From Xylophilus sp. Leaf220 (GTDB lineage: Bacteria > Pseudomonadota > Gammaproteobacteria > Burkholderiales > Burkholderiaceae_C): a stretch of DNA of 64,000 nucleotides. The stretch lies in assembly GCF_001421705.1 (NCBI RefSeq), contig NZ_LMKO01000027.1, positions 62,001-126,000 of the forward strand, in the 5' to 3' direction. The notes under the pieces are model-generated. The model was given only the letters and a program-made list of their open reading frames with translations, had not been told where the DNA came from and ran no database searches. The position numbers were made by a program, and so were the translations under genes. Each line of letters begins with the position of its first letter. The first letter of the stretch is position 1. This document shows, piece after piece, positions 1-64,000 of the stretch.

Positions 1-514
1 GGCGCAGGCTACCAGGCTTGTAGCTATGCGGCCGAGCGGCGCCCGGTCGGTGGAAGTGAGTTGGTGTGGGTGCATGGCAGGTAATGGACCACGACCGGCG
101 TCCACGGTGCGCCCGAAGATATGTCAGGGTGTAAATACGGGTCTTAAAACGTACTGACAGTGCGACATCTCCCGCACGAGTTGCGGAATTGTCCTATTGA
201 CATGTATTCGGTGTGGTTGATTACGGATCCTTCGTTTCACCGCGAACGCCGTTTCCTCTGGAGAAAATTCAAGAAGAAGTGCAACACGACGGCGGAAGTT
301 CCATCCGTCCGAGCTGCTTGACAAAAGTTTGCACAACGATTTCAGCGCAGTATTTATGCCCCTGCTTGGTGCATTTGGTGGCGAAAATGTAAGTTATTTT
401 GCATAAATAGCATTACAAATTCGTCAACTGGCTGCCATAAATGGAACGTACAAACGGGGCTCTCGCAGTCCGGGCCATCCGGTTATTACCCATCCGCTTC
501 ATCAGGAGTTTCCC
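1..514. other. Intergenic leader upstream of the repeat-protein locus
   Basis: I see no convincing gene in this stretch. The 70-codon frame on the minus strand at 124-336 has no recognisable domain and no clear ribosome binding site. The last 170 bases (about 340-450) are clearly richer in A+T than the coding DNA around them, which fits a promoter region for the gene starting at 515. A TTGACA hexamer lies at 197-202, but its best -10 partner is poor, so I do not call a promoter. Confidence 0.5.
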
Positions 515-883
515 ATGCAGAAGAAATTTGCCCTCGTCGGTATCGTCTCCCTGGCCTTCGTCTCGTCCGCCGCCTTCGCTCAAACTGCCAGCATCAGCGT
601 GCCGGGTGTCGGCAAGGCTTCGGGTTCGATGGGTTCGACCGTCGAGCGCAGCAATATCACGGTCGCCAACAACACGGCGCGCGACGTGCTGGTCGGCGGT
701 GGATCGGCCAGCATCCTGAAGCTGGGCGGACAGGTCGAGATGAGCGGCGTGGCCAACGTCAACAGCGTCAACATCACCGGCTCCACGCTGCGCGACTCCA
801 ACATCACCGTCAGCGGCAACACGGCAGAGAACATCAAGGCCATCGGCGGCACGGCCAACGTCAACTCGGTCAACATCAACTGA
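515..883 (+). CDS. Small secreted two-repeat protein (122 aa), candidate fibre subunit
   Basis: The start is supported by AGGAG at 504-508, six bases before the ATG. Residues 1-22 form a classic signal peptide ending in AFA before Gln23. The mature part is about 100 residues, poor in charge and rich in Ser, Asn, Gly, Thr and Val. It holds two copies of a repeat unit, each with S-N-I-T-V near the front, N-T-A in the middle, a GG turn and ANVNSVNI at the end. The first copy has a loop of about 15 residues after the GG turn; the second lacks it. The unit is the same as in the 1214-aa protein that follows. Curli CsgA is also a small secreted protein of Ser/Asn/Gly-rich repeats exported through CsgG. 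By analogy this may be a major subunit, but it has no recognisable curlin repeat and I do not know its family. Confidence 0.8.
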   Translation: MQKKFALVGIVSLAFVSSAAFAQTASISVPGVGKASGSMGSTVERSNITVANNTARDVLVGGGSASILKLGGQVEMSGVANVNSVNITGSTLRDSNITVSGNTAENIKAIGGTANVNSVNIN

Positions 884-901
884 GTCCAGACACCGTGCGC
901 C

Positions 902-929
902 GCATCGATGCCCTCGGGGCATGCGATGC
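902..929 (+). promoter_or_regulatory. Intercistronic hairpin between the small and large repeat-protein genes
   Basis: GCATCGATGCCC at 902-913 pairs with GGGCATGCGATGC at 917-929 around a TCG loop, leaving one bulged base. No run of T follows, so it is not a standard intrinsic terminator. It could partly stop transcription or protect the upstream mRNA, so that the small protein is made in excess of the large one. That role is inferred. Confidence 0.5.
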
Positions 930-978
930 CGGTGCGTGACACCGCGATCTGCGTCCGCAGATCCCTCCGGAGCCGCTT

Positions 979-3900
979 GTGATCGTCGTCCCCCCCAAGA
1001 AACTGCTGGCACTCGCCGTGCTGTGCACCATGCCGGCCGTGCATGCGCAAGAGAGCGTGTTGCACGGCCTGGGCTGGATCACCGAACGGCCCGGCACCGA
1101 GGTCGATGCCCGCTCGCAGGTGCGGTCGGTCGGAAACCAGTCGCGCGCGGCGGTCAGCGCCAGCGGCGGCAAGGTCAGCGCCGGTCCTGGCGGACTGGCG
1201 GGTTCGGTCGACCTGGTGTCGACGGCGCAGGCCAACGTCATCGGGCTCAGCGCGCTCACCGTGCGCAACACGCAGATCGACGTGCTGCAGAACCAGGTGT
1301 CGGGCTTCATCGCCGCGGTGGGCGGCGCGGCGACGGCCAACACCGTACTTCTTTCGGGCGGCGCCGCACGGCGCCCGCTCACCGATTCCCGGGTGCAGCT
1401 CTCCGGCAACCGGGCCAGCGACGTGCAGGCCATCGGGTTCAAGGGGCAGGTGATGGTGGGGGCCGGCTCGCTGCAACTGCCGGGTCGCGCCAGCGCCAAC
1501 AGCGTGCTGATGAACGAAAGCGACACGGTGCGCACGCAGGTGACCGGGGTCGGCAACGTGGCCCACGGCATCACCGCAGTGGGCGGATCGGCACTGGCCA
1601 ATGCACTCACCACCAGCAAGAGCACGCTGGAGGACACGCGCATCAGCCAGAGCGGCAACCAGGCGCGCGACATCCGCGCCGGTGGCGGATCGGCCGGCGT
1701 GGGCTGGGGGGCGGTGCTCGATGCGCAGCTCAACGGGGTCGCCGCGGCCAATGCGGTGGCATTGGCCGGCAGCCGGGTGCGGGGCGCCCAGATCGACCAG
1801 AGCCGCAACACTGCGCAGGGCAGTCTGTCGGTCGGTGGCAGCGCGCTGGCGAACAGCGTGAGCCTGTCGGACTACCAGGGAACCGATCTTCGCGCCTACC
1901 GGGCGCAGCAGAGCGGCAATACCGCGAAGGCGGTCGACGCGTGGGGGGGCGAGGCGACGGTGCTCAAGGGTGCCATCGCATCGGTCGACAACGCGGCGAT
2001 GGCGCTCGCCAATTCCATCTCGGTGAACCGTGGCGATCTGCAGGGCAGCACGCGGCACATGCTGTCGGGCAACCAGGCCGACACGGTCCAGGCCGCAGGC
2101 GGCGGCGCGTCGGCCAACAGCATCTGGCTGGACGACTCGACCGCCCGCAACAGCCAGGTCACCCTGACCGGCAACACCGCCCGCAACATCGACACCGCCG
2201 GTGGCCGCGCCACGATCGGCGGTGGATACGTGGGCAGCTTCGAGCGGCAGGGCCGCGCAGTGGCCAACAGCCTGGTGCTCGACCGCCAGTCGTCGTTGCA
2301 GGACACGCCGGTGACTCTGTCGGGCAACGAGACGGCCGGCGTCCGCGGAACCGGCGGGCTGGCGGCGGCGGCGAGCGTGCTGGCCAGCAACGGCAGGATC
2401 GGCGACGGCAGCATCGCGATCACCGGCAACCGTACCGACGGTGTCGCCGCGCGGGGATTCGACAACAGTGTCGGCGGCGGACTTCTCTACAGCGCCAAGC
2501 AGCAGGCGGTCGCGCTGGCGAACGGGCTCGGCGTCTTCGACTCGACCGCCGATGCGCGCTCCCTGGTCTTTTCGGGCAATACCGCGCGGGCGTTGTCCGC
2601 CCAGGGCGGCAAGGTCAATGCCAACAGCGTGAGCCTGGAGCAGGGCGACGGCGACGGAGCCGCGCCTTCGCGCCTGTCGGCCAACGTCACGGTGACGGGC
2701 AACACAGCGACCCAGCTGTCGACCGGCGCCAGCTCGACCACCGGGTTTGGCAAGGCGTTCAGCTCGGAGAGCGTCGCCCGCGCCGCGGCCAATGCGGTGG
2801 TGCTCAGCCACGGCGCCACGGTGGATGCGGGCTCGCCGGTGTCCCTGGCCGGCAACGATGCCCGCAACGTCGGCGCGATCGGCGGCACCGCGCTGGTCAA
2901 TGCGCTGGCGGCCTACCGCAGCGCATCGGTGAGCCGCAGTCCGCTCGCCCTCTCCGGCAACCGCGCGTCGGAGGTCTCCACCGGGGGCATCTACAACCAG
3001 GTCGGCGGGATCGGCAGCGCGCGCAACGGCGTGCTGGCGGCCAATGCGGTCTACTTGGAAGGGCCCGGCGGCGTGCGCATGGACGGCACGCCGGTGCAAC
3101 TGTCGGGCAACACCGCCACCACCCTGCGGGCCGACGGCGGCCGGGTGAACGCGAATGCGCTGGCCATCAACGGCGACGGGGCCCTGACGGCATCGCAGGT
3201 CACGCTGACCGGCAACGAAGCGCGCAACGTCACCAGCCAGGGCGACGAACGCACGGTGCTCGGCCATGCGATCGACAAGGGCGTGGGCACCGCCAGCGCG
3301 AACACGGTGCAGGTGCTTGGCACGCTCCGGGCGAGCAGCCTCCAGTTGCTGGCGAACGTGGCCTCCCGCGTGTCCGCCGACAAGGGCCTCGCGGCGGCCA
3401 ACAGCGTCGTGGCCGACCAGGCGGGCCAGGTGGACGGTCTGCAGGCCAGCATCGTCGGCAACGTGGCCAACGATGTCCGGGCCCGCGACGGGCGCATGGC
3501 ACTGGCCAACACGGTGCTGAACGCAGGCCGGTTCTCGGGCGCGCGTGTCGGCATCACCGGCAACACCGGGTCGGCGCAGACGGGCAGCGCCGACGCGCTG
3601 GCCAACAGCCTGCGCAATGGCGAGGGCGCGAGCCTCTCCGGAGGCTCGGCGACGCTGGCAGGCAACAACGGCGCGGCCCAGGGCGGCGGCATGGTCAACA
3701 GCATTGACAACGCCGGCTCGCTCTCCGGCGCCGGCGTGACCGTGGTGGGCAACCGCGGCACGGTCGGTGGCAGCGGCAAGGCCAACAGCCTGCACAACCG
3801 CGGCCGCCTGACGGGCAGCACGGTGCAATTGGCCGGCAACAACGGAAACGCGGCCGGCCAGGGCGTGGTCAACAGTGTCGACAACCAGGGCCAGCTGAGC

Positions 3901-4623
3901 GGATCCAACATTACCATCCTGGGCAACCAGGGGAGCGCGCAGGGCAACGGCATCGCCAATGCGCTGGTCAACACCGGCAGCGTGGCCGGCAGCCAGATCA
4001 CCATCCTCGGCAACCGTGGGAATGCGAGCGGCGGCGCGGTCAACAGCGTGCGCAACGAGGGCGCGGTGTCGGGCAGCCAGATCGTGCTGATGGGCAACCA
4101 GGGCAGCGCCAGCGGCGGCATGGTCAACAGCGTCTCCAACAAGGGCACGATGACCGGCGGGCAGATCGCCATCGTCGGCAACCGCGGCACGTCGTCCGGC
4201 GGCGGCACCGTCAACAGCGTGGACAACCGCGGCATCTTGACCGGCCAGGTGATGATCGCCGGCAACCAGGGCACGGCGGTCGGCGGCGGCACCGTCAATT
4301 CGCTGGTCAACCGGGGGCTGATGACCGGCAACGTGGTGATCGCGGGCAACCGGGGCACGGCCATGGCCGGCGGTACCTCCAATTCGGTGATCAACCACGG
4401 GGTGCTGACCGGCACCGTCGCCATCGTCGGCAACGCCACGGCCGCCGGTGCGGGGATGACGTCGGGCAGCGTGCGCAACATGGGTGCGCTGGTCGGTGCG
4501 GCCGCGGTGACGGCCAACGTCCCGATGGTTGCCAACCCCGGCTACACGGTACCGATGCCGTCCACCGGCGTTGTGAATCATTCTGTAACCATTGTGCCCG
4601 GGTTCAACATGACCAATATGTAA
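979..4623 (+). CDS. Large secreted repeat protein (1214 aa), putative adhesin or fibre
   Basis: The GTG start is preceded by GGAG at 969-972 with six bases of spacing, and a signal peptide of about 23 residues ends in VHA before Gln. The rest is almost wholly repeats. Residues about 45-855 hold some 19 units with the core x-[ST]-G-N-x-A, a GG turn and A-N-[ST]-V. Units with a short turn (about 33-38 residues) alternate with units carrying a loop of about 15-20 extra residues. From about residue 855 to 1170 the units shorten to about 28 residues (core G-N-x-G, then V-N-S-V/I-x-N). The C-terminus is a short non-repeat tail. There is no autotransporter barrel, no sortase motif and no visible cysteine pairs, so export probably depends on the CsgG/HfaB-like pore encoded downstream. 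A beta-solenoid fold is my inference. The holdfast anchor HfaD is a possible distant relative, unproven. Confidence 0.8.
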   Translation: MIVVPPKKLLALAVLCTMPAVHAQESVLHGLGWITERPGTEVDARSQVRSVGNQSRAAVSASGGKVSAGPGGLAGSVDLVSTAQANVIGLSALTVRNTQIDVLQNQVSGFIAAVGGAATANTVLLSGGAARRPLTDSRVQLSGNRASDVQAIGFKGQVMVGAGSLQLPGRASANSVLMNESDTVRTQVTGVGNVAHGITAVGGSALANALTTSKSTLEDTRISQSGNQARDIRAGGGSAGVGWGAVLDAQLNGVAAANAVALAGSRVRGAQIDQSRNTAQGSLSVGGSALANSVSLSDYQGTDLRAYRAQQSGNTAKAVDAWGGEATVLKGAIASVDNAAMALANSISVNRGDLQGSTRHMLSGNQADTVQAAGGGASANSIWLDDSTARNSQVTLTGNTARNIDTAGGRATIGGGYVGSFERQGRAVANSLVLDRQSSLQDTPVTLSGNETAGVRGTGGLAAAASVLASNGRIGDGSIAITGNRTDGVAARGFDNSVGGGLLYSAKQQAVALANGLGVFDSTADARSLVFSGNTARALSAQGGKVNANSVSLEQGDGDGAAPSRLSANVTVTGNTATQLSTGASSTTGFGKAFSSESVARAAANAVVLSHGATVDAGSPVSLAGNDARNVGAIGGTALVNALAAYRSASVSRSPLALSGNRASEVSTGGIYNQVGGIGSARNGVLAANAVYLEGPGGVRMDGTPVQLSGNTATTLRADGGRVNANALAINGDGALTASQVTLTGNEARNVTSQGDERTVLGHAIDKGVGTASANTVQVLGTLRASSLQLLANVASRVSADKGLAAANSVVADQAGQVDGLQASIVGNVANDVRARDGRMALANTVLNAGRFSGARVGITGNTGSAQTGSADALANSLRNGEGASLSGGSATLAGNNGAAQGGGMVNSIDNAGSLSGAGVTVVGNRGTVGGSGKANSLHNRGRLTGSTVQLAGNNGNAAGQGVVNSVDNQGQLSGSNITILGNQGSAQGNGIANALVNTGSVAGSQITILGNRGNASGGAVNSVRNEGAVSGSQIVLMGNQGSASGGMVNSVSNKGTMTGGQIAIVGNRGTSSGGGTVNSVDNRGILTGQVMIAGNQGTAVGGGTVNSLVNRGLMTGNVVIAGNRGTAMAGGTSNSVINHGVLTGTVAIVGNATAAGAGMTSGSVRNMGALVGAAAVTANVPMVANPGYTVPMPSTGVVNHSVTIVPGFNMTNM

Positions 4624-4697
4624 TGCGGGGCGACGCGGCCGACCGGCCGTCTTCCGCATGGCAGGCCGCACGGCCGACACCCTTAGAGGAGGATCAG

Positions 4698-5153
4698 ATG
4701 CAGTCCAACACAGCTTTCCATCCGCACGGTTTCGTCCGCTGCGCCACCCTGTCGGCAGCGGTCGTGCTGGCCCTGGCATCGGGCGCGAGCCACGCCCAAC
4801 TGGTGAACTACGGCGAGCAGTTGTCCACCTACAAGGACAACCAGACCAGCGGCGTTCGGTTGATCGATGCCACCACGCCGAGCGTGGCGGCGCGGGCGCG
4901 GGTGGCGCGTGCCCTGTCCCAGAACACGGTGGTCGACCAGTCGGCGCTGGTGCAGCCGGACGGCACGCTGAAGCTGCCCGAAGACCAGAAGAACGTGGTG
5001 ATCCGGACCACCTACAACGATGTCACCCGCGCTGCCGACGGCACGCTGCGGGTCGCCAGTCCCACGATCCAGGGCAACGTCAACGGCAACGTGACCCTGT
5101 TCGTGGACGGCAAGGGCGTCCAGAACATCACCGTGCTGAACAACGGCCGATAA
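4698..5153 (+). CDS. Small secreted protein (151 aa) of the CsgG/HfaB locus
   Basis: The frame is open from 4623, but GAGGAGGA at 4686-4693 points to the ATG at 4698. A signal peptide follows (hydrophobic core about residues 19-31, ending SHA before Gln). The mature protein has no cysteine. Its C-terminal third contains IQGNVNGNVTLF and a closing NITVLNNGR, a pattern of Gly-Asn turns and short beta strands that recalls curlin-like proteins and the Caulobacter holdfast protein HfaA. It lies between the large repeat protein and the secretion lipoprotein and is probably in the same operon. It may be a minor subunit, nucleator or anchor, but I do not recognise the family with certainty. Confidence 0.75.
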   Translation: MQSNTAFHPHGFVRCATLSAAVVLALASGASHAQLVNYGEQLSTYKDNQTSGVRLIDATTPSVAARARVARALSQNTVVDQSALVQPDGTLKLPEDQKNVVIRTTYNDVTRAADGTLRVASPTIQGNVNGNVTLFVDGKGVQNITVLNNGR

Positions 5154-5182
5154 GGAACGCGGGCGAGGGGCCCGGCGCTGCT

Positions 5183-5216
5183 GCTGCCGCAGCGTGGCGC
5201 GTTGCCGTGCGGCAGC
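5183..5216 (+). promoter_or_regulatory. Hairpin upstream of the secretion lipoprotein gene
   Basis: GCTGCCGCA at 5183-5191 is an exact inverted match to TGCGGCAGC at 5208-5216, with a 16-base loop. No T run follows. It sits in the 103-base gap before the CsgG/HfaB-like gene and may set mRNA stability or translation there. The function is inferred. Confidence 0.35.
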
Positions 5217-5256
5217 GTGTCCTGCAAGTCATCCAGAACAACTCTCTACAAACAGA

Positions 5257-6456
5257 ATGACCACGTCTCTGCAATTTCTCTCCCGCACCGCGGCCGCATG
5301 CTGCATCGCCGCCGCGCTGGCGGGCTGCGCCAATACCCAGAACGCGCTGAGCGATGCCAACAAGCTGCTGGCCGAGCGCGAGGCCGACAAGCCGTTGCCG
5401 AGCGCCAACCTCAGCCAGTACGCGCCCGCCCTGGCCCGCCTGGGACGGATGCTCGACATCTACAAGGACGGCGATCCGGTCATCTACATGCAGACCCGCA
5501 ACATCCTCGATGCGACCAACCTGTCGCATCCGCTGGTGGGCGCCGAAATTCCGGGCGACATCACCGAGATGGTCCGTACCGCGGTCAACCGCATCGGCGC
5601 GCGGGTGGTCTATGTGCCGTACCACCCCGACTACCTGGTGTCGCAGGCCCAGTTGGGTGCCAAGTTCGGCGTGACGATGCCCGACTTCCTGATCACCGGC
5701 GCCCTGACCGAGTTCGACCGCGCGCTGTCGGGCGCCGGCCGCTCCAACAACGCCAGCATCGAGTTCGGCAGCGGTCGCGGCAACACCGCACTCGGCTTCG
5801 ATAACAAGCGCACGGCCATCTTCTCGGCCCTGGCGCTCGACCTGAACCTGGTGAGCTTCAACACCCAGCAGATGGTGCCCCGCATCCAGGCGTCCAACGT
5901 CGTGAAGGTGCTGAACTTCAGCTCCGAGGACAACGCCAGCCTGGGCTTCTACGGCGATGCTTTCGGCTTCAAGCTCGAAGGCAAGTACCTGCAGGGCCGG
6001 CATTCCGCGATCCGCACCCTGGTCGACCTGAGCGTGCTCGAGATCGTCGGCAAGGCGACCAACACGCCGTACTGGCGCTGCATCCCCAACGGCACACCCG
6101 ACCCGGTCGTGGTCGACAACATGCGGGCGTCGTTCGAATCGCTGGCGCCCGAGATGAAGATCGGCCTGGTGCAGGTCATGCTGCGCAAGTACGGCCAGCC
6201 GGTGGTCGTCACCCAGCAGTTCGACGAGCCCACCAAGAACGCGGTGCGCGCGGTCTACGGCAGCCGGTTCCCGCAGGTGGGCGACCAGGTCGACGTGCTC
6301 ACCTGGGCCGGTTTCGAGCCGCTCTTCTTCAACGTGCCGATGGCCTGGGACGCCGAGATGGTGCAGGCTGCCGCTGCGCAGGCCGCGCGCGATGCCGCCC
6401 CGCCGCCGCCGAAGCCGATGGCCCCGGTGACCGCCCAGCCCGGAGGCGCAGCATGA
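5257..6456 (+). CDS. CsgG/HfaB-family outer-membrane secretion lipoprotein (399 aa)
   Basis: The start at 5257 gives a lipoprotein signal peptide with lipobox LAGC (Cys24). Position +2 is Ala, which fits outer-membrane sorting. An in-frame start at 5194 would place an unlikely 21-residue extension before it. The middle has the CsgG order: a segment around GAEIPGDITEMVRTAVN, a strand ITGALTEFDRALSG, the LDLNLVSFNTQQMVPRI strand pair, and the helix ending IRTLVDLSVLEIVGKAT. In curli CsgG forms the nonameric export channel; in Caulobacter HfaB is needed to place the holdfast anchors. The C-terminal 120 residues extend past CsgG's usual length (about 277 aa) and end in a Pro/Ala-rich tail. Its 3' end overlaps the next gene by 4 bases (ATGA). 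I am confident of the superfamily and less so of which branch. Confidence 0.82.
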   Translation: MTTSLQFLSRTAAACCIAAALAGCANTQNALSDANKLLAEREADKPLPSANLSQYAPALARLGRMLDIYKDGDPVIYMQTRNILDATNLSHPLVGAEIPGDITEMVRTAVNRIGARVVYVPYHPDYLVSQAQLGAKFGVTMPDFLITGALTEFDRALSGAGRSNNASIEFGSGRGNTALGFDNKRTAIFSALALDLNLVSFNTQQMVPRIQASNVVKVLNFSSEDNASLGFYGDAFGFKLEGKYLQGRHSAIRTLVDLSVLEIVGKATNTPYWRCIPNGTPDPVVVDNMRASFESLAPEMKIGLVQVMLRKYGQPVVVTQQFDEPTKNAVRAVYGSRFPQVGDQVDVLTWAGFEPLFFNVPMAWDAEMVQAAAAQAARDAAPPPPKPMAPVTAQPGGAA

Positions 6457-7256
6457 AGCGGGTTCTACCGGCGCACCGCCTCGTGGCCCGCCAGGCACGC
6501 GGCTGGGCCGTGGCGGCATCCGTCGCCGTTGCGTGCGCCGCGCAGGCCCAGACGGCGGGCGTCGGCATTCCGGGCGGCAGCGGCGCGGCGGCGACCGGTG
6601 CGCCGGCAGCCTCCACCGTGGCGCAGCCCGCCTCCAGCGGCGCGCGCTACATCGAGTCGTGCCAGCAGTCGATCGACCGTGGCGTCGGCGGCCTGGGCTG
6701 CCAGGGGCCGCTCTACACCAACGAGATCTCGCGTTTGAAGGAAGAAGCGCTGCGCACCAACAACGCATCGCTGCTCACCCTGCTGGGCGATGCCTACCAG
6801 AGCAACCGGTCCTCGGTGTCCGACATCGGCCAGGCCTACCGCTGGTACCTGTTGGGCGCGGTGCGGGGCGATCCGCGCGCGATGGAGCGGCTGACGGCGC
6901 TCTACAAGGACGGCCGCGGCGTGCAGCAGGACAAGATCAAGGCGCTGGGCTATGCCCGCCTGACCGAGCGGCTGGCGATTCCGGGCTCCAGTTCCGCCCA
7001 GGGCGCGGCCGAGACCATCCGCAGCCTCGGCAGCGAGATGGCCGACGAGGAGATGGTGCTGGCCGACCGTTTCGCCAGCGAGTTCGACGCGATGGTACGC
7101 AGCCGTGCCGGCACCGCGGCACAGGGCGGTGGCGGCGCGGCCGCCACCGGGGTGCCCGGCGTGGGCGCCGCGCAGCCGCCCGAGGCCGCCGCGGCCCCGG
7201 TACCGCCGTCGACCACGGTGATCACCGTTCCGCGCGGCGGCGGCGCGGCCCGCTGA
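6453..7256 (+). CDS. Periplasmic Sel1-like repeat protein (267 aa)
   Basis: The start overlaps the stop of the secretion lipoprotein, implying translational coupling. An N-terminal signal peptide ends near AQAQT (about residue 33). Residues about 100-180 hold two Sel1-like helical repeats (AYRWYLLGAVRGDPRAM and DKIKALGYARLTERLA), the alpha-solenoid type used for protein-protein contacts. Low-complexity Gly/Ala/Pro-rich segments flank them, and the C-terminus is a Pro/Val/Gly tail. Its job is unknown. In this setting a periplasmic scaffold or chaperone for the exported repeat proteins is plausible, by analogy with CsgE and CsgF, though no sequence likeness to those is visible. Confidence 0.75.
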   Translation: MKRVLPAHRLVARQARGWAVAASVAVACAAQAQTAGVGIPGGSGAAATGAPAASTVAQPASSGARYIESCQQSIDRGVGGLGCQGPLYTNEISRLKEEALRTNNASLLTLLGDAYQSNRSSVSDIGQAYRWYLLGAVRGDPRAMERLTALYKDGRGVQQDKIKALGYARLTERLAIPGSSSAQGAAETIRSLGSEMADEEMVLADRFASEFDAMVRSRAGTAAQGGGGAAATGVPGVGAAQPPEAAAAPVPPSTTVITVPRGGGAAR

Positions 7257-7305
7257 GCGTGCCGCGCGTCTTCGATCTTTCCCTTTCCATGGAGGATTCT
7301 TGCTC

Positions 7306-7674
7306 ATGCGATCACGCCAGAAGCTCTCGATATCCCTGCCGGCCCTTTTGTGGACCCTGGTCACCTGCGGCATCGCCATCGCCCAGCCGGGCGCCGTAGT
7401 GGTGGACCGGCCCGGCAGCGGCACCAACCGCATCGAGGTCACCGGCAACCAGGCGTCCGGCGTGGCGGTACGCTGCGCCGACGGCAGGGTGGCCGCCACG
7501 CCTCCGGCCAACGTCAACAGCGTGAACATCGACGGCCAGGCCCTGCGGGGCAAGACGGTGGTCGTCACCGGCCGCAACAGCCAGGACGTGCGGGTGGCCG
7601 GCAGCGGCTGCGACGGAACGCCGGCCGGCGCGGTTCCCCCGCCCGCCAACGTCAACAGCGTGAACATCCGCTGA
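7306..7674 (+). CDS. Second small secreted two-repeat protein (122 aa) with paired cysteines
   Basis: GGAGG at 7291-7295 is ten bases from the ATG at 7306; a TTG at 7300 would be too close. A signal peptide ends at about residue 26 (GIAIA before Gln). Two repeat units follow, each ending in ANVNSVNI exactly as in the protein at 515-883. Each unit also has one cysteine in its turn (RCADG and SGCDG) followed by a Pro-rich loop, and the two cysteines could form a disulphide between stacked repeats. The ANVNSVNI coding boxes are nearly identical in DNA to those at 751-775 and 853-877. It is probably a capping or minor subunit of the same structure. No known family is recognised. Confidence 0.78.
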   Translation: MRSRQKLSISLPALLWTLVTCGIAIAQPGAVVVDRPGSGTNRIEVTGNQASGVAVRCADGRVAATPPANVNSVNIDGQALRGKTVVVTGRNSQDVRVAGSGCDGTPAGAVPPPANVNSVNIR

Positions 7675-7763
7675 TCCTCGCCATCCCTTGGCGCAGCTCC
7701 GGCCCGGCGCCCGGCCCGCAGTCGCCGGTGCGCGTGTCCCGACCGTTTCGAAGGAAATCCACC

Positions 7764-8387
7764 ATGTCCCTCCCGTCCCCCCCTAATTCCTTTTCGCGCA
7801 GGCAGGTTCGGCTGCTGGTGCTTCCCGGCCTCGCAGCATTCGCATTCGGCCTGGCAGGGTGCTCCGATAAAGCGCCTACGCCGGTCGCAGCGCCCGCTGC
7901 CGTGCCCGCAGTTCCTGCGCCGGCTCCCGTTGCGGTCGCCCCGGCGGCGCCGGTGGCAGCGCTACCGGCAGCCGCTCCCGGTGCGGCAGCCGCTCCGCGC
8001 CAGGTGGCCTTGCAGGTGCAGGGCACCGCCGGCCCGGGCTTGTCGGTGCGTGTCAAGAGCGTGGAGATGGGCGACGACGCCACTCAGGTGGCCGTCAGCG
8101 CGTCCTATTCGAGCCGGATCTCGTCGTACACCAAGCTGGCGTCGATGGACACCTTCCTGGAGGACGAGGCCGGCAACCGCTTCATGCTGAAGCGTCCGGC
8201 CGACAACCCCGATCTGAAGATCGTCAGCGGCGACACGATGGAGGGCACCCTCGTCTTCCTGGGCGCGATCGCGCCCGGCACCAAGCAGGTCACGCTGGTG
8301 TTCAACCAGGGCATGCTGCCCGACAACTCGATCGGCCCGGGCCTGACGATGAAGCTTCCGCTGGTGGCCGGCGGCACCGCATCGTGA
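7764..8387 (+). CDS. Lipoprotein with Ala/Pro linker and Ig-like C-terminal domain (207 aa)
   Basis: AAGGAA at 7751-7756 supports this start. The signal peptide carries lipobox LAGC (Cys33), followed by about 55 residues of Ala/Pro/Val linker that could span from the membrane. The C-terminal 120 residues look like a beta sandwich of the kind seen in DUF4352-type extracellular domains, with alternating strands such as LSVRVKSVEM, QVAVSASYSS and TKQVTLVFNQG. It lies between the second small repeat protein and an OmpA-type protein and overlaps the latter by 4 bases. It may tether or cap the surface structure, but its function is unknown. Confidence 0.72.
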   Translation: MSLPSPPNSFSRRQVRLLVLPGLAAFAFGLAGCSDKAPTPVAAPAAVPAVPAPAPVAVAPAAPVAALPAAAPGAAAAPRQVALQVQGTAGPGLSVRVKSVEMGDDATQVAVSASYSSRISSYTKLASMDTFLEDEAGNRFMLKRPADNPDLKIVSGDTMEGTLVFLGAIAPGTKQVTLVFNQGMLPDNSIGPGLTMKLPLVAGGTAS

Positions 8388-9106
8388 TCCACCGCGCGGT
8401 TCGGCCGTGCGGCCTGCTGCTGGCGGCTCTGGCAGTGGCCGGCCCGGTTTTCGCGGTCGACGGATACACCGTGCGCCGGGTCCAGGGCAGCCTGAAGGAT
8501 GCCGACACCCGCTTCGCCCGGGTGGCGGCGCCCGACACCGTTTTGCGCAGTGCGGCGGCGGACACCACGCTGCAATCGCGACCCGCTGCGTCGAGCTTCG
8601 GCACGGTGCAAGCCCCGCCGACCACCTTTCGCATCTTCCGCGAAGCCGAGGTACCGAAGGACCGTCTGCAGGTGACCCGCGAAGTGCTGGTGGCGCTGCA
8701 GGCACGCGAAACCCCGCAGCAGGCTATCGTGGTCGACCTGCCGGCCGACGTGCTCTTCGATTTCGACAAGGCCACGCTGCGGCCGGACGCGGCCGATGCG
8801 CTGGCCAAGGCCGCCGAACTGCTGCGCAGCTATCCCGGCGCGCCGGTCCGCATCAACGGCCATACCGATGCCAAGGGCACCGACGACTACAACGACGCGC
8901 TGTCGTTCAAGCGCGCGCAGACCGTTGCAGCGGCGCTGCAGCAGGGCCAGGGCCGCAGCTTTCCGACCGAGGGCTTCGGAAAGCGCAGGCCGGTGGCACC
9001 CAACACCACCGTGGACGGCCGGGACGATCCGGCCGGCCGCCAGCGGAACCGCCGGGTCGAGATCGTCATCGAGCCGATGGCCGCTGCTGCGGGCACCGCC
9101 CGCTGA
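8384..9106 (+). CDS. OmpA-family peptidoglycan-binding protein (240 aa)
   Basis: A GTG start overlaps the preceding stop. The signal peptide ends near residue 24 (PVFA before Val). The C-terminal half is an OmpA/MotB domain: VLFDFDKATLRPDA, INGHTDAKGTDDYNDALSFKRAQTV and the terminal NRRVEIVIEP are its hallmarks, and they bind the diaminopimelate peptide of peptidoglycan. No beta-barrel precedes it, so the protein is probably soluble in the periplasm. In this operon it would anchor the secretion pore or the surface fibre to the cell wall. The domain call is firm; the role is inferred. Confidence 0.88.
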   Translation: MIHRAVRPCGLLLAALAVAGPVFAVDGYTVRRVQGSLKDADTRFARVAAPDTVLRSAAADTTLQSRPAASSFGTVQAPPTTFRIFREAEVPKDRLQVTREVLVALQARETPQQAIVVDLPADVLFDFDKATLRPDAADALAKAAELLRSYPGAPVRINGHTDAKGTDDYNDALSFKRAQTVAAALQQGQGRSFPTEGFGKRRPVAPNTTVDGRDDPAGRQRNRRVEIVIEPMAAAAGTAR

Positions 9107-9129
9107 ACCTGTGAAGGAAAGGAACGACC

Positions 9130-9399
9130 ATGGCCCTGATCCACTGTCCCGAATGCAAGCGCGAGGTCTCCACCCGCGCGGTGGCCTGCCCCGCCTGCGG
9201 CTGCCCGATCGCCGAAGGCCGCGACGGATCTGCGGCGCATGCGGCGAAGCCGGTCGTGGACGCCGGCCTGCTCGGCAAGCTGGCGGCCGTGCTGGGTGCC
9301 TGGGTGGTTGCGCCCCATGTGGAGCGCACTATCGGCATCGTCGCGTTCTGCCTGATGGCCGCCTTCGTCGGCTATTTCCTGTTCTCGGGCGGACGCTGA
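9130..9399 (+). CDS. Zinc-ribbon small membrane protein (89 aa)
   Basis: AAGGAA-type Shine-Dalgarno sequence lies just upstream. The N-terminus has two CxxC knuckles (CPEC and CPACGC) that form a zinc ribbon, followed by a linker and one hydrophobic segment at about residues 66-85 (VAFCLMAAFVGYFLFSG). Such proteins occur as small membrane-bound accessory factors. It is the last gene before the terminator at 9411-9444 and may be the tail of the operon or an unrelated passenger. The function is unknown. Confidence 0.7.
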   Translation: MALIHCPECKREVSTRAVACPACGCPIAEGRDGSAAHAAKPVVDAGLLGKLAAVLGAWVVAPHVERTIGIVAFCLMAAFVGYFLFSGGR

Positions 9400-9410
9400 C
9401 CGGTACCGCC

Positions 9411-9444
9411 CATGCAAAAGGCCGGCAGAGCCGGCCTTGCATGC
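9411..9444. terminator. Bidirectional hairpin terminator
   Basis: CATGCAA plus GGCCGGC on the left pair with GCCGGCC plus TTGCATG on the right, around an AGA loop, with two extra A bases bulged on the left. It lies between the end of the + strand locus (9399) and the end of the minus-strand dismutase gene (9460), as expected for a shared terminator of convergent units. Confidence 0.65.
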
Positions 9445-9459
9445 GGTGGGTGTGCTGCC

Positions 9460-10227
9460 TTATCGGGCGGCGGCGGCGAAGCGGCGGTTGACCTCATTCC
9501 AGTTCACCACCTGCCACCAGGCCGTCAGGTAGTCGGCGCGGCGGTTGTTGTACTTGAGGTAGTAGGCATGCTCCCAGACGTCGTTGCCCAGCAGCGGCGT
9601 GCCCCGGGTCTCGGCCACGTCCATCAGCGGGTTGTCCTGGTTGGGGGTGGAGGTGACGGCCAGCTTGCCGTCCTTCATCACCAGCCACACCCAGCCCGAT
9701 CCGAAGCGGCCGGCGCCGGCGCGGTTGAATTCCTGCTGGAACTGCGCGAGCGAGCCGAAATCGGTCGCGATGCGGGCAGCCAGCGCCGGCGATGGCGATC
9801 CGCCCTGGCCGACCGGCGCCATGCTGGCCCAGAAGAAGGTGTGGTTCCAGACGCCGCCGGCGTTGTTGCGCACCAGCGCCGGATAGCGGGAGACGTTGGC
9901 CAGCACCTGCTCGATGGACGAGCGGGCCAACTCGGGGTTGGTGGCCGCGGCACCGTTGAGGGCATCGAAGTACGCCTTGTGGTGGCGGCCGTAATGGATC
10001 TCCATCGTCGCGCGGTCGATCACCGGCTCCAACGCGTCGGCCGCGTAGGGCAGCGGTGCCTGACGGAAGACCTGGGCGGCCGCAGGGCCGGGCGGTGGTG
10101 GGGGTGGCGCTGGGGCCGCCATCGGCGCCTGGGCCATCGGCGCGGCGGTGGTCGGGGCGACGGGCGTTGTCTGGGCGCAGGCGGTCAGCAGCGCGGCGGC
10201 AGCGGCGAGGGCGGCGATCTTGTACAT
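9460..10227 (-). CDS. Lipoprotein-type Fe/Mn superoxide dismutase (255 aa)
   Basis: Converts superoxide to hydrogen peroxide and oxygen. The Fe/Mn-SOD fold is clear: EIHYGRHHKAYFDALN gives the first metal His, NHTFFW the second, and the C-terminal DVWEHAYYLKYNNRRADYL gives the Asp and His ligands. Unlike cytoplasmic enzymes it begins with a signal peptide and lipobox LTAC (Cys17), then a Pro/Ala-rich spacer of about 30 residues, so it should be membrane-tethered in the periplasm. AAGGAA lies just before the ATG. Whether it uses iron or manganese cannot be settled by eye. Confidence 0.9.
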   Translation of the reverse strand: MYKIAALAAAAALLTACAQTTPVAPTTAAPMAQAPMAAPAPPPPPPGPAAAQVFRQAPLPYAADALEPVIDRATMEIHYGRHHKAYFDALNGAAATNPELARSSIEQVLANVSRYPALVRNNAGGVWNHTFFWASMAPVGQGGSPSPALAARIATDFGSLAQFQQEFNRAGAGRFGSGWVWLVMKDGKLAVTSTPNQDNPLMDVAETRGTPLLGNDVWEHAYYLKYNNRRADYLTAWWQVVNWNEVNRRFAAAAR

Positions 10228-10266
10228 GGATGCGGTTCCTTCGAAAGGGAAAAAAGGTCGTGTGCA

Positions 10267-10282
10267 GGCACCCTCGGGTGCC
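10267..10282 (-). terminator. Short hairpin downstream of eptA (weak terminator candidate)
   Basis: GGCACCC and GGGTGCC form a perfect 7-base stem around a 2-base loop. Reading on the minus strand it lies about 100 bases after the eptA stop, and a run of six T follows ten bases later. It might end the eptA transcript, or act in the leader of the dismutase gene. Confidence 0.3.
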
Positions 10283-10379
10283 CGGCCACGCCGACCATTG
10301 TGGAGACGACATCCCCACCGTCATCCGGCCGATGTCCGCTGCGTGTGTCGGCCGATACGCCGGGTGCGGCTTTTGCGGA

Positions 10380-12221
10380 TCAGGATCTGGCCGAAACCGC
10401 CGTCGGCGGTGCCGGCACGGCGGGGCCCGCCGCCGCCGTGGCCGAGGCCCCGCGGCACGAGGCCAGTGCGTCGAGCCCGGCCCGGTAGGAGGGCGTCTGG
10501 ACGTCGAGCGTGCCCAGCACCGTGTGGTAGAGGTTGTCGTGCGTCAGCGGCCGGTCTCGGCCTGCGGTCACGCACTGGCGGCTGAGCAGGGCGCGCCGCG
10601 CCAGGCCGTCGTCCATCCACAGCACCATCGGCACGTGCTTCTGCTCGTCGGGCGCCAGAGCGTAGGGCATGCCGTGCAGGAACAGGCCGTACTCGCCGAG
10701 CGATTCGCCGTGGTCGGACACGTACAGCATGCCGGTGGCGTGCCGGGCGGACTGTCCGTGCAGCCAGTCGATGGTGCGGGCCAGGAATCTGTCGGTCTCG
10801 ACGATCGAGTTGTCGTAGACGTTCAGCAGCGCCTGGCGGTCGCAGTCGGCCAGCGCATGGGTGTTGCATTCGGGCAGGAAGCGTTTGCTGGCGGCGGACG
10901 ACCGGCGGTAGTAGGCAGGGCCGTGGCTGCCCAGCTGGTGCATCACCAGCACCACGCCCTTGGCGCGCCGTTCCGCGGGCAGGGCGGCGATGCGCTCGTC
11001 CAGGCCCGCCAGCATCACCTCGTCGAGGCATTCGCCGTCGCGGCACAGCGCGGCCGCGGCCTGCGCGGCAGGCGCGAACGTGTCGCGGGTGAGGGCGTGG
11101 GGCACCCGCTGGCAGACGCCCTTGCAGTCGTTCTGGTTGTCGACCCACAGCACCGCCAGGCCGGCGGCCTGCAGCACGTCGAGCAGGTTCTCGTGCTCGG
11201 CCTTGCGGCCTTCGTAGCCGACCTTGCCGAGCGACGAGAACATGCACGGCACCGAGGCCAGCGTGTTGGTGCCACAGGACCTCACCCCGGTGAAGCTCGT
11301 GACGCCGCGGCGGGCCAGCTCCGGCGTGGTGTCGCGCGGGTAGCCGTTCAGCGCGAAATGGTCGGCGCGGGCCGTCTCGCCCACCACCACCACGAAGAGC
11401 GGCGGCTTGGGCGTGGAGGTGGCGACGGCCGAGTAGCTCGGGCCGAGCGCGGCGCCGGCGGTGATCGAGACCAGCTGCGTCTTGCGCTGGCGCAGCGGCT
11501 TGGTGACGGTGGAGACGGTCGAGCTCACCGCCGAGAACGGGTTGAGCATGAAGCGCAGCTCCATGTTGTTGCGCACCAGCGGCGCCAGCTCGCGGTACAT
11601 GCCCACCAGTGCACCTGCGGTGGTGCCCACCGCCAGGGCCAGCACCAGGCCGTTGCGCCATGCCTGGCCCCAGGCGCCCACCGGCGCCAACCGCACCTGC
11701 CGCAACCAGAGCGCCGGCGGGCCTGCCACCAGCAGCACCTGGCCCGCCAGGCCCCAGCCCAGCAGGTCGAGCGTTTCGTGGGTGTTGGTCTGCAGCGCGT
11801 TGGCGACCATGCTCGAATCCACCACGATGCCGTAGGCCAGCATGTAGTGCTGCACCACGCCGGCCAGCACCAGCAGGAACAACGCCGCCGGCTTCAGGAC
11901 CTTCGGCCAGGCGAAGAGCAGCAACAGCGCGAAGGTGATGCCCACGCCCACCACCGCCAGGCCCGCCATCAGCCGTGCAGGCTCCGGCCCCATCTCGCCC
12001 CGCGCGGCCAAAGTGCCCAACAGGCGCCAGGTCGCCAGGTTGCCGACGCCGACGATCCAGGCCGCCAGCAGCAGCGCGATCGTGCGCGGCGACCGGGGCC
12101 GCTCCAGCAGCGCGGCGGCACGCTGCAGCCAGCGGTCCGCACCGGCGGCGCGGGCCGGCGCGGCGTCGGAGGGGCGCAGCGCAGGCTGCGACAGGAAGGA
12201 GGAGGCTGAGAGTTCCGTCAT
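10380..12221 (-). CDS. eptA: Lipid A phosphoethanolamine transferase EptA (613 aa)
   Basis: Moves phosphoethanolamine from phosphatidylethanolamine to lipid A, which lowers surface charge and protects against polymyxin-type peptides; diacylglycerol is the by-product. The N-terminal 220 residues hold about five membrane helices. The periplasmic sulfatase-fold domain follows, with VVVVGETARADHFALNGYP (first metal site), SCGTNTLASVPCMFS carrying the acceptor threonine, and VSDHGESLGEYGLFLHG (second metal site). Several cysteines fit the disulphides known in the EptA/MCR family. It is divergent from a PmrA/PmrB-type pair. The symbol is given by family and context. Confidence 0.9.
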   Translation of the reverse strand: MTELSASSFLSQPALRPSDAAPARAAGADRWLQRAAALLERPRSPRTIALLLAAWIVGVGNLATWRLLGTLAARGEMGPEPARLMAGLAVVGVGITFALLLLFAWPKVLKPAALFLLVLAGVVQHYMLAYGIVVDSSMVANALQTNTHETLDLLGWGLAGQVLLVAGPPALWLRQVRLAPVGAWGQAWRNGLVLALAVGTTAGALVGMYRELAPLVRNNMELRFMLNPFSAVSSTVSTVTKPLRQRKTQLVSITAGAALGPSYSAVATSTPKPPLFVVVVGETARADHFALNGYPRDTTPELARRGVTSFTGVRSCGTNTLASVPCMFSSLGKVGYEGRKAEHENLLDVLQAAGLAVLWVDNQNDCKGVCQRVPHALTRDTFAPAAQAAAALCRDGECLDEVMLAGLDERIAALPAERRAKGVVLVMHQLGSHGPAYYRRSSAASKRFLPECNTHALADCDRQALLNVYDNSIVETDRFLARTIDWLHGQSARHATGMLYVSDHGESLGEYGLFLHGMPYALAPDEQKHVPMVLWMDDGLARRALLSRQCVTAGRDRPLTHDNLYHTVLGTLDVQTPSYRAGLDALASCRGASATAAAGPAVPAPPTAVSARS

Positions 12222-12244
12222 GCCACCGAAGGTAGGCCGCAGGA

Positions 12245-12283
12245 CTGAGCCCTACCTGAACCATCCGCTCAGGCTTCGTTCAG
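12245..12283. promoter_or_regulatory. Candidate response-regulator boxes between eptA and the pmrA-like gene
   Basis: CTGAG-N6-CTGAA at 12245-12260 is followed by CTCAG-N6-TTCAG at 12268-12283, which is the same direct repeat on the opposite strand. An 11-base period of 5-base half sites is typical of OmpR/PmrA-type regulators. Two oppositely oriented boxes suit control of both divergent transcripts by the regulator encoded next door. The match is seen in the sequence; binding is inferred. Confidence 0.45.
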
Positions 12284-12381
12284 CTTCGGGCGGCGCGGCC
12301 ACTACACTGGCCCGCACCTGCCGCCGTCGTCCGGATACGCGGCGCTTCTCTCTTTCCAACACCGCCCCCCGGGCCCCTGCC

Positions 12382-13053
12382 ATGCGCATCCTGCTCGTCG
12401 AAGACGACGTCGCGCTCTCCGAAGCGGTCTGCGGCTACCTGCGCGCCAAGTCCTTCGTCGTCGATCCGGTCGACGGCCTGCGGTCGGCGCGGGCCGCGCT
12501 GGCCGGTGCGCGTTATGCCGCGGTGCTGCTCGACCTGCACCTGGGCGACGGCGACGGCCTCTCGCTGCTGCCGCTGCTGCGCTCGCTGGCCGACCGGCCG
12601 GTGGTGATCGCGCTCACCGCGCGCGACCAGGTGAGCGACCGGATCCGCGGCCTGGACGCCGGGGCCGACGACTACCTGGTCAAGCCCTACGACCCGGGCG
12701 AGCTGCTGGCGCGGCTGCGCGCGATCGAACGCCGCCGCGGCAACGACGCGCCGGTGCTGCACCTGGGCACGCTCGAGATCGACCTGGCGCGCGACATGGT
12801 GCGCAAGGCCGGCGCGCCGGTGGTGCTCACCTCGAAGGAATGGGCGCTGCTGCGGGTCATGGCCTCCCGCCCCGACCGGATCCACACCCGCGAGACGCTG
12901 CAGGACGCGCTCTACGGCTTCGACAGCGAGACCGACAGCAACACGCTGGAAGTCTTCGTGAGCCGGCTGCGCCGCAAGCTGGGCCGCGAATACATCCAGA
13001 CCCTGCGCGGCTTGGGCTACCGGCTGGCCTACGCACCGGAGGACGCGGCATGA
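12382..13053 (+). CDS. OmpR/PmrA-type response regulator (223 aa)
   Basis: The receiver domain (residues 1-115) has the acidic pair in VEDDVALSE, the phosphoacceptor Asp in VLLDLHLGDGDGL, the Thr in ALTARD and the Lys in LVKPYDPGEL. The C-terminal winged helix (about 125-220) ends in TLEVFVSRLRRKLGREYIQ and LRGLGYRL, characteristic of the PmrA/QseB group. It is followed one base later by its kinase gene and lies divergent from eptA. The PmrA-like role is inferred from this context. Confidence 0.9.
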   Translation: MRILLVEDDVALSEAVCGYLRAKSFVVDPVDGLRSARAALAGARYAAVLLDLHLGDGDGLSLLPLLRSLADRPVVIALTARDQVSDRIRGLDAGADDYLVKPYDPGELLARLRAIERRRGNDAPVLHLGTLEIDLARDMVRKAGAPVVLTSKEWALLRVMASRPDRIHTRETLQDALYGFDSETDSNTLEVFVSRLRRKLGREYIQTLRGLGYRLAYAPEDAA

Positions 13054-13054
13054 G

Positions 13055-14467
13055 ATGCGCTGCGCGATCGCCATGCCGATGACCACGACTTTCGGGCCGG
13101 CCGCGCTGCCGGTGGCCGGCATCCGACCGGCCGCCACCCTGGCCCAGCGCCTCACCCGCATGCTGATGCTCTGGGTGGCGGCGGTCTGGATCGTCTGCGT
13201 GGCGGGCGTGGTGGTGTTCATCCATTACCAGATCAACCACAACTTCGACAACGAGCTGGAGGAGAGCGGGCAGCGGATGCTCGACATCGTCACCCACAAC
13301 CTCGACGTCGCCGGCCGGCCGGCCGACGGCGCGCCGCCGCTGGTGGCGCCGCCGCCGCTCGCCGGCACCGAAGACCTGGTCTACCGGCTGGTCGACAGCC
13401 AGGGCCGCCCGCTGCTGGTATCGGAGCCGGCCCTGCGGGCTCGCTTCTTCGGCAGCGCGCCGCTGCAGCAGGGCTTCTACAACCGCGACGGCTGGCGCAT
13501 CTTCACCGCGGTGCATCCGCAGCGGCCCCTGCTGCTGCAGCTGGCCGATCCCCGGCCCGATCGGCGCCGCGCGGTGCGGCGGGTGCTGCTGGGGCTGGCG
13601 GTGCCGATGCTGGCGGTGCTGGCGATTCTGCCGCTGCTGCTGGGGGCGGTGGCGCGGCGCGAACTGCGGGTGTTGCAGCGGCTCGAAGGCGAGATCGCCG
13701 TGCGCGGCGGCGACGACCTGCGGCCCCTGCCGCTGGCCGGCATGCCGCGGGAGCTGTTCTCGGTCGGCGAGCGGGTCAACCTGTTGCTGGAGCGGCTCAA
13801 GCAGTCGCTCGACGTGGAGCGGGCCCTGGCGGCCAATGCAGCGCACGAGCTGCGCACCCCCCTGGCCGCGGTGCGGTTGCGGCTGCAGACCGCGCTCGAT
13901 GCCGAAGGCGGCGTATCGCCCCGCGACGTGCAGGCGGCGATGACCGCGCTCGACGTGCTGCGCCACCGCACCGAGAAGCTGCTGCAGCTGTCGCGGGCCG
14001 AGTCGGCCGCCGGCCTGGTGCAGGCGCCGGTGGACCTGGTGCAGCTGGCCGCCACAATGGCGCAGGAGTTCTGGCTGACGCCCGCCCTGCAGGAACGGCT
14101 GGTGCTGCGGGTGCCCGACGGGCCGGTGCCCGCCGCGCAGGGCGACGTCGACGGACTGGCGATCGCGCTGCGCAACCTGGTCGAGAACGCGCTGCGCTAC
14201 GGAGAAGGCCGCGGCGTCGAGATCGACGTGCAGGCGCCCTGCGTGCTGGTGGTGCGCGACCACGGTCCCGGCGTGCCGCCCGAACGCCTGCAGGCCCTGC
14301 GCAGCCGCCATGTGCGCGACACCGATTCGCGCGCCGGTTACGGCCTGGGCCTGTCGATCGTCTCCACCATCGTCGAGCGACACCGGGGCCGGCTGGAGCT
14401 GGTGTCCCCGCTGCCCGACGGCCAGCCGGGGCTGGAGGCGCGAATCCACCTGCTCCCCGTCATCTGA
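13055..14467 (+). CDS. PmrB/QseC-type sensor histidine kinase (470 aa)
   Basis: Two membrane helices (about residues 33-57 and 178-203) bracket a periplasmic domain of about 120 residues. The cytoplasmic part has the HisKA motif ANAAHELRTPLAAVRLRL with the phospho-accepting His, then the ATPase boxes LRNLVENALRYG (N box), VRDHGPGVPPE (G1) and GYGLGLSIV (G2). It starts two bases after the regulator gene and its stop overlaps the start of dgkA by one base, so the three genes should be one transcript. Starts at 13073 or 13079 are also possible. The signal is not evident; Fe3+, low Mg2+ or peptides are typical for the family. Confidence 0.9.
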   Translation: MRCAIAMPMTTTFGPAALPVAGIRPAATLAQRLTRMLMLWVAAVWIVCVAGVVVFIHYQINHNFDNELEESGQRMLDIVTHNLDVAGRPADGAPPLVAPPPLAGTEDLVYRLVDSQGRPLLVSEPALRARFFGSAPLQQGFYNRDGWRIFTAVHPQRPLLLQLADPRPDRRRAVRRVLLGLAVPMLAVLAILPLLLGAVARRELRVLQRLEGEIAVRGGDDLRPLPLAGMPRELFSVGERVNLLLERLKQSLDVERALAANAAHELRTPLAAVRLRLQTALDAEGGVSPRDVQAAMTALDVLRHRTEKLLQLSRAESAAGLVQAPVDLVQLAATMAQEFWLTPALQERLVLRVPDGPVPAAQGDVDGLAIALRNLVENALRYGEGRGVEIDVQAPCVLVVRDHGPGVPPERLQALRSRHVRDTDSRAGYGLGLSIVSTIVERHRGRLELVSPLPDGQPGLEARIHLLPVI

Positions 14468-14913
14468 TGGGCCCGCCCGACCCACGATCCGGCGGTGCAG
14501 GTCCGGCCCCGGTGCCGCATGCCGCCGCCGCGCACAAGGCACGCCGGGGCATGGCGCGGCTCTGGCATGCCGCGGGCTACTCGGTGCAGGGCCTGCGCGC
14601 CGCCTGGGGCGAAAAGGCGTTCCGGCTGGAGGCGATCCTGGCGTGCGGGATGCTGCCGGCATCCGTCTGGCTCGGGCGAGGCTGGGTGGAGGTGGCGGTA
14701 CTTGCCGGCAGCGTCGTCGCGGTGCTGGTGGTGGAACTGCTCAATTCGGCGGTCGAGGCGGTCGTCGACCGCATCGGGCCGGAGTGGCACGCGCTGTCGA
14801 AAAAGGCCAAGGACCTGGGCAGCGCCGCGGTACTGCTCAGCACGCTGTTCTGCGGCGCGGTCTGGTGCGCCGCCCTCATCGCCCGCTGGCAAGCGGTGGC
14901 CGGCGCTGGGTGA
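14467..14913 (+). CDS. dgkA: Diacylglycerol kinase DgkA (148 aa)
   Basis: Phosphorylates diacylglycerol to phosphatidic acid in the inner membrane. The core has the DgkA signature ELLNSAVEAVVDRIG plus the cytoplasmic helix HALSKKAKDLGSAAV, and three membrane helices. The family is about 120 aa; this one has an extra N-terminal tail of about 25 residues. It overlaps the kinase stop (TGATG). EptA releases diacylglycerol, so placing dgkA in the same regulon would recycle that product; mcr-3 and dgkA are likewise linked. The linkage here is seen; the recycling role is inferred. Confidence 0.92.
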   Translation: MGPPDPRSGGAGPAPVPHAAAAHKARRGMARLWHAAGYSVQGLRAAWGEKAFRLEAILACGMLPASVWLGRGWVEVAVLAGSVVAVLVVELLNSAVEAVVDRIGPEWHALSKKAKDLGSAAVLLSTLFCGAVWCAALIARWQAVAGAG

Positions 14914-14931
14914 TTTCTTCGATCGAAAAAG

Positions 14932-14979
14932 GCCTGTAGCCGGCGTGGTAGGCCGACAAGTAGCTATAAAATTCGTAGC
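14932..14979 (+). repeat. AGCTAT-type dispersed intergenic repeat, copy A
   Basis: About 48 bases: GCCTGTAGCCGGCG, a short variable middle, GGCCGAC, then AGCTATAAAATTCGTAGC. It lies just after dgkA and before the convergent hybrid kinase gene. The same layout recurs at 26927, 36840, 41417, 45513 and 60283. Confidence 0.75.
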
Positions 14980-15010
14980 CTGGGTCAGGATGCGGCACAC
15001 GCCGCCGCCC

Positions 15011-17551
15011 TCAGCCCAGGCGCGCCAGGATCTCGGTGATGGCGTCCGGGTCCACCGGTTTGGTCAGGTGGTGGTCGAAGCCCGCTTCCATGGCGCGCTT
15101 GCGGTCGTCGGCGCCGCCCCAGCCGGTCAGGGCGACCAAGACCAGGGGCGCGCCCTCGATCGGCGATTCGCGCAGCTGCCGTGCGACTTCGTAGCCGTTG
15201 AGGCCCGGCATGCCGATGTCGAGGAACGCGATCTCGGGACGGTAGCTGCGCACCAGCTCCAGTGCGGCAAGGCCGTCGTTGGCGATGCGCACCTCGTGGC
15301 CGTCGAGTTCCAGCAGCGCGGCGAGCGTCTCGGCGCCGTCCTCGTTGTCGTCGGCCAGCGCCACCCGGCGGCCGGCGGCCTGCGGCACTTCGGGTGGCGC
15401 AGGCGGCAGGGGCGCCAGTTCGGGTTCGAGTCGCACCGCGTTCGGGATGCGGAGCACGAACTCGCTGCCCAGCCCCGGCCCGGCGCTGGCGGCCGAGACG
15501 CTGCCACCGTGCAGCTCGACCAAACCCTTGACCAGCGCCAGGCCGATGCCCAGGCCGCCCTCGGACCGGTCTAGCGCGGATTCGACCTGCGAGAACATCG
15601 CGAAGACCCGCTGCAGCGCCGCAGGCGTGAGGCCGATGCCGTTGTCGCGTACCCGCAGTTCCAGCTGCGATCCGTCGAGCCGCGCCATCAGCAGGATGTT
15701 GCCGCCCGGGTCGGTGTACTTGGCGGCATTGGTCAGCAGGTTGGAGAGCGCCTGCGCCATCCGCAGCGGATCGGCCAGCACCCGCACCGGCACGTCGCCC
15801 AGGTCGAGCGCCAGGGCGTGGCGGCGTGCTTCCAGCAGCGGCCGCGCGGTCTCGACCGCCGAGTCCACGATGGTGTGGAGCCCGATCAGCTCCCGGCGCA
15901 CTTCCAGGATGCCGCGGGTGATCCGCGACACGTCGAGCAGGTCGTCGAGCAGCAATGCCATGGTGCGCACCTGCCGCTCGATCACCTCGTGGCTCCAGCG
16001 CAGCTGCTGGATGGTGGCGGCCGGGTCGCTGGAGATGCGGGCGGCACTGCGGATCGGTGCCAGCGGGTTGCGCAATTCGTGGGCGAGCGTGGCCAGGAAA
16101 TCGTCCTTGCGGCGGTCGGCCTCCTGGAGGGCCTGCTCCGCCTGCTTGCGGTCGGTGATGTCGACCAGCACGCCGAGCATGCGGGAACCGCGGCCGCTCG
16201 CATCGCGTTCGATCCGGGCACGGGCGATCAGCCAGCGGTGGCTGCCGCCGGGTTGCATCAGCCGGTATTCGGTATGCCAGTCGCTCCCGGTGGCGCAGGC
16301 GGCCCGGAACGAGGCGCGTACCTGGTCCTGGTCGTCGGGGTGCGCGCCCAGCACGAAGGATTCGAGCGGCGCGCCGGTCAGGGTTTCGTCGTTCGGCACG
16401 CCGAACAGCATCGCCATGTTGCGGTCGGGCACCAGCACGTCGCGGGCGATGTCGTAGTCCCATGTGGCGATGTTGGCGGCCTCCAGCGTGGCGGCCAGCC
16501 GTTCGCGCGTCTGCGCCAGCTGCTGGCCGGAGGTGGCGCGCTCCACCGCCGCCCAGGTGCGCTCGGCCACGTCGTGGGCCAGTTCGACCTCGTGCGGCAG
16601 CCAGTGGCGTGGCTCGGGGTGTGCCAGGAACAGGTAGGCCACCAGGGCCCCGTGCTTGACCAGCGGCACCATCACCAGGCTGTTGACCGCCAGGCGCCGG
16701 CATTCCTCGACGATGTCCGGAAGCAGCCTGTGCGTGGCCGCCGCCACGTCGGGCAGCACCACGTTGCGGCCCTGGAGCATCTCGTCGAACAGGAGCGGCA
16801 GCTGGCCGAGCGGGTTGCGGCGGCCTTCGAGCGGTACCAGCCGGCCGTCGTCGTGCGCCGAGGTGACGGCCGCATGCCGGCCTTGCGCATCGACCTCGGC
16901 ATAGCCGATCTGCGCCACCTGCAACTGCTCGTTGAGCATGGCGGCCGACAGCGCCTTGATGGCCTCCGAATCGTCCAGCGCCCGCAGCCGGTCGCCCAGT
17001 TGCAGCTGGAACGCCAGCATCCGCTCGGTCAGGATGCGGGCGGTGGTTTCGGCGCAGGTGCAGAACATGCCGACCACGGTATCTGCGCCGCTGCCCGACG
17101 GGTCTGCGTCGTGCACCGGGATGTAGGTGAAAGAGAAGTGCGTTTCCTCGGCATAGCCGTGCCGGTCGAACATGGTGAAGCGGATGTCCTCCATGTGCAC
17201 CACTTCGCCGGCATAGGTGCGGGCCATGATCGGCTCGACGTCCTGCAGGATGTCGGCCCAGATGCGCGCGAAAGGCTGGCCCAGCGCCCAGGGATGCTTG
17301 TCGCCGCAGATGGCGGCATAGCCGTCGTTGTACAGAACGATCTTCTCGGGACCCCAGGCCAGGAAGCGCGGCTCGGGGGCGGCAAGCATCAACTCGACCA
17401 GCGTACGGAGGACGGCGGGCCAGGTGTGGGGCGCTCCCAGGGGCGTGGCGGCCCAGTCGAATGCACGGATCAACGCACCGGTGGCACCGCCCCCGCGGAG
17501 AAAAGGTAACGCGGCGTCTGAGAGAGGGGGTGGAGAGGCTGGGGCGTCCAA
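15011..17551 (-). CDS. Hybrid sensor histidine kinase with PAS, GAF and receiver domains (846 aa)
   Basis: Domain order: a PAS-like domain (about residues 20-150, with FDWAATPLG and IVLYNDGYA); a GAF domain (about 170-330); a second PAS with PAC tail (about 345-465, ending GVLVDITDRKQAE); HisKA with LATLAHELRNPLAPI; the HATPase (NLLTNAAKYTD, RVRDNGIGLTP, GGLGIGLALV); and a C-terminal receiver with Asp in IAFLDIGMPGLNGYEV and Lys in HHLTKPVDPD. No membrane helix is visible, so it should be cytoplasmic. The start is uncertain: the frame stays open to 18136 but that would run through the divergent gene. I chose a TTG at 17551 just before the first domain; an ATT-rich context and no clear ribosome binding site leave doubt. 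Confidence 0.82.
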   Translation of the reverse strand: MDAPASPPPLSDAALPFLRGGGATGALIRAFDWAATPLGAPHTWPAVLRTLVELMLAAPEPRFLAWGPEKIVLYNDGYAAICGDKHPWALGQPFARIWADILQDVEPIMARTYAGEVVHMEDIRFTMFDRHGYAEETHFSFTYIPVHDADPSGSGADTVVGMFCTCAETTARILTERMLAFQLQLGDRLRALDDSEAIKALSAAMLNEQLQVAQIGYAEVDAQGRHAAVTSAHDDGRLVPLEGRRNPLGQLPLLFDEMLQGRNVVLPDVAAATHRLLPDIVEECRRLAVNSLVMVPLVKHGALVAYLFLAHPEPRHWLPHEVELAHDVAERTWAAVERATSGQQLAQTRERLAATLEAANIATWDYDIARDVLVPDRNMAMLFGVPNDETLTGAPLESFVLGAHPDDQDQVRASFRAACATGSDWHTEYRLMQPGGSHRWLIARARIERDASGRGSRMLGVLVDITDRKQAEQALQEADRRKDDFLATLAHELRNPLAPIRSAARISSDPAATIQQLRWSHEVIERQVRTMALLLDDLLDVSRITRGILEVRRELIGLHTIVDSAVETARPLLEARRHALALDLGDVPVRVLADPLRMAQALSNLLTNAAKYTDPGGNILLMARLDGSQLELRVRDNGIGLTPAALQRVFAMFSQVESALDRSEGGLGIGLALVKGLVELHGGSVSAASAGPGLGSEFVLRIPNAVRLEPELAPLPPAPPEVPQAAGRRVALADDNEDGAETLAALLELDGHEVRIANDGLAALELVRSYRPEIAFLDIGMPGLNGYEVARQLRESPIEGAPLVLVALTGWGGADDRKRAMEAGFDHHLTKPVDPDAITEILARLG

Positions 17552-17621
17552 AATGGTGGGAGCTGTCGGCGTCCAGCGGTGCCGGACCGGCGTTGCGGAA
17601 TTATTGCAGGGGCTTAAGAAG

Positions 17622-18452
17622 ATGCGTGTGGGCGTGCGAGCAACAGGACGTAGGACGGAACCGAGGCTGCGGGGTAGGACCGAGGCGGGCCGCGTCGCAT
17701 GGGGCGGCTGGCTGTCGGTGCTCGTCCTGGCCGCCGTGGCCGGCGGGGTCTTCGGCGTGGCGACCGGCCGGATCCCGTGGCCGGATGCGTGGAACCCGTG
17801 GTCGCCTTTGCAGGTGGAAGCGCCGCCGAACCTGTTGACGCGGCTGAAGCTGCAGCGGCTGTCTGGCGAGCCGGCGCTGTGCCTGGCGACGCTCGACACC
17901 GCCGGTTTCGCCTTCTCGCCGCTGCCCGACGGCGAAGCGGGCCCCGATTGCCCGCTGCGCAACACCGTGCGGCTGGCCCGCACGCAGGTGCCGCTGGGCG
18001 GCAGTCTGGTGATGAGCTGCCCGGCCGCGGTGTCGCTGGCGCTGTGGGAGCGGCACGTGGTGCAGCCGGCGGCGCTGCGGCACTTCGGTGCGGCGCTGTC
18101 GCGGATCGACCAGGTCGGGAGCCTGGCGTGCCGCAACGTCTACGGACAGGCCGAAGGGCGGCGCAGCCGGCATGCCACGGCGGACGCGATCGACATCACC
18201 GGGTTCCGGTTCGCGGACGGGCGGCGGGTGCGGGTGGTGTCGGACTGGCGGGCGCCGGCGGAGGTGGCAACTACCGGTTCCGCGGCCGCAAATGCACAGC
18301 CGGCGGGAACAGATGCGCCCGCTGCCCTGTTCCTGGCGGAGGTGCAGCGCGGCGCGTGCGGGTTCTTCGACGGGGTGCTGGGGCCGGGATACAACGCCGC
18401 GCACCGGGACCACTTCCATCTGGACCGGGGTCCGTACCGGGTCTGCCGCTAA
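17622..18452 (+). CDS. Extensin-like C-terminal domain protein (276 aa)
   Basis: A membrane anchor lies at about residues 30-52 (WLSVLVLAAVAGGVFG). The C-terminal 190 residues match the extensin-like domain found in bacteria: four conserved cysteines (CPLRNTV, MSCPAAV, ACRNVYG and RGACGFF), the SRHATADAIDITGFRF segment and the terminal AHRDHFHLDRGPYRVCR. The HxxxxD plus HxH pattern resembles D-Ala-D-Ala peptidase type metal sites, so a cell-wall hydrolase is possible; this is inference. The ATG at 17622 was chosen over 17553, which would add 23 residues. Its stop overlaps the end of the convergent DUF72 gene by 4 bases. Confidence 0.82.
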   Translation: MRVGVRATGRRTEPRLRGRTEAGRVAWGGWLSVLVLAAVAGGVFGVATGRIPWPDAWNPWSPLQVEAPPNLLTRLKLQRLSGEPALCLATLDTAGFAFSPLPDGEAGPDCPLRNTVRLARTQVPLGGSLVMSCPAAVSLALWERHVVQPAALRHFGAALSRIDQVGSLACRNVYGQAEGRRSRHATADAIDITGFRFADGRRVRVVSDWRAPAEVATTGSAAANAQPAGTDAPAALFLAEVQRGACGFFDGVLGPGYNAAHRDHFHLDRGPYRVCR

Positions 18453-19351
18453 AGCAGGTCCAGCAAGCGCCGGGCATTCGTCTGCCCCTGGTCCCGGTGG
18501 TTGGTGTTCACCACCACATGCACCCGCTCCACCTCCGCCTCCAGGTTCCGCAACGCCGGCACCATCGCTCCCAGCTCCGCATCGGAGTATTCGTACCGGA
18601 AACGCCCCGACGACGCCCCCCCGGCCCGGCCGTTCCAGGCCGCCGCATTGCGCCCGTGCAGGCGCACCACCGCCAATGCCGGGCATGTCGCGCTCCACAC
18701 CGCCGGGACGCAGTTCTCGAACGCCCCGACCGGGCCGTCCACCACCACGTGCGCCGCGCCCAGTGCCCGCAGCAGGGCCAGGGTGCGTGCCCCCTGGCCA
18801 TCGGCGAACCAGCTCCGGTGCCGGAACTCCACTGCCGCCGGGCCGCCGGCCATCCGGTCCACGCAGTGCTCCACCAGCGCCTCGCCCGCCGCACCGGCGC
18901 GCACCCACGGCGCGAACTGGAACAGAACCGCGCCCAGCCGGCCGGCCGCGTGCAGGGGCTGCAGCGCGGTGCGGAACCGGTGCCACAACTCGTCGCGCAC
19001 CGGGTGCGGCAGTTCGCCGTAAACGAAAGGCCGGTGCTCGTCCGTGCCCAGCGCGTCCGCCACCACCGCGCGCAGATCGGGCGGCAGCGCCTCGGCCGTC
19101 GCGGTATGGCCGGTGAAGAGGCGGTGCGCCTTCACGTCGAAGCTGAAGTGCGGCGGCGTGCGCGCCACCCAGCGGTCGGCGTTCGCGGCGGAGGGCAGGG
19201 CGTAGTAGCTGGAGCTGACTTCGACCAGCGGAAACCGGGTGGCGTAGAAGCGCAGCCGGGCCTCGGGCGTGCGGACCTCCGGCGGATAGAACCTGCCGCA
19301 GGCGATCAGCGTGGGATCGGTCCAGGAGGCGGTGCCGACGAGCAGGGGCAT
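18449..19351 (-). CDS. DUF72 (YecE-like) family protein (300 aa)
   Basis: The N-terminus LLVGTASWTDPTLIACGRFYP and the following RLRFYATRFPLVEVSSSYYALPS are the standard start of the DUF72 TIM-barrel family, and FSFDVKAHRLFTGH, FQFAPWV, VEFRHRSWF and VRLHGRNAAAWNG are also typical. The family is often found near DNA-repair genes and its biochemical role is not established. Length is normal (260-300 aa). The ATG at 19351 is preferred because upstream sequence runs into the promoter region of the divergent helicase gene. Confidence 0.88.
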   Translation of the reverse strand: MPLLVGTASWTDPTLIACGRFYPPEVRTPEARLRFYATRFPLVEVSSSYYALPSAANADRWVARTPPHFSFDVKAHRLFTGHTATAEALPPDLRAVVADALGTDEHRPFVYGELPHPVRDELWHRFRTALQPLHAAGRLGAVLFQFAPWVRAGAAGEALVEHCVDRMAGGPAAVEFRHRSWFADGQGARTLALLRALGAAHVVVDGPVGAFENCVPAVWSATCPALAVVRLHGRNAAAWNGRAGGASSGRFRYEYSDAELGAMVPALRNLEAEVERVHVVVNTNHRDQGQTNARRLLDLL

Positions 19352-19436
19352 GGCGGTGGGTTCGCTGCGGACAACACGGTCCGCGGCGGGTAATGTCTGG
19401 ATGAATATACAGTAGCGGATTCCGCCCACCACCGCC

Positions 19437-21533
19437 ATGCCCACCCTTCCGACCGACGCCGCCACCGCCGCCTTCGCCGCCCTCAACGACCGCCAGCGCG
19501 AGGCCGTCTGGCACGGGCTGGTGCCGGGCGGGCCGGCCACGCCCGCGGGGCCGATGCTGGTGATCGCCGGCGCGGGCTCGGGCAAGACGACGACGCTGGC
19601 GCACCGCGTCGCCAACCTGGTGCTGCACGGGGCCGATCCGCAGCGCATCCTGCTGCTGACCTTCTCGCGCCGCGCGGCGGCCGAGATGGAGCGCCGCGTC
19701 GGCAACGTGCTGGCGCGGGTGCTGGCCCTGCCGGCGACGACCGCACCGCCCACGCTGCCCTGGTCGGGCACCTTCCACGGCATCGGTGCCCGGCTGCTGC
19801 GCGAGTACGCCGCGCAGGCCGGGCTGGACGAGAGCTTCACCATCCACGACAGGGGCGACGCCGAGGACCTGATGGGCATCGTGCGGCACGACCTGGGCCT
19901 GACCGGCACCGAGAAGCGCTTTCCGCTGAAGGGCACCTGCCTGTCGATCTACTCGCGCTGCGTCAACACCTGCGAGCCGCTGGCCGAGGTGCTGAAGACC
20001 GCGTTCCCGTGGTGCGCCGAGTGGGAGGTGCAGCTCAAGCGCCTGTTCGGCGCCTACGTGGAGGCCAAGCAACGGCAGAACACGGTCGACTACGACGACC
20101 TGCTGCTCTTCTGGCGCGACATGGCCGAGGACCCGGCCCTCGGCCCGGTGATCGGCGCACGCTTCGACCATGTGCTGGTCGACGAATACCAGGACACCAA
20201 CCGGCTGCAGGCCGCGGTCCTGCTGGGCCTGAAGCCCGACGGCCGCGGGCTTGCGGTGGTCGGCGACGACGCGCAGTCGATCTACTCGTTCCGTGGCGCC
20301 ACGGTGCGCAACATCCTCGACTTCCCGGCGCTGTTCGAGCCGCCGGCGCGCATCGTCACGCTGGACCGCAACTACCGCTCGGTGCAGCCGATCCTCGACG
20401 TTTCCAACGCGGTGATCGCCCGCGCGCCCGAGCGCCATGCCAAGCAGCTCTGGACCGACCGCGCCGGCACCCGGCGCGGCCAGGTGGTGGTGGTGCCCGA
20501 CGAGGCGCAGCAGGCACGCTGGGTGGCCGAGAAGGCCCTGGCGCTGCGGGAGGGCGGGCTGCGGCTCACTTCGCAGGCGGTGCTGTTCCGCACCTCCAGC
20601 CACAGCGCCGGGCTGGAGCTGGAGCTGGTCCGGCGCAACATCCCCTTCGTGAAGTTCGGCGGGCTGAAATTCCTGGAGGCCGCGCATGTGAAGGACCTGC
20701 TGGCCGTGCTGCGCTTCGTGCAGAACCCGCGCAGCCGGCTGGCGGGCTTCCGGGTGCTGCAGCTGCTGCCCGGCCTGGGCCCGGCCACCGCCGCCCGGCT
20801 GCTCGACGCGATGGACACCGCCGCCGAGCCGGGCGCCGCGCTGGCCGCCTTCGTGCCCAACGCCGCGCTGGCCGGCGACTGGGCACCCTTCGCCACGCTG
20901 TACGCCGCGCTGCGCGATCCGCTGCAGTCGGCCTGGCCCGGCGACCTGGAACGCGCGCTGGCCTGGTATGCGCCGCACCTGGAGCGGCTGCACGAGGACG
21001 CGGCGGTGCGCCGCGCCGACCTGGAGCAGCTGGTGCGCCTGGGCGCCGGGCATTCCTCGCGCGAGCGCTTCCTGGCCGAGCTGACGCTGGACCCGCCCGA
21101 GTCCACCAGCGACCGCTCCGGCGTGCCGCTGCTGGACGAGGACTACCTCGTCCTCTCCACCATCCACTCGGCCAAGGGGCAGGAGTGGACATCGGTCTCG
21201 GTCCTCAACGTGGTCGACGGCTGCATCCCGTCGGACATGGCCACCGGCAGCAGCGCCGAGATCGAGGAAGAGCGCCGCCTCCTCTACGTGGCGATGACCC
21301 GCGCCCGCGACCACCTGCACCTGGTGGTGCCGCACCGCTTCTACGTCACCCAGCAGGCCGCGCGCGGCGACCGGCACATGTACGCCGCGCGCTCCCGCTT
21401 CATCGACGAGCGTGCGCTGCTGGATTTCGACCAGGTCTTCTGGCCGCCGCCGGATGCGGCCGCCCCGGGCGGCGGGGTGCCCCAGCGCATGGCCGTCGGC
21501 GTGCGGGAACGGGCGCGCGATGCCTGGAAATAG
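19437..21533 (+). CDS. UvrD/Rep-type superfamily 1 DNA helicase (698 aa)
   Basis: A 3'-5' DNA helicase of the UvrD group. The motifs appear in order: Q motif LNDRQREAVWHG, Walker A VIAGAGSGKTTTLAHRV, motif Ia LTFSRRAAAEMERRV, motif II LVDEYQDTNRLQ, motif III VVGDDAQSIYSFRGA, motif IV LDRNYRSVQPIL, motif V STIHSAKGQEW and motif VI YVAMTRARDHLHLV. It is slightly shorter than UvrD (720 aa) and carries no nuclease domain. It probably acts in repair or in removing blocks to replication; the exact subgroup is not clear. Its 3' end overlaps the ferredoxin gene by 14 bases. Confidence 0.9.
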   Translation: MPTLPTDAATAAFAALNDRQREAVWHGLVPGGPATPAGPMLVIAGAGSGKTTTLAHRVANLVLHGADPQRILLLTFSRRAAAEMERRVGNVLARVLALPATTAPPTLPWSGTFHGIGARLLREYAAQAGLDESFTIHDRGDAEDLMGIVRHDLGLTGTEKRFPLKGTCLSIYSRCVNTCEPLAEVLKTAFPWCAEWEVQLKRLFGAYVEAKQRQNTVDYDDLLLFWRDMAEDPALGPVIGARFDHVLVDEYQDTNRLQAAVLLGLKPDGRGLAVVGDDAQSIYSFRGATVRNILDFPALFEPPARIVTLDRNYRSVQPILDVSNAVIARAPERHAKQLWTDRAGTRRGQVVVVPDEAQQARWVAEKALALREGGLRLTSQAVLFRTSSHSAGLELELVRRNIPFVKFGGLKFLEAAHVKDLLAVLRFVQNPRSRLAGFRVLQLLPGLGPATAARLLDAMDTAAEPGAALAAFVPNAALAGDWAPFATLYAALRDPLQSAWPGDLERALAWYAPHLERLHEDAAVRRADLEQLVRLGAGHSSRERFLAELTLDPPESTSDRSGVPLLDEDYLVLSTIHSAKGQEWTSVSVLNVVDGCIPSDMATGSSAEIEEERRLLYVAMTRARDHLHLVVPHRFYVTQQAARGDRHMYAARSRFIDERALLDFDQVFWPPPDAAAPGGGVPQRMAVGVRERARDAWK

Positions 21534-21861
21534 CGCGGTGGAGCCGGACGACCGCGTTTTCGCCCTGCGCCTCGACCCGCACGGCTGGACGGTGGAGGCG
21601 CCCGCCGCCCTCACGCTGGCCGAGGCCGCCGCCTTCGCCGGCATCGAGCTGCCCACCTCGTGCCGCAACGGCACCTGCCGCGCCTGCCTGTGCCATATGC
21701 CGCAAGGCAGCGTGCGCTATGCGATCCCGTGGCCCGGCGTGAGCCTGGACGAGAAGCGCGACGGCTGGGTATTGCCCTGCGTGGCGCATCCGGCGGCCGA
21801 CGTGGTGCTGACCGTACCGCGTGCGCAGCAGGTGCTGCCGCCGGTCGACAACACGCGCTGA
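21520..21861 (+). CDS. 2Fe-2S ferredoxin domain protein (113 aa)
   Basis: A plant-type ferredoxin fold: SCRNGTCRACLC supplies three cluster cysteines and LPCVAHP the fourth. The spacing (C-x4-C-x2-C ... C) is that of [2Fe-2S] ferredoxins. The ATG at 21520 lies inside the end of the helicase gene; a GTG at 21538, just after the helicase stop, is the alternative. It transfers electrons to an unknown partner. Coupling to a helicase gene is unusual but may be chance packing. Confidence 0.85.
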   Translation: MPGNSAVEPDDRVFALRLDPHGWTVEAPAALTLAEAAAFAGIELPTSCRNGTCRACLCHMPQGSVRYAIPWPGVSLDEKRDGWVLPCVAHPAADVVLTVPRAQQVLPPVDNTR

Positions 21862-21924
21862 CAACCGGGCCCCAGGGGGCATGGGAAGATCCGCACCCTT
21901 TCAACCTTTCCGGGACAACGCGCT

Positions 21925-22401
21925 ATGAAGACGACGATCGTGACGACGGTCTTGGCCGCTGCCGTCCTGCTGCTGGCCGGCGCCGCGCGGGCCGAATCCA
22001 TCGGCGAGGTGGACACCGTGTTCAAGTTCATCGGCCCCGACCACAAGATCGTCGTCGACGCCTACGACGACCCGAAGGTGCAGGGCGTGACCTGTTATGT
22101 CTCCCGCGCCAAGACCGGCGGCGTCAAGGGTGCGCTGGGCCTGGCCGAAGACAAGGCCGAAGCCTCGATCGCCTGCCGCCAGGTCGGCCCGATCAGCTTC
22201 GTCGGCAAGCCGCTGGAACGGCAGGAAGAAGTGTTCACCGAGCGCATCTCGTTCGTGTTCAAGAAGCTGCGGGTGGTGCGCATGGTGGACCAGAAGCGCA
22301 GCACGCTGGTCTACCTGACCTACTCCGACCGGGTGATCGAGGGATCTCCGCAGAACGGGGTGACGGCGGTGCCGGTCGGCTCGGCCATCCCGGTGAAGTA
22401 G
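21925..22401 (+). CDS. creA: CreA family secreted protein (158 aa)
   Basis: Signal peptide ends at ARA before Glu24. The mature sequence [35 protein letters not shown], split into its usual blocks, plus [15 protein letters not shown], are the signature of the CreA family, periplasmic proteins of about 155 aa whose role is unknown. Two cysteines (about residues 55 and 88) could pair. The gene stands alone and is followed at once by a dispersed repeat. Confidence 0.88.
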
Positions 22402-22498
22402 AGCTCTCCCCCAGGCTGCGCGCTCCGCGTCTTCGCCTACCCCCTTCCGGGGGCAACACCGGTGGACCGGCGGAGCCGGATCCACGGTGTTTCTGGGA
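22402..22498 (+). repeat. Long dispersed intergenic repeat, copy 1
   Basis: About 95 bases starting two bases after the creA stop. It holds two hairpins: CCCCC-TTC-CGGGGG, and GTGGACCGGC with GCCGGATCCAC. A second copy of the same length and order lies at 60087-60182, also directly after a stop codon. The placement suggests a role in 3' end formation or mRNA stability. Confidence 0.85.
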
Positions 22499-22559
22499 GA
22501 TCGCGGCGCTGGGTTGGCAGGCTGCCTGGTTTTTGTCGTCTTTGATTTTTTATCGCACC

Positions 22560-23468
22560 ATGACCATCGTCGCCAGCGCTATCGAAGCTTTACCCATCCC
22601 GGCCAGCCTTCTCGGGGAATCACCCCTGTGGCATCCGCGCGAGCAGGTGCTGTACTGGTGCGACATTCCGGGCCGCGCGCTCAACCGCTGGGACCCGGTG
22701 GCTGCGCGCCACGACGCGTGGGAGTTCGAGACCGACGTGGCCTGCTGCGCGGCGCGGGAGGCCGGCGGCCTGCTGCTGGCGCTGCGCACCGGCGTCGTCG
22801 CGTTCGATCCGGCGACCGGGCAGCGCACGCCGCGGGCCGATGCGCCCTACGACCCTTCGACCGAGCGCTTCAACGACGGCAAGACCGATCCGCAGGGCCG
22901 CTTCTGGGCCGGCACCATCTACGAGCCGCGCGATCCGCCCGACGCGGCGCTCTACCGCCTCGACGGCGACCGGATGACGCGGATGCAGGACGGCATCACC
23001 AACAGCAACGGCCTGGCCTGGAGCCCCGACGGACGCACGATGTACTGGGCCGACACCCGTGGCCACCGGGTGCAGGCGCTCGACTTCGACGGCGCTACGG
23101 GCGGCGTGTCGAACCGCCGCACCTTCGTTCAGTTTCCGTTGAAGCAGGACGGGCAGGACCTGGCCGTCTACGGTGGCCGGCCCGACGGCGGCGCAGTCGA
23201 TGCCGAAGGATGTTATTGGGCTGCGATGTTCGAGGGCGCCCGGCTGGTGCGTATCTCGCCGCAGGGCGAGACCGTCGGCACGCTGGCCCTGCCGGTGCGC
23301 TGCCCCACCATGGCCTGCTTCGGCGGGCCGGACCTGCGCACGCTCTACATCACCACCAGCCGCGAGAAACGGCCGGCCGACGAGCTGGCGCGCGAGCCGT
23401 GGGCGGGCAAGGTGCTGACGGTACGGGTGGACGTACCGGGGCTTCCGGCGGTACTCGCGCGCGACTGA
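22560..23468 (+). CDS. SMP-30/gluconolactonase family lactonase (302 aa)
   Basis: A six-bladed beta-propeller sugar lactonase. LLGESPLWHPREQVLYWCDI carries the first metal Glu, ERFNDGKTDPQGRFWAGT the Asn and Asp region, and NSNGLAWSPDGRTMYWADT the second Asn/Asp; these bind the catalytic divalent metal. Length is normal for the family (290-310 aa). It may hydrolyse an aldonolactone in sugar catabolism, but no sugar dehydrogenase is nearby to fix the substrate. No clear ribosome binding site precedes the ATG. Confidence 0.9.
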   Translation: MTIVASAIEALPIPASLLGESPLWHPREQVLYWCDIPGRALNRWDPVAARHDAWEFETDVACCAAREAGGLLLALRTGVVAFDPATGQRTPRADAPYDPSTERFNDGKTDPQGRFWAGTIYEPRDPPDAALYRLDGDRMTRMQDGITNSNGLAWSPDGRTMYWADTRGHRVQALDFDGATGGVSNRRTFVQFPLKQDGQDLAVYGGRPDGGAVDAEGCYWAAMFEGARLVRISPQGETVGTLALPVRCPTMACFGGPDLRTLYITTSREKRPADELAREPWAGKVLTVRVDVPGLPAVLARD

Positions 23469-23475
23469 GGCGTCT

Positions 23476-24015
23476 TCAGCCGCCGAGTGCGCGGTTGAGC
23501 GACGGCTGCACGATCTCGATCCAGTAGCCGTCGGGATCGGTGATGAAGGCGACGTCCTTCATCCTGCCCTGCTCGGGCCGCTTCTTGAACGGCACCTGCT
23601 GCGCGTCGAACCACTGCACCGCGGCCTGCAGGTCGGGCACCGAAAAGCAGAGGTGGCCGAAGCCCTGGGGCTGCGCGTTGCCGTCGTGGTAGCGGAAATC
23701 CGGATCGTCCTCGGTTCCCCAGTTGTGCGTCAGTTCCAGCACGCCGCGCTGCGAGAAGGTGTACTCGGTACGGTCGGCCACATCGTCGGGCGCACCGGGG
23801 CCGGTGCCGTCGGCATGGGCCAGGAAGTACAGCGAGAACTTCATCTCGGGAAAGTCGAGCTTGCGCAGCAACCGCATGCCCATCGTGCCGGTGTAGAAGG
23901 CCAGCGCCACCGCCGGGTCCTTCACCCGCAGCATGGTGTGGTTGAAGACGAAGCCGCGGGCGGCGGCGGGCGATTCGGCGGCGACGCCGGGGTACGTTTC
24001 GGTGCGGAAGGTCAT
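23476..24015 (-). CDS. gloA: Glyoxalase I, lactoylglutathione lyase (179 aa)
   Basis: Isomerises the hemithioacetal of methylglyoxal and glutathione to S-lactoylglutathione. The glyoxalase fold is clear: FVFNHTMLRVKDPAVALAFY (first metal His), MGMRLLRKLDFPEMKFSLYFL, RGVLELTHNWGTE (Glu), GFGHLCFSVPDL (His) and DPDGYWIEIVQP (Glu). At about 179 residues, with the N-terminal extension, it resembles the longer eukaryote-like form rather than the 135-aa enzyme of E. coli. A start at 24049 would add 11 residues; no good ribosome binding site decides. Divergent from rbgA. Confidence 0.9.
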   Translation of the reverse strand: MTFRTETYPGVAAESPAAARGFVFNHTMLRVKDPAVALAFYTGTMGMRLLRKLDFPEMKFSLYFLAHADGTGPGAPDDVADRTEYTFSQRGVLELTHNWGTEDDPDFRYHDGNAQPQGFGHLCFSVPDLQAAVQWFDAQQVPFKKRPEQGRMKDVAFITDPDGYWIEIVQPSLNRALGG

Positions 24016-24211
24016 GGCAGGCGGGGTGCGTTCAGGGGGATCGGCCATGATGCCGCAGCCCCGGCCACGCGGGCGTAACCGGTCGCAGAAGGGCGCGCTG
24101 CCGGGAGCGGGGAAAATACCCGCTGCCAGGCGCTGTATTGCCTCCCCGTTTCCCGTGTCCGCCGTGTCCCGTCGCGGCGCACCGCCGCTTCCCCCAAGAA
24201 AGAATTCCCGC

Positions 24212-25171
24212 ATGGCCATCCAATGGTTTCCCGGTCACATGCACCTGACCCGCAAGGCGATCACCGAGCGGGTCAAGGACATCGACGTGGTGATCGAACT
24301 GCTCGACGCCCGCATGCCCGGCTCCAGCGCCAACCCGCTGCTGGCCGAACTGACCGCCGGCCGCCCGGCGCTGAAGGTGCTCAACAAGCAGGACGTGGCC
24401 GACCCCGCCCGCACCACGCAGTGGCTGGCCCACTACAACGCCCGGTCGGACACCCGCGCCATCGCCCTCGACGCCAGCCAGCCGATGCCCGCCAAGCAGA
24501 TCGTGAGCGCCTGCCACGCCCTGGCCCCGCTGCGCGGCGGCATGGCCAAGCCGATGCGGGTGCTGATCTGCGGCGTGCCCAACGTCGGCAAATCGACGCT
24601 GCTCAACACCCTCACCGGATCCCGCAAGGCCAAGACGGGCGACGAGGCCGGCATCACGAAGCTGGAGCAGCGCATCGTGCTGGCCGACGACTTCTATCTG
24701 TGGGACACGCCCGGCATGCTGTGGCCGCGCATCTCGGTCGTGCAGAGCGGCTTCAATCTGGCCGCGGGCGGCGCGGTGGGCCGCAACGCCTACGACGAGG
24801 AGGAGGTGGCGCTGGAGTTTCTCAACTACACCAAGCAGCCCTATGCCGCCCTGCTGCAGGCCCGCTACAAGCTGCCCGGCAGCGCGGCCGACATCGCCGG
24901 CATGAAGGACGAAGAGGTGCTGGAGAGCATCGGCAAACAGCGCGGCGCCCTGCGCGGCAAGGGCCGGATCGACCTGCAGAAAGCCGCCGAGATCGTGATC
25001 CACGATTTCCGCAGCGCCATCCTGGGCCGCATCACGCTGGAGACGCCCGAGGAGTTCACCGCCTGGTGGGCCGAAGGCGAGCGGCAGGAGGCGGCGCGGC
25101 AAGCGAAGAAGGATGCGCGCAAGGGCGGCAAGAAGGGCGCGGCGCAGGACGAAGACATGTCGGCGTCCTGA
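24212..25171 (+). CDS. ylqF: Ribosome biogenesis GTPase RbgA/YlqF (319 aa)
   Basis: A circularly permuted GTPase that helps late assembly of the large ribosomal subunit. The N-terminus AIQWFPGHMHLTRKAI is diagnostic, and the G motifs come in permuted order: G4 LNKQD (about residue 57), then G1 GVPNVGKSTLLN (about 122), G2 T in EAGIT and G3 DTPG (about 165). The last 40 residues are Lys/Arg/Ala rich, fitting rRNA contact. Frame, start and length are as expected. Confidence 0.93.
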   Translation: MAIQWFPGHMHLTRKAITERVKDIDVVIELLDARMPGSSANPLLAELTAGRPALKVLNKQDVADPARTTQWLAHYNARSDTRAIALDASQPMPAKQIVSACHALAPLRGGMAKPMRVLICGVPNVGKSTLLNTLTGSRKAKTGDEAGITKLEQRIVLADDFYLWDTPGMLWPRISVVQSGFNLAAGGAVGRNAYDEEEVALEFLNYTKQPYAALLQARYKLPGSAADIAGMKDEEVLESIGKQRGALRGKGRIDLQKAAEIVIHDFRSAILGRITLETPEEFTAWWAEGERQEAARQAKKDARKGGKKGAAQDEDMSAS

Positions 25172-25177
25172 GCAGGT

Positions 25178-25199
25178 CCGCAGGCGCCGGCACCTGCGG
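25178..25199. terminator. Hairpin between convergent genes
   Basis: CCGCAGG at 25178-25184 pairs with CCTGCGG at 25193-25199 across an 8-base loop. It lies just past the rbgA stop and before the 3' end of the convergent pseudogene. There is no T run, so it is a modest terminator candidate for both directions. Confidence 0.4.
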
Positions 25200-25210
25200 T
25201 CGTGTACCGC

Positions 25211-26794
25211 TCAGCGCTCGAACGGCGTGCCCTTGTGTTTGACTGTCCAGCCGTAGTTGGTCGAGATGCCGTTGCTCGCATCGCCCACAGCCGAGCTGAC
25301 CGAGAAGCCGATGATCGGCAGGCCCGCACCCGCCCCCGGCGTGTTGAAGCGCAACCAGCCCTCCTGGAACGAAGTGAAGGGGTACAAGAGGTGCGCCGCG
25401 TTTGACTTGAGTACCGAGACGGGCGGGCCGCTGTTGATCGCGTAGACGCTCGTGCTGCCGCACAAAGCTGTCCAACCCGGTCGTGGAACACCACCGATGA
25501 AGGCGCCCTGGTCGGGGGCATAGCTCCGGCCTGTCCGGTCATACCCCAGAAAGGCCGAGACGTTCTGTTCGTACTTGGAGCACGCGCGGTTCTGGGCGGC
25601 GACCGTGATGGGCTTGTTGTAGAAACCGTTCGTCGTCGGGATGACCAGTTTGTCGGCGTCCGAGATGGCCGCGTAATCCAGCCCGACGAAGTAGCGTTTC
25701 ATCGGCTCGGTCACCACGAAATCGGTCATGGACGCGATCGCCTGCAGCGTGGAGGTCTGGTTGCTGAAACTGGTGACCGCCATCACTTCCGCCGTGTGCG
25801 TAGCCTGTGCGAACGGTGTCGCGGCGGTGGTCGCGGCAAGGTAGGGCGTGGAAAGATCGGGAAAGTGCTACTGCCGCGCATCCATGCGGGCCTGGGTCAG
25901 CAACGGGTCTGCTGTCAGCAAGCGGGCTTTTCCGACCTCTACCGTATCGGCTGTCTGCGGCGAAACCACCAGACGGCCCCGGCCGCGCTTTCCCTGACCG
26001 GTCACGGCCCGGAGTGATGTGGCTTCAACACTCCAGGCGACAAACGCGCTGCGGGTGTTGATGATGAAAGCATAGGCCGACAGGCCGCCGGAGGGCGTAT
26101 CCAGTCCCTTGGACGCGGCGTCGGCTTCGTTCAGCACATCGTTGGCGAGCACGCCCAGCTCTGCAGATCCGCACGTCGGAACGCCGTTGCCCGCCTCTCG
26201 GGACGCGGTGAACAGCGGATTGGCCTGCCCGGCCCGTCCGCTCGCATTGAGGGTCGGCGGTATGTCTGCAGCATTGATGACTTCGACGAACCCCTCGCGC
26301 GTCCACGCGTCGCGTCCCGCCTCTGTGAACGAAGAGGTAACCGGCGGCAGCTCGTTGGTGACGAAAGGCGTTCCATCGCCTAGCCGAGACACGTAGGGAG
26401 CGGTGCACGACGTATCTGCCGTGCGCATCCGGGCCTTGCCGTCGGAGTCCTGGCTGATGTTGGCAGTCCACGCATCGCCGGGCCCCAGGAACAGCGTGAA
26501 GTCGTACACCGTGTCGCCGTTGCCCATGCTGCGGAAGCGCACCTTGACCACCTTGCCGTTCACCACGTCCTCGTTGGTGACCGCCAACAGGGTCTGGTTG
26601 CCGGCGTTGGTGGAGTAGTACGGAATCAGCTGGATGTGGCCGATGCCCTGCGGCTCCACCACCATCCGCTCCGCCGTCGTACGACTCAACGTGTCGGGCC
26701 CGGCGCCGGAGCCTTCGATCGCGACGCCGGCATGGGCGCCGAAAGCGGCGAGGGCGCAGACCGCAGCGGCGGCGATGGGACGAAGAGAGGTCAT
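25211..26794 (-). pseudogene. Surface/secreted protein gene interrupted by an in-frame amber codon
   Basis: Translation from the ATG at 26794 gives a signal peptide (ending AHA before Gly) and 308 residues up to TAG at 25868-25870. Beyond it the same frame stays open for 218 more residues to 25211 (HFPDLSTPYLAATTAATPFAQ and onward), with no change of codon character. Together the halves make one protein of about 526 residues, resembling Burkholderiales 'cell surface protein' sequences that begin with a VEPQGIGHIQLIPYYST-type block and end in a GLP-I-GF block. The codon before the stop is CAG, so a CAG-to-TAG or TAC-to-TAG change is the simplest cause. Alternatives are amber read-through or a sequencing error. 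The intact function is unknown. Confidence 0.75.
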
Positions 26795-26926
26795 GGCATG
26801 TCCGAAGGTTGGAGAAGGGCCGCGCTGTCGTGGGCCGCGGCCAGGCTGCCTGGATATTACCCGGGCGTCTGTTTTTGCCTCGACGCCTCGCAACTCGCCA
26901 GTGGATCTGTCGACAGTCTGTCTTTT

Positions 26927-26974
26927 GCTATAAAAATAGTAGCTGATGGTCGGCGTGCAGTGCCGGCTACAGCC
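26927..26974 (-). repeat. AGCTAT-type dispersed intergenic repeat, copy E
   Basis: On the minus strand it reads GGCTGTAGCCGGCACTG, CACGCCGACC, then AGCTACTATTTTTATAGC. It lies in the 197-base gap between the surface-protein pseudogene and the PepSY operon. I see nothing else in that gap. Confidence 0.7.
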
Positions 26975-26991
26975 AGTTTTTACTTGAAAAG

Positions 26992-27222
26992 TCAGTCGTC
27001 ATTGCCTTGCCGGGCAGGCTTGCGTACCCACCCGAACCATACGATCACCAGCACCGGGATCGCCAGCGCGACGGACGACACCGTGTCGCCCCAGCCGTCG
27101 TAGACCAGCGCGGCCAGCAGGCCGAAGATCGACAGCAGGCCCATCGCGACGGGCCAGCCCCACAGCGCCAGGGCCTGGGCACGCCGCTCGCGGGCGTGGA
27201 TGTTGGAGTGCGAATGGCTCAT
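26992..27222 (-). CDS. Small two-helix membrane protein of the PepSY operon (76 aa)
   Basis: The protein has a His-rich N-terminus (MSHSHSNIHARER), two hydrophobic segments (about residues 20-40 and 46-64) and a basic C-terminus. Its start overlaps the stop of the upstream PepSY gene by 4 bases, so the two should be made together. Small partners like this are common beside PepSY transmembrane proteins in iron-uptake loci. No named family is recognised. Confidence 0.72.
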   Translation of the reverse strand: MSHSHSNIHARERRAQALALWGWPVAMGLLSIFGLLAALVYDGWGDTVSSVALAIPVLVIVWFGWVRKPARQGNDD

Positions 27223-28385
27223 CGTTTTTTCAACCAGAGGTACAGGCCCGAGCCCAGCACGACGATGGTGGCGATGTCGAGCAGCGCCCACAGGATCTGC
27301 AGCGGCAGGCCGCCGTAGTCGCCGAAGTGCAGCGGCTGCGACACCAGCAGCGCGGTGCCGTACCAGGGCAGCGGACGGCTGTCGGTGACCTTGCCGGTCT
27401 GCGCGTCGACCAGCACCGGCTGCAGCAGCCGCGAGGTGATCGGCGTGTTGCCTTTCATGAACACCGCGTAGTGGTGCGGGCTGGAGAAGTTGCTGCCGGG
27501 GAACGCGACGAAGCGCAGCTTCATGTCGGGCAGCAGGGCCTCGGCCGCATCGACCGCCTGCTGCAGCGGCGCCAGGTTCGTCGCCGGCGGCAGGCCCTTG
27601 TAGGGCGCGACCATCTGCGCCATCTGGTCGTTCTGCCAGTACTTGAAGATCAGGTCGGCCCAGGTGTTGATCATGCCGGTGCCGCCCACCACGAAGGCCC
27701 ACACCAGCGTCACCACGCCCAGCAGGTTGTGCAGGTCGAGCCACTTTGTGCGGGCCTTGCGGTCGCGCCGCACGGTGCCGAACTCCAGCTTGCGCATGAA
27801 GGGCGCGTACAGCACCACGCCCGAGACGATCGCCACCAGCAGCAGCAGGCCCATGAAGCCGAGGAACAGCTTGCCCGGCAGGCCGGCGAACAGGTCGACG
27901 TGCAGCTTGAACATGACGTACATGAAGCCCTCGTCGAACGGCGGGTGCGCCAGCTCGCGGCCGGTGCGGGTGTCGAACATCAGGCTGGTGAAGCCGTCGG
28001 TGGCGTCGGCCGTGGTGTTGAGCGTGACGAAGGCCATGCGGTCGTCGTCCTCGTCCGGGCCGTAGAACTGCATCACCTTGCCGGGATGCATTTCCTTGGC
28101 GCGGGCGATGGTGGTGTCGACGCTCACCCGCGGGGTGTCGGCGGCCATCGCGGGCGGCTCGACCTCGGTGCCCAGCAGGTGGCCGATCTCGTGGTGGAAG
28201 ATCAGCGGCAGGCCGGTCAGGCACAGCAGCAGCATGAAGGTGGTGCTGACCAGGCTGGACCACTTGTGCACCCAGGTCCATTTGCGGATGGCCGCCGAGC
28301 TGAGGTAGCGGTGCGGCGCGCGCGCCTGCGGCACTGCGGTGCCGTCTGGAATGATGGTCGTCGTCGTCGTGGGGAGGGTCTGCAT
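27219..28385 (-). CDS. PepSY-associated transmembrane protein (388 aa)
   Basis: Four membrane helices are visible: about residues 43-66, 183-206, 225-250 and 360-385. The N-terminal KWTWVHKWSSLVSTTFMLLLCLTG pattern, split here by its His residue, and the WLDLHNLLGVVTLVW helix are typical of the PepSY_TM (PiuB-like) family. These membrane proteins are thought to reduce or process imported ferric siderophores; the His residues in the helices may bind haem. It follows a TonB-dependent siderophore receptor gene by 20 bases, so receptor, PepSY protein and small protein form one operon. Confidence 0.85.
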   Translation of the reverse strand: MQTLPTTTTTIIPDGTAVPQARAPHRYLSSAAIRKWTWVHKWSSLVSTTFMLLLCLTGLPLIFHHEIGHLLGTEVEPPAMAADTPRVSVDTTIARAKEMHPGKVMQFYGPDEDDDRMAFVTLNTTADATDGFTSLMFDTRTGRELAHPPFDEGFMYVMFKLHVDLFAGLPGKLFLGFMGLLLLVAIVSGVVLYAPFMRKLEFGTVRRDRKARTKWLDLHNLLGVVTLVWAFVVGGTGMINTWADLIFKYWQNDQMAQMVAPYKGLPPATNLAPLQQAVDAAEALLPDMKLRFVAFPGSNFSSPHHYAVFMKGNTPITSRLLQPVLVDAQTGKVTDSRPLPWYGTALLVSQPLHFGDYGGLPLQILWALLDIATIVVLGSGLYLWLKKR

Positions 28386-28405
28386 GGTGGGGCTCGGGTG
28401 GCGCG

Positions 28406-30538
28406 TCAGAACCGGTAGGTGGCGCTGGCGACGACGGTGCGGCGCGAGCCGAACCAGCAGTCGCCGCGGGAGAGACAGGTGCTGAAGAAGCGCTTGTCGG
28501 CGAGATTGTTGATGTTGAGCGCCAGGCGCCACTGCGCGGTGTCGTAGGCCAGCACGGCATCGGCCAGGGTGACCCCGGGAATGCGCGGGCCGGTGCCGCT
28601 GGACGTGTCGCGGAAGTCGCCCATCAGCCGCAGGCCCGCGCCCACCGAGAAGCCGCCCTGGCCGCCGAGCGCGAACCGGTACTTGCTCCACACCGAGGCC
28701 TGGTGGCTCGGCAGGCCTTCGAGCTGCCGGTCGAGGTCGATGTAGTTGTAGTGGGCGATCACGTCGAGCGCCGCCGTGACCGCGCCGCGGGCTTCGAGCT
28801 CGACGCCGCGGTTGCGGGTCTTGCCCAGCTGGCTGACGACGTTGGGCAGCGGCGACGCATTGCGGTTCTTTTCCTTGAGGTCGTAGACCGCGGCGTTGAA
28901 GGCCATCGCGCCGCCGGCAGGTTCGTATTTCACGCCGGCCTCCCACTGTTCGCCGCGCAGCGGCCGCAACTGCAGGCCGGCGGAGGTGGGCGCCTGCGGG
29001 GTGAAGGATTCGCTGTAGCTCACATAGGGCGACCAGCCGGCGGGCAGCGCGTACATGACGCCCAGGCGCTTCGAGTTGGCGCTGTCCTTGCGGGCATCGG
29101 AGCCGACGCTGCGGTCGTCAACCTGGTCGTGGCGCAGGCCGGCCACCACGATCCAAGGGCCCAGCTTCATCTGGTCCTGCAGGTAGAGGCCGGCCTGGCG
29201 CATGGTGTTGCGCGGCGCGGCGGTCAGGGCCGGCACGACGCCGGGCGTGGACACGGGCCGGTAGGCGTCGACCAAGGGGAGGGAGCCGCCGAGGTCGACC
29301 GAGGCATCGGAGCCGGTCGCCGACCGCGTCTTGAACCGCGCGAAATCCACCCCGGCCAGCAGCTGGTGCTGCACCGCGCCGGTGGAGAGCCGGCCTTCGA
29401 TGTGCTGGTCGGCGTTGACGGTGTCGGTGCGCCGCTGCTCGTGGTAGTAGAAGCGGCCGAGCAGCCGTTGCCCGACCGGGTCCGCGGCCCAGCCGCCGGG
29501 CAGCGAGAACGAGTCGCCGTAGGCGCTCAGGTAGCTCACCTCGTTGCGCGCGAAGCGCACGTTCTGGCGGACGCTCCACCGGTCGTTGAACCGGTGCTCC
29601 GCGAGGTAACCCAGCGTGCGGCGCTCGGTGTCGTAATGGTCGCCCGGCTGGCCGATGAAGGCGCCGGCCGACAAGGCTCCGTTGGGGTTGGGCAGCAAGG
29701 TTCCCGACCACGGGAAGAACTGCGAACTGGAGCCGGTCTTGTCCTTCTGGTAGAGGCCCTGGAAGGTCACGCTGGTCATGCCGTTGGGCCGCCAGGTCAG
29801 CGAGGGTGCGACCAGGGTGCGGTCGTCGGGCACCTGCTGCGTCTGCGTGTCCGCGTTGCGGCCCACCGCCACCAGCCGGTAGAGCCACTGGCCGTCGGCG
29901 GTCAGCGGCCCGGTCAGGTCGGCCTGGATCTGCTTGCGGCCGAAGTTGCCGATCTGCACGCCCACCTCGCCCTGGCGCTCGGCCTGCGGGCGCTTGCTGA
30001 CTAGGTTGACTACGCCCGCCGTGCTGCCCTGTCCGAACAGCATCGCCGAGGGGCCGCGCAGCACCTCGATGCGCTCCAGCGTGTACGGATCGGTCCGGCC
30101 GTTGCCGGTGTAGTAGCTGTTGGTCTTGCGCAGGCCGTCGAGAAACTCCGACGGGTCAGCACCGCGGATGCGCACGCTGTCGGTGCGGCTGTCGAATCCG
30201 TAGGCGTCGGAGCGCACGCCGGCGGCGTAGTTGAGCGCGTCCTGCACGTTCGTCGCACCCTGGTCCACGATCTGGTCGCGCGTCACCACCGTCACCGACT
30301 GCGGCGTCTCCGCCAGCGGCGTGTCGGTCTTGGTGGCGGTCGCCGAGCGCTTGGCGCGGTAGCCGTTGACCGGGCCGGTGGCGGTTTCGGCGGCGGCGTC
30401 GGAGCGCACTTCCACTTCCTTGAGGGTGGACGCTCCGGTGGCCGTCTGGGCCTGCGCGGCGAAGGGGGCGTACAGGCCGGCGCCCAGGACCAGGATCGCC
30501 CGGTGGAGGGGGTGGGCACGGTGCGGGGAAAGGGGCAT
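28406..30538 (-). CDS. TonB-dependent siderophore receptor (710 aa)
   Basis: Outer-membrane channel for a ferric siderophore, powered by TonB. The signal peptide ends QAQ near residue 31. The plug domain has the segments ETPQSVTVVTRDQIVDQGA, NVQDALNYAAGVRSD, VRIRGADPSEFLDGLR and IEVLRGPSAMLFGQGSTAG. The barrel ends in a C-terminal aromatic residue (ATYRF), as required for insertion. The cysteine pair in STCLSRGDCWFG near the end is typical of FhuA/FpvA-like receptors. The in-frame upstream ATG-like start at 30574 is less likely. A Fur-like site lies 22 bases upstream. Confidence 0.93.
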   Translation of the reverse strand: MPLSPHRAHPLHRAILVLGAGLYAPFAAQAQTATGASTLKEVEVRSDAAAETATGPVNGYRAKRSATATKTDTPLAETPQSVTVVTRDQIVDQGATNVQDALNYAAGVRSDAYGFDSRTDSVRIRGADPSEFLDGLRKTNSYYTGNGRTDPYTLERIEVLRGPSAMLFGQGSTAGVVNLVSKRPQAERQGEVGVQIGNFGRKQIQADLTGPLTADGQWLYRLVAVGRNADTQTQQVPDDRTLVAPSLTWRPNGMTSVTFQGLYQKDKTGSSSQFFPWSGTLLPNPNGALSAGAFIGQPGDHYDTERRTLGYLAEHRFNDRWSVRQNVRFARNEVSYLSAYGDSFSLPGGWAADPVGQRLLGRFYYHEQRRTDTVNADQHIEGRLSTGAVQHQLLAGVDFARFKTRSATGSDASVDLGGSLPLVDAYRPVSTPGVVPALTAAPRNTMRQAGLYLQDQMKLGPWIVVAGLRHDQVDDRSVGSDARKDSANSKRLGVMYALPAGWSPYVSYSESFTPQAPTSAGLQLRPLRGEQWEAGVKYEPAGGAMAFNAAVYDLKEKNRNASPLPNVVSQLGKTRNRGVELEARGAVTAALDVIAHYNYIDLDRQLEGLPSHQASVWSKYRFALGGQGGFSVGAGLRLMGDFRDTSSGTGPRIPGVTLADAVLAYDTAQWRLALNINNLADKRFFSTCLSRGDCWFGSRRTVVASATYRF

Positions 30539-30559
30539 GGCAGCGTCCGGGAATTTAAT

Positions 30560-30578
30560 ACGAGGAATTCGCATTATC
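30560..30578 (-). promoter_or_regulatory. Candidate Fur box upstream of the siderophore receptor
   Basis: On the minus strand the site reads GATAATGCGAATTCCTCGT. It matches the 19-base Fur consensus at about 10 positions, with a perfect GATAATG left half. It lies in an A+T-rich stretch just before the receptor start. Iron repression of this receptor operon would be expected; the site is only a candidate. Confidence 0.4.
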
Positions 30579-30675
30579 TTTTATGAACGCAAGCTGAACC
30601 GGAAAAGCCCTGTTGCGCACATCGGACGGCGGTGCCCCGGGGCTGGCATGCCCCCGGATGGAATGGTCTTGACGC

Positions 30676-31668
30676 TCAGCCCGCCGCCACTGCCCGGCGC
30701 ACGAACGACTGCTCCAGCACCGGCGTACCCCACTGCGCGCCGGGCGTCTCGGTCGCCAGCACGAAGCCGTGCCGTTCGTAGAGATGCCGCGCCGCGTCCA
30801 GCCCGCGGAAGGTCCAGAGATGCGTTTCCGAAAAGCCGCCGCGGTCGCAGAAATCGACCGCCTGCCGCAGCAGGGCACGGCCCACGCCGCCGCCGCGCAC
30901 CCCGTCGCCCACGATGAACCAGCGCAGGTGCGCCCGGCCGTCGCCCAGGTCTTCGCCGTCGATCGCGACCGAGCCAACGATGCGGCCCGCCTGCACCGCC
31001 GTCCAGACCTGGTTGCGGCCGGAAGGCAGGCGACCGGCGAATTCGGCCAGGCCCGCGGCCACCCGGCTCTCGAACACCGCGCCGAAGCCCGCGTGCCGGG
31101 CGTAGAAGACCGCATGCATCTCGGCGATGCGGCCCAGCACCCCCGGCCGGTAGCCCGCCACCACGTCGACGGCCGGTGCTGCGTCCGGCGTGGCGGGCAC
31201 CGGTGCCTGGCGCCGCCGGGCCAGTGCGGCGCTGTAGAGCGCGAGGCCGGTGCGCACCGCCTCCTGTTCGGCCGGCTGGAGGTTTGCCAGGGCCGAGCTG
31301 ACCTGGTGGCGGCCGTAGGCCTCTATCGCGGCGCGGCTCTTGCGGCCCTTGCGGGTGAGCGACAGGTCCTTGATGCGGGCGTCGGCCGGGCGTGCCGCTT
31401 CTTCCAGCTCGCCGGCATCGACCAGCTTGCGCAGCATGCGGCTGACGCTGGATTTCTCCAGGCCCAGGAACGCGGTGACGTCGCTGGCGGTCATCGACTG
31501 GCGGGCGCCGATCTCCATCAGGGCATGCACCGCGGACGGTGGGTAGTCGGTCGCGGCCAGGGTACCGTGCAGGAAGCCCAGCTCGCGCACCATCTGCCGC
31601 GACGAGGCGCGGATGCCGTCGATGAAGCCGTGGTCCGGTGCGTGCGCGAGGTCGGGAGGTGTATTCAT
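30676..31668 (-). CDS. MarR-GNAT fusion: regulator and acetyltransferase in one chain (330 aa)
   Basis: Residues about 10-150 are a MarR winged helix: LHGTLAATDYPPSAVHALMEIG, MTASDVTAFLGLEKSSVSRMLRKLVDAG (recognition helix) and the wing ARPADARIKDLSLTRKGRK, given here in parts. Residues about 180-325 are a GNAT acetyltransferase with the acetyl-CoA loop VGDGVRGGGVGRALL and the YERHGFVLATE end. Such fusions are known; the substrate is unknown, often a small toxic amine or an antibiotic. A perfect inverted repeat covers its start codon, so it probably represses itself. Confidence 0.88.
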   Translation of the reverse strand: MNTPPDLAHAPDHGFIDGIRASSRQMVRELGFLHGTLAATDYPPSAVHALMEIGARQSMTASDVTAFLGLEKSSVSRMLRKLVDAGELEEAARPADARIKDLSLTRKGRKSRAAIEAYGRHQVSSALANLQPAEQEAVRTGLALYSAALARRRQAPVPATPDAAPAVDVVAGYRPGVLGRIAEMHAVFYARHAGFGAVFESRVAAGLAEFAGRLPSGRNQVWTAVQAGRIVGSVAIDGEDLGDGRAHLRWFIVGDGVRGGGVGRALLRQAVDFCDRGGFSETHLWTFRGLDAARHLYERHGFVLATETPGAQWGTPVLEQSFVRRAVAAG

Positions 31669-31687
31669 GGTTGTATTTTGCAACCAT
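31667..31687. promoter_or_regulatory. Inverted repeat over the start codon of the MarR-GNAT gene
   Basis: ATGGTTG at 31667-31673 and CAACCAT at 31681-31687 form a perfect 7-base inverted repeat with a 7-base spacer. The left arm includes the last bases of the start codon region on the minus strand. GTTG/CAAC arms at this spacing are common in MarR operators. Binding by the fusion protein would block its own transcription; this is inferred. Confidence 0.5.
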
Positions 31688-31799
31688 TTGGCGATGGCCT
31701 TCGCGACCGTTCGTCGCCGACCGCGGGCGGCCGAACGACTCCGCGCGTCGACCGTACGCCGACCTCGTGCGCCCGTTCGTGCGGCCTGGGGCAGATCCG

Positions 31800-32042
31800 T
31801 CAAGCGTCCGTGCCCGCCACCCCGGCCGGCGCCTGCGCATGCCGCCGGTGGTTGCAGGCCGCATGGCTGATGGCCAGGTTTTCCTGGTGGCCGCTGCCGC
31901 CTTCGGCGCGGGGGTGGATGTGCTCGAGCGTCGCGTCCTCCAGTGTGACGTGTTCGCCGCAGACCCAGCACGGCACCCGGCCGTGGAGTTGGCGGGCGAC
32001 GGTGCGGTAGATCTTCAGGCGGATCAGGGACAGCTGGCTCAT
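31800..32042 (-). CDS. Small HNH endonuclease-like protein (80 aa)
   Basis: The protein is little more than one HNH fold: CWVCG supplies the first zinc pair, LEHIHPRAEGGSGHQENLA is the catalytic H-N-H core and HAACNHRR gives the second zinc pair. Genes for lone HNH proteins of this size are common in bacteria; they may be nicking nucleases but most are uncharacterised. It lies 131 bases upstream of the MarR-GNAT gene on the same strand. Confidence 0.82.
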   Translation of the reverse strand: MSQLSLIRLKIYRTVARQLHGRVPCWVCGEHVTLEDATLEHIHPRAEGGSGHQENLAISHAACNHRRHAQAPAGVAGTDA

Positions 32043-32148
32043 GCGGCAAAAGGCGATGGATGCGGCGGAACGCGGAGCGCGGACGATAACCGCCGTAGCC
32101 CTGCCGATGCCGCCGGCCCGTCACGTAGGCGGTCGGACGGCACGGCGG

Positions 32149-34248
32149 TCAGAGGTCGACCTTGACCGTGGCCTTCACCGTGCGCGGTGCGCCGGTGGCC
32201 AGCCGGGTGCCGCCGGCGGCCCAGTAGCGCTTGTCGGCGGCGTTGTCGACGTTGAGCTGCAGGCTGGCGCGTTTGCCGAACAGCACGGTGGCGTAGCGCA
32301 CGCCGGCCGCGAAGACCGTGGTGCCGCCGAGGAAGGCCTGGTTCAGGTCGTTGACCGGCCGGCGGCCGGTGAAATACGCGCCGCCGTTGAGCGACAGCCC
32401 CGGCACCGCGGCGACGTCGTAGGCGAGGAACGCGCTGGCGGTCTTTTTGGCGGTGTTCTCGGGCATCCTGCCGTCGTAGGCGGCGCCGATGTTCTGGAAC
32501 CGGGCCTCGATCAGCTGGACCGATGTCTGCCACGCCAGCTGCCGGGTCAGCCGGCCCTGCGCCGACGCCTCCACGCCCCGGTAGCGCTGCTGGCCGTCCG
32601 CGGTGAAGATGTTGCGGGCGTTGGTGTAGTAGCCGGGCCGGTCGATGTCGAACACCGCTGCCGACAGCAGCGTGCCGCCGGCGCGCCAGCGCAGGCCCAG
32701 TTCCTTCTGCTTGCTCACGCCGGGTGCCAGCCGCTCGCCGACGTTGGCCGACCCGGTGGGCGCCGGCTCGCCTTCCTCGAGCCCCTGCGAATAGGAGGCG
32801 TAGACCGACAGGTCGGGCAGCGGTTTGTAGATCAGCGAGGCCAGCGGCGTTGTCTTGGTCGCCGCATAGTGGTTGGCGCCCTGGTCGCTGGTGTAGTCGG
32901 TGGTGCGCAGGCCGGCGATCAGCTGCCACTGCGGGGTGAACGCGATGCGGTCCACCGCGTAGAGGCCCGTCTCCAGTGTCTCGAGCCCGGCGGTGGTCGG
33001 TGCCGTGGGCACCGCGCCGAACGTGACGGTGGTGAGCGGGATCGGGTTGTACAGGTTCTGCGCGGCGCTGTAGGTGCGCTGGAAGATCGGGTCCTGCGTC
33101 TTGTCGGTGCGGGCCGCGCCGAGCGTCAGTTCGTGGGTGACGCCGCCGGTGGCGAAGCTGCCGAACAGCTCTGCGCGCAGCATGTCCGAGCCCGCCACCA
33201 GCCGCTGCTGGTTGCCGTTGACCGTGCCCGCGCCGGTCGCGGGGTTGGTCAGGCGAAAGATCGGCAGGCGGCGGTCGCGTGCCACTTCGGACCGCCCGGC
33301 CTCCACCGTCAGCGCCCACCGGTCGCCGAGCGCATAGTCGGCGCGCAGCTGCGCGTTGGTGGTCTCGGCGTCGAACACCGCCCAGGCCGGACCGAGCAGG
33401 TTGCGCGGGTCCGGCACCCGCGGGATGGCGATCACCCCGCCCACCGCCGTCGGCAGGGCGATGCCCGCCTGCTCGGTGACCTTCTTGCGGTCGTACTCCA
33501 GGTCGGCCCGCAGCGACAGGCGGCTGTCGACGCGCCAGTCGAAGGCGGCCGACAGGAAGCGCCGGCTGCCGTCGTCCACGCCGCGCAGCGGCGTGCCCAG
33601 AGACCCGCCCGCGGCGTTGATGCGCAGCCCGTACTGCTGCCGGTCGCCGAACGTCCGGCCCACGTCCACCGTGCCCAGCACCGTGCCGTGGTCGTCGACC
33701 ACCGCGCCCACGGTGGCGTTGGGCGTGGGCCCCGCGCGCTTGGTCACGAAATTGACCACGCCCGCCGGCGAGGTGAAGCCGTAGTAGAGCGCCGAGGCGC
33801 CCTTCAGCACCTCGACCCGCTCCTTGTCCTCCAGCGGCACCTGCGAGAAGTTCATGATCGGCAGCGAGCCGTTGAGCCGGTAGTTGGTGCGGTTCTCGAC
33901 CGCGATGCCGCGGATCACCAGCTGGTCCCAGGTGTCGCCGCCGTTCTGCTGCCGGGTCACGCCGGCGGTGTTGCGCAGCGCGTCGTAGAGGCCGGCGGCG
34001 GCCTGCTGGTCGAGCACCTCGCGGGTCACCACGTTGACGGTGGCGGGCACGTCCATGACCGAGGCGCCGCGAAAGGTGCCGGCCTCGACCGTGTTGGCGA
34101 CGAAGCCGTCGGCGCGCCGGTCCTGCACGGTGACGGTGCCGAGCGATGTGGCGGGCGGGGTGCCCGGGGCGTCGGCGGCCTGGGCGCAGGCTGCGCCGGC
34201 GCATGCGACGGCGGCGCTGCCGGCGAGTGCGGAAAGCGTGAATTTCAT
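32149..34248 (-). CDS. TonB-dependent siderophore receptor, second copy (699 aa)
   Basis: Signal peptide ends ACA before Gln near residue 22. Plug blocks are clear: MDVPATVNVVTREVLDQQ, LYDALRNTAGVTRQQNGG, LVIRGIAVENRTNYRLNG, VEVLKGASALYYGFTSPAG and VNFVTKRAG. The barrel follows with repeated strands, and the protein ends KATVKVDL. It is not a close copy of the receptor at 28406. No PepSY or ABC gene accompanies it directly, so the ligand is unknown; siderophore uptake is the family role. A weak Fur-like site lies upstream at 34320. Confidence 0.9.
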   Translation of the reverse strand: MKFTLSALAGSAAVACAGAACAQAADAPGTPPATSLGTVTVQDRRADGFVANTVEAGTFRGASVMDVPATVNVVTREVLDQQAAAGLYDALRNTAGVTRQQNGGDTWDQLVIRGIAVENRTNYRLNGSLPIMNFSQVPLEDKERVEVLKGASALYYGFTSPAGVVNFVTKRAGPTPNATVGAVVDDHGTVLGTVDVGRTFGDRQQYGLRINAAGGSLGTPLRGVDDGSRRFLSAAFDWRVDSRLSLRADLEYDRKKVTEQAGIALPTAVGGVIAIPRVPDPRNLLGPAWAVFDAETTNAQLRADYALGDRWALTVEAGRSEVARDRRLPIFRLTNPATGAGTVNGNQQRLVAGSDMLRAELFGSFATGGVTHELTLGAARTDKTQDPIFQRTYSAAQNLYNPIPLTTVTFGAVPTAPTTAGLETLETGLYAVDRIAFTPQWQLIAGLRTTDYTSDQGANHYAATKTTPLASLIYKPLPDLSVYASYSQGLEEGEPAPTGSANVGERLAPGVSKQKELGLRWRAGGTLLSAAVFDIDRPGYYTNARNIFTADGQQRYRGVEASAQGRLTRQLAWQTSVQLIEARFQNIGAAYDGRMPENTAKKTASAFLAYDVAAVPGLSLNGGAYFTGRRPVNDLNQAFLGGTTVFAAGVRYATVLFGKRASLQLNVDNAADKRYWAAGGTRLATGAPRTVKATVKVDL

Positions 34249-34319
34249 GGTGAAGCGCAGAGAGGGCGCGACCGCCGGACGGCGTCGCGGGCACCGGCGC
34301 GGCGTCCGGCGCGCCGATT

Positions 34320-34338
34320 CTAGTTGTTTCTCATTTGC
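34320..34338 (-). promoter_or_regulatory. Candidate Fur-like site upstream of the second receptor
   Basis: On the minus strand GCAAATGAGAAACAACTAG matches the Fur consensus at about 10 of 19 positions. It lies 72 bases before the receptor start, in the only A+T-rich patch of the gap at 34249-34397. The evidence is limited to this match and the gene's family. Confidence 0.3.
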
Positions 34339-34397
34339 ATTCAGCCATGCGCCACGAACCCGTACCGCAGCGCCGGCAGGCGCCGCGGTCCCCCCGG

Positions 34398-34832
34398 TCA
34401 GCCGGCGGGCGCTGCCGCCGTGCCCATGCCGGGCAGCGCCCGCGGCTGGCCCATCTCGTCGATCGCCACGTAGGTGAGCGTCGCCTCGGTCACCTTGAAG
34501 TAGCGGCCCTGGTCGATGAAGCGCTCGGCAAATACCTCGACCTGCACCGTGACCGAGGTGCGGCCGATGCGCACCAGCGAGCCGTAGAACGACAGGATGT
34601 CGCCCACCCGCACCGGCTGCTTGAAGATGAATTCCTTCACCGCCACCGTCGCCATGCGGCCCTTGGCATGGCGCGTGGGGATCACCGAGCCCGCCAGGTC
34701 GACCTGGGCCATCACCCAGCCGCCGAAGATGTCGCCGTTGGCGTTGCAGTCCGACGGCTGCGGGATCACCTTCAGTACCAGTTCCTTGTCGGTGGGCAAA
34801 GGAAGGCCGTGGGGGCTGCGGAGGTCGGTCAT
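34398..34832 (-). CDS. YciA-like acyl-CoA thioesterase (144 aa)
   Basis: A hotdog-fold thioesterase that hydrolyses acyl-CoA to the free acid and CoA. Diagnostic blocks are IPQPSDCNANGDIFGGWVM (with the catalytic Asn/Asp region), AVKEFIFKQPVRVGDILSFY and VTEATLTYVAIDE. Length is normal. The ATG at 34832 is used; a GTG at 34838 would add two residues. It is divergent from the ABC transporter gene at 34885, 52 bases away. Confidence 0.9.
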   Translation of the reverse strand: MTDLRSPHGLPLPTDKELVLKVIPQPSDCNANGDIFGGWVMAQVDLAGSVIPTRHAKGRMATVAVKEFIFKQPVRVGDILSFYGSLVRIGRTSVTVQVEVFAERFIDQGRYFKVTEATLTYVAIDEMGQPRALPGMGTAAAPAG

Positions 34833-34884
34833 GGGCACAATTCCGGGTAGAACAAAAACACAACTCGGTATTTTCCCTCACCCC

Positions 34885-36834
<1,950 letters not shown>

Positions 36835-36839
36835 AAAGT

Positions 36840-36880
36840 GCCTGTAGCCGGCGTGTGACGACGGCCTCTAGCTATCAATT
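36840..36880 (+). repeat. AGCTAT-type dispersed intergenic repeat, copy B
   Basis: GCCTGTAGCCGGCGTG, a variable middle with ACGGCC, then AGCTATCAATT. It is slightly shorter than the other copies, lacking the final ATAGC arm. It sits between the ABC transporter stop and the ribosome binding site of the next gene. Confidence 0.65.
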
Positions 36881-36894
36881 CAGGAGTGAGCGAC

Positions 36895-37833
36895 ATGACC
36901 GAGAAGACGACCCTGCTGGTGACCATCGCCCTGTCGGATGCGCACCGCGCCCAGGTGGCCGAGCGCTACGACACGCTGTATGCGCCCACCGCCGCCGAGC
37001 GCGCCGCCGCCATCGCCGCCCACGGCAATCGCATCCGCGCGGTGCTGACCAACGGCACAGTGGGCCTGGACGCGGCCGAGATCGAGGCGCTGCCGGTGCT
37101 GGAGCTGGTCTGCGCGATGGGCGCGGGCCACGAGAACATCGACTCGGCCGCGGCGCGCGCCCGCGGCATCGCGCTGGCCAACGGCGCGGGCACCAACGAC
37201 GACTGCGTGGCCGACCATGCCTTCGGCCTGCTGATCGCCGCGGTGCGCGGCATCGTAGAGCTCGACCGGTACACCCGCGCGGGCGGCTGGCGCGACGGCC
37301 TGGCGTTCCCGCCCAACGTGTCGGGCAAGCGCCTGGGCATCGTCGGCCTGGGCACCATCGGCCGCAAGATCGGCCGTCGCGCGGAGGGCTTCGACATGGC
37401 CGTGGGCTACCACAACCGCCGCCCGGTGGAGGGCAGCGCGTACTCGTATTTCGACTCGGTGCGGGCGCTGGCCGAATGGGCCGACTTCCTCGTCGTCGCC
37501 ACGCCCGGCGGCCCGGCCACGCGGCACCTGGTGAATGCCGAGGTGCTGGCCGCGCTGGGCCCGCGCGGCGTGCTGGTCAACATCGCCCGCGGCAGCGTGG
37601 TCGATACCGCCGCGCTCGCCGCGGCGCTGCAGTCCGGTGCCCTGGCCGGCGCGGGCCTCGACGTGTACGAGAGCGAGCCGCATCCGCCCGCGTCGCTGGT
37701 CGGCCTCGATACCCTGGTGATCACGCCGCACGTGGCCGGCTGGTCGCCCGAGGCGGTCCAGCAGTCGCTCGACCAGTTCCTGCGGAACGCCGACGGCCAT
37801 TTCGCCGGGCGGGGCGTGGTCGCGCCGATCTGA
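36895..37833 (+). CDS. D-isomer specific 2-hydroxyacid dehydrogenase (312 aa)
   Basis: Reduces a 2-oxoacid, such as glyoxylate or hydroxypyruvate, with NAD(P)H. AGGAG at 36882-36886 fixes the ATG at 36895. The NAD-binding motif is GIVGLGTIGRKIGRR; the catalytic residues are Arg in VNIARGSVVDT, Glu in YESEPHPP and His in ITPHVAGWS. It is closest in pattern to the GhrB/hydroxyphenylpyruvate reductase type. Convergent with ligK 12 bases downstream. The repeat at 36840 forms part of its leader. Confidence 0.9.
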   Translation: MTEKTTLLVTIALSDAHRAQVAERYDTLYAPTAAERAAAIAAHGNRIRAVLTNGTVGLDAAEIEALPVLELVCAMGAGHENIDSAAARARGIALANGAGTNDDCVADHAFGLLIAAVRGIVELDRYTRAGGWRDGLAFPPNVSGKRLGIVGLGTIGRKIGRRAEGFDMAVGYHNRRPVEGSAYSYFDSVRALAEWADFLVVATPGGPATRHLVNAEVLAALGPRGVLVNIARGSVVDTAALAAALQSGALAGAGLDVYESEPHPPASLVGLDTLVITPHVAGWSPEAVQQSLDQFLRNADGHFAGRGVVAPI

Positions 37834-37844
37834 GCGGCCGACGC

Positions 37845-38543
37845 TCAGTCCGGATCGACGTAGCGCAGGCCGGCCTTCGCCAGCGTGTCGCGCATGCCGT
37901 AGACATCCAGCCCCAGTTCGCCCTGCAGGAAACGGGCGCGGTTGGTGGCCTCCTTCCGCTCTCGGGCGGCGCAGGCCGCGGCCACTTCCGCGGCGAGGGC
38001 GCGCGGCACCACCACCATGCCGTCGTCGTCGGCCGCCACCACGTCGCCCGGATGCACCAGCGCACCGGCGCAGACGACGGGCACGTTGACCGATCCGAGC
38101 GTCGCCTTGACCGTGCCGCGCGCCGAGAAGGCGCGGGCGAAGGCGGGAAAGCCCATTTCGGCCAGCTCGCGCACGTCGCGGATGCCGGCCTCGGTCACCA
38201 GGCCCACCGCGCCGCGGGAGCGGAAGGAGGTGGCCAGCAGCTCGCCGAACATGCCGTCGGTGCTCTCGGCAGTGCATGCCACGACGACCACGTCGCCCGG
38301 CCGCAGCTGCTCGGCCGCCACGTGCAGCATCCAGTTGTCGCCCGGCTGGGCCAGCACGGTGACGGCGGTGCCGCAGAGGCGGGCGCCGGCCCAGGCGGAC
38401 CGCAGGCCGGGCCGGGCCAGGCCGGTGCGGCCCATGGCCTCGTGGATGGTGGCGACACCGTACTGCGCCAGCGCGGCGACCGCGCCTGCATCGGCGCGCG
38501 GCGGCTGGCGCACCACGGTTCCCAGGGTGTGGAGGGCGGTCAT
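37845..38543 (-). CDS. ligK: 4-carboxy-4-hydroxy-2-oxoadipate aldolase, LigK/GalC-like (232 aa)
   Basis: Splits 4-carboxy-4-hydroxy-2-oxoadipate into oxaloacetate and pyruvate, the last step of the protocatechuate 4,5-cleavage and gallate pathways. The RraA-like class II aldolase fold is evident: ATIHEAMGRTGLARPGLRSA, QPGDNWMLHVAAEQLRPGDV, GELLATSFRSRGAVGLVTEAGIRDV (substrate-binding Arg/Asp, shown as its parts) and HPGDVVAADDDGMVVVPR. It is the last gene after the LigJ-like hydratase, two bases apart, so the two consecutive steps are co-transcribed. Confidence 0.88.
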   Translation of the reverse strand: MTALHTLGTVVRQPPRADAGAVAALAQYGVATIHEAMGRTGLARPGLRSAWAGARLCGTAVTVLAQPGDNWMLHVAAEQLRPGDVVVVACTAESTDGMFGELLATSFRSRGAVGLVTEAGIRDVRELAEMGFPAFARAFSARGTVKATLGSVNVPVVCAGALVHPGDVVAADDDGMVVVPRALAAEVAAACAARERKEATNRARFLQGELGLDVYGMRDTLAKAGLRYVDPD

Positions 38544-38545
38544 GG

Positions 38546-39574
38546 TCAGCGTCCCTTGGCGGCGAGGGCGCGGTCCAGGCGCGGGAACACGCGGCGGGCG
38601 TTGCCCTCGAACACCTTGCGGCGGCCGGCCTCCGACAGGCCGGGGAAGGCGTCGACATAGCGGCGCGTGTCGTCGAAATGGTGGCCGGTCTCGGGGTCGA
38701 TGCCGCGCACCGCGCCCACCACCTCGGAGGCGAAGAGCACGTTGTCCTCGGGGATCACCTTCAGCAACAGGTCGATGCCCGGCTGGTGGTAGACGCAGGT
38801 GTCGAAGAAGATGTTGTGCAGCAGGTGCTCCTCGAGCGGCGGCAGCTTCATGTCCTGCGCCAGCCCGCGGAAGCGGCCCCAGTGGTAGGGCACCGCGCCG
38901 CCGCCGTGGGGGATGACGAACTTCAGCGTGGGGAAGTCCTGGAACAGGTTCGAGGTGAGGCACTGCATGAACGCGGTGGTGTCGGCGTTGAGGTAATGCG
39001 CCCCGGTGGTGTGGAAGCAGGCGTTGCAGCTGGTGCTGACATGCACCATCGCCGGCACGTCCAGCTCGACCATCTTCTCGTAGAGCGGGTACCACCAGCG
39101 GTCGGACAGCGGCGGCTCCTTCCAGTGGCCGCCCGACGGGTCGGGGTTGAGGTTGCAGCCGACGAAGCCGTACTCGGTCACGCAGCGCTCCAGCTCGTCG
39201 ATGCAGTTCCCGGGCGGCACGCCGGGCGACTGCGGCAGCATGCAGGCGCCGATGAAGTTGTCGGGGAACAGCTGCGCCACCCGGTGCACCTGCTCGTTGC
39301 AGAGCGCGGCCCAGTCGGCACTGGTGCGCGCGTCGCCGATGTGGTGGGCCATGAAGCTGGCGCGCGGCGAGAAGACGGTCAGGTCGGTGCCGCGTTCCCG
39401 CTGGATGCGGATCTGCGCGCCCAGCACGCTCTCGCGCAGTTCGTCGTCGCCGATGCGCAGTTCGGATGTCTTCGGGCCGGCGCCGGGGCTGCCCAGCGCG
39501 TCGATCTGGCGCTTGCGCCAGTCTTCCAGCGCCTTGGGCGCGGTGGTGTAGTGGCCGTGGCAGTCGATGATCAT
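38546..39574 (-). CDS. ligJ: 4-oxalomesaconate hydratase, LigJ-like amidohydrolase (342 aa)
   Basis: Adds water to 4-oxalomesaconate to give the substrate of LigK. The protein belongs to the amidohydrolase-2 family: metal motif IIDCHGHYTT at the start, HVSTSCNACFHTTG, VIPHGGGAVPYHWGR and FASEVVGAVRGIDP with the metal/active-site residues at the end. Length and start fit LigJ of Sphingobium (about 340 aa). The GalB type hydratase is an unrelated family and is not present. Overlaps the upstream gene by 4 bases and the downstream ligK-like gene follows. Confidence 0.85.
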   Translation of the reverse strand: MIIDCHGHYTTAPKALEDWRKRQIDALGSPGAGPKTSELRIGDDELRESVLGAQIRIQRERGTDLTVFSPRASFMAHHIGDARTSADWAALCNEQVHRVAQLFPDNFIGACMLPQSPGVPPGNCIDELERCVTEYGFVGCNLNPDPSGGHWKEPPLSDRWWYPLYEKMVELDVPAMVHVSTSCNACFHTTGAHYLNADTTAFMQCLTSNLFQDFPTLKFVIPHGGGAVPYHWGRFRGLAQDMKLPPLEEHLLHNIFFDTCVYHQPGIDLLLKVIPEDNVLFASEVVGAVRGIDPETGHHFDDTRRYVDAFPGLSEAGRRKVFEGNARRVFPRLDRALAAKGR

Positions 39575-40344
39575 GGGTGACGGTGTCCTTCGGGTTCGGC
39601 GGCCGGGCGCGCGGGCGGCGCCATGCCGTGGGTGAGCAGGGCCTGCGCCGCGGCGGGCGATTGCAGGAATGCGACGAAGGCGGCCGCCCGCGCCGGGAAG
39701 GGCGAGCGGGCCGCCACGCCTGCGGAAAACACGGTGACGATCTCGTGGCCCGGCGGCATCTCCAGCCGTTGCACGCCGTCGTGGTGGACCAGCTCGCTGC
39801 GCTGCTGGAAGCCGATCGCCACCCGGCCCTGCACCAGCAGTTCGCCCACCGGCACGCCGGGCGGGGCCTGCACCAGCCGCGGCCGCAGCGCTTCCAGCAA
39901 GCCCGCGCGTTGCCACAGGGCCAGCAGCGCGGTGCCGCTGGGGCCGGTGGAGTAGCCGATGGCGGGTGCGGCACGCAGGGCGTCGATGCACTGCGCCTGC
40001 GTGGCGAACGGCGGCGCGGGCATGTCGGCCGGCACGGCGGCCACCACGTCGGATACCGCGACGGCGCGCAGGCTGCCCGGCTGCAGATGGCCAGCACCGG
40101 CCAGCGCCGCCAGCGCGTCGGCGGCCAGCACCACCACGTCGAACGCCTCGCCGGCCGCGACGCGGCGCGCAGCCTCGACGCCGCCCAGCGAGAGCAGCTC
40201 CACCGCGTCGCCCCGCTCGGCCCGGTAGCGCGCCGCCAGGTCGGCCAGCACCTGCCGGGTGGCCATCGACGACAGGCAGCGCAGGGCGCCGGCACCGCCC
40301 GGTGCGGCGGCAGCGTCTGCGGACTCGGGGCGTGGGGTCTCCAT
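39571..40344 (-). CDS. Molybdate-type substrate-binding protein without a signal peptide (257 aa)
   Basis: The fold is that of periplasmic molybdate-type binding proteins: LRCLSSMATRQVLADLAARY, FDVVVLAADALAAL, IGYSTGPSGTALLAL, GRVAIGFQQRSELV and AAAFVAFLQSPAAAQALL. The N-terminus (METPRPESADAAAAPGGAG) is not a signal peptide, so as read it would stay in the cytoplasm. It starts the unit that runs into ligJ and ligK with a 4-base overlap, and lies divergent from a LysR regulator. It may bind a pathway intermediate, or the true start may be elsewhere. Role unknown. Confidence 0.78.
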   Translation of the reverse strand: METPRPESADAAAAPGGAGALRCLSSMATRQVLADLAARYRAERGDAVELLSLGGVEAARRVAAGEAFDVVVLAADALAALAGAGHLQPGSLRAVAVSDVVAAVPADMPAPPFATQAQCIDALRAAPAIGYSTGPSGTALLALWQRAGLLEALRPRLVQAPPGVPVGELLVQGRVAIGFQQRSELVHHDGVQRLEMPPGHEIVTVFSAGVAARSPFPARAAAFVAFLQSPAAAQALLTHGMAPPARPAAEPEGHRHP

Positions 40345-40415
40345 GCCGGCCATTGTCCGAAGCCGCACTGCTGCCGACCAGCTGCACCGGCCACTAGCAG
40401 CTAGAGCAGATCCGC

Positions 40416-40434
40416 ATACCGCGGCGCCGGTTAT
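40416..40434. promoter_or_regulatory. Candidate LysR-regulator site between divergent units
   Basis: ATACC at 40416-40420 and GGTTAT at 40429-40434 are near-inverted arms around a GC-rich centre, 19 bases upstream of the LysR gene and 72 bases upstream of the ligJK unit. LysR proteins commonly bind such interrupted palindromes. The call rests only on shape and position. Confidence 0.3.
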
Positions 40435-40452
40435 GGTGTCTACACTGGGTCG

Positions 40453-41379
40453 ATGGACCTGCGGCAACTCGAATACTTCATCCGCGTGGCGGAGCTCGGC
40501 AGCTTCACCCGCGCCTCGATCGCGATGGACATCGCCCAGCCGGCGCTCAGCCGGCAGGTGCGCCAGCTGGAGGTGGAACTGCGCCAGAACCTCCTGATCC
40601 GCAACGGCCGCGGCGTGGTGATGACCGAGGCCGGCAAGCGCCTGCTGGAGCACGGCCGCGGCATCCTGCACCAGGTGGAGCGCGCCCGCGACGACATGGG
40701 CCGGATGCGCGGCGCCCTGGCCGGCCGGGTGGCGGTGGGCCTGCCGCCCAGCGTCGCCCGGGTGCTGACGCTGCCGCTGGTGCGCGCGGTACGCGAGCGG
40801 CTGCCCGACGCGACGCTGTCGATCACCGAGAGCCTCTCCAGCGCGATGCAGGAGTCGCTGCTCACCGGCCGGCTCGACATCGCGCTGCTCTACAACCCGC
40901 AGCCCTCGCCCGACGTGGACAGCCAGACGGTGCTGGAAGAAGACCTGTTCCTGGTCAGCGCCGCGGGCAGCACGGGCGGGGCGGCGCCCGACGCGCCGCT
41001 GTCGCTGCGCGAACTGGCCGAGGAGCCGCTGGTGATCCCCACCCGGCCCAACGCCATCCGCATGCTGGTCGAGGCCGAGCTGGCCGCCATCGGCTGCCGG
41101 CCGCAGATCGCGCTCGAGATCGACGGCGTGCCGGCCATCCTGGCGCTGGTGGCCGACGGCGCGGGCCACGCGGTGCTGTCGCGCAACGCGGTCGCCACCG
41201 CCGACCGGCCGCAGAGCTACACCGTGCGGCCGATCGTCAAGCCCCGGCTGCGCAGCCGCCTGGCCCTGGCCGCCAGCTCGCAGCGCCCCGCCACCCGCAC
41301 CCAGCAGGCGATGCTGGAGCTGGTGCGCGACCTGGCCCGGCAGACGCTGGGCTGCGACCGGCCGGTGCAGGGGGCGTAG
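40453..41379 (+). CDS. LysR-family transcriptional regulator (308 aa)
   Basis: The N-terminal helix-turn-helix is canonical: MDLRQLEYFIRVAELGSFTR, ASIAMDIAQPALSRQVRQLE and EAGKRLLEHGRGIL. The C-terminal part (residues about 90-300) is the two-lobed effector domain. It is divergent from the unit at 37845-40344 and likely controls it in response to a pathway intermediate, as LigR does in Sphingobium. The DNA-binding assignment is firm; the target is inferred. Confidence 0.92.
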   Translation: MDLRQLEYFIRVAELGSFTRASIAMDIAQPALSRQVRQLEVELRQNLLIRNGRGVVMTEAGKRLLEHGRGILHQVERARDDMGRMRGALAGRVAVGLPPSVARVLTLPLVRAVRERLPDATLSITESLSSAMQESLLTGRLDIALLYNPQPSPDVDSQTVLEEDLFLVSAAGSTGGAAPDAPLSLRELAEEPLVIPTRPNAIRMLVEAELAAIGCRPQIALEIDGVPAILALVADGAGHAVLSRNAVATADRPQSYTVRPIVKPRLRSRLALAASSQRPATRTQQAMLELVRDLARQTLGCDRPVQGA

Positions 41380-41416
41380 CCCGGGCCGGCGCAGCACGTT
41401 TTCACTAGCGAAACGT

Positions 41417-41464
41417 GCCTGCAGCCGGCTCAGGACGCCGGCCGACAGCTATAGAAAATATAGC
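41417..41464 (+). repeat. AGCTAT-type dispersed intergenic repeat, copy C
   Basis: GCCTGCAGCCGGCTCAGG, CGCCGGCC, then AGCTATAGAAAATATAGC. The left half is a GC hairpin and the right half an AGCTAT/ATAGC hairpin. It lies between the LysR stop and the convergent Bug receptor gene. Confidence 0.75.
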
Positions 41465-41537
41465 AATCAGACCGCTCGGGCTGTCCTGGCTGTTCGGCGG
41501 CCGCGGCCCCCGGCCGTCGTTCCGCCGGCCCGCGTTT

Positions 41538-42536
41538 TCAGTCGGCGACGATGCCCGCCGACTGGATCACCTTCGACCAGCGGTCGATCTCGCTGCCGAG
41601 GAAGGTGCCGAACTGCGCGGCGGTGCCCGGCGTGGTCACCGCGCCCAGTTCGCCCAGGCGCTGGCGCACGGCGGGCTCGGCCAGCACCTTGCCCACCTCC
41701 GCATTGAGCCGGGCCAGGATTTCGGGCGGGGTGCGGGCCGGGGCTAGCAGGCCCCACCAGACGCCGGCGTCCACGCCCGGCAGGCCGGCCTCGGCGATGG
41801 TCGGCACGTCGGGCAGCAGGGCCACCCGCTGCCGGCCGGTGACGGCCAGCGCCCGCAGCTTGCCCGACTGCAGGTGCGGCAGCACCTCCAGCGGATTGAG
41901 CAGCATGAAATCGAGCCGCGCGCCGATCAGGTCGACCAGCGCCGGCGCGCCGCCCTTGTAGGCGATGTGCGTCGGCTCGAACCTGGCTTCCGAGGCGAAG
42001 AGCGCGCCCGCCAGGTGGCCCGAGCTGCCGTTGCCGGCCGAGCCGTAGTTGAGCTTGCCGCCCCGCCCCGCGGCCACCAGCTGCTGCACCGTCTTCGCGC
42101 CGGAGTCGGCGGGCACCACCAGCACCAGCGGCGCCTCGCCGACGCGGGTGATCGGCGCGAAGTCGCGCAGCGTGTCGAACGGCAGCTTGGGGTAGAGCGC
42201 CATGTTGGTAGCTACGCCGTTGGCGCCCAGCAGCAGGGTGTAGCCGTCGGGCGCGGCCTTGGCGACCGCGTCGGCGCCGATGTTGGCGTTGGCGCCGGGC
42301 TTGTTGTCGACGATCACCGGCTGGCCCAGCGCGCGGCCCAGCGGCTCCGCCACCACCCGCGCCACGATGTCGACCGCGCCGCCGGCGGCGAACGGCACCA
42401 CCAAGCGGATCGGCTTCGACGGATAGCCCGCGGCGCCCTGGGCGCTGGCCGCGAAGGGCAGCCCCGCGGCGGCGGCGGACAGGCCCGCGGCCAGCACGCG
42501 GCGGCGGGATGAAGAGAAGGAAACGGCCGGTCGCAT
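41538..42536 (-). CDS. Bug-family tripartite tricarboxylate receptor (332 aa)
   Basis: Periplasmic solute-binding protein of the TTT/Bug family, expanded in Burkholderiales. The signal peptide is of the RR type (SSSRRRVLAAGLSAAAAGL) and ends ASA before Gln. Family blocks: YPSKPIRLVVPFAAGGAVDI, VIVDNKPGANANIGADAVAKAAPDGYTLLLG (in parts), NYGSAGNGSSGHLAGALF and LPDVPTIAEAGLPG. The ligand is usually a carboxylate or aromatic acid. No TctA/TctB permease genes lie in the window. It is followed in the same direction after the LigI-like gene and may serve uptake for that pathway. Confidence 0.92.
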   Translation of the reverse strand: MRPAVSFSSSRRRVLAAGLSAAAAGLPFAASAQGAAGYPSKPIRLVVPFAAGGAVDIVARVVAEPLGRALGQPVIVDNKPGANANIGADAVAKAAPDGYTLLLGANGVATNMALYPKLPFDTLRDFAPITRVGEAPLVLVVPADSGAKTVQQLVAAGRGGKLNYGSAGNGSSGHLAGALFASEARFEPTHIAYKGGAPALVDLIGARLDFMLLNPLEVLPHLQSGKLRALAVTGRQRVALLPDVPTIAEAGLPGVDAGVWWGLLAPARTPPEILARLNAEVGKVLAEPAVRQRLGELGAVTTPGTAAQFGTFLGSEIDRWSKVIQSAGIVAD

Positions 42537-42551
42537 CGGGGTGTCTCGCAA

Positions 42552-43427
42552 TCAGTCGTGCCAGTAGAGGCGGGTGGGGTTGTCGACCAGCAGCTTCTGC
42601 AGCAGTGCAGGGTCGTCGGCGAAGAGGGGCAGCAGGTCGACCAGCTGGCCGTCGTCGGGCATCTCGCGCACGTTGGGGTGGGGCCAGTCGGTGCCCCACA
42701 GCACCCGGTCGGGCGCGGCCTCGATGAGCCGGCGGGCGAAGGGCGCCGCGTCGGCATAGGGCGGGCCCTGGGTGGAGAGCGCCTGCGAGATGCGCTCGGC
42801 GCCGCTCACCTTGACCCAGGCGCGCGCGTCCTGCATCAGGTCGAGCAGCATCGCGAAGGCCTGCTGGCCGGTGCCGTGCTCGACCATGGTGCGGCCCATG
42901 TGGTCGATGACGAAGGGCACCGGCAGGGTGTCCAGGAAGCCGCGGTAGGTCAGCAGGTCTTCCGCGTCCAGGTGCAGCACCAGGTGCCAGCCCAGCGGCC
43001 GGATGCGCTCGGCCATGCGCAGCACGGTGGGCAGGTCGGGCGCGCCGCCCAGGTGCCGCACGAAGTTGAAGCGCACCGCGCGCACGCCGGCCGTGTGCAG
43101 GTCCTTCAGCCCGGCATCGGTGATGCCGGCGCCGACCATCGCGACGCCGCGGTAGGTGTCGGGCGACTCGGCGATGGCGGCCAGCATCGCGCGGTTGTCG
43201 TGGCCGTGCACGCTGGCCTGCACCAGCACCACCCGGTCGATGCCCAGCAGCGCGTGCAGCGCGCGCAGCCGGGCGGCGGGCGCGTCCGGCGGGGTGTAGC
43301 GGCGGTCGTCGGCGTAGGGAAACACGTCGCCGGGGCCGAAGACGTGGCAGTGGGCGTCGCAGGCGCCGGCGGGCAGGCGAAAGGCCGGGCGGCTCGGGTT
43401 CGGATGGGGCGGGGGAATGCTCTTCAT
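42552..43427 (-). CDS. ligI: 2-pyrone-4,6-dicarboxylate lactonase, LigI-like (291 aa)
   Basis: Hydrolyses 2-pyrone-4,6-dicarboxylate to 4-oxalomesaconate, the step just before LigJ. The amidohydrolase signature CDAHCHVFGPGDVFPY at residues about 22-38 and the end WGTDWPHPNVREMPDDGQL are characteristic, with VLVQASVHGHDNRAM and FVIDHMGR between. It sits between two Bug receptor genes, separate from the ligJK unit but 2 kb away and on the same strand. A related lactonase of another substrate cannot be excluded. Confidence 0.85.
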   Translation of the reverse strand: MKSIPPPHPNPSRPAFRLPAGACDAHCHVFGPGDVFPYADDRRYTPPDAPAARLRALHALLGIDRVVLVQASVHGHDNRAMLAAIAESPDTYRGVAMVGAGITDAGLKDLHTAGVRAVRFNFVRHLGGAPDLPTVLRMAERIRPLGWHLVLHLDAEDLLTYRGFLDTLPVPFVIDHMGRTMVEHGTGQQAFAMLLDLMQDARAWVKVSGAERISQALSTQGPPYADAAPFARRLIEAAPDRVLWGTDWPHPNVREMPDDGQLVDLLPLFADDPALLQKLLVDNPTRLYWHD

Positions 43428-43445
43428 GGGCGTGGTGGGTAGGGG

Positions 43446-44444
43446 TTACTGCTGGGGAATGCCGGCGCGCTGGATCACGGCCGACCAGCGCTTGATCTCG
43501 GCGTCGAGCAACTGGGCCTGCTGCTGCGGCGTGCTGCCCTTGGGCTCCACGCCCAGGTCCTGCAGCCGCTTCCTGACCTCGGGCGAGGCCAGGGCGGCGT
43601 TCGCCTCCTTGTTGAGGCGGGCTACCACCTCGGGCGGCGTCTTCGCGGGAGCGGCCAGCGCGTTCCAGGAGGCCACCTGGAAGCCCGGGGCGCCGCTCTC
43701 GGCCACGGTGGGCACGTCGGGCAGGCCGGCGGCGCGGTGCTCGCCCATCACCGCCAGGGCGCGCAGCACCTTGCCGCCGACCTGTGCCATCACCGGGGCC
43801 AGGATCTCCACCGCCACGTCGATCTGGCCGCCCCGCAGCGCGGTCACCACCGCCGGCGTGCCGTTGAAGGGCACCACCTGCGCATCGATGCCGAGCGAGC
43901 TCTTGAACAGCTCGCCCGCCAGGTTCTGGGTGCTGCCGACGTTGATGGTGCCGATGTTGAGCTTGCCGGGGTTCGCCCTGGCGTAGGCCAGCAGCTCGGC
44001 CAGCGACTTGAACCTGCCCTCGGCCGAGGCCAGCACCGCCAGGTCGAAATACCCCAGCATCGACACCGGCGCGAAATCCTTGACCGTGTCGTAGGGCAGC
44101 GACTTGAAGAGCCCCACGCTCACCGCGTTGGCGTTGGACATCAGCAGCAGCGTGTGCCCGTCGGGCGCGGCCTTGGCGACGGTATCGGAGGCCACCACGC
44201 CGCCGGCACCGGGCTTGTTGTCGACCACGATGCTCTGGCCGAGCGACTCGGACATCTTCTGCGCCACGCTGCGGGCGGTCAGGTCGGCCACGCCGCCGGG
44301 GCCGAAGGGCACGACCAGGCGGATCGGCCGGTTAGACGAAGGCTGGGCCTGCGCGGCCGGCACGCCGCAGCCGGCGGCCAGCGCCAGCGCCAGCAGCATC
44401 CACCCGGCGACGGTGCGACGCCGGGGTCGTGGTTCTTGTCTCAC
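43446..44444 (-). CDS. Bug-family tripartite tricarboxylate receptor, second copy (332 aa)
   Basis: AAGGAG lies just before the GTG at 44444, which I prefer to the ATG-like start at 44474. The signal peptide ends AQA before Gln (residues about 32-34). Family blocks: RPIRLVVPFGPGGVADLTAR, VVDNKPGAGGVVASDTVAKA, IGTINVGSTQNLAGELFKSS and LPDVPTVAESGAPGFQVAS. It is upstream of the LigI-like gene and the pair likely forms an uptake-plus-catabolism unit. The ligand is unknown. Confidence 0.92.
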   Translation of the reverse strand: MRQEPRPRRRTVAGWMLLALALAAGCGVPAAQAQPSSNRPIRLVVPFGPGGVADLTARSVAQKMSESLGQSIVVDNKPGAGGVVASDTVAKAAPDGHTLLLMSNANAVSVGLFKSLPYDTVKDFAPVSMLGYFDLAVLASAEGRFKSLAELLAYARANPGKLNIGTINVGSTQNLAGELFKSSLGIDAQVVPFNGTPAVVTALRGGQIDVAVEILAPVMAQVGGKVLRALAVMGEHRAAGLPDVPTVAESGAPGFQVASWNALAAPAKTPPEVVARLNKEANAALASPEVRKRLQDLGVEPKGSTPQQQAQLLDAEIKRWSAVIQRAGIPQQ

Positions 44445-44582
44445 GGGGTCTCCTTGGAATGCGGCGCGCGGCATCGCTCCGCCGCGCCATGCGCCACTAT
44501 TCCCGGCTGCGCGATCCGGGGCTACCCGCCTGCGGCACTGTTAGATATAGCGGCGCGGCATGGCGCGCCGACAGCAGTCGCC

Positions 44583-45506
44583 TCAGCGGTCGAGCACCCG
44601 GTCGCCCGCGATCTCCGCCGCGCCGACCCGCACCAGGTCGTCGACCACGGCCTGCACCCAGGCCGCCATCGGTGCACCGTCGGCGAAGTGGCCCGCGTGC
44701 AGCGACCGCAGCAGCGGCACGCCGCAGGCCCAGTCCGACAGCCGGTCGCGCGGCACCTGCCGCCACTCCAGCAGCTTGAACTTCACCAGCACCTTGGCGG
44801 CATGCAGCGCGTGCCTGGCCGGGTGCTGCACGAAGCCGTCGAGCCGGCGGCGGGCGATGGCCAGGGCGGCCGCCACGTCCTGGAACACCGCGCCGTGCCC
44901 GGGCACCACCACCGCGGGCGCCAGCGCCTCGATCAGGTCCAGCGTGGCCGCCACGTCGGCGAAGGCGTGCGCACCCTCGATCTCCGGAAACACCACGCCG
45001 AAGCCGTTCTGCCACAGCGCATCGGCGGCGACCAGCACCCGCGACCGGGGCTCCCACAGCAGCACCGCATGCGGATCGTGGCCCGGCGCGGCGTGCACCT
45101 GCCAGGGCCGCCCGCCCAGGAGCAACGTGTCGCCGGCCGCCAGCACGCCGTCGCAGGCGAAGCGCGGGCACTGCTGGCCGGTAGGGCGGTAGCTGAGTGC
45201 GTCCTCGTCCCAGGCGCGCACCGCGGCGGCCTCGCCGGCCGGCACCAGGGTGCGCACGCCGGGCCAGCGGTGCTGCAGCGCGGCGTTGCCGCCGCAGTGG
45301 TCGCTGTGCAGGTGGGTGTTGGCCAGCAAGGCGAGCGGCCGGCCGGCCAGCGCGGACTCGACCAGCGCCAGGGTCTGGTCGGCATGGGTGCAGTAGCCGC
45401 TGTCGACCAGGGCCGCGGGGCCGTCACCCTCGGGCACGAAAATGATGCCGTTGGCCGAGAGCCAGCCGCGCTCCAGCACCTGCATGCCGGGCGGCAGCTT
45501 CAGCAT
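44583..45506 (-). CDS. Metallo-beta-lactamase fold hydrolase (307 aa)
   Basis: The zinc motif THLHSDHCG (HxHxDH) is at about residue 64, followed by the His in APGHDPHAV, the Asp in VAADALWQ and the His in VVPGHGAVF. These are the ligands of a two-metal hydrolase of the glyoxalase II-like group. The long C-terminal helical part (residues about 210-300) is seen in the larger hydrolases. Substrate unknown. Confidence 0.88.
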   Translation of the reverse strand: MLKLPPGMQVLERGWLSANGIIFVPEGDGPAALVDSGYCTHADQTLALVESALAGRPLALLANTHLHSDHCGGNAALQHRWPGVRTLVPAGEAAAVRAWDEDALSYRPTGQQCPRFACDGVLAAGDTLLLGGRPWQVHAAPGHDPHAVLLWEPRSRVLVAADALWQNGFGVVFPEIEGAHAFADVAATLDLIEALAPAVVVPGHGAVFQDVAAALAIARRRLDGFVQHPARHALHAAKVLVKFKLLEWRQVPRDRLSDWACGVPLLRSLHAGHFADGAPMAAWVQAVVDDLVRVGAAEIAGDRVLDR

Positions 45507-45512
45507 CGAATC

Positions 45513-45560
45513 GGCCTCCGGCCGGCGCTGCGTGCCGGCCGCCAGCTATGAAAATGATAG
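45513..45560 (+). repeat. AGCTAT-type dispersed intergenic repeat, copy F
   Basis: GGCCTCCGGCCGGCGCTG, CGTGCCGGCC, then AGCTATGAAAATGATAG. It is a more diverged copy, with the CTGTAG block replaced by CTCCGG. It lies between the metallo-hydrolase start and the end of the acyl-CoA synthetase gene. Confidence 0.55.
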
Positions 45561-45588
45561 TAGAGGCCCCGGCGGGCCGGCGGCGGCC

Positions 45589-47280
45589 TCACGCCTTCGC
45601 CCGCAGCTCCCGGCGCAGGATCTTGCCGACGTTGGTCTTGGGCAGCGCCTCCCGGAACTCGACCTGCCGCGGCCGCTTGTAGCCGGTGAGCCGGTCGTGG
45701 CAGAAGCGCAGCACGTCGTCCTCCGACAGCGACGCGTCGCGCCGCACCACGAAGAGCTTGATCGCCTCGCCCTGCTTCTCGCAGGCCACGCCCACCGCGG
45801 CGCACTCGACCACGCCGGGGCAGAGCGAGACCACGTTCTCCAGCTCGTTGGGGTACACGTTGAAGCCGCTCACCAGGATCATGTCCTTCTTGCGGTCGAC
45901 GATGCGGGTGGTGCCGCCGGCGTCCATCGTCGCGATGTCGCCGGTGCGCAGGTAGCCGTCCTCGGTGAACGCGCGGGCCGTCTCCTCGGGTTGGTTCCAG
46001 TAGCTGCGCATCACGTTGGGGCCGCGGATGCACAGCTCGCCCGGCTGGCCGTAGGGCAGGGTGATGCCGGCGTCGTCCTTGATCGCGATGTCGATGCCCG
46101 GCAGCGGCAGGCCGATGGTGCCGCTGAAGCCGGTGGCGGTGACCGGGTTGTTGGTGCCGATGGCGCAGGTCTCGCTCATGCCCCAGCCCTCGACCATAGC
46201 GCAGCCGGTGGTCTGCTGCCAGGCCTGCGCCGTGCCTTCGGAGGCCGCCATGCCGCCGGCCTGCGACACCAGCAGGTGCGAGAAGTCGAGCGACTTGAAC
46301 TCCGGGTGCTGCAGCAGCGCGTTGAACAGCGTGTTGACCGCCGGCAGCATGTGGAAGGGCCGCTTCTTGAGCACCGCGACGAACTTCGGGATGTCGCGCG
46401 GGTTGGGGATAAGCGTCAGGTGCGAGCCTTGGCGGATCGCCAGCAGGCAGAGCGTCAGCGCGAAGATGTGGTACAGCGGCAGCGCCGCGATGCCGTTGAC
46501 CTGCGCCATGTCCCCGGTGCGGGCCAGCGCCGGGCCGAACCAGGCCTCGGCTTGCAGGGTGGCGGCCACGATGTTGCGCTGTGTCAGCTCGGCCCCCTTC
46601 GAGAGTCCGGTGGTGCCGCCGGTGTACTGCAGGAAGGCTGGATGGTCGAGCGTGGTGCCGTGCGGCGCCAGGGGGTGCGCAGCCCCGTCCTTCAACGCGT
46701 CGGCCCAGGGGGTGACGCTGCGGCCGCCCGAGAGCGGCAGCGCATAGGCCGGCACCATCTTCGCCAGGTGGCGCACCGCGAAGGTGATCCACGCGCCGTA
46801 GCTGCCGCCCAGCTGGTCGCCCATGGCGGTCACCACCACGTGCCGCACGCCGGTCTGCTCCACCACCTCGGCCAGGGTGTGGGCGAAGTTCTCCAGGATG
46901 ACGATGGCGCTGGCGCCGGAATCGGCCAGCTGGTGGCGCAGCTCGCGGGCGGTGTAGAGCGGGTTGACGTTGACGCAGGTGTAGCCCGCGCGAAGCACCG
47001 CCGCCATCGCCACGGCGAACTGCGGCACGTTGGGCAGCATGACCGCCACCCGCGCGCCCGGCGCCAGTCCGCGCGACTGCAGCCAGGCGCCGAGCGCGGC
47101 AGAGAGCTTGTCCAGCTCGCCGTAGGTCATCCACCGGTCCATGCAGACGGAGAAGCGGCGGTCGGCGTACTGGCGGAAAGCGTCCTCGAGCATCTGCGGC
47201 AGCGAGGCGAAGCGCTCCGGCTCGACGGTGTGCGGCACGCCGTCGGGATAGTGCGCGAGCCAGGGGCGGTCGGTCGTCAT
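45589..47280 (-). CDS. fadD: Long-chain fatty acid-CoA ligase (563 aa)
   Basis: Activates fatty acids to acyl-CoA through an acyl-adenylate. Motifs: P-loop YTGGTTGLSKGAELT at about residue 215, AMP-binding EGWGMSETCAIGTNNP, the hinge DGYLRTGDIATMDAGGTT with its Asp and RIVDRKKDMILVSGFNVYP, and the C-terminal Lys in LPKTNVGKILRRELR. Length fits FadD (about 560 aa). Followed closely by the metallo-hydrolase gene. Confidence 0.9.
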   Translation of the reverse strand: MTTDRPWLAHYPDGVPHTVEPERFASLPQMLEDAFRQYADRRFSVCMDRWMTYGELDKLSAALGAWLQSRGLAPGARVAVMLPNVPQFAVAMAAVLRAGYTCVNVNPLYTARELRHQLADSGASAIVILENFAHTLAEVVEQTGVRHVVVTAMGDQLGGSYGAWITFAVRHLAKMVPAYALPLSGGRSVTPWADALKDGAAHPLAPHGTTLDHPAFLQYTGGTTGLSKGAELTQRNIVAATLQAEAWFGPALARTGDMAQVNGIAALPLYHIFALTLCLLAIRQGSHLTLIPNPRDIPKFVAVLKKRPFHMLPAVNTLFNALLQHPEFKSLDFSHLLVSQAGGMAASEGTAQAWQQTTGCAMVEGWGMSETCAIGTNNPVTATGFSGTIGLPLPGIDIAIKDDAGITLPYGQPGELCIRGPNVMRSYWNQPEETARAFTEDGYLRTGDIATMDAGGTTRIVDRKKDMILVSGFNVYPNELENVVSLCPGVVECAAVGVACEKQGEAIKLFVVRRDASLSEDDVLRFCHDRLTGYKRPRQVEFREALPKTNVGKILRRELRAKA

Positions 47281-47496
47281 GCGGCTTGTCTCCTTGGGGT
47301 GGTGGGAAGGCGGCACCGGCCTTCGGTCGGCTCCGGGCCTGACCGGACCATTGTGGAAGTGCGGGCGACGACGGGGGAGGGGGCTTTCCTTGAGGTGGGT
47401 TGCGTTGGCGACAGGGCGCCGGTGGCGCGGCGCGGCGGCAGGAGGGTGTGCGAGGATCGCGGCTCTTTTTTCCACCGCCCACTTCGCCCACCCCCC

Positions 47497-48420
47497 ATGC
47501 TCGCGCGCCTGCAGCAATGCATAACCCTCGGATTGCTCGCCGTCGCGGCCGCCTGGCTGGCCCTCTGGTGGCCGCATTCCCCGGCGGTCGCCGTGGCGGG
47601 AGCCCTGGCGACGCTGTTCGGCTACACCGGTTTCCTGGCGACCGAAAGCGTGCTGATGGCGCGCGCCCACCGGGGCGACCCGGCGCCGAAGCCGACGCCC
47701 GGCCAGATGCTGCGGGCGTGGCTGCACGAATGCGTCACGTCGCCGCGCGTCTTCTACTGGCGCCAGCCGTTCTGGTCCCGGGCGGTGCCCGACCACCTGC
47801 CGGCCGACGGCAGCGCCCGGGGCCGGCGCGGCGTGGTGCTGGTGCACGGCCTGGTCTGCAACCGCGGCTTCTGGACGCCGTGGCTGCGGGCGCTGCGCCA
47901 GCGCGGCCATCCTTTCGTGGCGGTGAACCTGGAGCCGGTCTTCGGCCCGATCGACGGCTACGCCCCCGCGATCGACGCCGCCATCGCCCGGCTGCAGGCC
48001 CTCACCGGCCGTCCGCCGGTGCTGGTCTGCCACAGCATGGGCGGGCTTGCGGCGCGCGCCTGGCTGCGCTGGGCACGGGGGCGGGGAGACGAGGACGCCG
48101 CGGCCCGCGTCCACCGCATCGTCACCATCGGCACGCCGCACCACGGCACCGCGCTGGCGCACCACAGCCGCGGCGAGCACGCGCTGCAGATGCGGCCGGG
48201 CAGCGACTGGCTGGCCGCGCTGGCGCGGTCGGAGCCGGCCGGGCAGGCGGCGCTCTTCACCTGCTGGTATTCCCACTGCGACCATATCGTTTTCCCCTGC
48301 AGCACCGCCACCTTGCCGGGTGCCGACAACCGCTTCGTCGCCGGGCTGCCGCATGTGGCGCTGGCGTTCCACCCGCCGCTGGTGCGGGCGGTGCTGGACG
48401 AGGTCGGGCGGGGCGGCTGA
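47497..48420 (+). CDS. Membrane-anchored alpha/beta hydrolase (lipase-like, 307 aa)
   Basis: Two hydrophobic segments at the N-terminus (about residues 7-27 and 30-50) anchor the protein. The hydrolase domain starts with VVLVHGLVCNRGFW (oxyanion strand), has the nucleophile serine in VCHSMGGLAARAW and a catalytic His region near PHVALAFHP. The IVTIGTPHHGTALAHHSRG block is typical of triacylglycerol lipase-like esterases. It is divergent from the fatty-acyl-CoA ligase gene, which suggests use of released fatty acids; that link is inferred. Confidence 0.85.
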   Translation: MLARLQQCITLGLLAVAAAWLALWWPHSPAVAVAGALATLFGYTGFLATESVLMARAHRGDPAPKPTPGQMLRAWLHECVTSPRVFYWRQPFWSRAVPDHLPADGSARGRRGVVLVHGLVCNRGFWTPWLRALRQRGHPFVAVNLEPVFGPIDGYAPAIDAAIARLQALTGRPPVLVCHSMGGLAARAWLRWARGRGDEDAAARVHRIVTIGTPHHGTALAHHSRGEHALQMRPGSDWLAALARSEPAGQAALFTCWYSHCDHIVFPCSTATLPGADNRFVAGLPHVALAFHPPLVRAVLDEVGRGG

Positions 48421-48478
48421 CGCACCACATCCCCAGGCGACCCGCTGGTGCGCGTGCGGGCGCCGGCGCCGGCTGAAT

Positions 48479-48497
48479 GCGAATGACTTAGAATCCG
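48479..48497 (+). promoter_or_regulatory. Weak Fur-like site upstream of the flavoprotein reductase
   Basis: GCGAATGACTTAGAATCCG matches the Fur consensus at about 8 positions and shares the ATGCGAAT core with the site at 30560. It lies 140 bases before the start of a gene that fits iron reduction. Support is slight. Confidence 0.22.
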
Positions 48498-48637
48498 CCG
48501 CCTTCCTGCCTGCTGCTTAGGCGGCGGGTGCCGGTGCCTGGAACGGCCCATCGTTCGGGTCGGCGGCGCTCCTGCCGCGTCCGGCCCGCATCCTGCGGCG
48601 CCGGCACCGTGCCTCTCCATTCCCTCGTCCGCCGCCC

Positions 48638-51217
48638 ATGCCGCTGTTCAAGAAAATCTGGTTCCAGCTGCACTGGTTCATCGGCATCACCGCCGGCACG
48701 GTGCTGATCGCGATCGGGCTCTCGGGCGCGGCGCTGTCGTTCCAGGACGAGCTGCTGGACCTGTTCAACCCGGCCACCGCGTCGATGCCGGTGCGCCCCG
48801 GCCAGCCGCTGCTGACGCCGCAGCAGCTGGTCGACGCCGCGCGCGGCGCCGGGCAGGGGCAGGCGGTGCAGCGGGTCACCGTGTTCGCCGATCCGACGCT
48901 GCCGGCGCAGATCGCCTTCGCGCCGCTGCCCGGCCAGCGCCGCGGGCTGGCGGTGCGGGCCGATCCGGTGAGCGGCGAGGTGCTGCCGGCGCAGCGCGGC
49001 GCGGCCTTCTTCGACTGGGCCGAGCGGCTCCACCGCTGGCTGCTGCTGCCGCGCGACACCGGCAAGCCGATCACCGGCGCGCTGGCCGCCTGCCTGCTGC
49101 TGCTGTCGCTCTCGGGCCTCTACCTGCGCTGGCCGCGGCGTCCGCTGTCCTGGCGCACCTGGCTGACATTCGACACCCGGCTCGCCGGCCGGTCGTTCCT
49201 GTGGGGGCTGCATTCGGTGCTGGGCACCTGGGCGCTGGCGGCCTACGTGGTGTTCACGCTGAGCGGCCTGTACTGGGCCTTCGACGCGGTCCGCGCACCG
49301 GTGGACCGCTGGGCCGGCGCGCCGCCGCGCATGGCCGCCGCACCGCGCGCGGCCGATGCGGGCGGCCCGCCGGCGGCACCGGATCTGGCGCCGGCGTGGC
49401 GCCGCTTCGTGGATACCGCGCCCGGCTGGCAGCTGGCGCAGTGGCGCCTGCCCGAGCGCGCCGGGCAGCCGGTGCAGATCTTCTGGCTGGGCGAAGACCC
49501 GGCCCACGACCGCGCCCGCAACCGGCTGCACCTGCGGCCCGACGGCAGCGTGCTGCTCGACGAGCGCTATGCCGACCTGCCGCGCGGCCGGCGTTTCCTG
49601 GGTGCGATCTACCCGCTGCACCTGGGCAGCTATTTCGGCCTGCCGGGCCGTATCGCCATGATGCTGGCCAGCCTGTGCCTGCCGCTCTTCGCGATCACCG
49701 GCTGGATGCTGTACCTGGGCCGGCGCCGTGCCGCGCGGGCGGTGCGGCGCGAGCGCGAAGCGCTGCAGGCCGCTGCGACGAACGTGTCGCCCGCCGCGGC
49801 CGGCGAGGCGGTGCTGGTCGCCTTCGCCAGCCAGTCGGGCCGAGCGGAGCGGCTGGCGGTGCGCACCGTGGCCGCGTTGCGGGCTGCGGGCGCGGCGGCC
49901 ACGCTGGTGCCGGTGGCACGACTCGGCACCGAGCAGCTGCGCCACCACCGCCGGGTGCTGCTGGTCGCCAGCACCTTCGGCGAGGGCGATCCGCCCGACA
50001 TGGCCCGCCGTTTCGCCCGCACCCTGGCCCAGACCGAGGGCGTGGTGCTGCCGCACCTGCAGTTCGGCCTGCTGGCGCTGGGCGACCGGCAGTACGCCGC
50101 GTTCTGCGGCTTCGGCCACGGGCTGGCCCACCACCTGCAGCGGCTGGGCGCGCAGCCCCTGTTTCCGCCGGTCGAGATGGACGGCGAGGACCCGTCGGCC
50201 TGGGCCCGCTGGCAGTCGGCCCTCGGCCGGCACCTGGCACTCGCCTTGCCACAGGCGGCCGACGGGGCCGCCGCCGCAGGGCCGGAGGCGGAACCCGCCC
50301 GACCGTGGCGGCTGGTGGAGCGGCGCCTGTTGAACCCCGGCAGCCTGGGTGCGCCGCTGTTCCTGGTGGCGCTGGCGCCGCCCGCGGGCGTGCCGGCCGC
50401 GTGGCAGCCGGGCGCGCTGGTGGAGGTGTTTCCCCGGCATGCGGCCGACGGGGTCGCCTCGGTGCTGCACCGCGAAGGCTGGGACGGCGCCGCGCCGGTC
50501 GTGGGTCCGGAAGGTGCCTCGACCCTCGCGGCGCTGCTGGCCGGCAGCGTGCTGCCCGCGCCCGGTGCGCAGGCGCCGGGCCTCGCACCGCAGCGGGTGG
50601 CCGACGGGCTGCGGCCGCTGGCGCCGCGCCGGTACTCGGTCGCCTCCTTGCCGGCCGACGGCACGGTGCAGCTGCTGGTGCGGCAGGTGCGCCACGACGC
50701 GGGGCTCGGGCTCGCCTCGGGCTGGCTCACCGCACACACGCCGCCCGGGTCGGAGGTGGCTCTGCGGCTGGAGGCGAACCCGGGCTTCGCGCTGGCCGCG
50801 GGCGACGCGCCGGCGATCTTCGTCGGCAACGGGTCGGGCTATGCGGGTTTGCGGGCGCTGCTGCTGGCGCGGATCCGGGCCGGCCACGGCCGCAACTGGC
50901 TGCTGTTCGGCGAGCGCCAGCGGGCGCACGACGGATTCTGCGAGGACGAGACCGCCGACTGGCAGGCCCGGGGCCTGCTGGCGCACCGCGACTTCGCCTA
51001 CTCGCGCGACCAGGCCGGGCGGGTCTACGTGCAGGACTGCCTGCGGGCCGAGGCGCCCCGGCTGCGGCAGTGGATCGGCGAGGGCGCGACGCTGTACGTC
51101 TGCGGCAGCCTGGACGGGATGGCCGCCGGGGTGGATGCGGCGCTGGCCGAACTGCTGGGCGCAGACGCGGTGGAAGACCTGATCGCCGACGGCCGCTACC
51201 GGCGCGACGTGTACTGA
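48638..51217 (+). CDS. PepSY-flavodoxin-FNR fusion, putative iron/siderophore reductase (859 aa)
   Basis: A membrane-bound electron-transfer chain in one protein. Residues about 1-370 are a PepSY transmembrane module with four helices (FQLHWFIGITAGTVLIAIGL, WLLLPRDTGKPITGALAACL and others) and His residues for haem. Residues about 385-530 are a flavodoxin (VLVAFASQSGRAERLAVRT, LVASTFGEGDPPDMA, LALGDRQYAAFCGFG). Residues about 560-859 are a ferredoxin-NADP reductase of the sulfite-reductase flavoprotein type (RRYSVASLP for FAD, FVGNGSGYAGLRALL and LYVCGSLDGMAAGV for NADPH). The likely path is NADPH to FAD to FMN to haem to a periplasmic ferric siderophore. The domains are clear; the substrate is inferred. 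Confidence 0.87.
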   Translation: MPLFKKIWFQLHWFIGITAGTVLIAIGLSGAALSFQDELLDLFNPATASMPVRPGQPLLTPQQLVDAARGAGQGQAVQRVTVFADPTLPAQIAFAPLPGQRRGLAVRADPVSGEVLPAQRGAAFFDWAERLHRWLLLPRDTGKPITGALAACLLLLSLSGLYLRWPRRPLSWRTWLTFDTRLAGRSFLWGLHSVLGTWALAAYVVFTLSGLYWAFDAVRAPVDRWAGAPPRMAAAPRAADAGGPPAAPDLAPAWRRFVDTAPGWQLAQWRLPERAGQPVQIFWLGEDPAHDRARNRLHLRPDGSVLLDERYADLPRGRRFLGAIYPLHLGSYFGLPGRIAMMLASLCLPLFAITGWMLYLGRRRAARAVRREREALQAAATNVSPAAAGEAVLVAFASQSGRAERLAVRTVAALRAAGAAATLVPVARLGTEQLRHHRRVLLVASTFGEGDPPDMARRFARTLAQTEGVVLPHLQFGLLALGDRQYAAFCGFGHGLAHHLQRLGAQPLFPPVEMDGEDPSAWARWQSALGRHLALALPQAADGAAAAGPEAEPARPWRLVERRLLNPGSLGAPLFLVALAPPAGVPAAWQPGALVEVFPRHAADGVASVLHREGWDGAAPVVGPEGASTLAALLAGSVLPAPGAQAPGLAPQRVADGLRPLAPRRYSVASLPADGTVQLLVRQVRHDAGLGLASGWLTAHTPPGSEVALRLEANPGFALAAGDAPAIFVGNGSGYAGLRALLLARIRAGHGRNWLLFGERQRAHDGFCEDETADWQARGLLAHRDFAYSRDQAGRVYVQDCLRAEAPRLRQWIGEGATLYVCGSLDGMAAGVDAALAELLGADAVEDLIADGRYRRDVY

Positions 51218-51227
51218 GCCGCGCCGT

Positions 51228-52196
51228 TCATTCGGCGCGGATCTTCACCGCCTTGATCAGGAAGCCGTACTTGCTGTTCTCCGACTGCACGAAGCTGCGG
51301 AAGCCCTCCAGCGTCAGCTGCTCGGGCACGAAGCCCATCTTGGCGAACTGGGCCTGGTGCTGCGGCGACTGCATCACCTGCGAGAAGGCCCCGGCGTAGC
51401 GGCGTGCGTCCGCGGCCGGCAGGGTGGCCGGCGCGAACAGGCCGAACCAGGTGGAGACGTTGAAGCCCGGCACCGCATCGTTGATGCTGGGCACGCCCGG
51501 CAGCGCGGCGTTGGGGCCGAGCGTGGTCACGCCCAGGGCCTTGAGCCTGCCGTCCTTGATCTGCGGCAACGACGACGCCAGGTTGTCGAACACCAGGTCC
51601 ACCTGGCCCGCGGCGAGGGCCGCCAGCGCCGGGGTGGAGCCCTGGAAATGGACCGACGGCATCCGGGTGTTGGTGAGCGACTTGAACATCTCGCCCGCAA
51701 TGTGGCCGATGCTGCCGTTGCCGCCCGACCCGTACTTGAGCTGGTCGGGGTTCTTCTTCAGGTACTGCACCAGCGCGGCGGTGCTGTCGATGCCCAGGCG
51801 CCTGGCCTGCTCGGCATTCATCACCAGCACGTTGGGCAGGCGGGCCACCAGCACCAGCGGGGTGAAGTCCTTCAACGCATCGTAGGGAAAGCTGCGCGAG
51901 AGCCACGGGTTGACCGCATGGGTGGCCACCGCGCCCATCACCAGCCGGTTGTTCCCGGGCGCCGATTTGGCGACCAGGTCGGCCCCGGTGCTGCCGCCCG
52001 CGCCGGGCTTGTTCTCGACCTTGATCTCGCCGAGTTGCGAGCGGGCGCCGTCGGCCAGGATGTGGGCCGAGGTGTCGAGCGGTCCGCCGGCCGGATAGGG
52101 CACCACGATCGTCAGCGGCACCTCGGGGCTCTGTGCATGCACCGCAGGGGCGAACCCCAGGACGAGGGCGGCGGACAGGGCGGTGTGGCGGAGCAT
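51228..52196 (-). CDS. Bug-family tripartite tricarboxylate receptor, third copy (322 aa)
   Basis: Signal peptide ends VHA before Gln at about residue 22. Family blocks: VPLTIVVPYPAGGPLDTSAH, VENKPGAGGSTGADLVAKSA, LKYGSGGNGSIGHIAGEMFK and LPGVPSINDAVPGFNVSTWF. It lies downstream of hppD on the same strand with 79 bases between. The ligand is unknown; an aromatic or tyrosine-derived acid is possible from the neighbour alone. Confidence 0.9.
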   Translation of the reverse strand: MLRHTALSAALVLGFAPAVHAQSPEVPLTIVVPYPAGGPLDTSAHILADGARSQLGEIKVENKPGAGGSTGADLVAKSAPGNNRLVMGAVATHAVNPWLSRSFPYDALKDFTPLVLVARLPNVLVMNAEQARRLGIDSTAALVQYLKKNPDQLKYGSGGNGSIGHIAGEMFKSLTNTRMPSVHFQGSTPALAALAAGQVDLVFDNLASSLPQIKDGRLKALGVTTLGPNAALPGVPSINDAVPGFNVSTWFGLFAPATLPAADARRYAGAFSQVMQSPQHQAQFAKMGFVPEQLTLEGFRSFVQSENSKYGFLIKAVKIRAE

Positions 52197-52275
52197 CGAA
52201 TACCTTCGGAAGCAGGGCTCCGAAGTATAGGACCCGGCTAATAAACCCGGGCCCCTCCCGTCCGCGACGAACGGC

Positions 52276-53409
52276 TTACTTCGACAGCACGCCGCGGCGC
52301 ATCTGGTCGAGCTCGATGCTCTCGAAGAGTGCCTTGAAATTGCCGTTGCCGAAACCGTCGTCGCCCTTGCGCTGGATGAACTCGAAGAAGATCGGGCCAA
52401 GCTGGTTCTCGCTGAAGATCTGCAGCAGCAGCTTGCCGGCCACGCCGTCGATCAGGATCTTGCGCTTCTGCAGCGCTTCGACGCTCTCGCCGTGGCCGGG
52501 AATGCGCTTGTCGACCAGTTCGTAGTAGGTGTCGATCGTGTCGAGCAGCACCATGCCGCTGGTGCGCAACGCATCGACCGTGTCGAGCAGATTGTCGGAC
52601 CCCATCGCGATGTGCTGGATGCCCTCGCCCTTGTACTTGTCCAGGTACTCCTGGATCTGGCCGGCCTTTTCCTTGCCCTCTTCGTTGATCGGGATCCGGA
52701 TCTTGCCGCAGGGGCTGGTCATCGCCTTGCTCTTGACGCCGGTCACCTGGCCTTCGATGTCGAAGTACTTGGCCTCGCGGAAGTTGAACAGCCGCTCGTA
52801 GAACTCGGCCCATTCGTTCATCCGGCCGCGGTGCACGTTGTGGGTCAGGTGGTCGATGTAGGTCAGGCCGTTGCCGCGCGGGTTGAGGCCGGCGTCGCCG
52901 CTGATGCCGGGCAGCGCCTCGAAATCCACATCGAAGAAGCCGATGTTGCCGATGTCGCCCGGCTGCGCGCCGTTCTTGCCGCGCCAGCGGTCGACCAGGT
53001 AGACCAGGCTGTCGCCCACGCCCTTGATGGCCGGGATGTTCAGCTCGCCGGGGCCGGCGGTGTCCGCATAGCCCCAGGCGCCGAGGCCCACCGCCCGCTC
53101 GTAGGCGAACTTGGCGTCCTGCACCCGGAAGGCGATCGCGCAGACGCTCGGGCCGTGCTGGCGGGCGAAGCGCTGGGCGAAGGAGTCGGGCTCGGCGTTC
53201 ACGATGAAGTTGATGCCGCCCTGGCGATAGAGCGTCACGTCCTTGTGGCGGTGCCTGGCGACCGGCGTGAAGCCCATCTGCTCGAACACCTTGCCCATGG
53301 CGGCCGGATCGGGCGCGGCGAACTCTACGAACTCGAAGCCGTCGGTGCCCATCGGGTTGTCCCAGGTGGTGGCGGCGTCGGCGGTGGCGGTGGGCAGGGG
53401 GGCGTTCAT
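52276..53409 (-). CDS. hppD: 4-hydroxyphenylpyruvate dioxygenase (377 aa)
   Basis: Converts 4-hydroxyphenylpyruvate to homogentisate in tyrosine breakdown. Two vicinal-oxygen-chelate domains are present. The Fe(II) ligands are His in LTYIDHLTHNVHRGRM, His in EGIQHIAMGSDN and Glu in GPIFFEFIQRKGDDGFGNGN. The last block is a strong signature of the enzyme. Length is normal (350-380 aa). An Lrp-type regulator is divergent. Homogentisate genes (hmgA, fahA) are not in the window. Confidence 0.94.
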   Translation of the reverse strand: MNAPLPTATADAATTWDNPMGTDGFEFVEFAAPDPAAMGKVFEQMGFTPVARHRHKDVTLYRQGGINFIVNAEPDSFAQRFARQHGPSVCAIAFRVQDAKFAYERAVGLGAWGYADTAGPGELNIPAIKGVGDSLVYLVDRWRGKNGAQPGDIGNIGFFDVDFEALPGISGDAGLNPRGNGLTYIDHLTHNVHRGRMNEWAEFYERLFNFREAKYFDIEGQVTGVKSKAMTSPCGKIRIPINEEGKEKAGQIQEYLDKYKGEGIQHIAMGSDNLLDTVDALRTSGMVLLDTIDTYYELVDKRIPGHGESVEALQKRKILIDGVAGKLLLQIFSENQLGPIFFEFIQRKGDDGFGNGNFKALFESIELDQMRRGVLSK

Positions 53410-53519
53410 GGGGGCTCCTGGAAGGTGATGCGCCACTGTATCGGCGCGGCCCCGCAGATTGGCTGCGAACTGGCAGGGCACGTTGCCTCCGGAAGCACGA
53501 AACATGCAAAATGCGGCGC

Positions 53520-53993
53520 ATGGAAGCACTCGACAAGCTCGATACCCTGATTCTGCGCAGGCTGCAGGCCGACGGCCGGGCCAGCTACGAGAACATCGCC
53601 GAGTCGGTGGGCCTGTCGCCCAGCGCGGTGCTGCGCCGGGTGCGCCGGCTGGAGGACAGCAAGGTGATCGACCGCTACGTCGCCCTGGTGCGGCCCGAGG
53701 CGGTGGGCCTGGGGCTGACCGCCTACCTGAACGTGCGGTTGGAAAAGCACGCCGAAATCCAGAAGCGCAACCCGATGGACCTGTTCCGCGCCAGCGTCCA
53801 GACTTGGCCCGAGGTGGTCGAGTGCGCGGCGCTCACCGGCGAGATGGACTACCTGCTGCGGATCGTGGTGGCCGACATGGCCCACTACAGCCGCTTCATC
53901 ATGGACACGCTGCTGCGCCACCCCAGCGTGGAGGACTGCAAGACCAGCTTCGTGCTCGACCGGGTCAAGGCGACCACCGCGGTGCCGCTGTAG
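53520..53993 (+). CDS. Lrp/AsnC-family regulator (157 aa)
   Basis: The N-terminal winged helix (LDKLDTLILRRLQADGRASYENIAESVGLSPSAVLRRVRRLED, here in outline) and the C-terminal RAM domain (TAYLNVRLEKHAE, VVECAALTGEMDYLLRIVVADM, SFVLDRVKATTAVPL) are canonical. It is divergent from hppD, 110 bases apart, and likely controls it with tyrosine or a related acid as effector. A start at 53511 would add three residues. Confidence 0.92.
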   Translation: MEALDKLDTLILRRLQADGRASYENIAESVGLSPSAVLRRVRRLEDSKVIDRYVALVRPEAVGLGLTAYLNVRLEKHAEIQKRNPMDLFRASVQTWPEVVECAALTGEMDYLLRIVVADMAHYSRFIMDTLLRHPSVEDCKTSFVLDRVKATTAVPL

Positions 53994-54086
53994 GGCCGCT
54001 GTAGGGCCGCTCGCCGGCGCTGCGCTTTCGCCACATGGCAATTCCTCCGGATCGGAAGGACTAGGGAAAACCCTTAAAATCGCCGC

Positions 54087-54812
54087 ATGATCGCTCCAAA
54101 GTCCCTCCTGCAAGCGTCCTTTCATGCCGGGCGCAACTGGCTGCGGCCCACCCGCGCCACCGAGGAGGGCGCGGCCAACCTGCCGCCGGCGCTGGTGCCG
54201 ATCCGCTCCCTCGGCCCCGCCTACCGCGAGCGCATCGCCGCCCACCTGCTGTCGCTGGAGCCGGAAGACCGCTACCTGCGCTTTGGATACGCGGCCGGCG
54301 ACGAGCAGATCCGCCGCTACGTCGATCAGCTCGACTTCGCCAAGGACGAGATCTTCGGCATCTACAACCGCCGGCTCGAACTGATCGCCGTCGCCCACCT
54401 GGCTTTCGGCGACGAAGCGCAGCCGACCCGCCGTGCCGAGTTCGGCGTGTCGGTGGTGCGGACCGCCCGGGGCCGGGGCTATGGCGCGCGGCTGTTCCGG
54501 CGGGCGGTGATGCATGCACGCAACGCCGGCGTGGCCGAGATCTTCATCCACGCCCTGAGCGAGAACACCGCCATGCTGCGCATCGCCCGCAAGGCCGGCG
54601 CCCGGGTGCAGCGCGACGGTTCCGAGTCCGAAGCCTACCTGGCGCTGCCGCCGGCGGATTTCGACAGCCGGGTGGCCCAGGTGGTCGAGCAGCACCTGGC
54701 CGAGGTGGACTACCGCCTGAAGGTCCAGGCCAAGCAGTTCTGGGACGTGCTGGGCGGCGTGCAGGAAGTGCGCGCCGGCGTGCGGCAGGGCCGGTTCCGC
54801 TCCGGGCAGTAG
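54087..54812 (+). CDS. GNAT-family acetyltransferase (241 aa)
   Basis: The GNAT core is at about residues 40-190: EDRYLRFGYAA, LELIAVAHLAFGDE, FGVSVVRTARGRGYGARLFRRAV (acetyl-CoA loop RGRGYG) and LSENTAMLRIARKAGARV. The N-terminal 35 and C-terminal 40 residues are extra, the latter with a long helix. Substrate unknown. Immediately upstream of corC in the same direction, 120 bases away. Confidence 0.85.
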   Translation: MIAPKSLLQASFHAGRNWLRPTRATEEGAANLPPALVPIRSLGPAYRERIAAHLLSLEPEDRYLRFGYAAGDEQIRRYVDQLDFAKDEIFGIYNRRLELIAVAHLAFGDEAQPTRRAEFGVSVVRTARGRGYGARLFRRAVMHARNAGVAEIFIHALSENTAMLRIARKAGARVQRDGSESEAYLALPPADFDSRVAQVVEQHLAEVDYRLKVQAKQFWDVLGGVQEVRAGVRQGRFRSGQ

Positions 54813-54932
54813 GGCGCAGCGCCCGCCGCGCGGCGCCGAAGCCTGCGCCGAGGGCCCTGGAAACCGCAGGGACGGGCGTTAGGCGCTATCCTCGGGCCAT
54901 CTCCACTACCGCACGTCCTGCACCCCCAGACT

Positions 54933-55805
54933 GTGTCTGAACCCCACCCCGCGCGTGTCGACCGCGAAGACAAGCGCACGTTTCTCCAGAAAGTCGCCGA
55001 GTTCATCCATCCGGCCCCGGACTCGAAAGAGCAGCTGATCGAGATCCTGGCCGAGGCCGAGAACAACGACGTGATCGGCGCCGAATCGCGCGTCATGCTC
55101 GAAGGCGTGCTGCGGCTGGCCGACAAGACCGCCGGCGACGTGATGGTGGCGGCCCCCCGGATGGACCTGGTGGACATCGACGCGCCGTACGACCAGCTCC
55201 TGCACCTGGTCATCGACACCGCCCACTCCCGCTTCCCGGTTTACAGCGGCGAGCGCGAGAACATCATCGGCATCCTGCTCGCCAAGGACCTGCTCAAGCT
55301 CCAGCGGGCGCCCGAGCTCAACATCCGCGCCCTGCTGCGCGCCGCCGTCTTCGTGCCCGAGAGCAAGGGCCTGAACGACCTGCTGCGCGAGTTCCGCGGC
55401 AACCGCAACCACCTTGCGGTGGTGATCGACGAGTTCGGCCGCGTGGCCGGCCTGATCACGATCGAGGACGTGCTCGAGGAAATCGTCGGCGAGATCGAGG
55501 ACGAGTTCGACATCGTCGAGGACGAGGGCGACATCTTCGCCCTGGCCGACCGCACCTACCGTGTCAGCGGCGACACCCCGGTCGAGCGGGTCGCCGAGGC
55601 GTTCGACGCGACCCTGCACGCCACCGACGCCGACGAGGAGTTCGAGACCATCGGCGGCCTCATCGCCCACGAGATGGGCCATGTGCCGCGCCGCGGCGAG
55701 ATGCATGTGATGGGCGGCCTGCAGTTCCTGGTGCTGCATGTCCGCGGCGGCGCGGTGCGCTGGTTCAAGGTCATGCCGCAGGTCACGCCGGCCGACGCCG
55801 GCTGA
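54933..55805 (+). CDS. corC: CorC/YbeX-type CBS-pair transporter-associated protein (290 aa)
   Basis: The GTG start gives the usual N-terminus. Two CBS domains (about residues 70-190: VMVAAPRMDLVDID, RFPVYSGERENIIGILLAKDL, GLNDLLREFRGNRNHLAVVIDEFGRVAGLITIEDVLEEIVGEIEDE, here in outline) are followed by the CorC_HlyC domain (about 205-285). The family is tied to Mg/Co efflux and, in E. coli YbeX, to ribosome function. Its stop overlaps the start of lnt by one base, the standard arrangement. Confidence 0.93.
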   Translation: MSEPHPARVDREDKRTFLQKVAEFIHPAPDSKEQLIEILAEAENNDVIGAESRVMLEGVLRLADKTAGDVMVAAPRMDLVDIDAPYDQLLHLVIDTAHSRFPVYSGERENIIGILLAKDLLKLQRAPELNIRALLRAAVFVPESKGLNDLLREFRGNRNHLAVVIDEFGRVAGLITIEDVLEEIVGEIEDEFDIVEDEGDIFALADRTYRVSGDTPVERVAEAFDATLHATDADEEFETIGGLIAHEMGHVPRRGEMHVMGGLQFLVLHVRGGAVRWFKVMPQVTPADAG

Positions 55806-57385
55806 TGGCCGCCGCCGCCCCTGCCGCCCCGCGGGGCGCACCCTGGCGCCTGTACGCCCTGGCCGTCGCCGCGGGCGTCCTGCAGGCGATGTCGATCGCC
55901 GCCCCCTGGAACGGGCAGCCGCTGTGGTGGCTGCAGCTGCTGTCGCTGGCGGCGTTCTTCGGTCTGCTGGAGCGCACCGGCACCACGGCCCGTGCGGCCT
56001 GCGCCGGCTGGCTCTTCGGCACCGCCTGGCTCTGCGCCACCTACTGGTGGCTATTCATCTCGCTGCACACCTATGGCGGCCTGGCCGCGCCGCTGGCGGT
56101 GCTGGCGGTGCTGGGGCTGGCGGCCTTCCTGTCGCTCTACTACGGTGCCGCGGCGGGCTTCTACAGGGCCTTCCGGCCCCGCACCGCGGCCGCCCGGGCG
56201 GTGCTGCTCGGCCTGCTGTGGATGCTGGCCGAACTGCTGCGCAGCCACTGGTTCACCGGCTTTCCCTGGGGCGCGGGTGGCTATGCCCACGTGGACGGCG
56301 CCGCGCCGTGGCTGGCACCGTGGATCGGGGTGTATGGCATCGGCGGGCTGGCGGCCATGGCGGCCGCGGCGGTCGCATCGCTTTTGACCGCCCGGCGCTG
56401 GGCCGTGGCCGGCGGCGTGGCGGCGCTGGCGGTGGCGGTGTCCGTCGGTCCGTCGCTGGCCGGGCGCGGTGCGGACGACGCGGCGCAGGGCGCGCCGCTG
56501 TCGCTGGCCCTGCTGCAAGGCAACATCCCGCAGGACGAGAAGTTCCAGCCCGGCACCGGCGTGCCGATCGCGCTGCAGTGGTACGGCGAGCAGTTGCAGC
56601 GTGCGACCGCCTCGCTGGTGGTGGCGCCCGAGACGGCCTTGCCGCTGCTGCCGCAGGACCTGCCGGCCGGCTACGGCGAGGCGTTGCAGGCGCGCTTCTC
56701 CACCGGCGCGCAGGCGGCGCTGGTCGGCATCCCGATGGGCTCGGCGCGCGAGGGCTACAGCAACTCGGTCCTCGGCTTCCGACCTGGGCAGCCGCTCTAC
56801 CGCTACGACAAGCACCACCTGGTGCCGTTCGGCGAATTCATCCCGCCGCTGTTCCGCTGGTTCACCGAGATGATGAACATCCCGCTGGGCGACTTCAACC
56901 GGGGCGGCCTGGGCCAGGCGCCCTTCGACTGGCAGGGCCAGCGCATCGCGCCCAACATCTGCTACGAAGACCTGTTCGGCGAGGAGATCGCGCGCAACTT
57001 CGCCGACGCGGCGCGGGCGCCGACCATCCTGGTCAACCTCAGCAACATCGGCTGGTTCGGCGACAGCCTGGCGATCGACCAGCACCTGCAGATCTCGCGG
57101 ATGCGCAGCCTGGAATTCGACCGGCCGATGGTGCGCGCCACCAATACCGGCGCCACCGCGGTGATCGATCACCGCGGCCGGGTCACCGACAGCCTGCCGC
57201 GCCTGACCCGGGGCGTGCTGCTGACCCACGTCACCGGCCGCGGCATCGACGGTACCGCGCCCGGAGCCATCACCCCGTTTGCGCGCTGGGCGGCGCAGTG
57301 GGGGCTGCAGCCGCTTTGGTGGCTGTCGATGGGCGCCGCGGCCATCGCCGCCGTCGCGTCGCTGCGGCGCCGACGCCGTCCATAG
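55805..57385 (+). CDS. lnt: Apolipoprotein N-acyltransferase Lnt (526 aa)
   Basis: Adds the third acyl chain to the N-terminal cysteine of lipoproteins in the inner membrane. About seven membrane helices precede the nitrilase domain. The catalytic triad is visible: Glu in [12 protein letters not shown], Lys in [14 protein letters not shown] and Cys in [15 protein letters not shown]-terminal helix (about residues 495-515) ends the protein. The window's several lipoproteins would depend on it. Confidence 0.94.
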
Positions 57386-57602
57386 CCTCCGCGCGGGCGG
57401 TGCGCATGCCGGTATGCGCATACGGCATGGCCGCCGCGCCCCCGAAACAGCGGGCGCCGCATACGATCTCGCCGGGCTGCGATGGCGCATCGGCGACACC
57501 GCAGGGCAGGGCACCGCAGCGTGGCCTGCCGCCGCTGCCGGCTGCGCCGGACCGGGCCCGTCCGCGATTCCCTCCATCCGCCACAAGCGGAGAAAGCCAG
57601 CC

Positions 57603-58889
57603 ATGAAGCTCGAAAAATCCACGCCCCTGTCGTACGTCCGCTCGGCGCCCGACAGCCCCTGGACCACCTACCTGTCGCAGGTCGACCGGGTGCTGCCCTA
57701 CCTGGGCCACCTGGCCAAGTGGGCCGAGACGCTCAAGCGCCCGAAGCGCGCCCTGATCGTCGACGTGCCGATCGAGATGGACGACGGCACGGTGCGGCAT
57801 TTCGAGGGCTACCGGGTGCAGCACAACCTCTCGCGCGGCCCGGGCAAGGGCGGCATCCGCTTCCACCCCGACGTGACGCTCGAAGAGGTGATGGCGCTGT
57901 CGGCCTGGATGACGGTGAAGACGGCCGGCGTGGGCCTGCCCTTCGGCGGCGCCAAGGGCGGCATCCGGGTCGACCCGCGCCAGCTCTCGACCAAGGAACT
58001 CGAGCGCATGACCCGCCGCTACACCAGCGAGATCGGCATCATCATCGGCCCGCAGCGCGACATCCCCGCACCCGATGTGAACACCAACGGCCAGATCATG
58101 GCCTGGATGATGGACACGTACTCGATGAACACCGGCAGCACCGCCACCGGCGTCGTCACCGGCAAGCCGATCCACCTGGGCGGCTCGCTCGGCCGGGTCA
58201 AGGCCACCGGCCGCGGCGTGTTCGTGACCGGCCGCGAAGCCGCGCGCCGCCTGGGCCTGCCGCTGGAAGGCGCCCGCATCGCGGTGCAGGGCATGGGCAA
58301 CGTGGGCAGCACCGCGGCCGAACTGTTCGTGCAGGCGGGCGGCAAGATCGTCGCGATGCAGGACCACAGCGGCACCCGCGTCAACCCGAACGGCTTCGAC
58401 ATCGAGAAGGTGAAGGCGACCCTGGCCCGCGAAGGCGGTATCGGCAACCACAAGGAAGGCGAGCCGGCCGACCCCGAGGACTTCTGGGCGACCGACTGCG
58501 ACATCCTGGTGCCAGCCGCGCTGGAAGGCCAGATCACCGCCGAGCGCGCCGGCCGCATCAAGGCCAAGCTGGTGCTCGAAGGCGCCAACGGCCCGACGCT
58601 GCCCGAGGGCGACGACGTGCTGCAGGACCGCGGCATCCTGGTCGTGCCCGACGTGATCTGCAACGCCGGCGGCGTGACCGTCAGCTACTTCGAGTGGGTG
58701 CAGGATTTCAGCAGCTTCTTCTGGACCGAGGACGAGATCAACGTGCGGCTCGACAAGATCATGACCGATGCGCTGCTGCACATCTGGGACACGGCCGACC
58801 GCCACAAGATCACGCTGCGCACCGCGACCTTCGCCGTGGCGTGCGAGCGCATACTCATCGCGCGCGAAGAGCGCGGTCTGTACCCCTGA
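57603..58889 (+). CDS. gdhA: Glutamate dehydrogenase (428 aa)
   Basis: Interconverts glutamate with 2-oxoglutarate and ammonia. Motifs: [40 protein letters not shown] (with the catalytic Lys), [22 protein letters not shown](P)-binding [16 protein letters not shown] and [18 protein letters not shown]. It resembles the hexameric 420-430 aa type of Burkholderiales. The 217-base gap between lnt and this gene holds no feature I can name. An asparaginase follows, so nitrogen release and assimilation may be linked. Confidence 0.93.
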
Positions 58890-60086
<1,197 letters not shown>

Positions 60087-60182
60087 GCGCTCCCCCAGGC
60101 TGCGCACTTCGTGTCTTCGCCTACCCCCTCGCCGGGGGCGGCACCGGTGGACCGGCGGAGCCGGATCCACGGTGCCTCTGGC
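60087..60182 (+). repeat. Long dispersed intergenic repeat, copy 2
   Basis: Same length and order as the copy at 22402-22498: GCTCCCCCAGGCTGCGC, the CCCCCTCGCCGGGGG hairpin, then GTGGACCGGC with GCCGGATCCAC and a closing GGTG. It again starts within a base of a stop codon (ansB). The two copies differ at a small number of places, mainly in the loop bases. Confidence 0.85.
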
Positions 60183-60219
60183 AAGGGCAGGCATGGCGTG
60201 AGGGGCGGGTGCTTGTTTG

Positions 60220-60248
60220 AAAAGGCCACTGCATGCAGTGGCCTTTTT
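60220..60248. terminator. Strong intrinsic terminator
   Basis: AAAAGGCCACTGCA and its exact complement TGCAGTGGCCTTTT make a perfect 28-base palindrome, followed by a further T. It stands 134 bases after ansB and before the convergent PAP2 gene. It should end transcription in both directions. Confidence 0.85.
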
Positions 60249-60282
60249 GTTGGGCGCTCGGGATAAGTTGTGAAAGAAAAGA

Positions 60283-60330
60283 GGCTGTAGCCGGCGCTGT
60301 ACGCCGGCCGCATGCTATCGAATTCATAGC
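60283..60330 (+). repeat. AGCTAT-type dispersed intergenic repeat, copy D
   Basis: GGCTGTAGCCGGCGCTG, ACGCCGGCC, then TGCTATCGAATTCATAGC. Both hairpins are perfect or nearly so. It lies between the terminator at 60220 and the end of the PAP2 gene, in the fully intergenic region. Confidence 0.75.
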
Positions 60331-60345
60331 ATAAGCCGGTGCGGT

Positions 60346-61173
60346 TCAGCTCCGGGCGAGGCGGTGGTGGCGGGCGTATTCGCAGCTGGCGATGCAGACG
60401 GCGAGCCAGGCGGCGCCGGAGCAGAGGCCGGCCAAGACGTCGCTGGCGAAATGGACCTGCAGGAAGATGCGGCTGCACGCCGTGGTGAGGACGATCGCCG
60501 CGGCCAGCATCGAGGCCGGGACGTGCCAGCGCGGGGGCAGCAGGCGCCACGCCAGGTAGGCGAGCATGCCGTAGGTGACCATCGCGCCGGAGCTGTGGCC
60601 GCTGGGAAAGCTGTAGCCCGACGCGGGGGAGGGCAGGCCGTCGTAGAGAGGACGGGCGCGGACGAAGATCTGCTTGAGCGTAGGGTTGAGGACCGCATTG
60701 CCTGCGGTCGCCGCGATCCACCCCAAGGCGAGGCCGCGGCGCTGGCCGGCCCAGAGCGCCAGCGCCACGCCGATGCCCAGCACGATCAGCACGAGCGGCT
60801 CGCCGAAATGGGTGAGCCAGCGGAAGGCGGCCAGGGCGGCGGCGGGCGTTTGGGCGGTAACGTGCAGGCTGAGCGCCTCGTCGGCCCGCTGCAGCGTGCG
60901 GCCGTCGCCCAGCAGGCGCGCGACGGCGGCGAACGTCGCGGCGGTCGCCAGCACCACCACGGCACCGGCCGCGAGACTGCCGCCCAGAGTGTGCAGGTAG
61001 CGGCCGCGCGGTGCGGTGCGCAGGGGGTCGTGCTGTCCATCGCGGGGCGCGAGCCAGGCAGTGGCGGCGCCGGTGCCGGCCACGGCGAAGGCCAGCAGCG
61101 CGAGGAACGCCGGCCAGGCATGGAGGCCGACCTGCGTGGCCAGCGCCACCCAGTCAGTAGCAGCGGCGTCCAT
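60346..61173 (-). CDS. PAP2-family membrane phosphatase (275 aa)
   Basis: Removes phosphate from a lipid phosphate, such as phosphatidic acid or undecaprenyl pyrophosphate. Three PAP2 motifs are present: KQIFVRARP, YSFPSGHSSG and SRIFLQVHFASD. Six hydrophobic helices are visible. Its start overlaps the end of the metallophosphoesterase gene by 20 bases. The substrate is unknown; its neighbour two genes up is a lipid kinase that would make phosphatidic acid. Confidence 0.9.
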   Translation of the reverse strand: MDAAATDWVALATQVGLHAWPAFLALLAFAVAGTGAATAWLAPRDGQHDPLRTAPRGRYLHTLGGSLAAGAVVVLATAATFAAVARLLGDGRTLQRADEALSLHVTAQTPAAALAAFRWLTHFGEPLVLIVLGIGVALALWAGQRRGLALGWIAATAGNAVLNPTLKQIFVRARPLYDGLPSPASGYSFPSGHSSGAMVTYGMLAYLAWRLLPPRWHVPASMLAAAIVLTTACSRIFLQVHFASDVLAGLCSGAAWLAVCIASCEYARHHRLARS

Positions 61174-62020
61174 TGACCGTGATGCGGGAGACGGGGCCGG
61201 TGGCGGGTACGGCCAGGTCCAGCCCGTCCGACTGGGCCAGCACGAAGCGCTGCGCGGGGGCGCTGTAGTTCCAGCGCTCCACACGGCAGCGGCGGATGCC
61301 GTCGGCGCATTCCGAATGCAGCAGGTTGACCGAGTTGGGTGCGCCGGGCCGCACGCGCGAGGAGACGGCCGTGCCGGCCTGCACCGCCCACAGCGGATGC
61401 GGCAACGTGCGCGCCTCGTGCAGCGGCAGCACGAAGGGCAAGTGGATGTGGCCGCCCAGCACGATGTCGGCACCCGCGTCCGACCAGCGGCCGATCGCCG
61501 CCTCGGCCCCGCGCAGGATGTTGCTCTCGTCGGCATCGCGGGTGACGGCAACCGGCTGGTGCACCACCACAACCCGCACCTGCCGGGGCGCGGCACGGCG
61601 TGCGGTTTCCAGCGCCTGGGCGGTGCGCTCGATCTGTTGGGCCGACACCTCGCCGTTCTCGTGCCGGTACCAGCGGGTGGTGTTGTGGGTCAGCACCAGG
61701 AAGTCGGGGGTGTGCACCACCGGTTCCAGCTCATGGCCCATCGCGGCGCGGTGGCGGCCATAGGGGTCGAACAGACGGGCCCGCAGGTCGAACAGCGGGA
61801 TGTCGTGGTTGCCGGGGACGACGGCCCACTGCGGGATCGCCAGACGGTCCATCCAGGCGCGGGCGGCGGCGAACTGCGGGCGTGTGGCGCGCTGGGTGAC
61901 GTCGCCGGAGAGCACCGCCAGCGTCGGCGGCTGCTCGCGCACCAGCCGCTCCAGGGCATCCAGCACCACCGGCTGCTCGGTGCCGAAGTGGGTGTCGGAA
62001 AGATGCAGCAGCACGCTCAC
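61154..62020 (-). CDS. Calcineurin-like metallophosphoesterase (288 aa)
   Basis: Metal motifs: LLHLSDTHFG (D-x-H), AVLSGDVTQRA (GD), VVPGNHDIP (GNHD), VVVVHQPVAV (H) and VLGGHIHLPF (GHxH). This is the cAMP-phosphodiesterase/UDP-diacylglucosamine hydrolase-like group. A GTG start overlaps the stop of the lipid kinase gene by 4 bases. The gene lies within a tight three-gene unit, so its substrate may be a lipid phosphate or nucleotide; this is a guess. Confidence 0.88.
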   Translation of the reverse strand: MSVLLHLSDTHFGTEQPVVLDALERLVREQPPTLAVLSGDVTQRATRPQFAAARAWMDRLAIPQWAVVPGNHDIPLFDLRARLFDPYGRHRAAMGHELEPVVHTPDFLVLTHNTTRWYRHENGEVSAQQIERTAQALETARRAAPRQVRVVVVHQPVAVTRDADESNILRGAEAAIGRWSDAGADIVLGGHIHLPFVLPLHEARTLPHPLWAVQAGTAVSSRVRPGAPNSVNLLHSECADGIRRCRVERWNYSAPAQRFVLAQSDGLDLAVPATGPVSRITVNGRRCY

Positions 62021-62997
62021 GCCGTCGTGTCCCGGGCAGCTGCGGCGTCGGGCACGCGGGACGCGGCGGGCCGGATCAGCCAGAGCAGCTCTGGCGCCAC
62101 CTGGAAGCGCAGCGGCATCTCCATCCAGGCCAGCTCGCCGTCGGTCGCCACCTTCACCCGTCGGTGGCGGGAGCCGCGTGCGGGTTCCACGTCCAGCGCG
62201 CGGAACGACAGCGTGTCGATCGTCTTCGCATCGTCGAGCCGCCGCAGCGCGCCGCGCAGCAGCAGCCCCACCCGGGCCAGCAGGCCCTGCGGCTTCATCA
62301 CCACCGCGGCGAGCGCGCCTTGCGTCAAGGCCTCGCCCTCGGCCACGCCCACCTGCTCGAACTGCAGCGCGTTGTTGCCGACGAAGAGGGAGGTGGTGCG
62401 CAGTTCCTGCACCTCGTCCTTCCACGACAGGCGCAGCGTCCACGGCCGGTGGCCCCGCACCAGCGTGAGCAGTGCGGCGGCCAGCGCCACCAGCCGGTTG
62501 CGGCCGTACTGCGACTTATAGGTCTCGCGGTCTTCCAGCAGCGTGGCGTAGAGGCCCATGCTGGCGTTGACCAGGAAGACGCGCTCGTTCACCTGCCCGA
62601 CCTGCACCGCCTGCGGCGCCTGGGTGAGCAGCACCTCCAGCGCGCCCTCGATCTCGGTCGGAATGCCGTGGTTGCGGCCGAAGTAGTTGAAAGTGCCCTG
62701 CGGCAGCACGCCGAAGGCGCATCCGCTGCCCAGCACAGCCTGCGCGGTCGCGTTGATCGTGCCGTCGCCCCCCGCGACCGCCACGATGCCGCCCGCCGCC
62801 CTGGCGGCGGCCACAGCGGCGCGCGCCTGCTGCTTCGGCGGGTGGCGCTTGTCGATCGGAAAGGTGTGCAGCATGCGGCCGGCCGCGGTGCATCCGCGCT
62901 CGATGACCTCCCGCGCGTTCATCGCTTCGCCCTTGCCGGACTTGGCGTTCAGCACGAGGAAGATCGGCGCGTCGGGCGCCAGGACGGGAGTGGGCAT
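62017..62997 (-). CDS. Diacylglycerol/lipid kinase family protein (326 aa)
   Basis: A YegS/DgkB-type soluble lipid kinase: the N-terminal IFLVLNAKSGKGEA and the nucleotide-binding GGIVAVAGGDGTINATAQAVLG block are clear, with GTFNYFGRNHGIPTE following. The C-terminal beta-sandwich carries the substrate site. It is unrelated to the membrane DgkA at 14467. First gene of the overlapping trio. The true start could be earlier, but MPTPVLAPDAP gives a usual N-terminus. Confidence 0.87.
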   Translation of the reverse strand: MPTPVLAPDAPIFLVLNAKSGKGEAMNAREVIERGCTAAGRMLHTFPIDKRHPPKQQARAAVAAARAAGGIVAVAGGDGTINATAQAVLGSGCAFGVLPQGTFNYFGRNHGIPTEIEGALEVLLTQAPQAVQVGQVNERVFLVNASMGLYATLLEDRETYKSQYGRNRLVALAAALLTLVRGHRPWTLRLSWKDEVQELRTTSLFVGNNALQFEQVGVAEGEALTQGALAAVVMKPQGLLARVGLLLRGALRRLDDAKTIDTLSFRALDVEPARGSRHRRVKVATDGELAWMEMPLRFQVAPELLWLIRPAASRVPDAAAARDTTA

Positions 62998-63286
62998 GGG
63001 TGGCAGTGCAGGGGTGGCGGGCCGCTGCAGTATCGGCGGGTGCCGCCACCGCCCCATGCGGACGATGGCCGAAGCGCCTGTCGGAGAAGGCCTGCAATCC
63101 CGGCGCTCCGCTGCAGCGGACGCGCGGCGCGGCGCGGCTCGCCGGGCCGCGAGCCGCGCCGCGCGGGGCCCCGCAGGGTCGGCACTTTAGAATCGACCGC
63201 TTTGCCGCGCCCTGCCGGGCGGGGCGTTGCGACCGGGCCGGCCTGCCGTTGCCGCGGCCCGGGCCGCCGTTCCTTTTGCGAAAACC

Positions 63287-64000
<714 letters not shown>

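Follow-up and report, generated by a model that had tools for sequence, protein, structure and literature searches.

We describe a nine-gene locus of Xylophilus sp. Leaf220 which probably encodes a dedicated outer-membrane system for the export and display of β-helix proteins, most plausibly as a surface adhesin or fibre. If this is true, pores of the CsgG/HfaB kind would serve wider repeat cargos than curlins and holdfast anchors, very long β-helices included. Genes now labelled 'hypothetical' or 'DUF4384' in many environmental and plant-associated bacteria would gain a testable role in adhesion, and the cargo range of the pore family would become a question for deletion and localization tests.

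Organization of the locus

The window, by which we mean the whole stretch of 64 000 nucleotides that was analysed, is C27:62001–126000 of a 4.5 Mb genome. A preliminary description made from the sequence had listed nine collinear open reading frames on the + strand; an ORF check of the window found all nine in place (Table 1). Of the family labels given there, OmpA holds (Pfam OmpA, E = 1.6e-17), and this is the sole one of the nine proteins above a Pfam cut-off. The Sel1 label (E = 0.011, 16.8 versus a cut-off of 30.7 bits) and the zinc-ribbon label (Zn_ribbon_3, E = 1.9e-4, 21.2 versus 27 bits) are sub-threshold in Pfam, as is the MotX/MerG-like match of sel1 in NCBIfam (E = 1e-4). The bounds first assigned, 515–9399, are correct for the nine genes, but the left limit is not: a tenth gene, dlp, had been overlooked. 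The locus begins further left since each of the 23 loci compared has a divergently oriented dlp homologue upstream of rep1, at a distance of a few hundred bases. Searches of Pfam and NCBIfam with dlp gave no match.

Table 1. Features of the locus (window coordinates unless a contig is named)
Feature	Position	Strand	Description
dlp	1–105 (C27:61431–62105, running on past the left window edge)	-	5' portion of a lipoprotein gene in divergent orientation; product about 224 aa
Control region	106–514		AT-rich, intergenic between dlp and rep1; low GC, recurrent words
rep1	515–883	+	Secreted, 122 aa; signal peptide, homology to REP; predicted single two-turn β-helix unit
REP	979–4623	+	Secreted repeat protein, 1214 aa; predicted right-handed β-helix
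small	4698–5153	+	Secreted, 151 aa; very conserved C-terminal β-like segment (alignment)
pore	5257–6456	+	CsgG/HfaB-superfamily lipoprotein, lipobox LAGC; C-terminal peptidoglycan-binding-like segment
sel1	6453–7256	+	Secreted, Sel1-like; Sel1 and MotX/MerG-like matches, both sub-threshold
rep3	7306–7674	+	Secreted, 122 aa; one two-turn unit, two conserved cysteines
lpp	7764–8387	+	Lipoprotein, lipobox LAGC; perhaps an Ig-like domain (weak DUF5643 match)
ompA	8384–9106	+	Periplasmic; OmpA peptidoglycan-binding domain (Pfam)
znr	9130–9399	+	Small zinc-ribbon protein; one C-terminal transmembrane helix, hydrophobic from about residue 67

The long divergent promoter region between dlp and rep1 is poor in GC. 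The 420 bases upstream of rep1 have a GC content of 0.50 versus 0.67–0.71 for whole loci of GC-rich relatives, and values of 0.37–0.58 are found in nearly all loci (window 106–514 and the same region in L031–L053). Words of the form TGTAAG...TTACA recur here, as judged by eye, and are possibly an operator. A search for a σ70 promoter within window positions 1–9600 gave no match. We looked between rep1 and REP for a terminator or attenuator, which would point to a high-copy subunit; the spacers fold, but they carry no conserved T-run terminator.

Conservation as a unit

A scan of named genomes for the pore yielded 23 loci from the Comamonadaceae (Xylophilus, Variovorax, Xenophilus, Acidovorax, Ottowia, Diaphorobacter and others). 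Two of these, L038 and L039, apparently represent one strain, and L049 has frame breaks in sel1 and ompA. All nine genes, sel1 and lpp included, are present in the same order and on the same strand in 20 of 20 complete loci, the homologues being about 37–92% identical; we therefore do not regard the nine reading frames as products of chance. The other three loci are cut by a contig end and carry every gene up to the cut. In the homologous loci small is always directly upstream of the pore. The genes past dlp and past znr mostly vary from group to group among the 23 loci; the constant dlp together with the changing outer flanks therefore delimits a unit with sharp borders.

The preliminary description had held that its reading of the locus as one system would fail if the pore gene were regularly found without the repeat genes, and had proposed a survey of gene cohesion across the Burkholderiales. 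The close pore, defined by E below 1e-190, was found in 13 of 251 family genomes, and the genomes that match the repeat profile are the identical 13, so that neither occurs alone. The proposed test thus does not refute the reading. In 300 genomes of the order both are found in the same three. A further 35 family genomes gave weak pore matches only, through a longer paralogue, and are without such a repeat. Of the 13 family genomes with the system 12 have dlp, the exception being G985, and gene content can vary, as in G923, where lpp is present twice and no znr is detectable. Pairwise protein distances between genes of the locus correlate strongly (r = 0.97 for the pore and REP), in a comparison made without a housekeeping baseline. 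The correlation shows joint descent, not interaction. The genes of the locus are shown to be one inherited unit.

The flanking genes for miaB, a histidine kinase and a superoxide dismutase are 96–97% identical to those of Xylophilus ampelinus. In a congener without the system (L097, G859:C199, 9101–10753) znr, ompA and the end of lpp are joined directly to the end of dlp, and this scar sits between the same chromosomal neighbours, namely miaB, the histidine kinase and a response regulator. This genome, assembled in draft form into about 470 contigs, seems to have lost the six central genes by one deletion. The superoxide dismutase-like protein next to our locus (window 9460–10227, - strand), of the iron/manganese type, has an apparent lipoprotein signal, LLTAC, annotated by eye; this is an unusual place for the enzyme.

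The repeat proteins

The preliminary description had noted one repeat unit in three secreted proteins, those starting at 515, 979 and 7306, and profile comparison bears this out. With hhalign, rep1 matches REP with E = 2e-12 and rep3 matches rep1 with E = 5e-12, while reversed rep1 and rep3 profiles compared with REP were negative. By these alignments rep1, REP and rep3 are shown to be mutual homologues with a common repeat. The N-terminal part of REP consists of alternating 51- and 34-residue repeats, giving a period of 85, and the C-terminal part of 28-residue repeats; the repeats open with a pattern like V-x-I-x-G-N and contain A-N-S-V. Each of rep1 and rep3 is exactly one two-turn repeat pair of the REP type. 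The signal peptide of rep1 ends in AFAQ; the protein has one pair of the 51+34 type and is conserved in 23 of 23 loci. In the alignment of rep3 Cys102 is invariant, and a second cysteine is located in the first turn. Mature rep1 and REP open with similar motifs, PGLxSGKGSAGSEV and GGLGWHKNSAGTEV, which are candidates for a targeting signal or a helix cap.

Structure prediction of the repeats had been proposed from the outset. The AlphaFold model of REP is all β (pLDDT 80.9, pTM 0.79). Its best structural neighbours (VIA) are many right-handed β-helices with Z values of 20–23.5, for example 2vbe with an r.m.s.d. of 3.2 over 350 residues; most of the matched region lies C-terminal of about residue 550. 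Foldseek gave weak matches, the first of them to Ag43 (E = 8e-3). In keeping with the stacked β turns of about 25–35 residues that typify the fold, the prediction for REP is a long right-handed β-helix and not a curlin-like stack. Searches of Pfam, NCBIfam and the sequences of solved structures placed REP in no known family; the last of these also found no relative of the pore and only chance matches for small.

One alternative is a curli-like amyloid, in which rep1, with rep3, would provide the polymerizing subunits and REP the nucleator of a cross-β fibre. The small two-turn secreted units with their Asn-rich repeats and a CsgG-superfamily exporter are in favour of it, and curlin-like repeats of the NQSGLLN type occur at some distant loci of the pore group (L029, L030). 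Nevertheless, the predicted β-helix of REP matches no curlin, the nine proteins have no Pfam match to CsgE, CsgF or curlin, and REP differs from a plain polymer subunit in its nearly constant length: almost every relative falls within about 1160–1216 residues, L041 having 1078 and L034 a broken frame. We consider this arrangement unlikely.

Type V secretion is the route of β-helix passengers like Ag43 and EtpA. REP has in common with these adhesins a signal peptide and, by prediction, the long right-handed β-helix. The neighbouring candidate exporter is different, however, being of the CsgG/HfaB kind. REP could be an ordinary β-helix adhesin exported otherwise, leaving the CsgG-like protein to serve in envelope sensing, assembly or the like, and the weak top match to Ag43 would be in keeping with this. 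Against it, Pfam and NCBIfam searches detected neither an autotransporter barrel nor a haemagglutination-activity (TPS) domain in REP, no TpsB partner was found, and the pore and the repeat strictly co-occur. An ordinary adhesin of this type is highly improbable.

The pore

The preliminary description had called the product of the gene at 5257 a CsgG/HfaB-like pore lipoprotein. A profile of 21 close pores aligned to 11 HfaB-family proteins over residues 9–326 (hhalign 98.4%, E = 9e-15). A superfamily profile which includes 14 distant relatives matched HfaB at 99.4% (E = 9e-22) and CsgG at 96.4% (E = 1e-9), and neither reversed profiles nor unrelated families of the locus matched the HfaB and CsgG profiles. 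The score against the HfaB equivalog NF037935 is 20.9 bits, far below the curated cut-off of 300 bits. With Pfam CsgG the window pore gave no match, and its best relative (E = 0.033) is also below the cut-off; the relation therefore rests on profile–profile evidence. On that evidence the pore is a member of the CsgG/HfaB superfamily, as had been proposed.

The lipobox includes Cys24, and both Gly23 and Cys24 are invariant in the alignment. The tail is similar to PG_binding_1; the match falls short of the cut-off for the window protein but exceeds it in several distant relatives, which also have DUF4384. The AlphaFold model of the pore, with 21 close relatives in the alignment, is of low confidence (pLDDT 44), so the oligomeric barrel is not seen directly; Foldseek found no matches to this model.

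Comparison with known systems

In Caulobacter the surface display of HfaA and HfaD depends on HfaB, and the complex traverses the outer membrane (PMC6707917). Our locus resembles HfaABD in that the gene of an HfaB-superfamily outer-membrane lipoprotein adjoins genes for a small secreted protein and a repeat protein. It differs in the distance of the pore from the equivalog and in the addition of a predicted β-helix of about 1200 residues, two two-turn proteins and OmpA, Sel1-like, lipoprotein and zinc-ribbon genes. Two counterparts were considered and rejected: small as HfaA (hhalign probability 2.8%) and REP, suspected from its pattern, as HfaD (0.3%) show no detectable homology, and NCBIfam gave no match to HfaA or HfaD among the nine proteins. 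The profile comparison with curlin, HfaA and HfaD that had been suggested at first thus revealed no detectable relation for the repeat proteins or small; the HfaB match belongs to the pore only. The initial statement that the repeat proteins are not curlins and have no autotransporter barrel stands, family searches having returned no such matches.

These observations bear on the idea that the pore and the displayed repeats hold a polysaccharide at the outer membrane, in the manner of a holdfast anchor, and are not themselves the adhesin. HfaB is the nearest named family to the pore, and the order of small secreted protein and pore with an adjoining repeat protein resembles hfaA–hfaB–hfaD. The absence of detectable homology for small and REP counts against this, as does the fact that no polysaccharide genes remain beside the locus, most flanks of which differ among genomes. 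Such an anchor seems to us rather unlikely.

Likeness to curli (type VIII secretion, CsgA/B/E/F/G) lies in the CsgG-superfamily pore and in an Asn/Gly-rich repeat cargo with signal peptides only. The cargo repeat and its predicted fold are unlike curlin, and the pore is under the Pfam CsgG cut-off. Curlins are exported by CsgG and are thought to be unfolded (PMC3521004). A search of freely accessible journal papers found no description of the locus. By these tests it belongs neither to the HfaB equivalog nor to HfaABD or curli, although its mode of action may be similar to theirs.

Proposed mechanism

We favour export through the pore because of the synteny in 20 of 20 loci, the identical pore and repeat genome sets, the correlated distances and the HfaB and CsgG profile matches, together with the β-helix model, the two-turn units, the distant pores beside repeat proteins and the role of HfaB in Caulobacter. 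The repeat proteins would be exported by Sec, stay unfolded and thread through the pore, which small perhaps gates or plugs. Outside they would fold to β-helices, REP giving a long rod. On purely geometric grounds, rep1 and rep3 may cap, prime or extend this rod by end-to-end stacking of matching turns, and rod and short units together would make up the surface adhesin or fibre. OmpA, the PG_binding-like tail of the pore and the lipoproteins could tether the complex to peptidoglycan and the outer membrane. Export by the pore, surface location and fibre formation are what we infer from the analysis as a whole. A complicating factor is that the known cargo of CsgG is small unfolded curlins, next to which a β-helix of some 1200 residues would be unusual.

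A more specific model is offered tentatively. A pore of the CsgG/HfaB type adapted to a rod of about 1200 residues and to end-stacking two-turn proteins might build a heteropolymeric β-helix fibre, and could represent one branch of a wide, unrecognized group of CsgG-like pores in Proteobacteria, many labelled DUF4384 and each with its own short repeat cargo.

Distant relatives and other pores of the genome

In G016, from another family of the order, a pore of 46% identity, a look-alike of small, a single two-turn repeat protein and an OmpA gene are found together; the repeat was also recovered independently by profile (E = 4e-7). Of the 14 distant loci 12 have a small secreted repeat protein beside the pore, recognized in G016 by reading and in the other 11 from computed internal repeats, so the general plan seems to be a pore with a short repeat cargo, often accompanied by OmpA. 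At most of the 13 loci other than G016 these proteins are quite different. Repeat-bearing reading frames number 21 of 81 near distant pores, a count that includes some spurious antisense frames or other repeats, versus 2 of 37 elsewhere. Pores of the DUF4384 type (for example that of Azospirillum ramasamyi, annotated merely as 'DUF4384 domain-containing protein') belong to the same superfamily and share the CsgG-like region and PG_binding_1 with ours. They likewise adjoin small secreted repeat proteins and often OmpA; they differ in the extra DUF4384 domain, in other cargo repeats and in being outside the nine-gene set.

The curlin-like repeats at L029 and L030 read NIKQNQSGLLNQQKM, and these two loci are a possible bridge between curli and the pore group studied here. 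At L075 and L077, from Gammaproteobacteria, a DUF2807 'head GIN' protein adjoins the pore as a recurring partner, at L077 with an OmpA protein as well. The Xylophilus genome itself has a third CsgG-family protein (L003 6422–8131, C8), with Pfam CsgG and PG_binding_1 over the cut-off and no adjoining repeat genes noticed. The second CsgG-like pore of this genome (L022, C12:278000–294000) carries DUF4384 and is located beside a 237-residue Asn/Ser-rich repeat protein and a pair resembling a response regulator and a histidine kinase.
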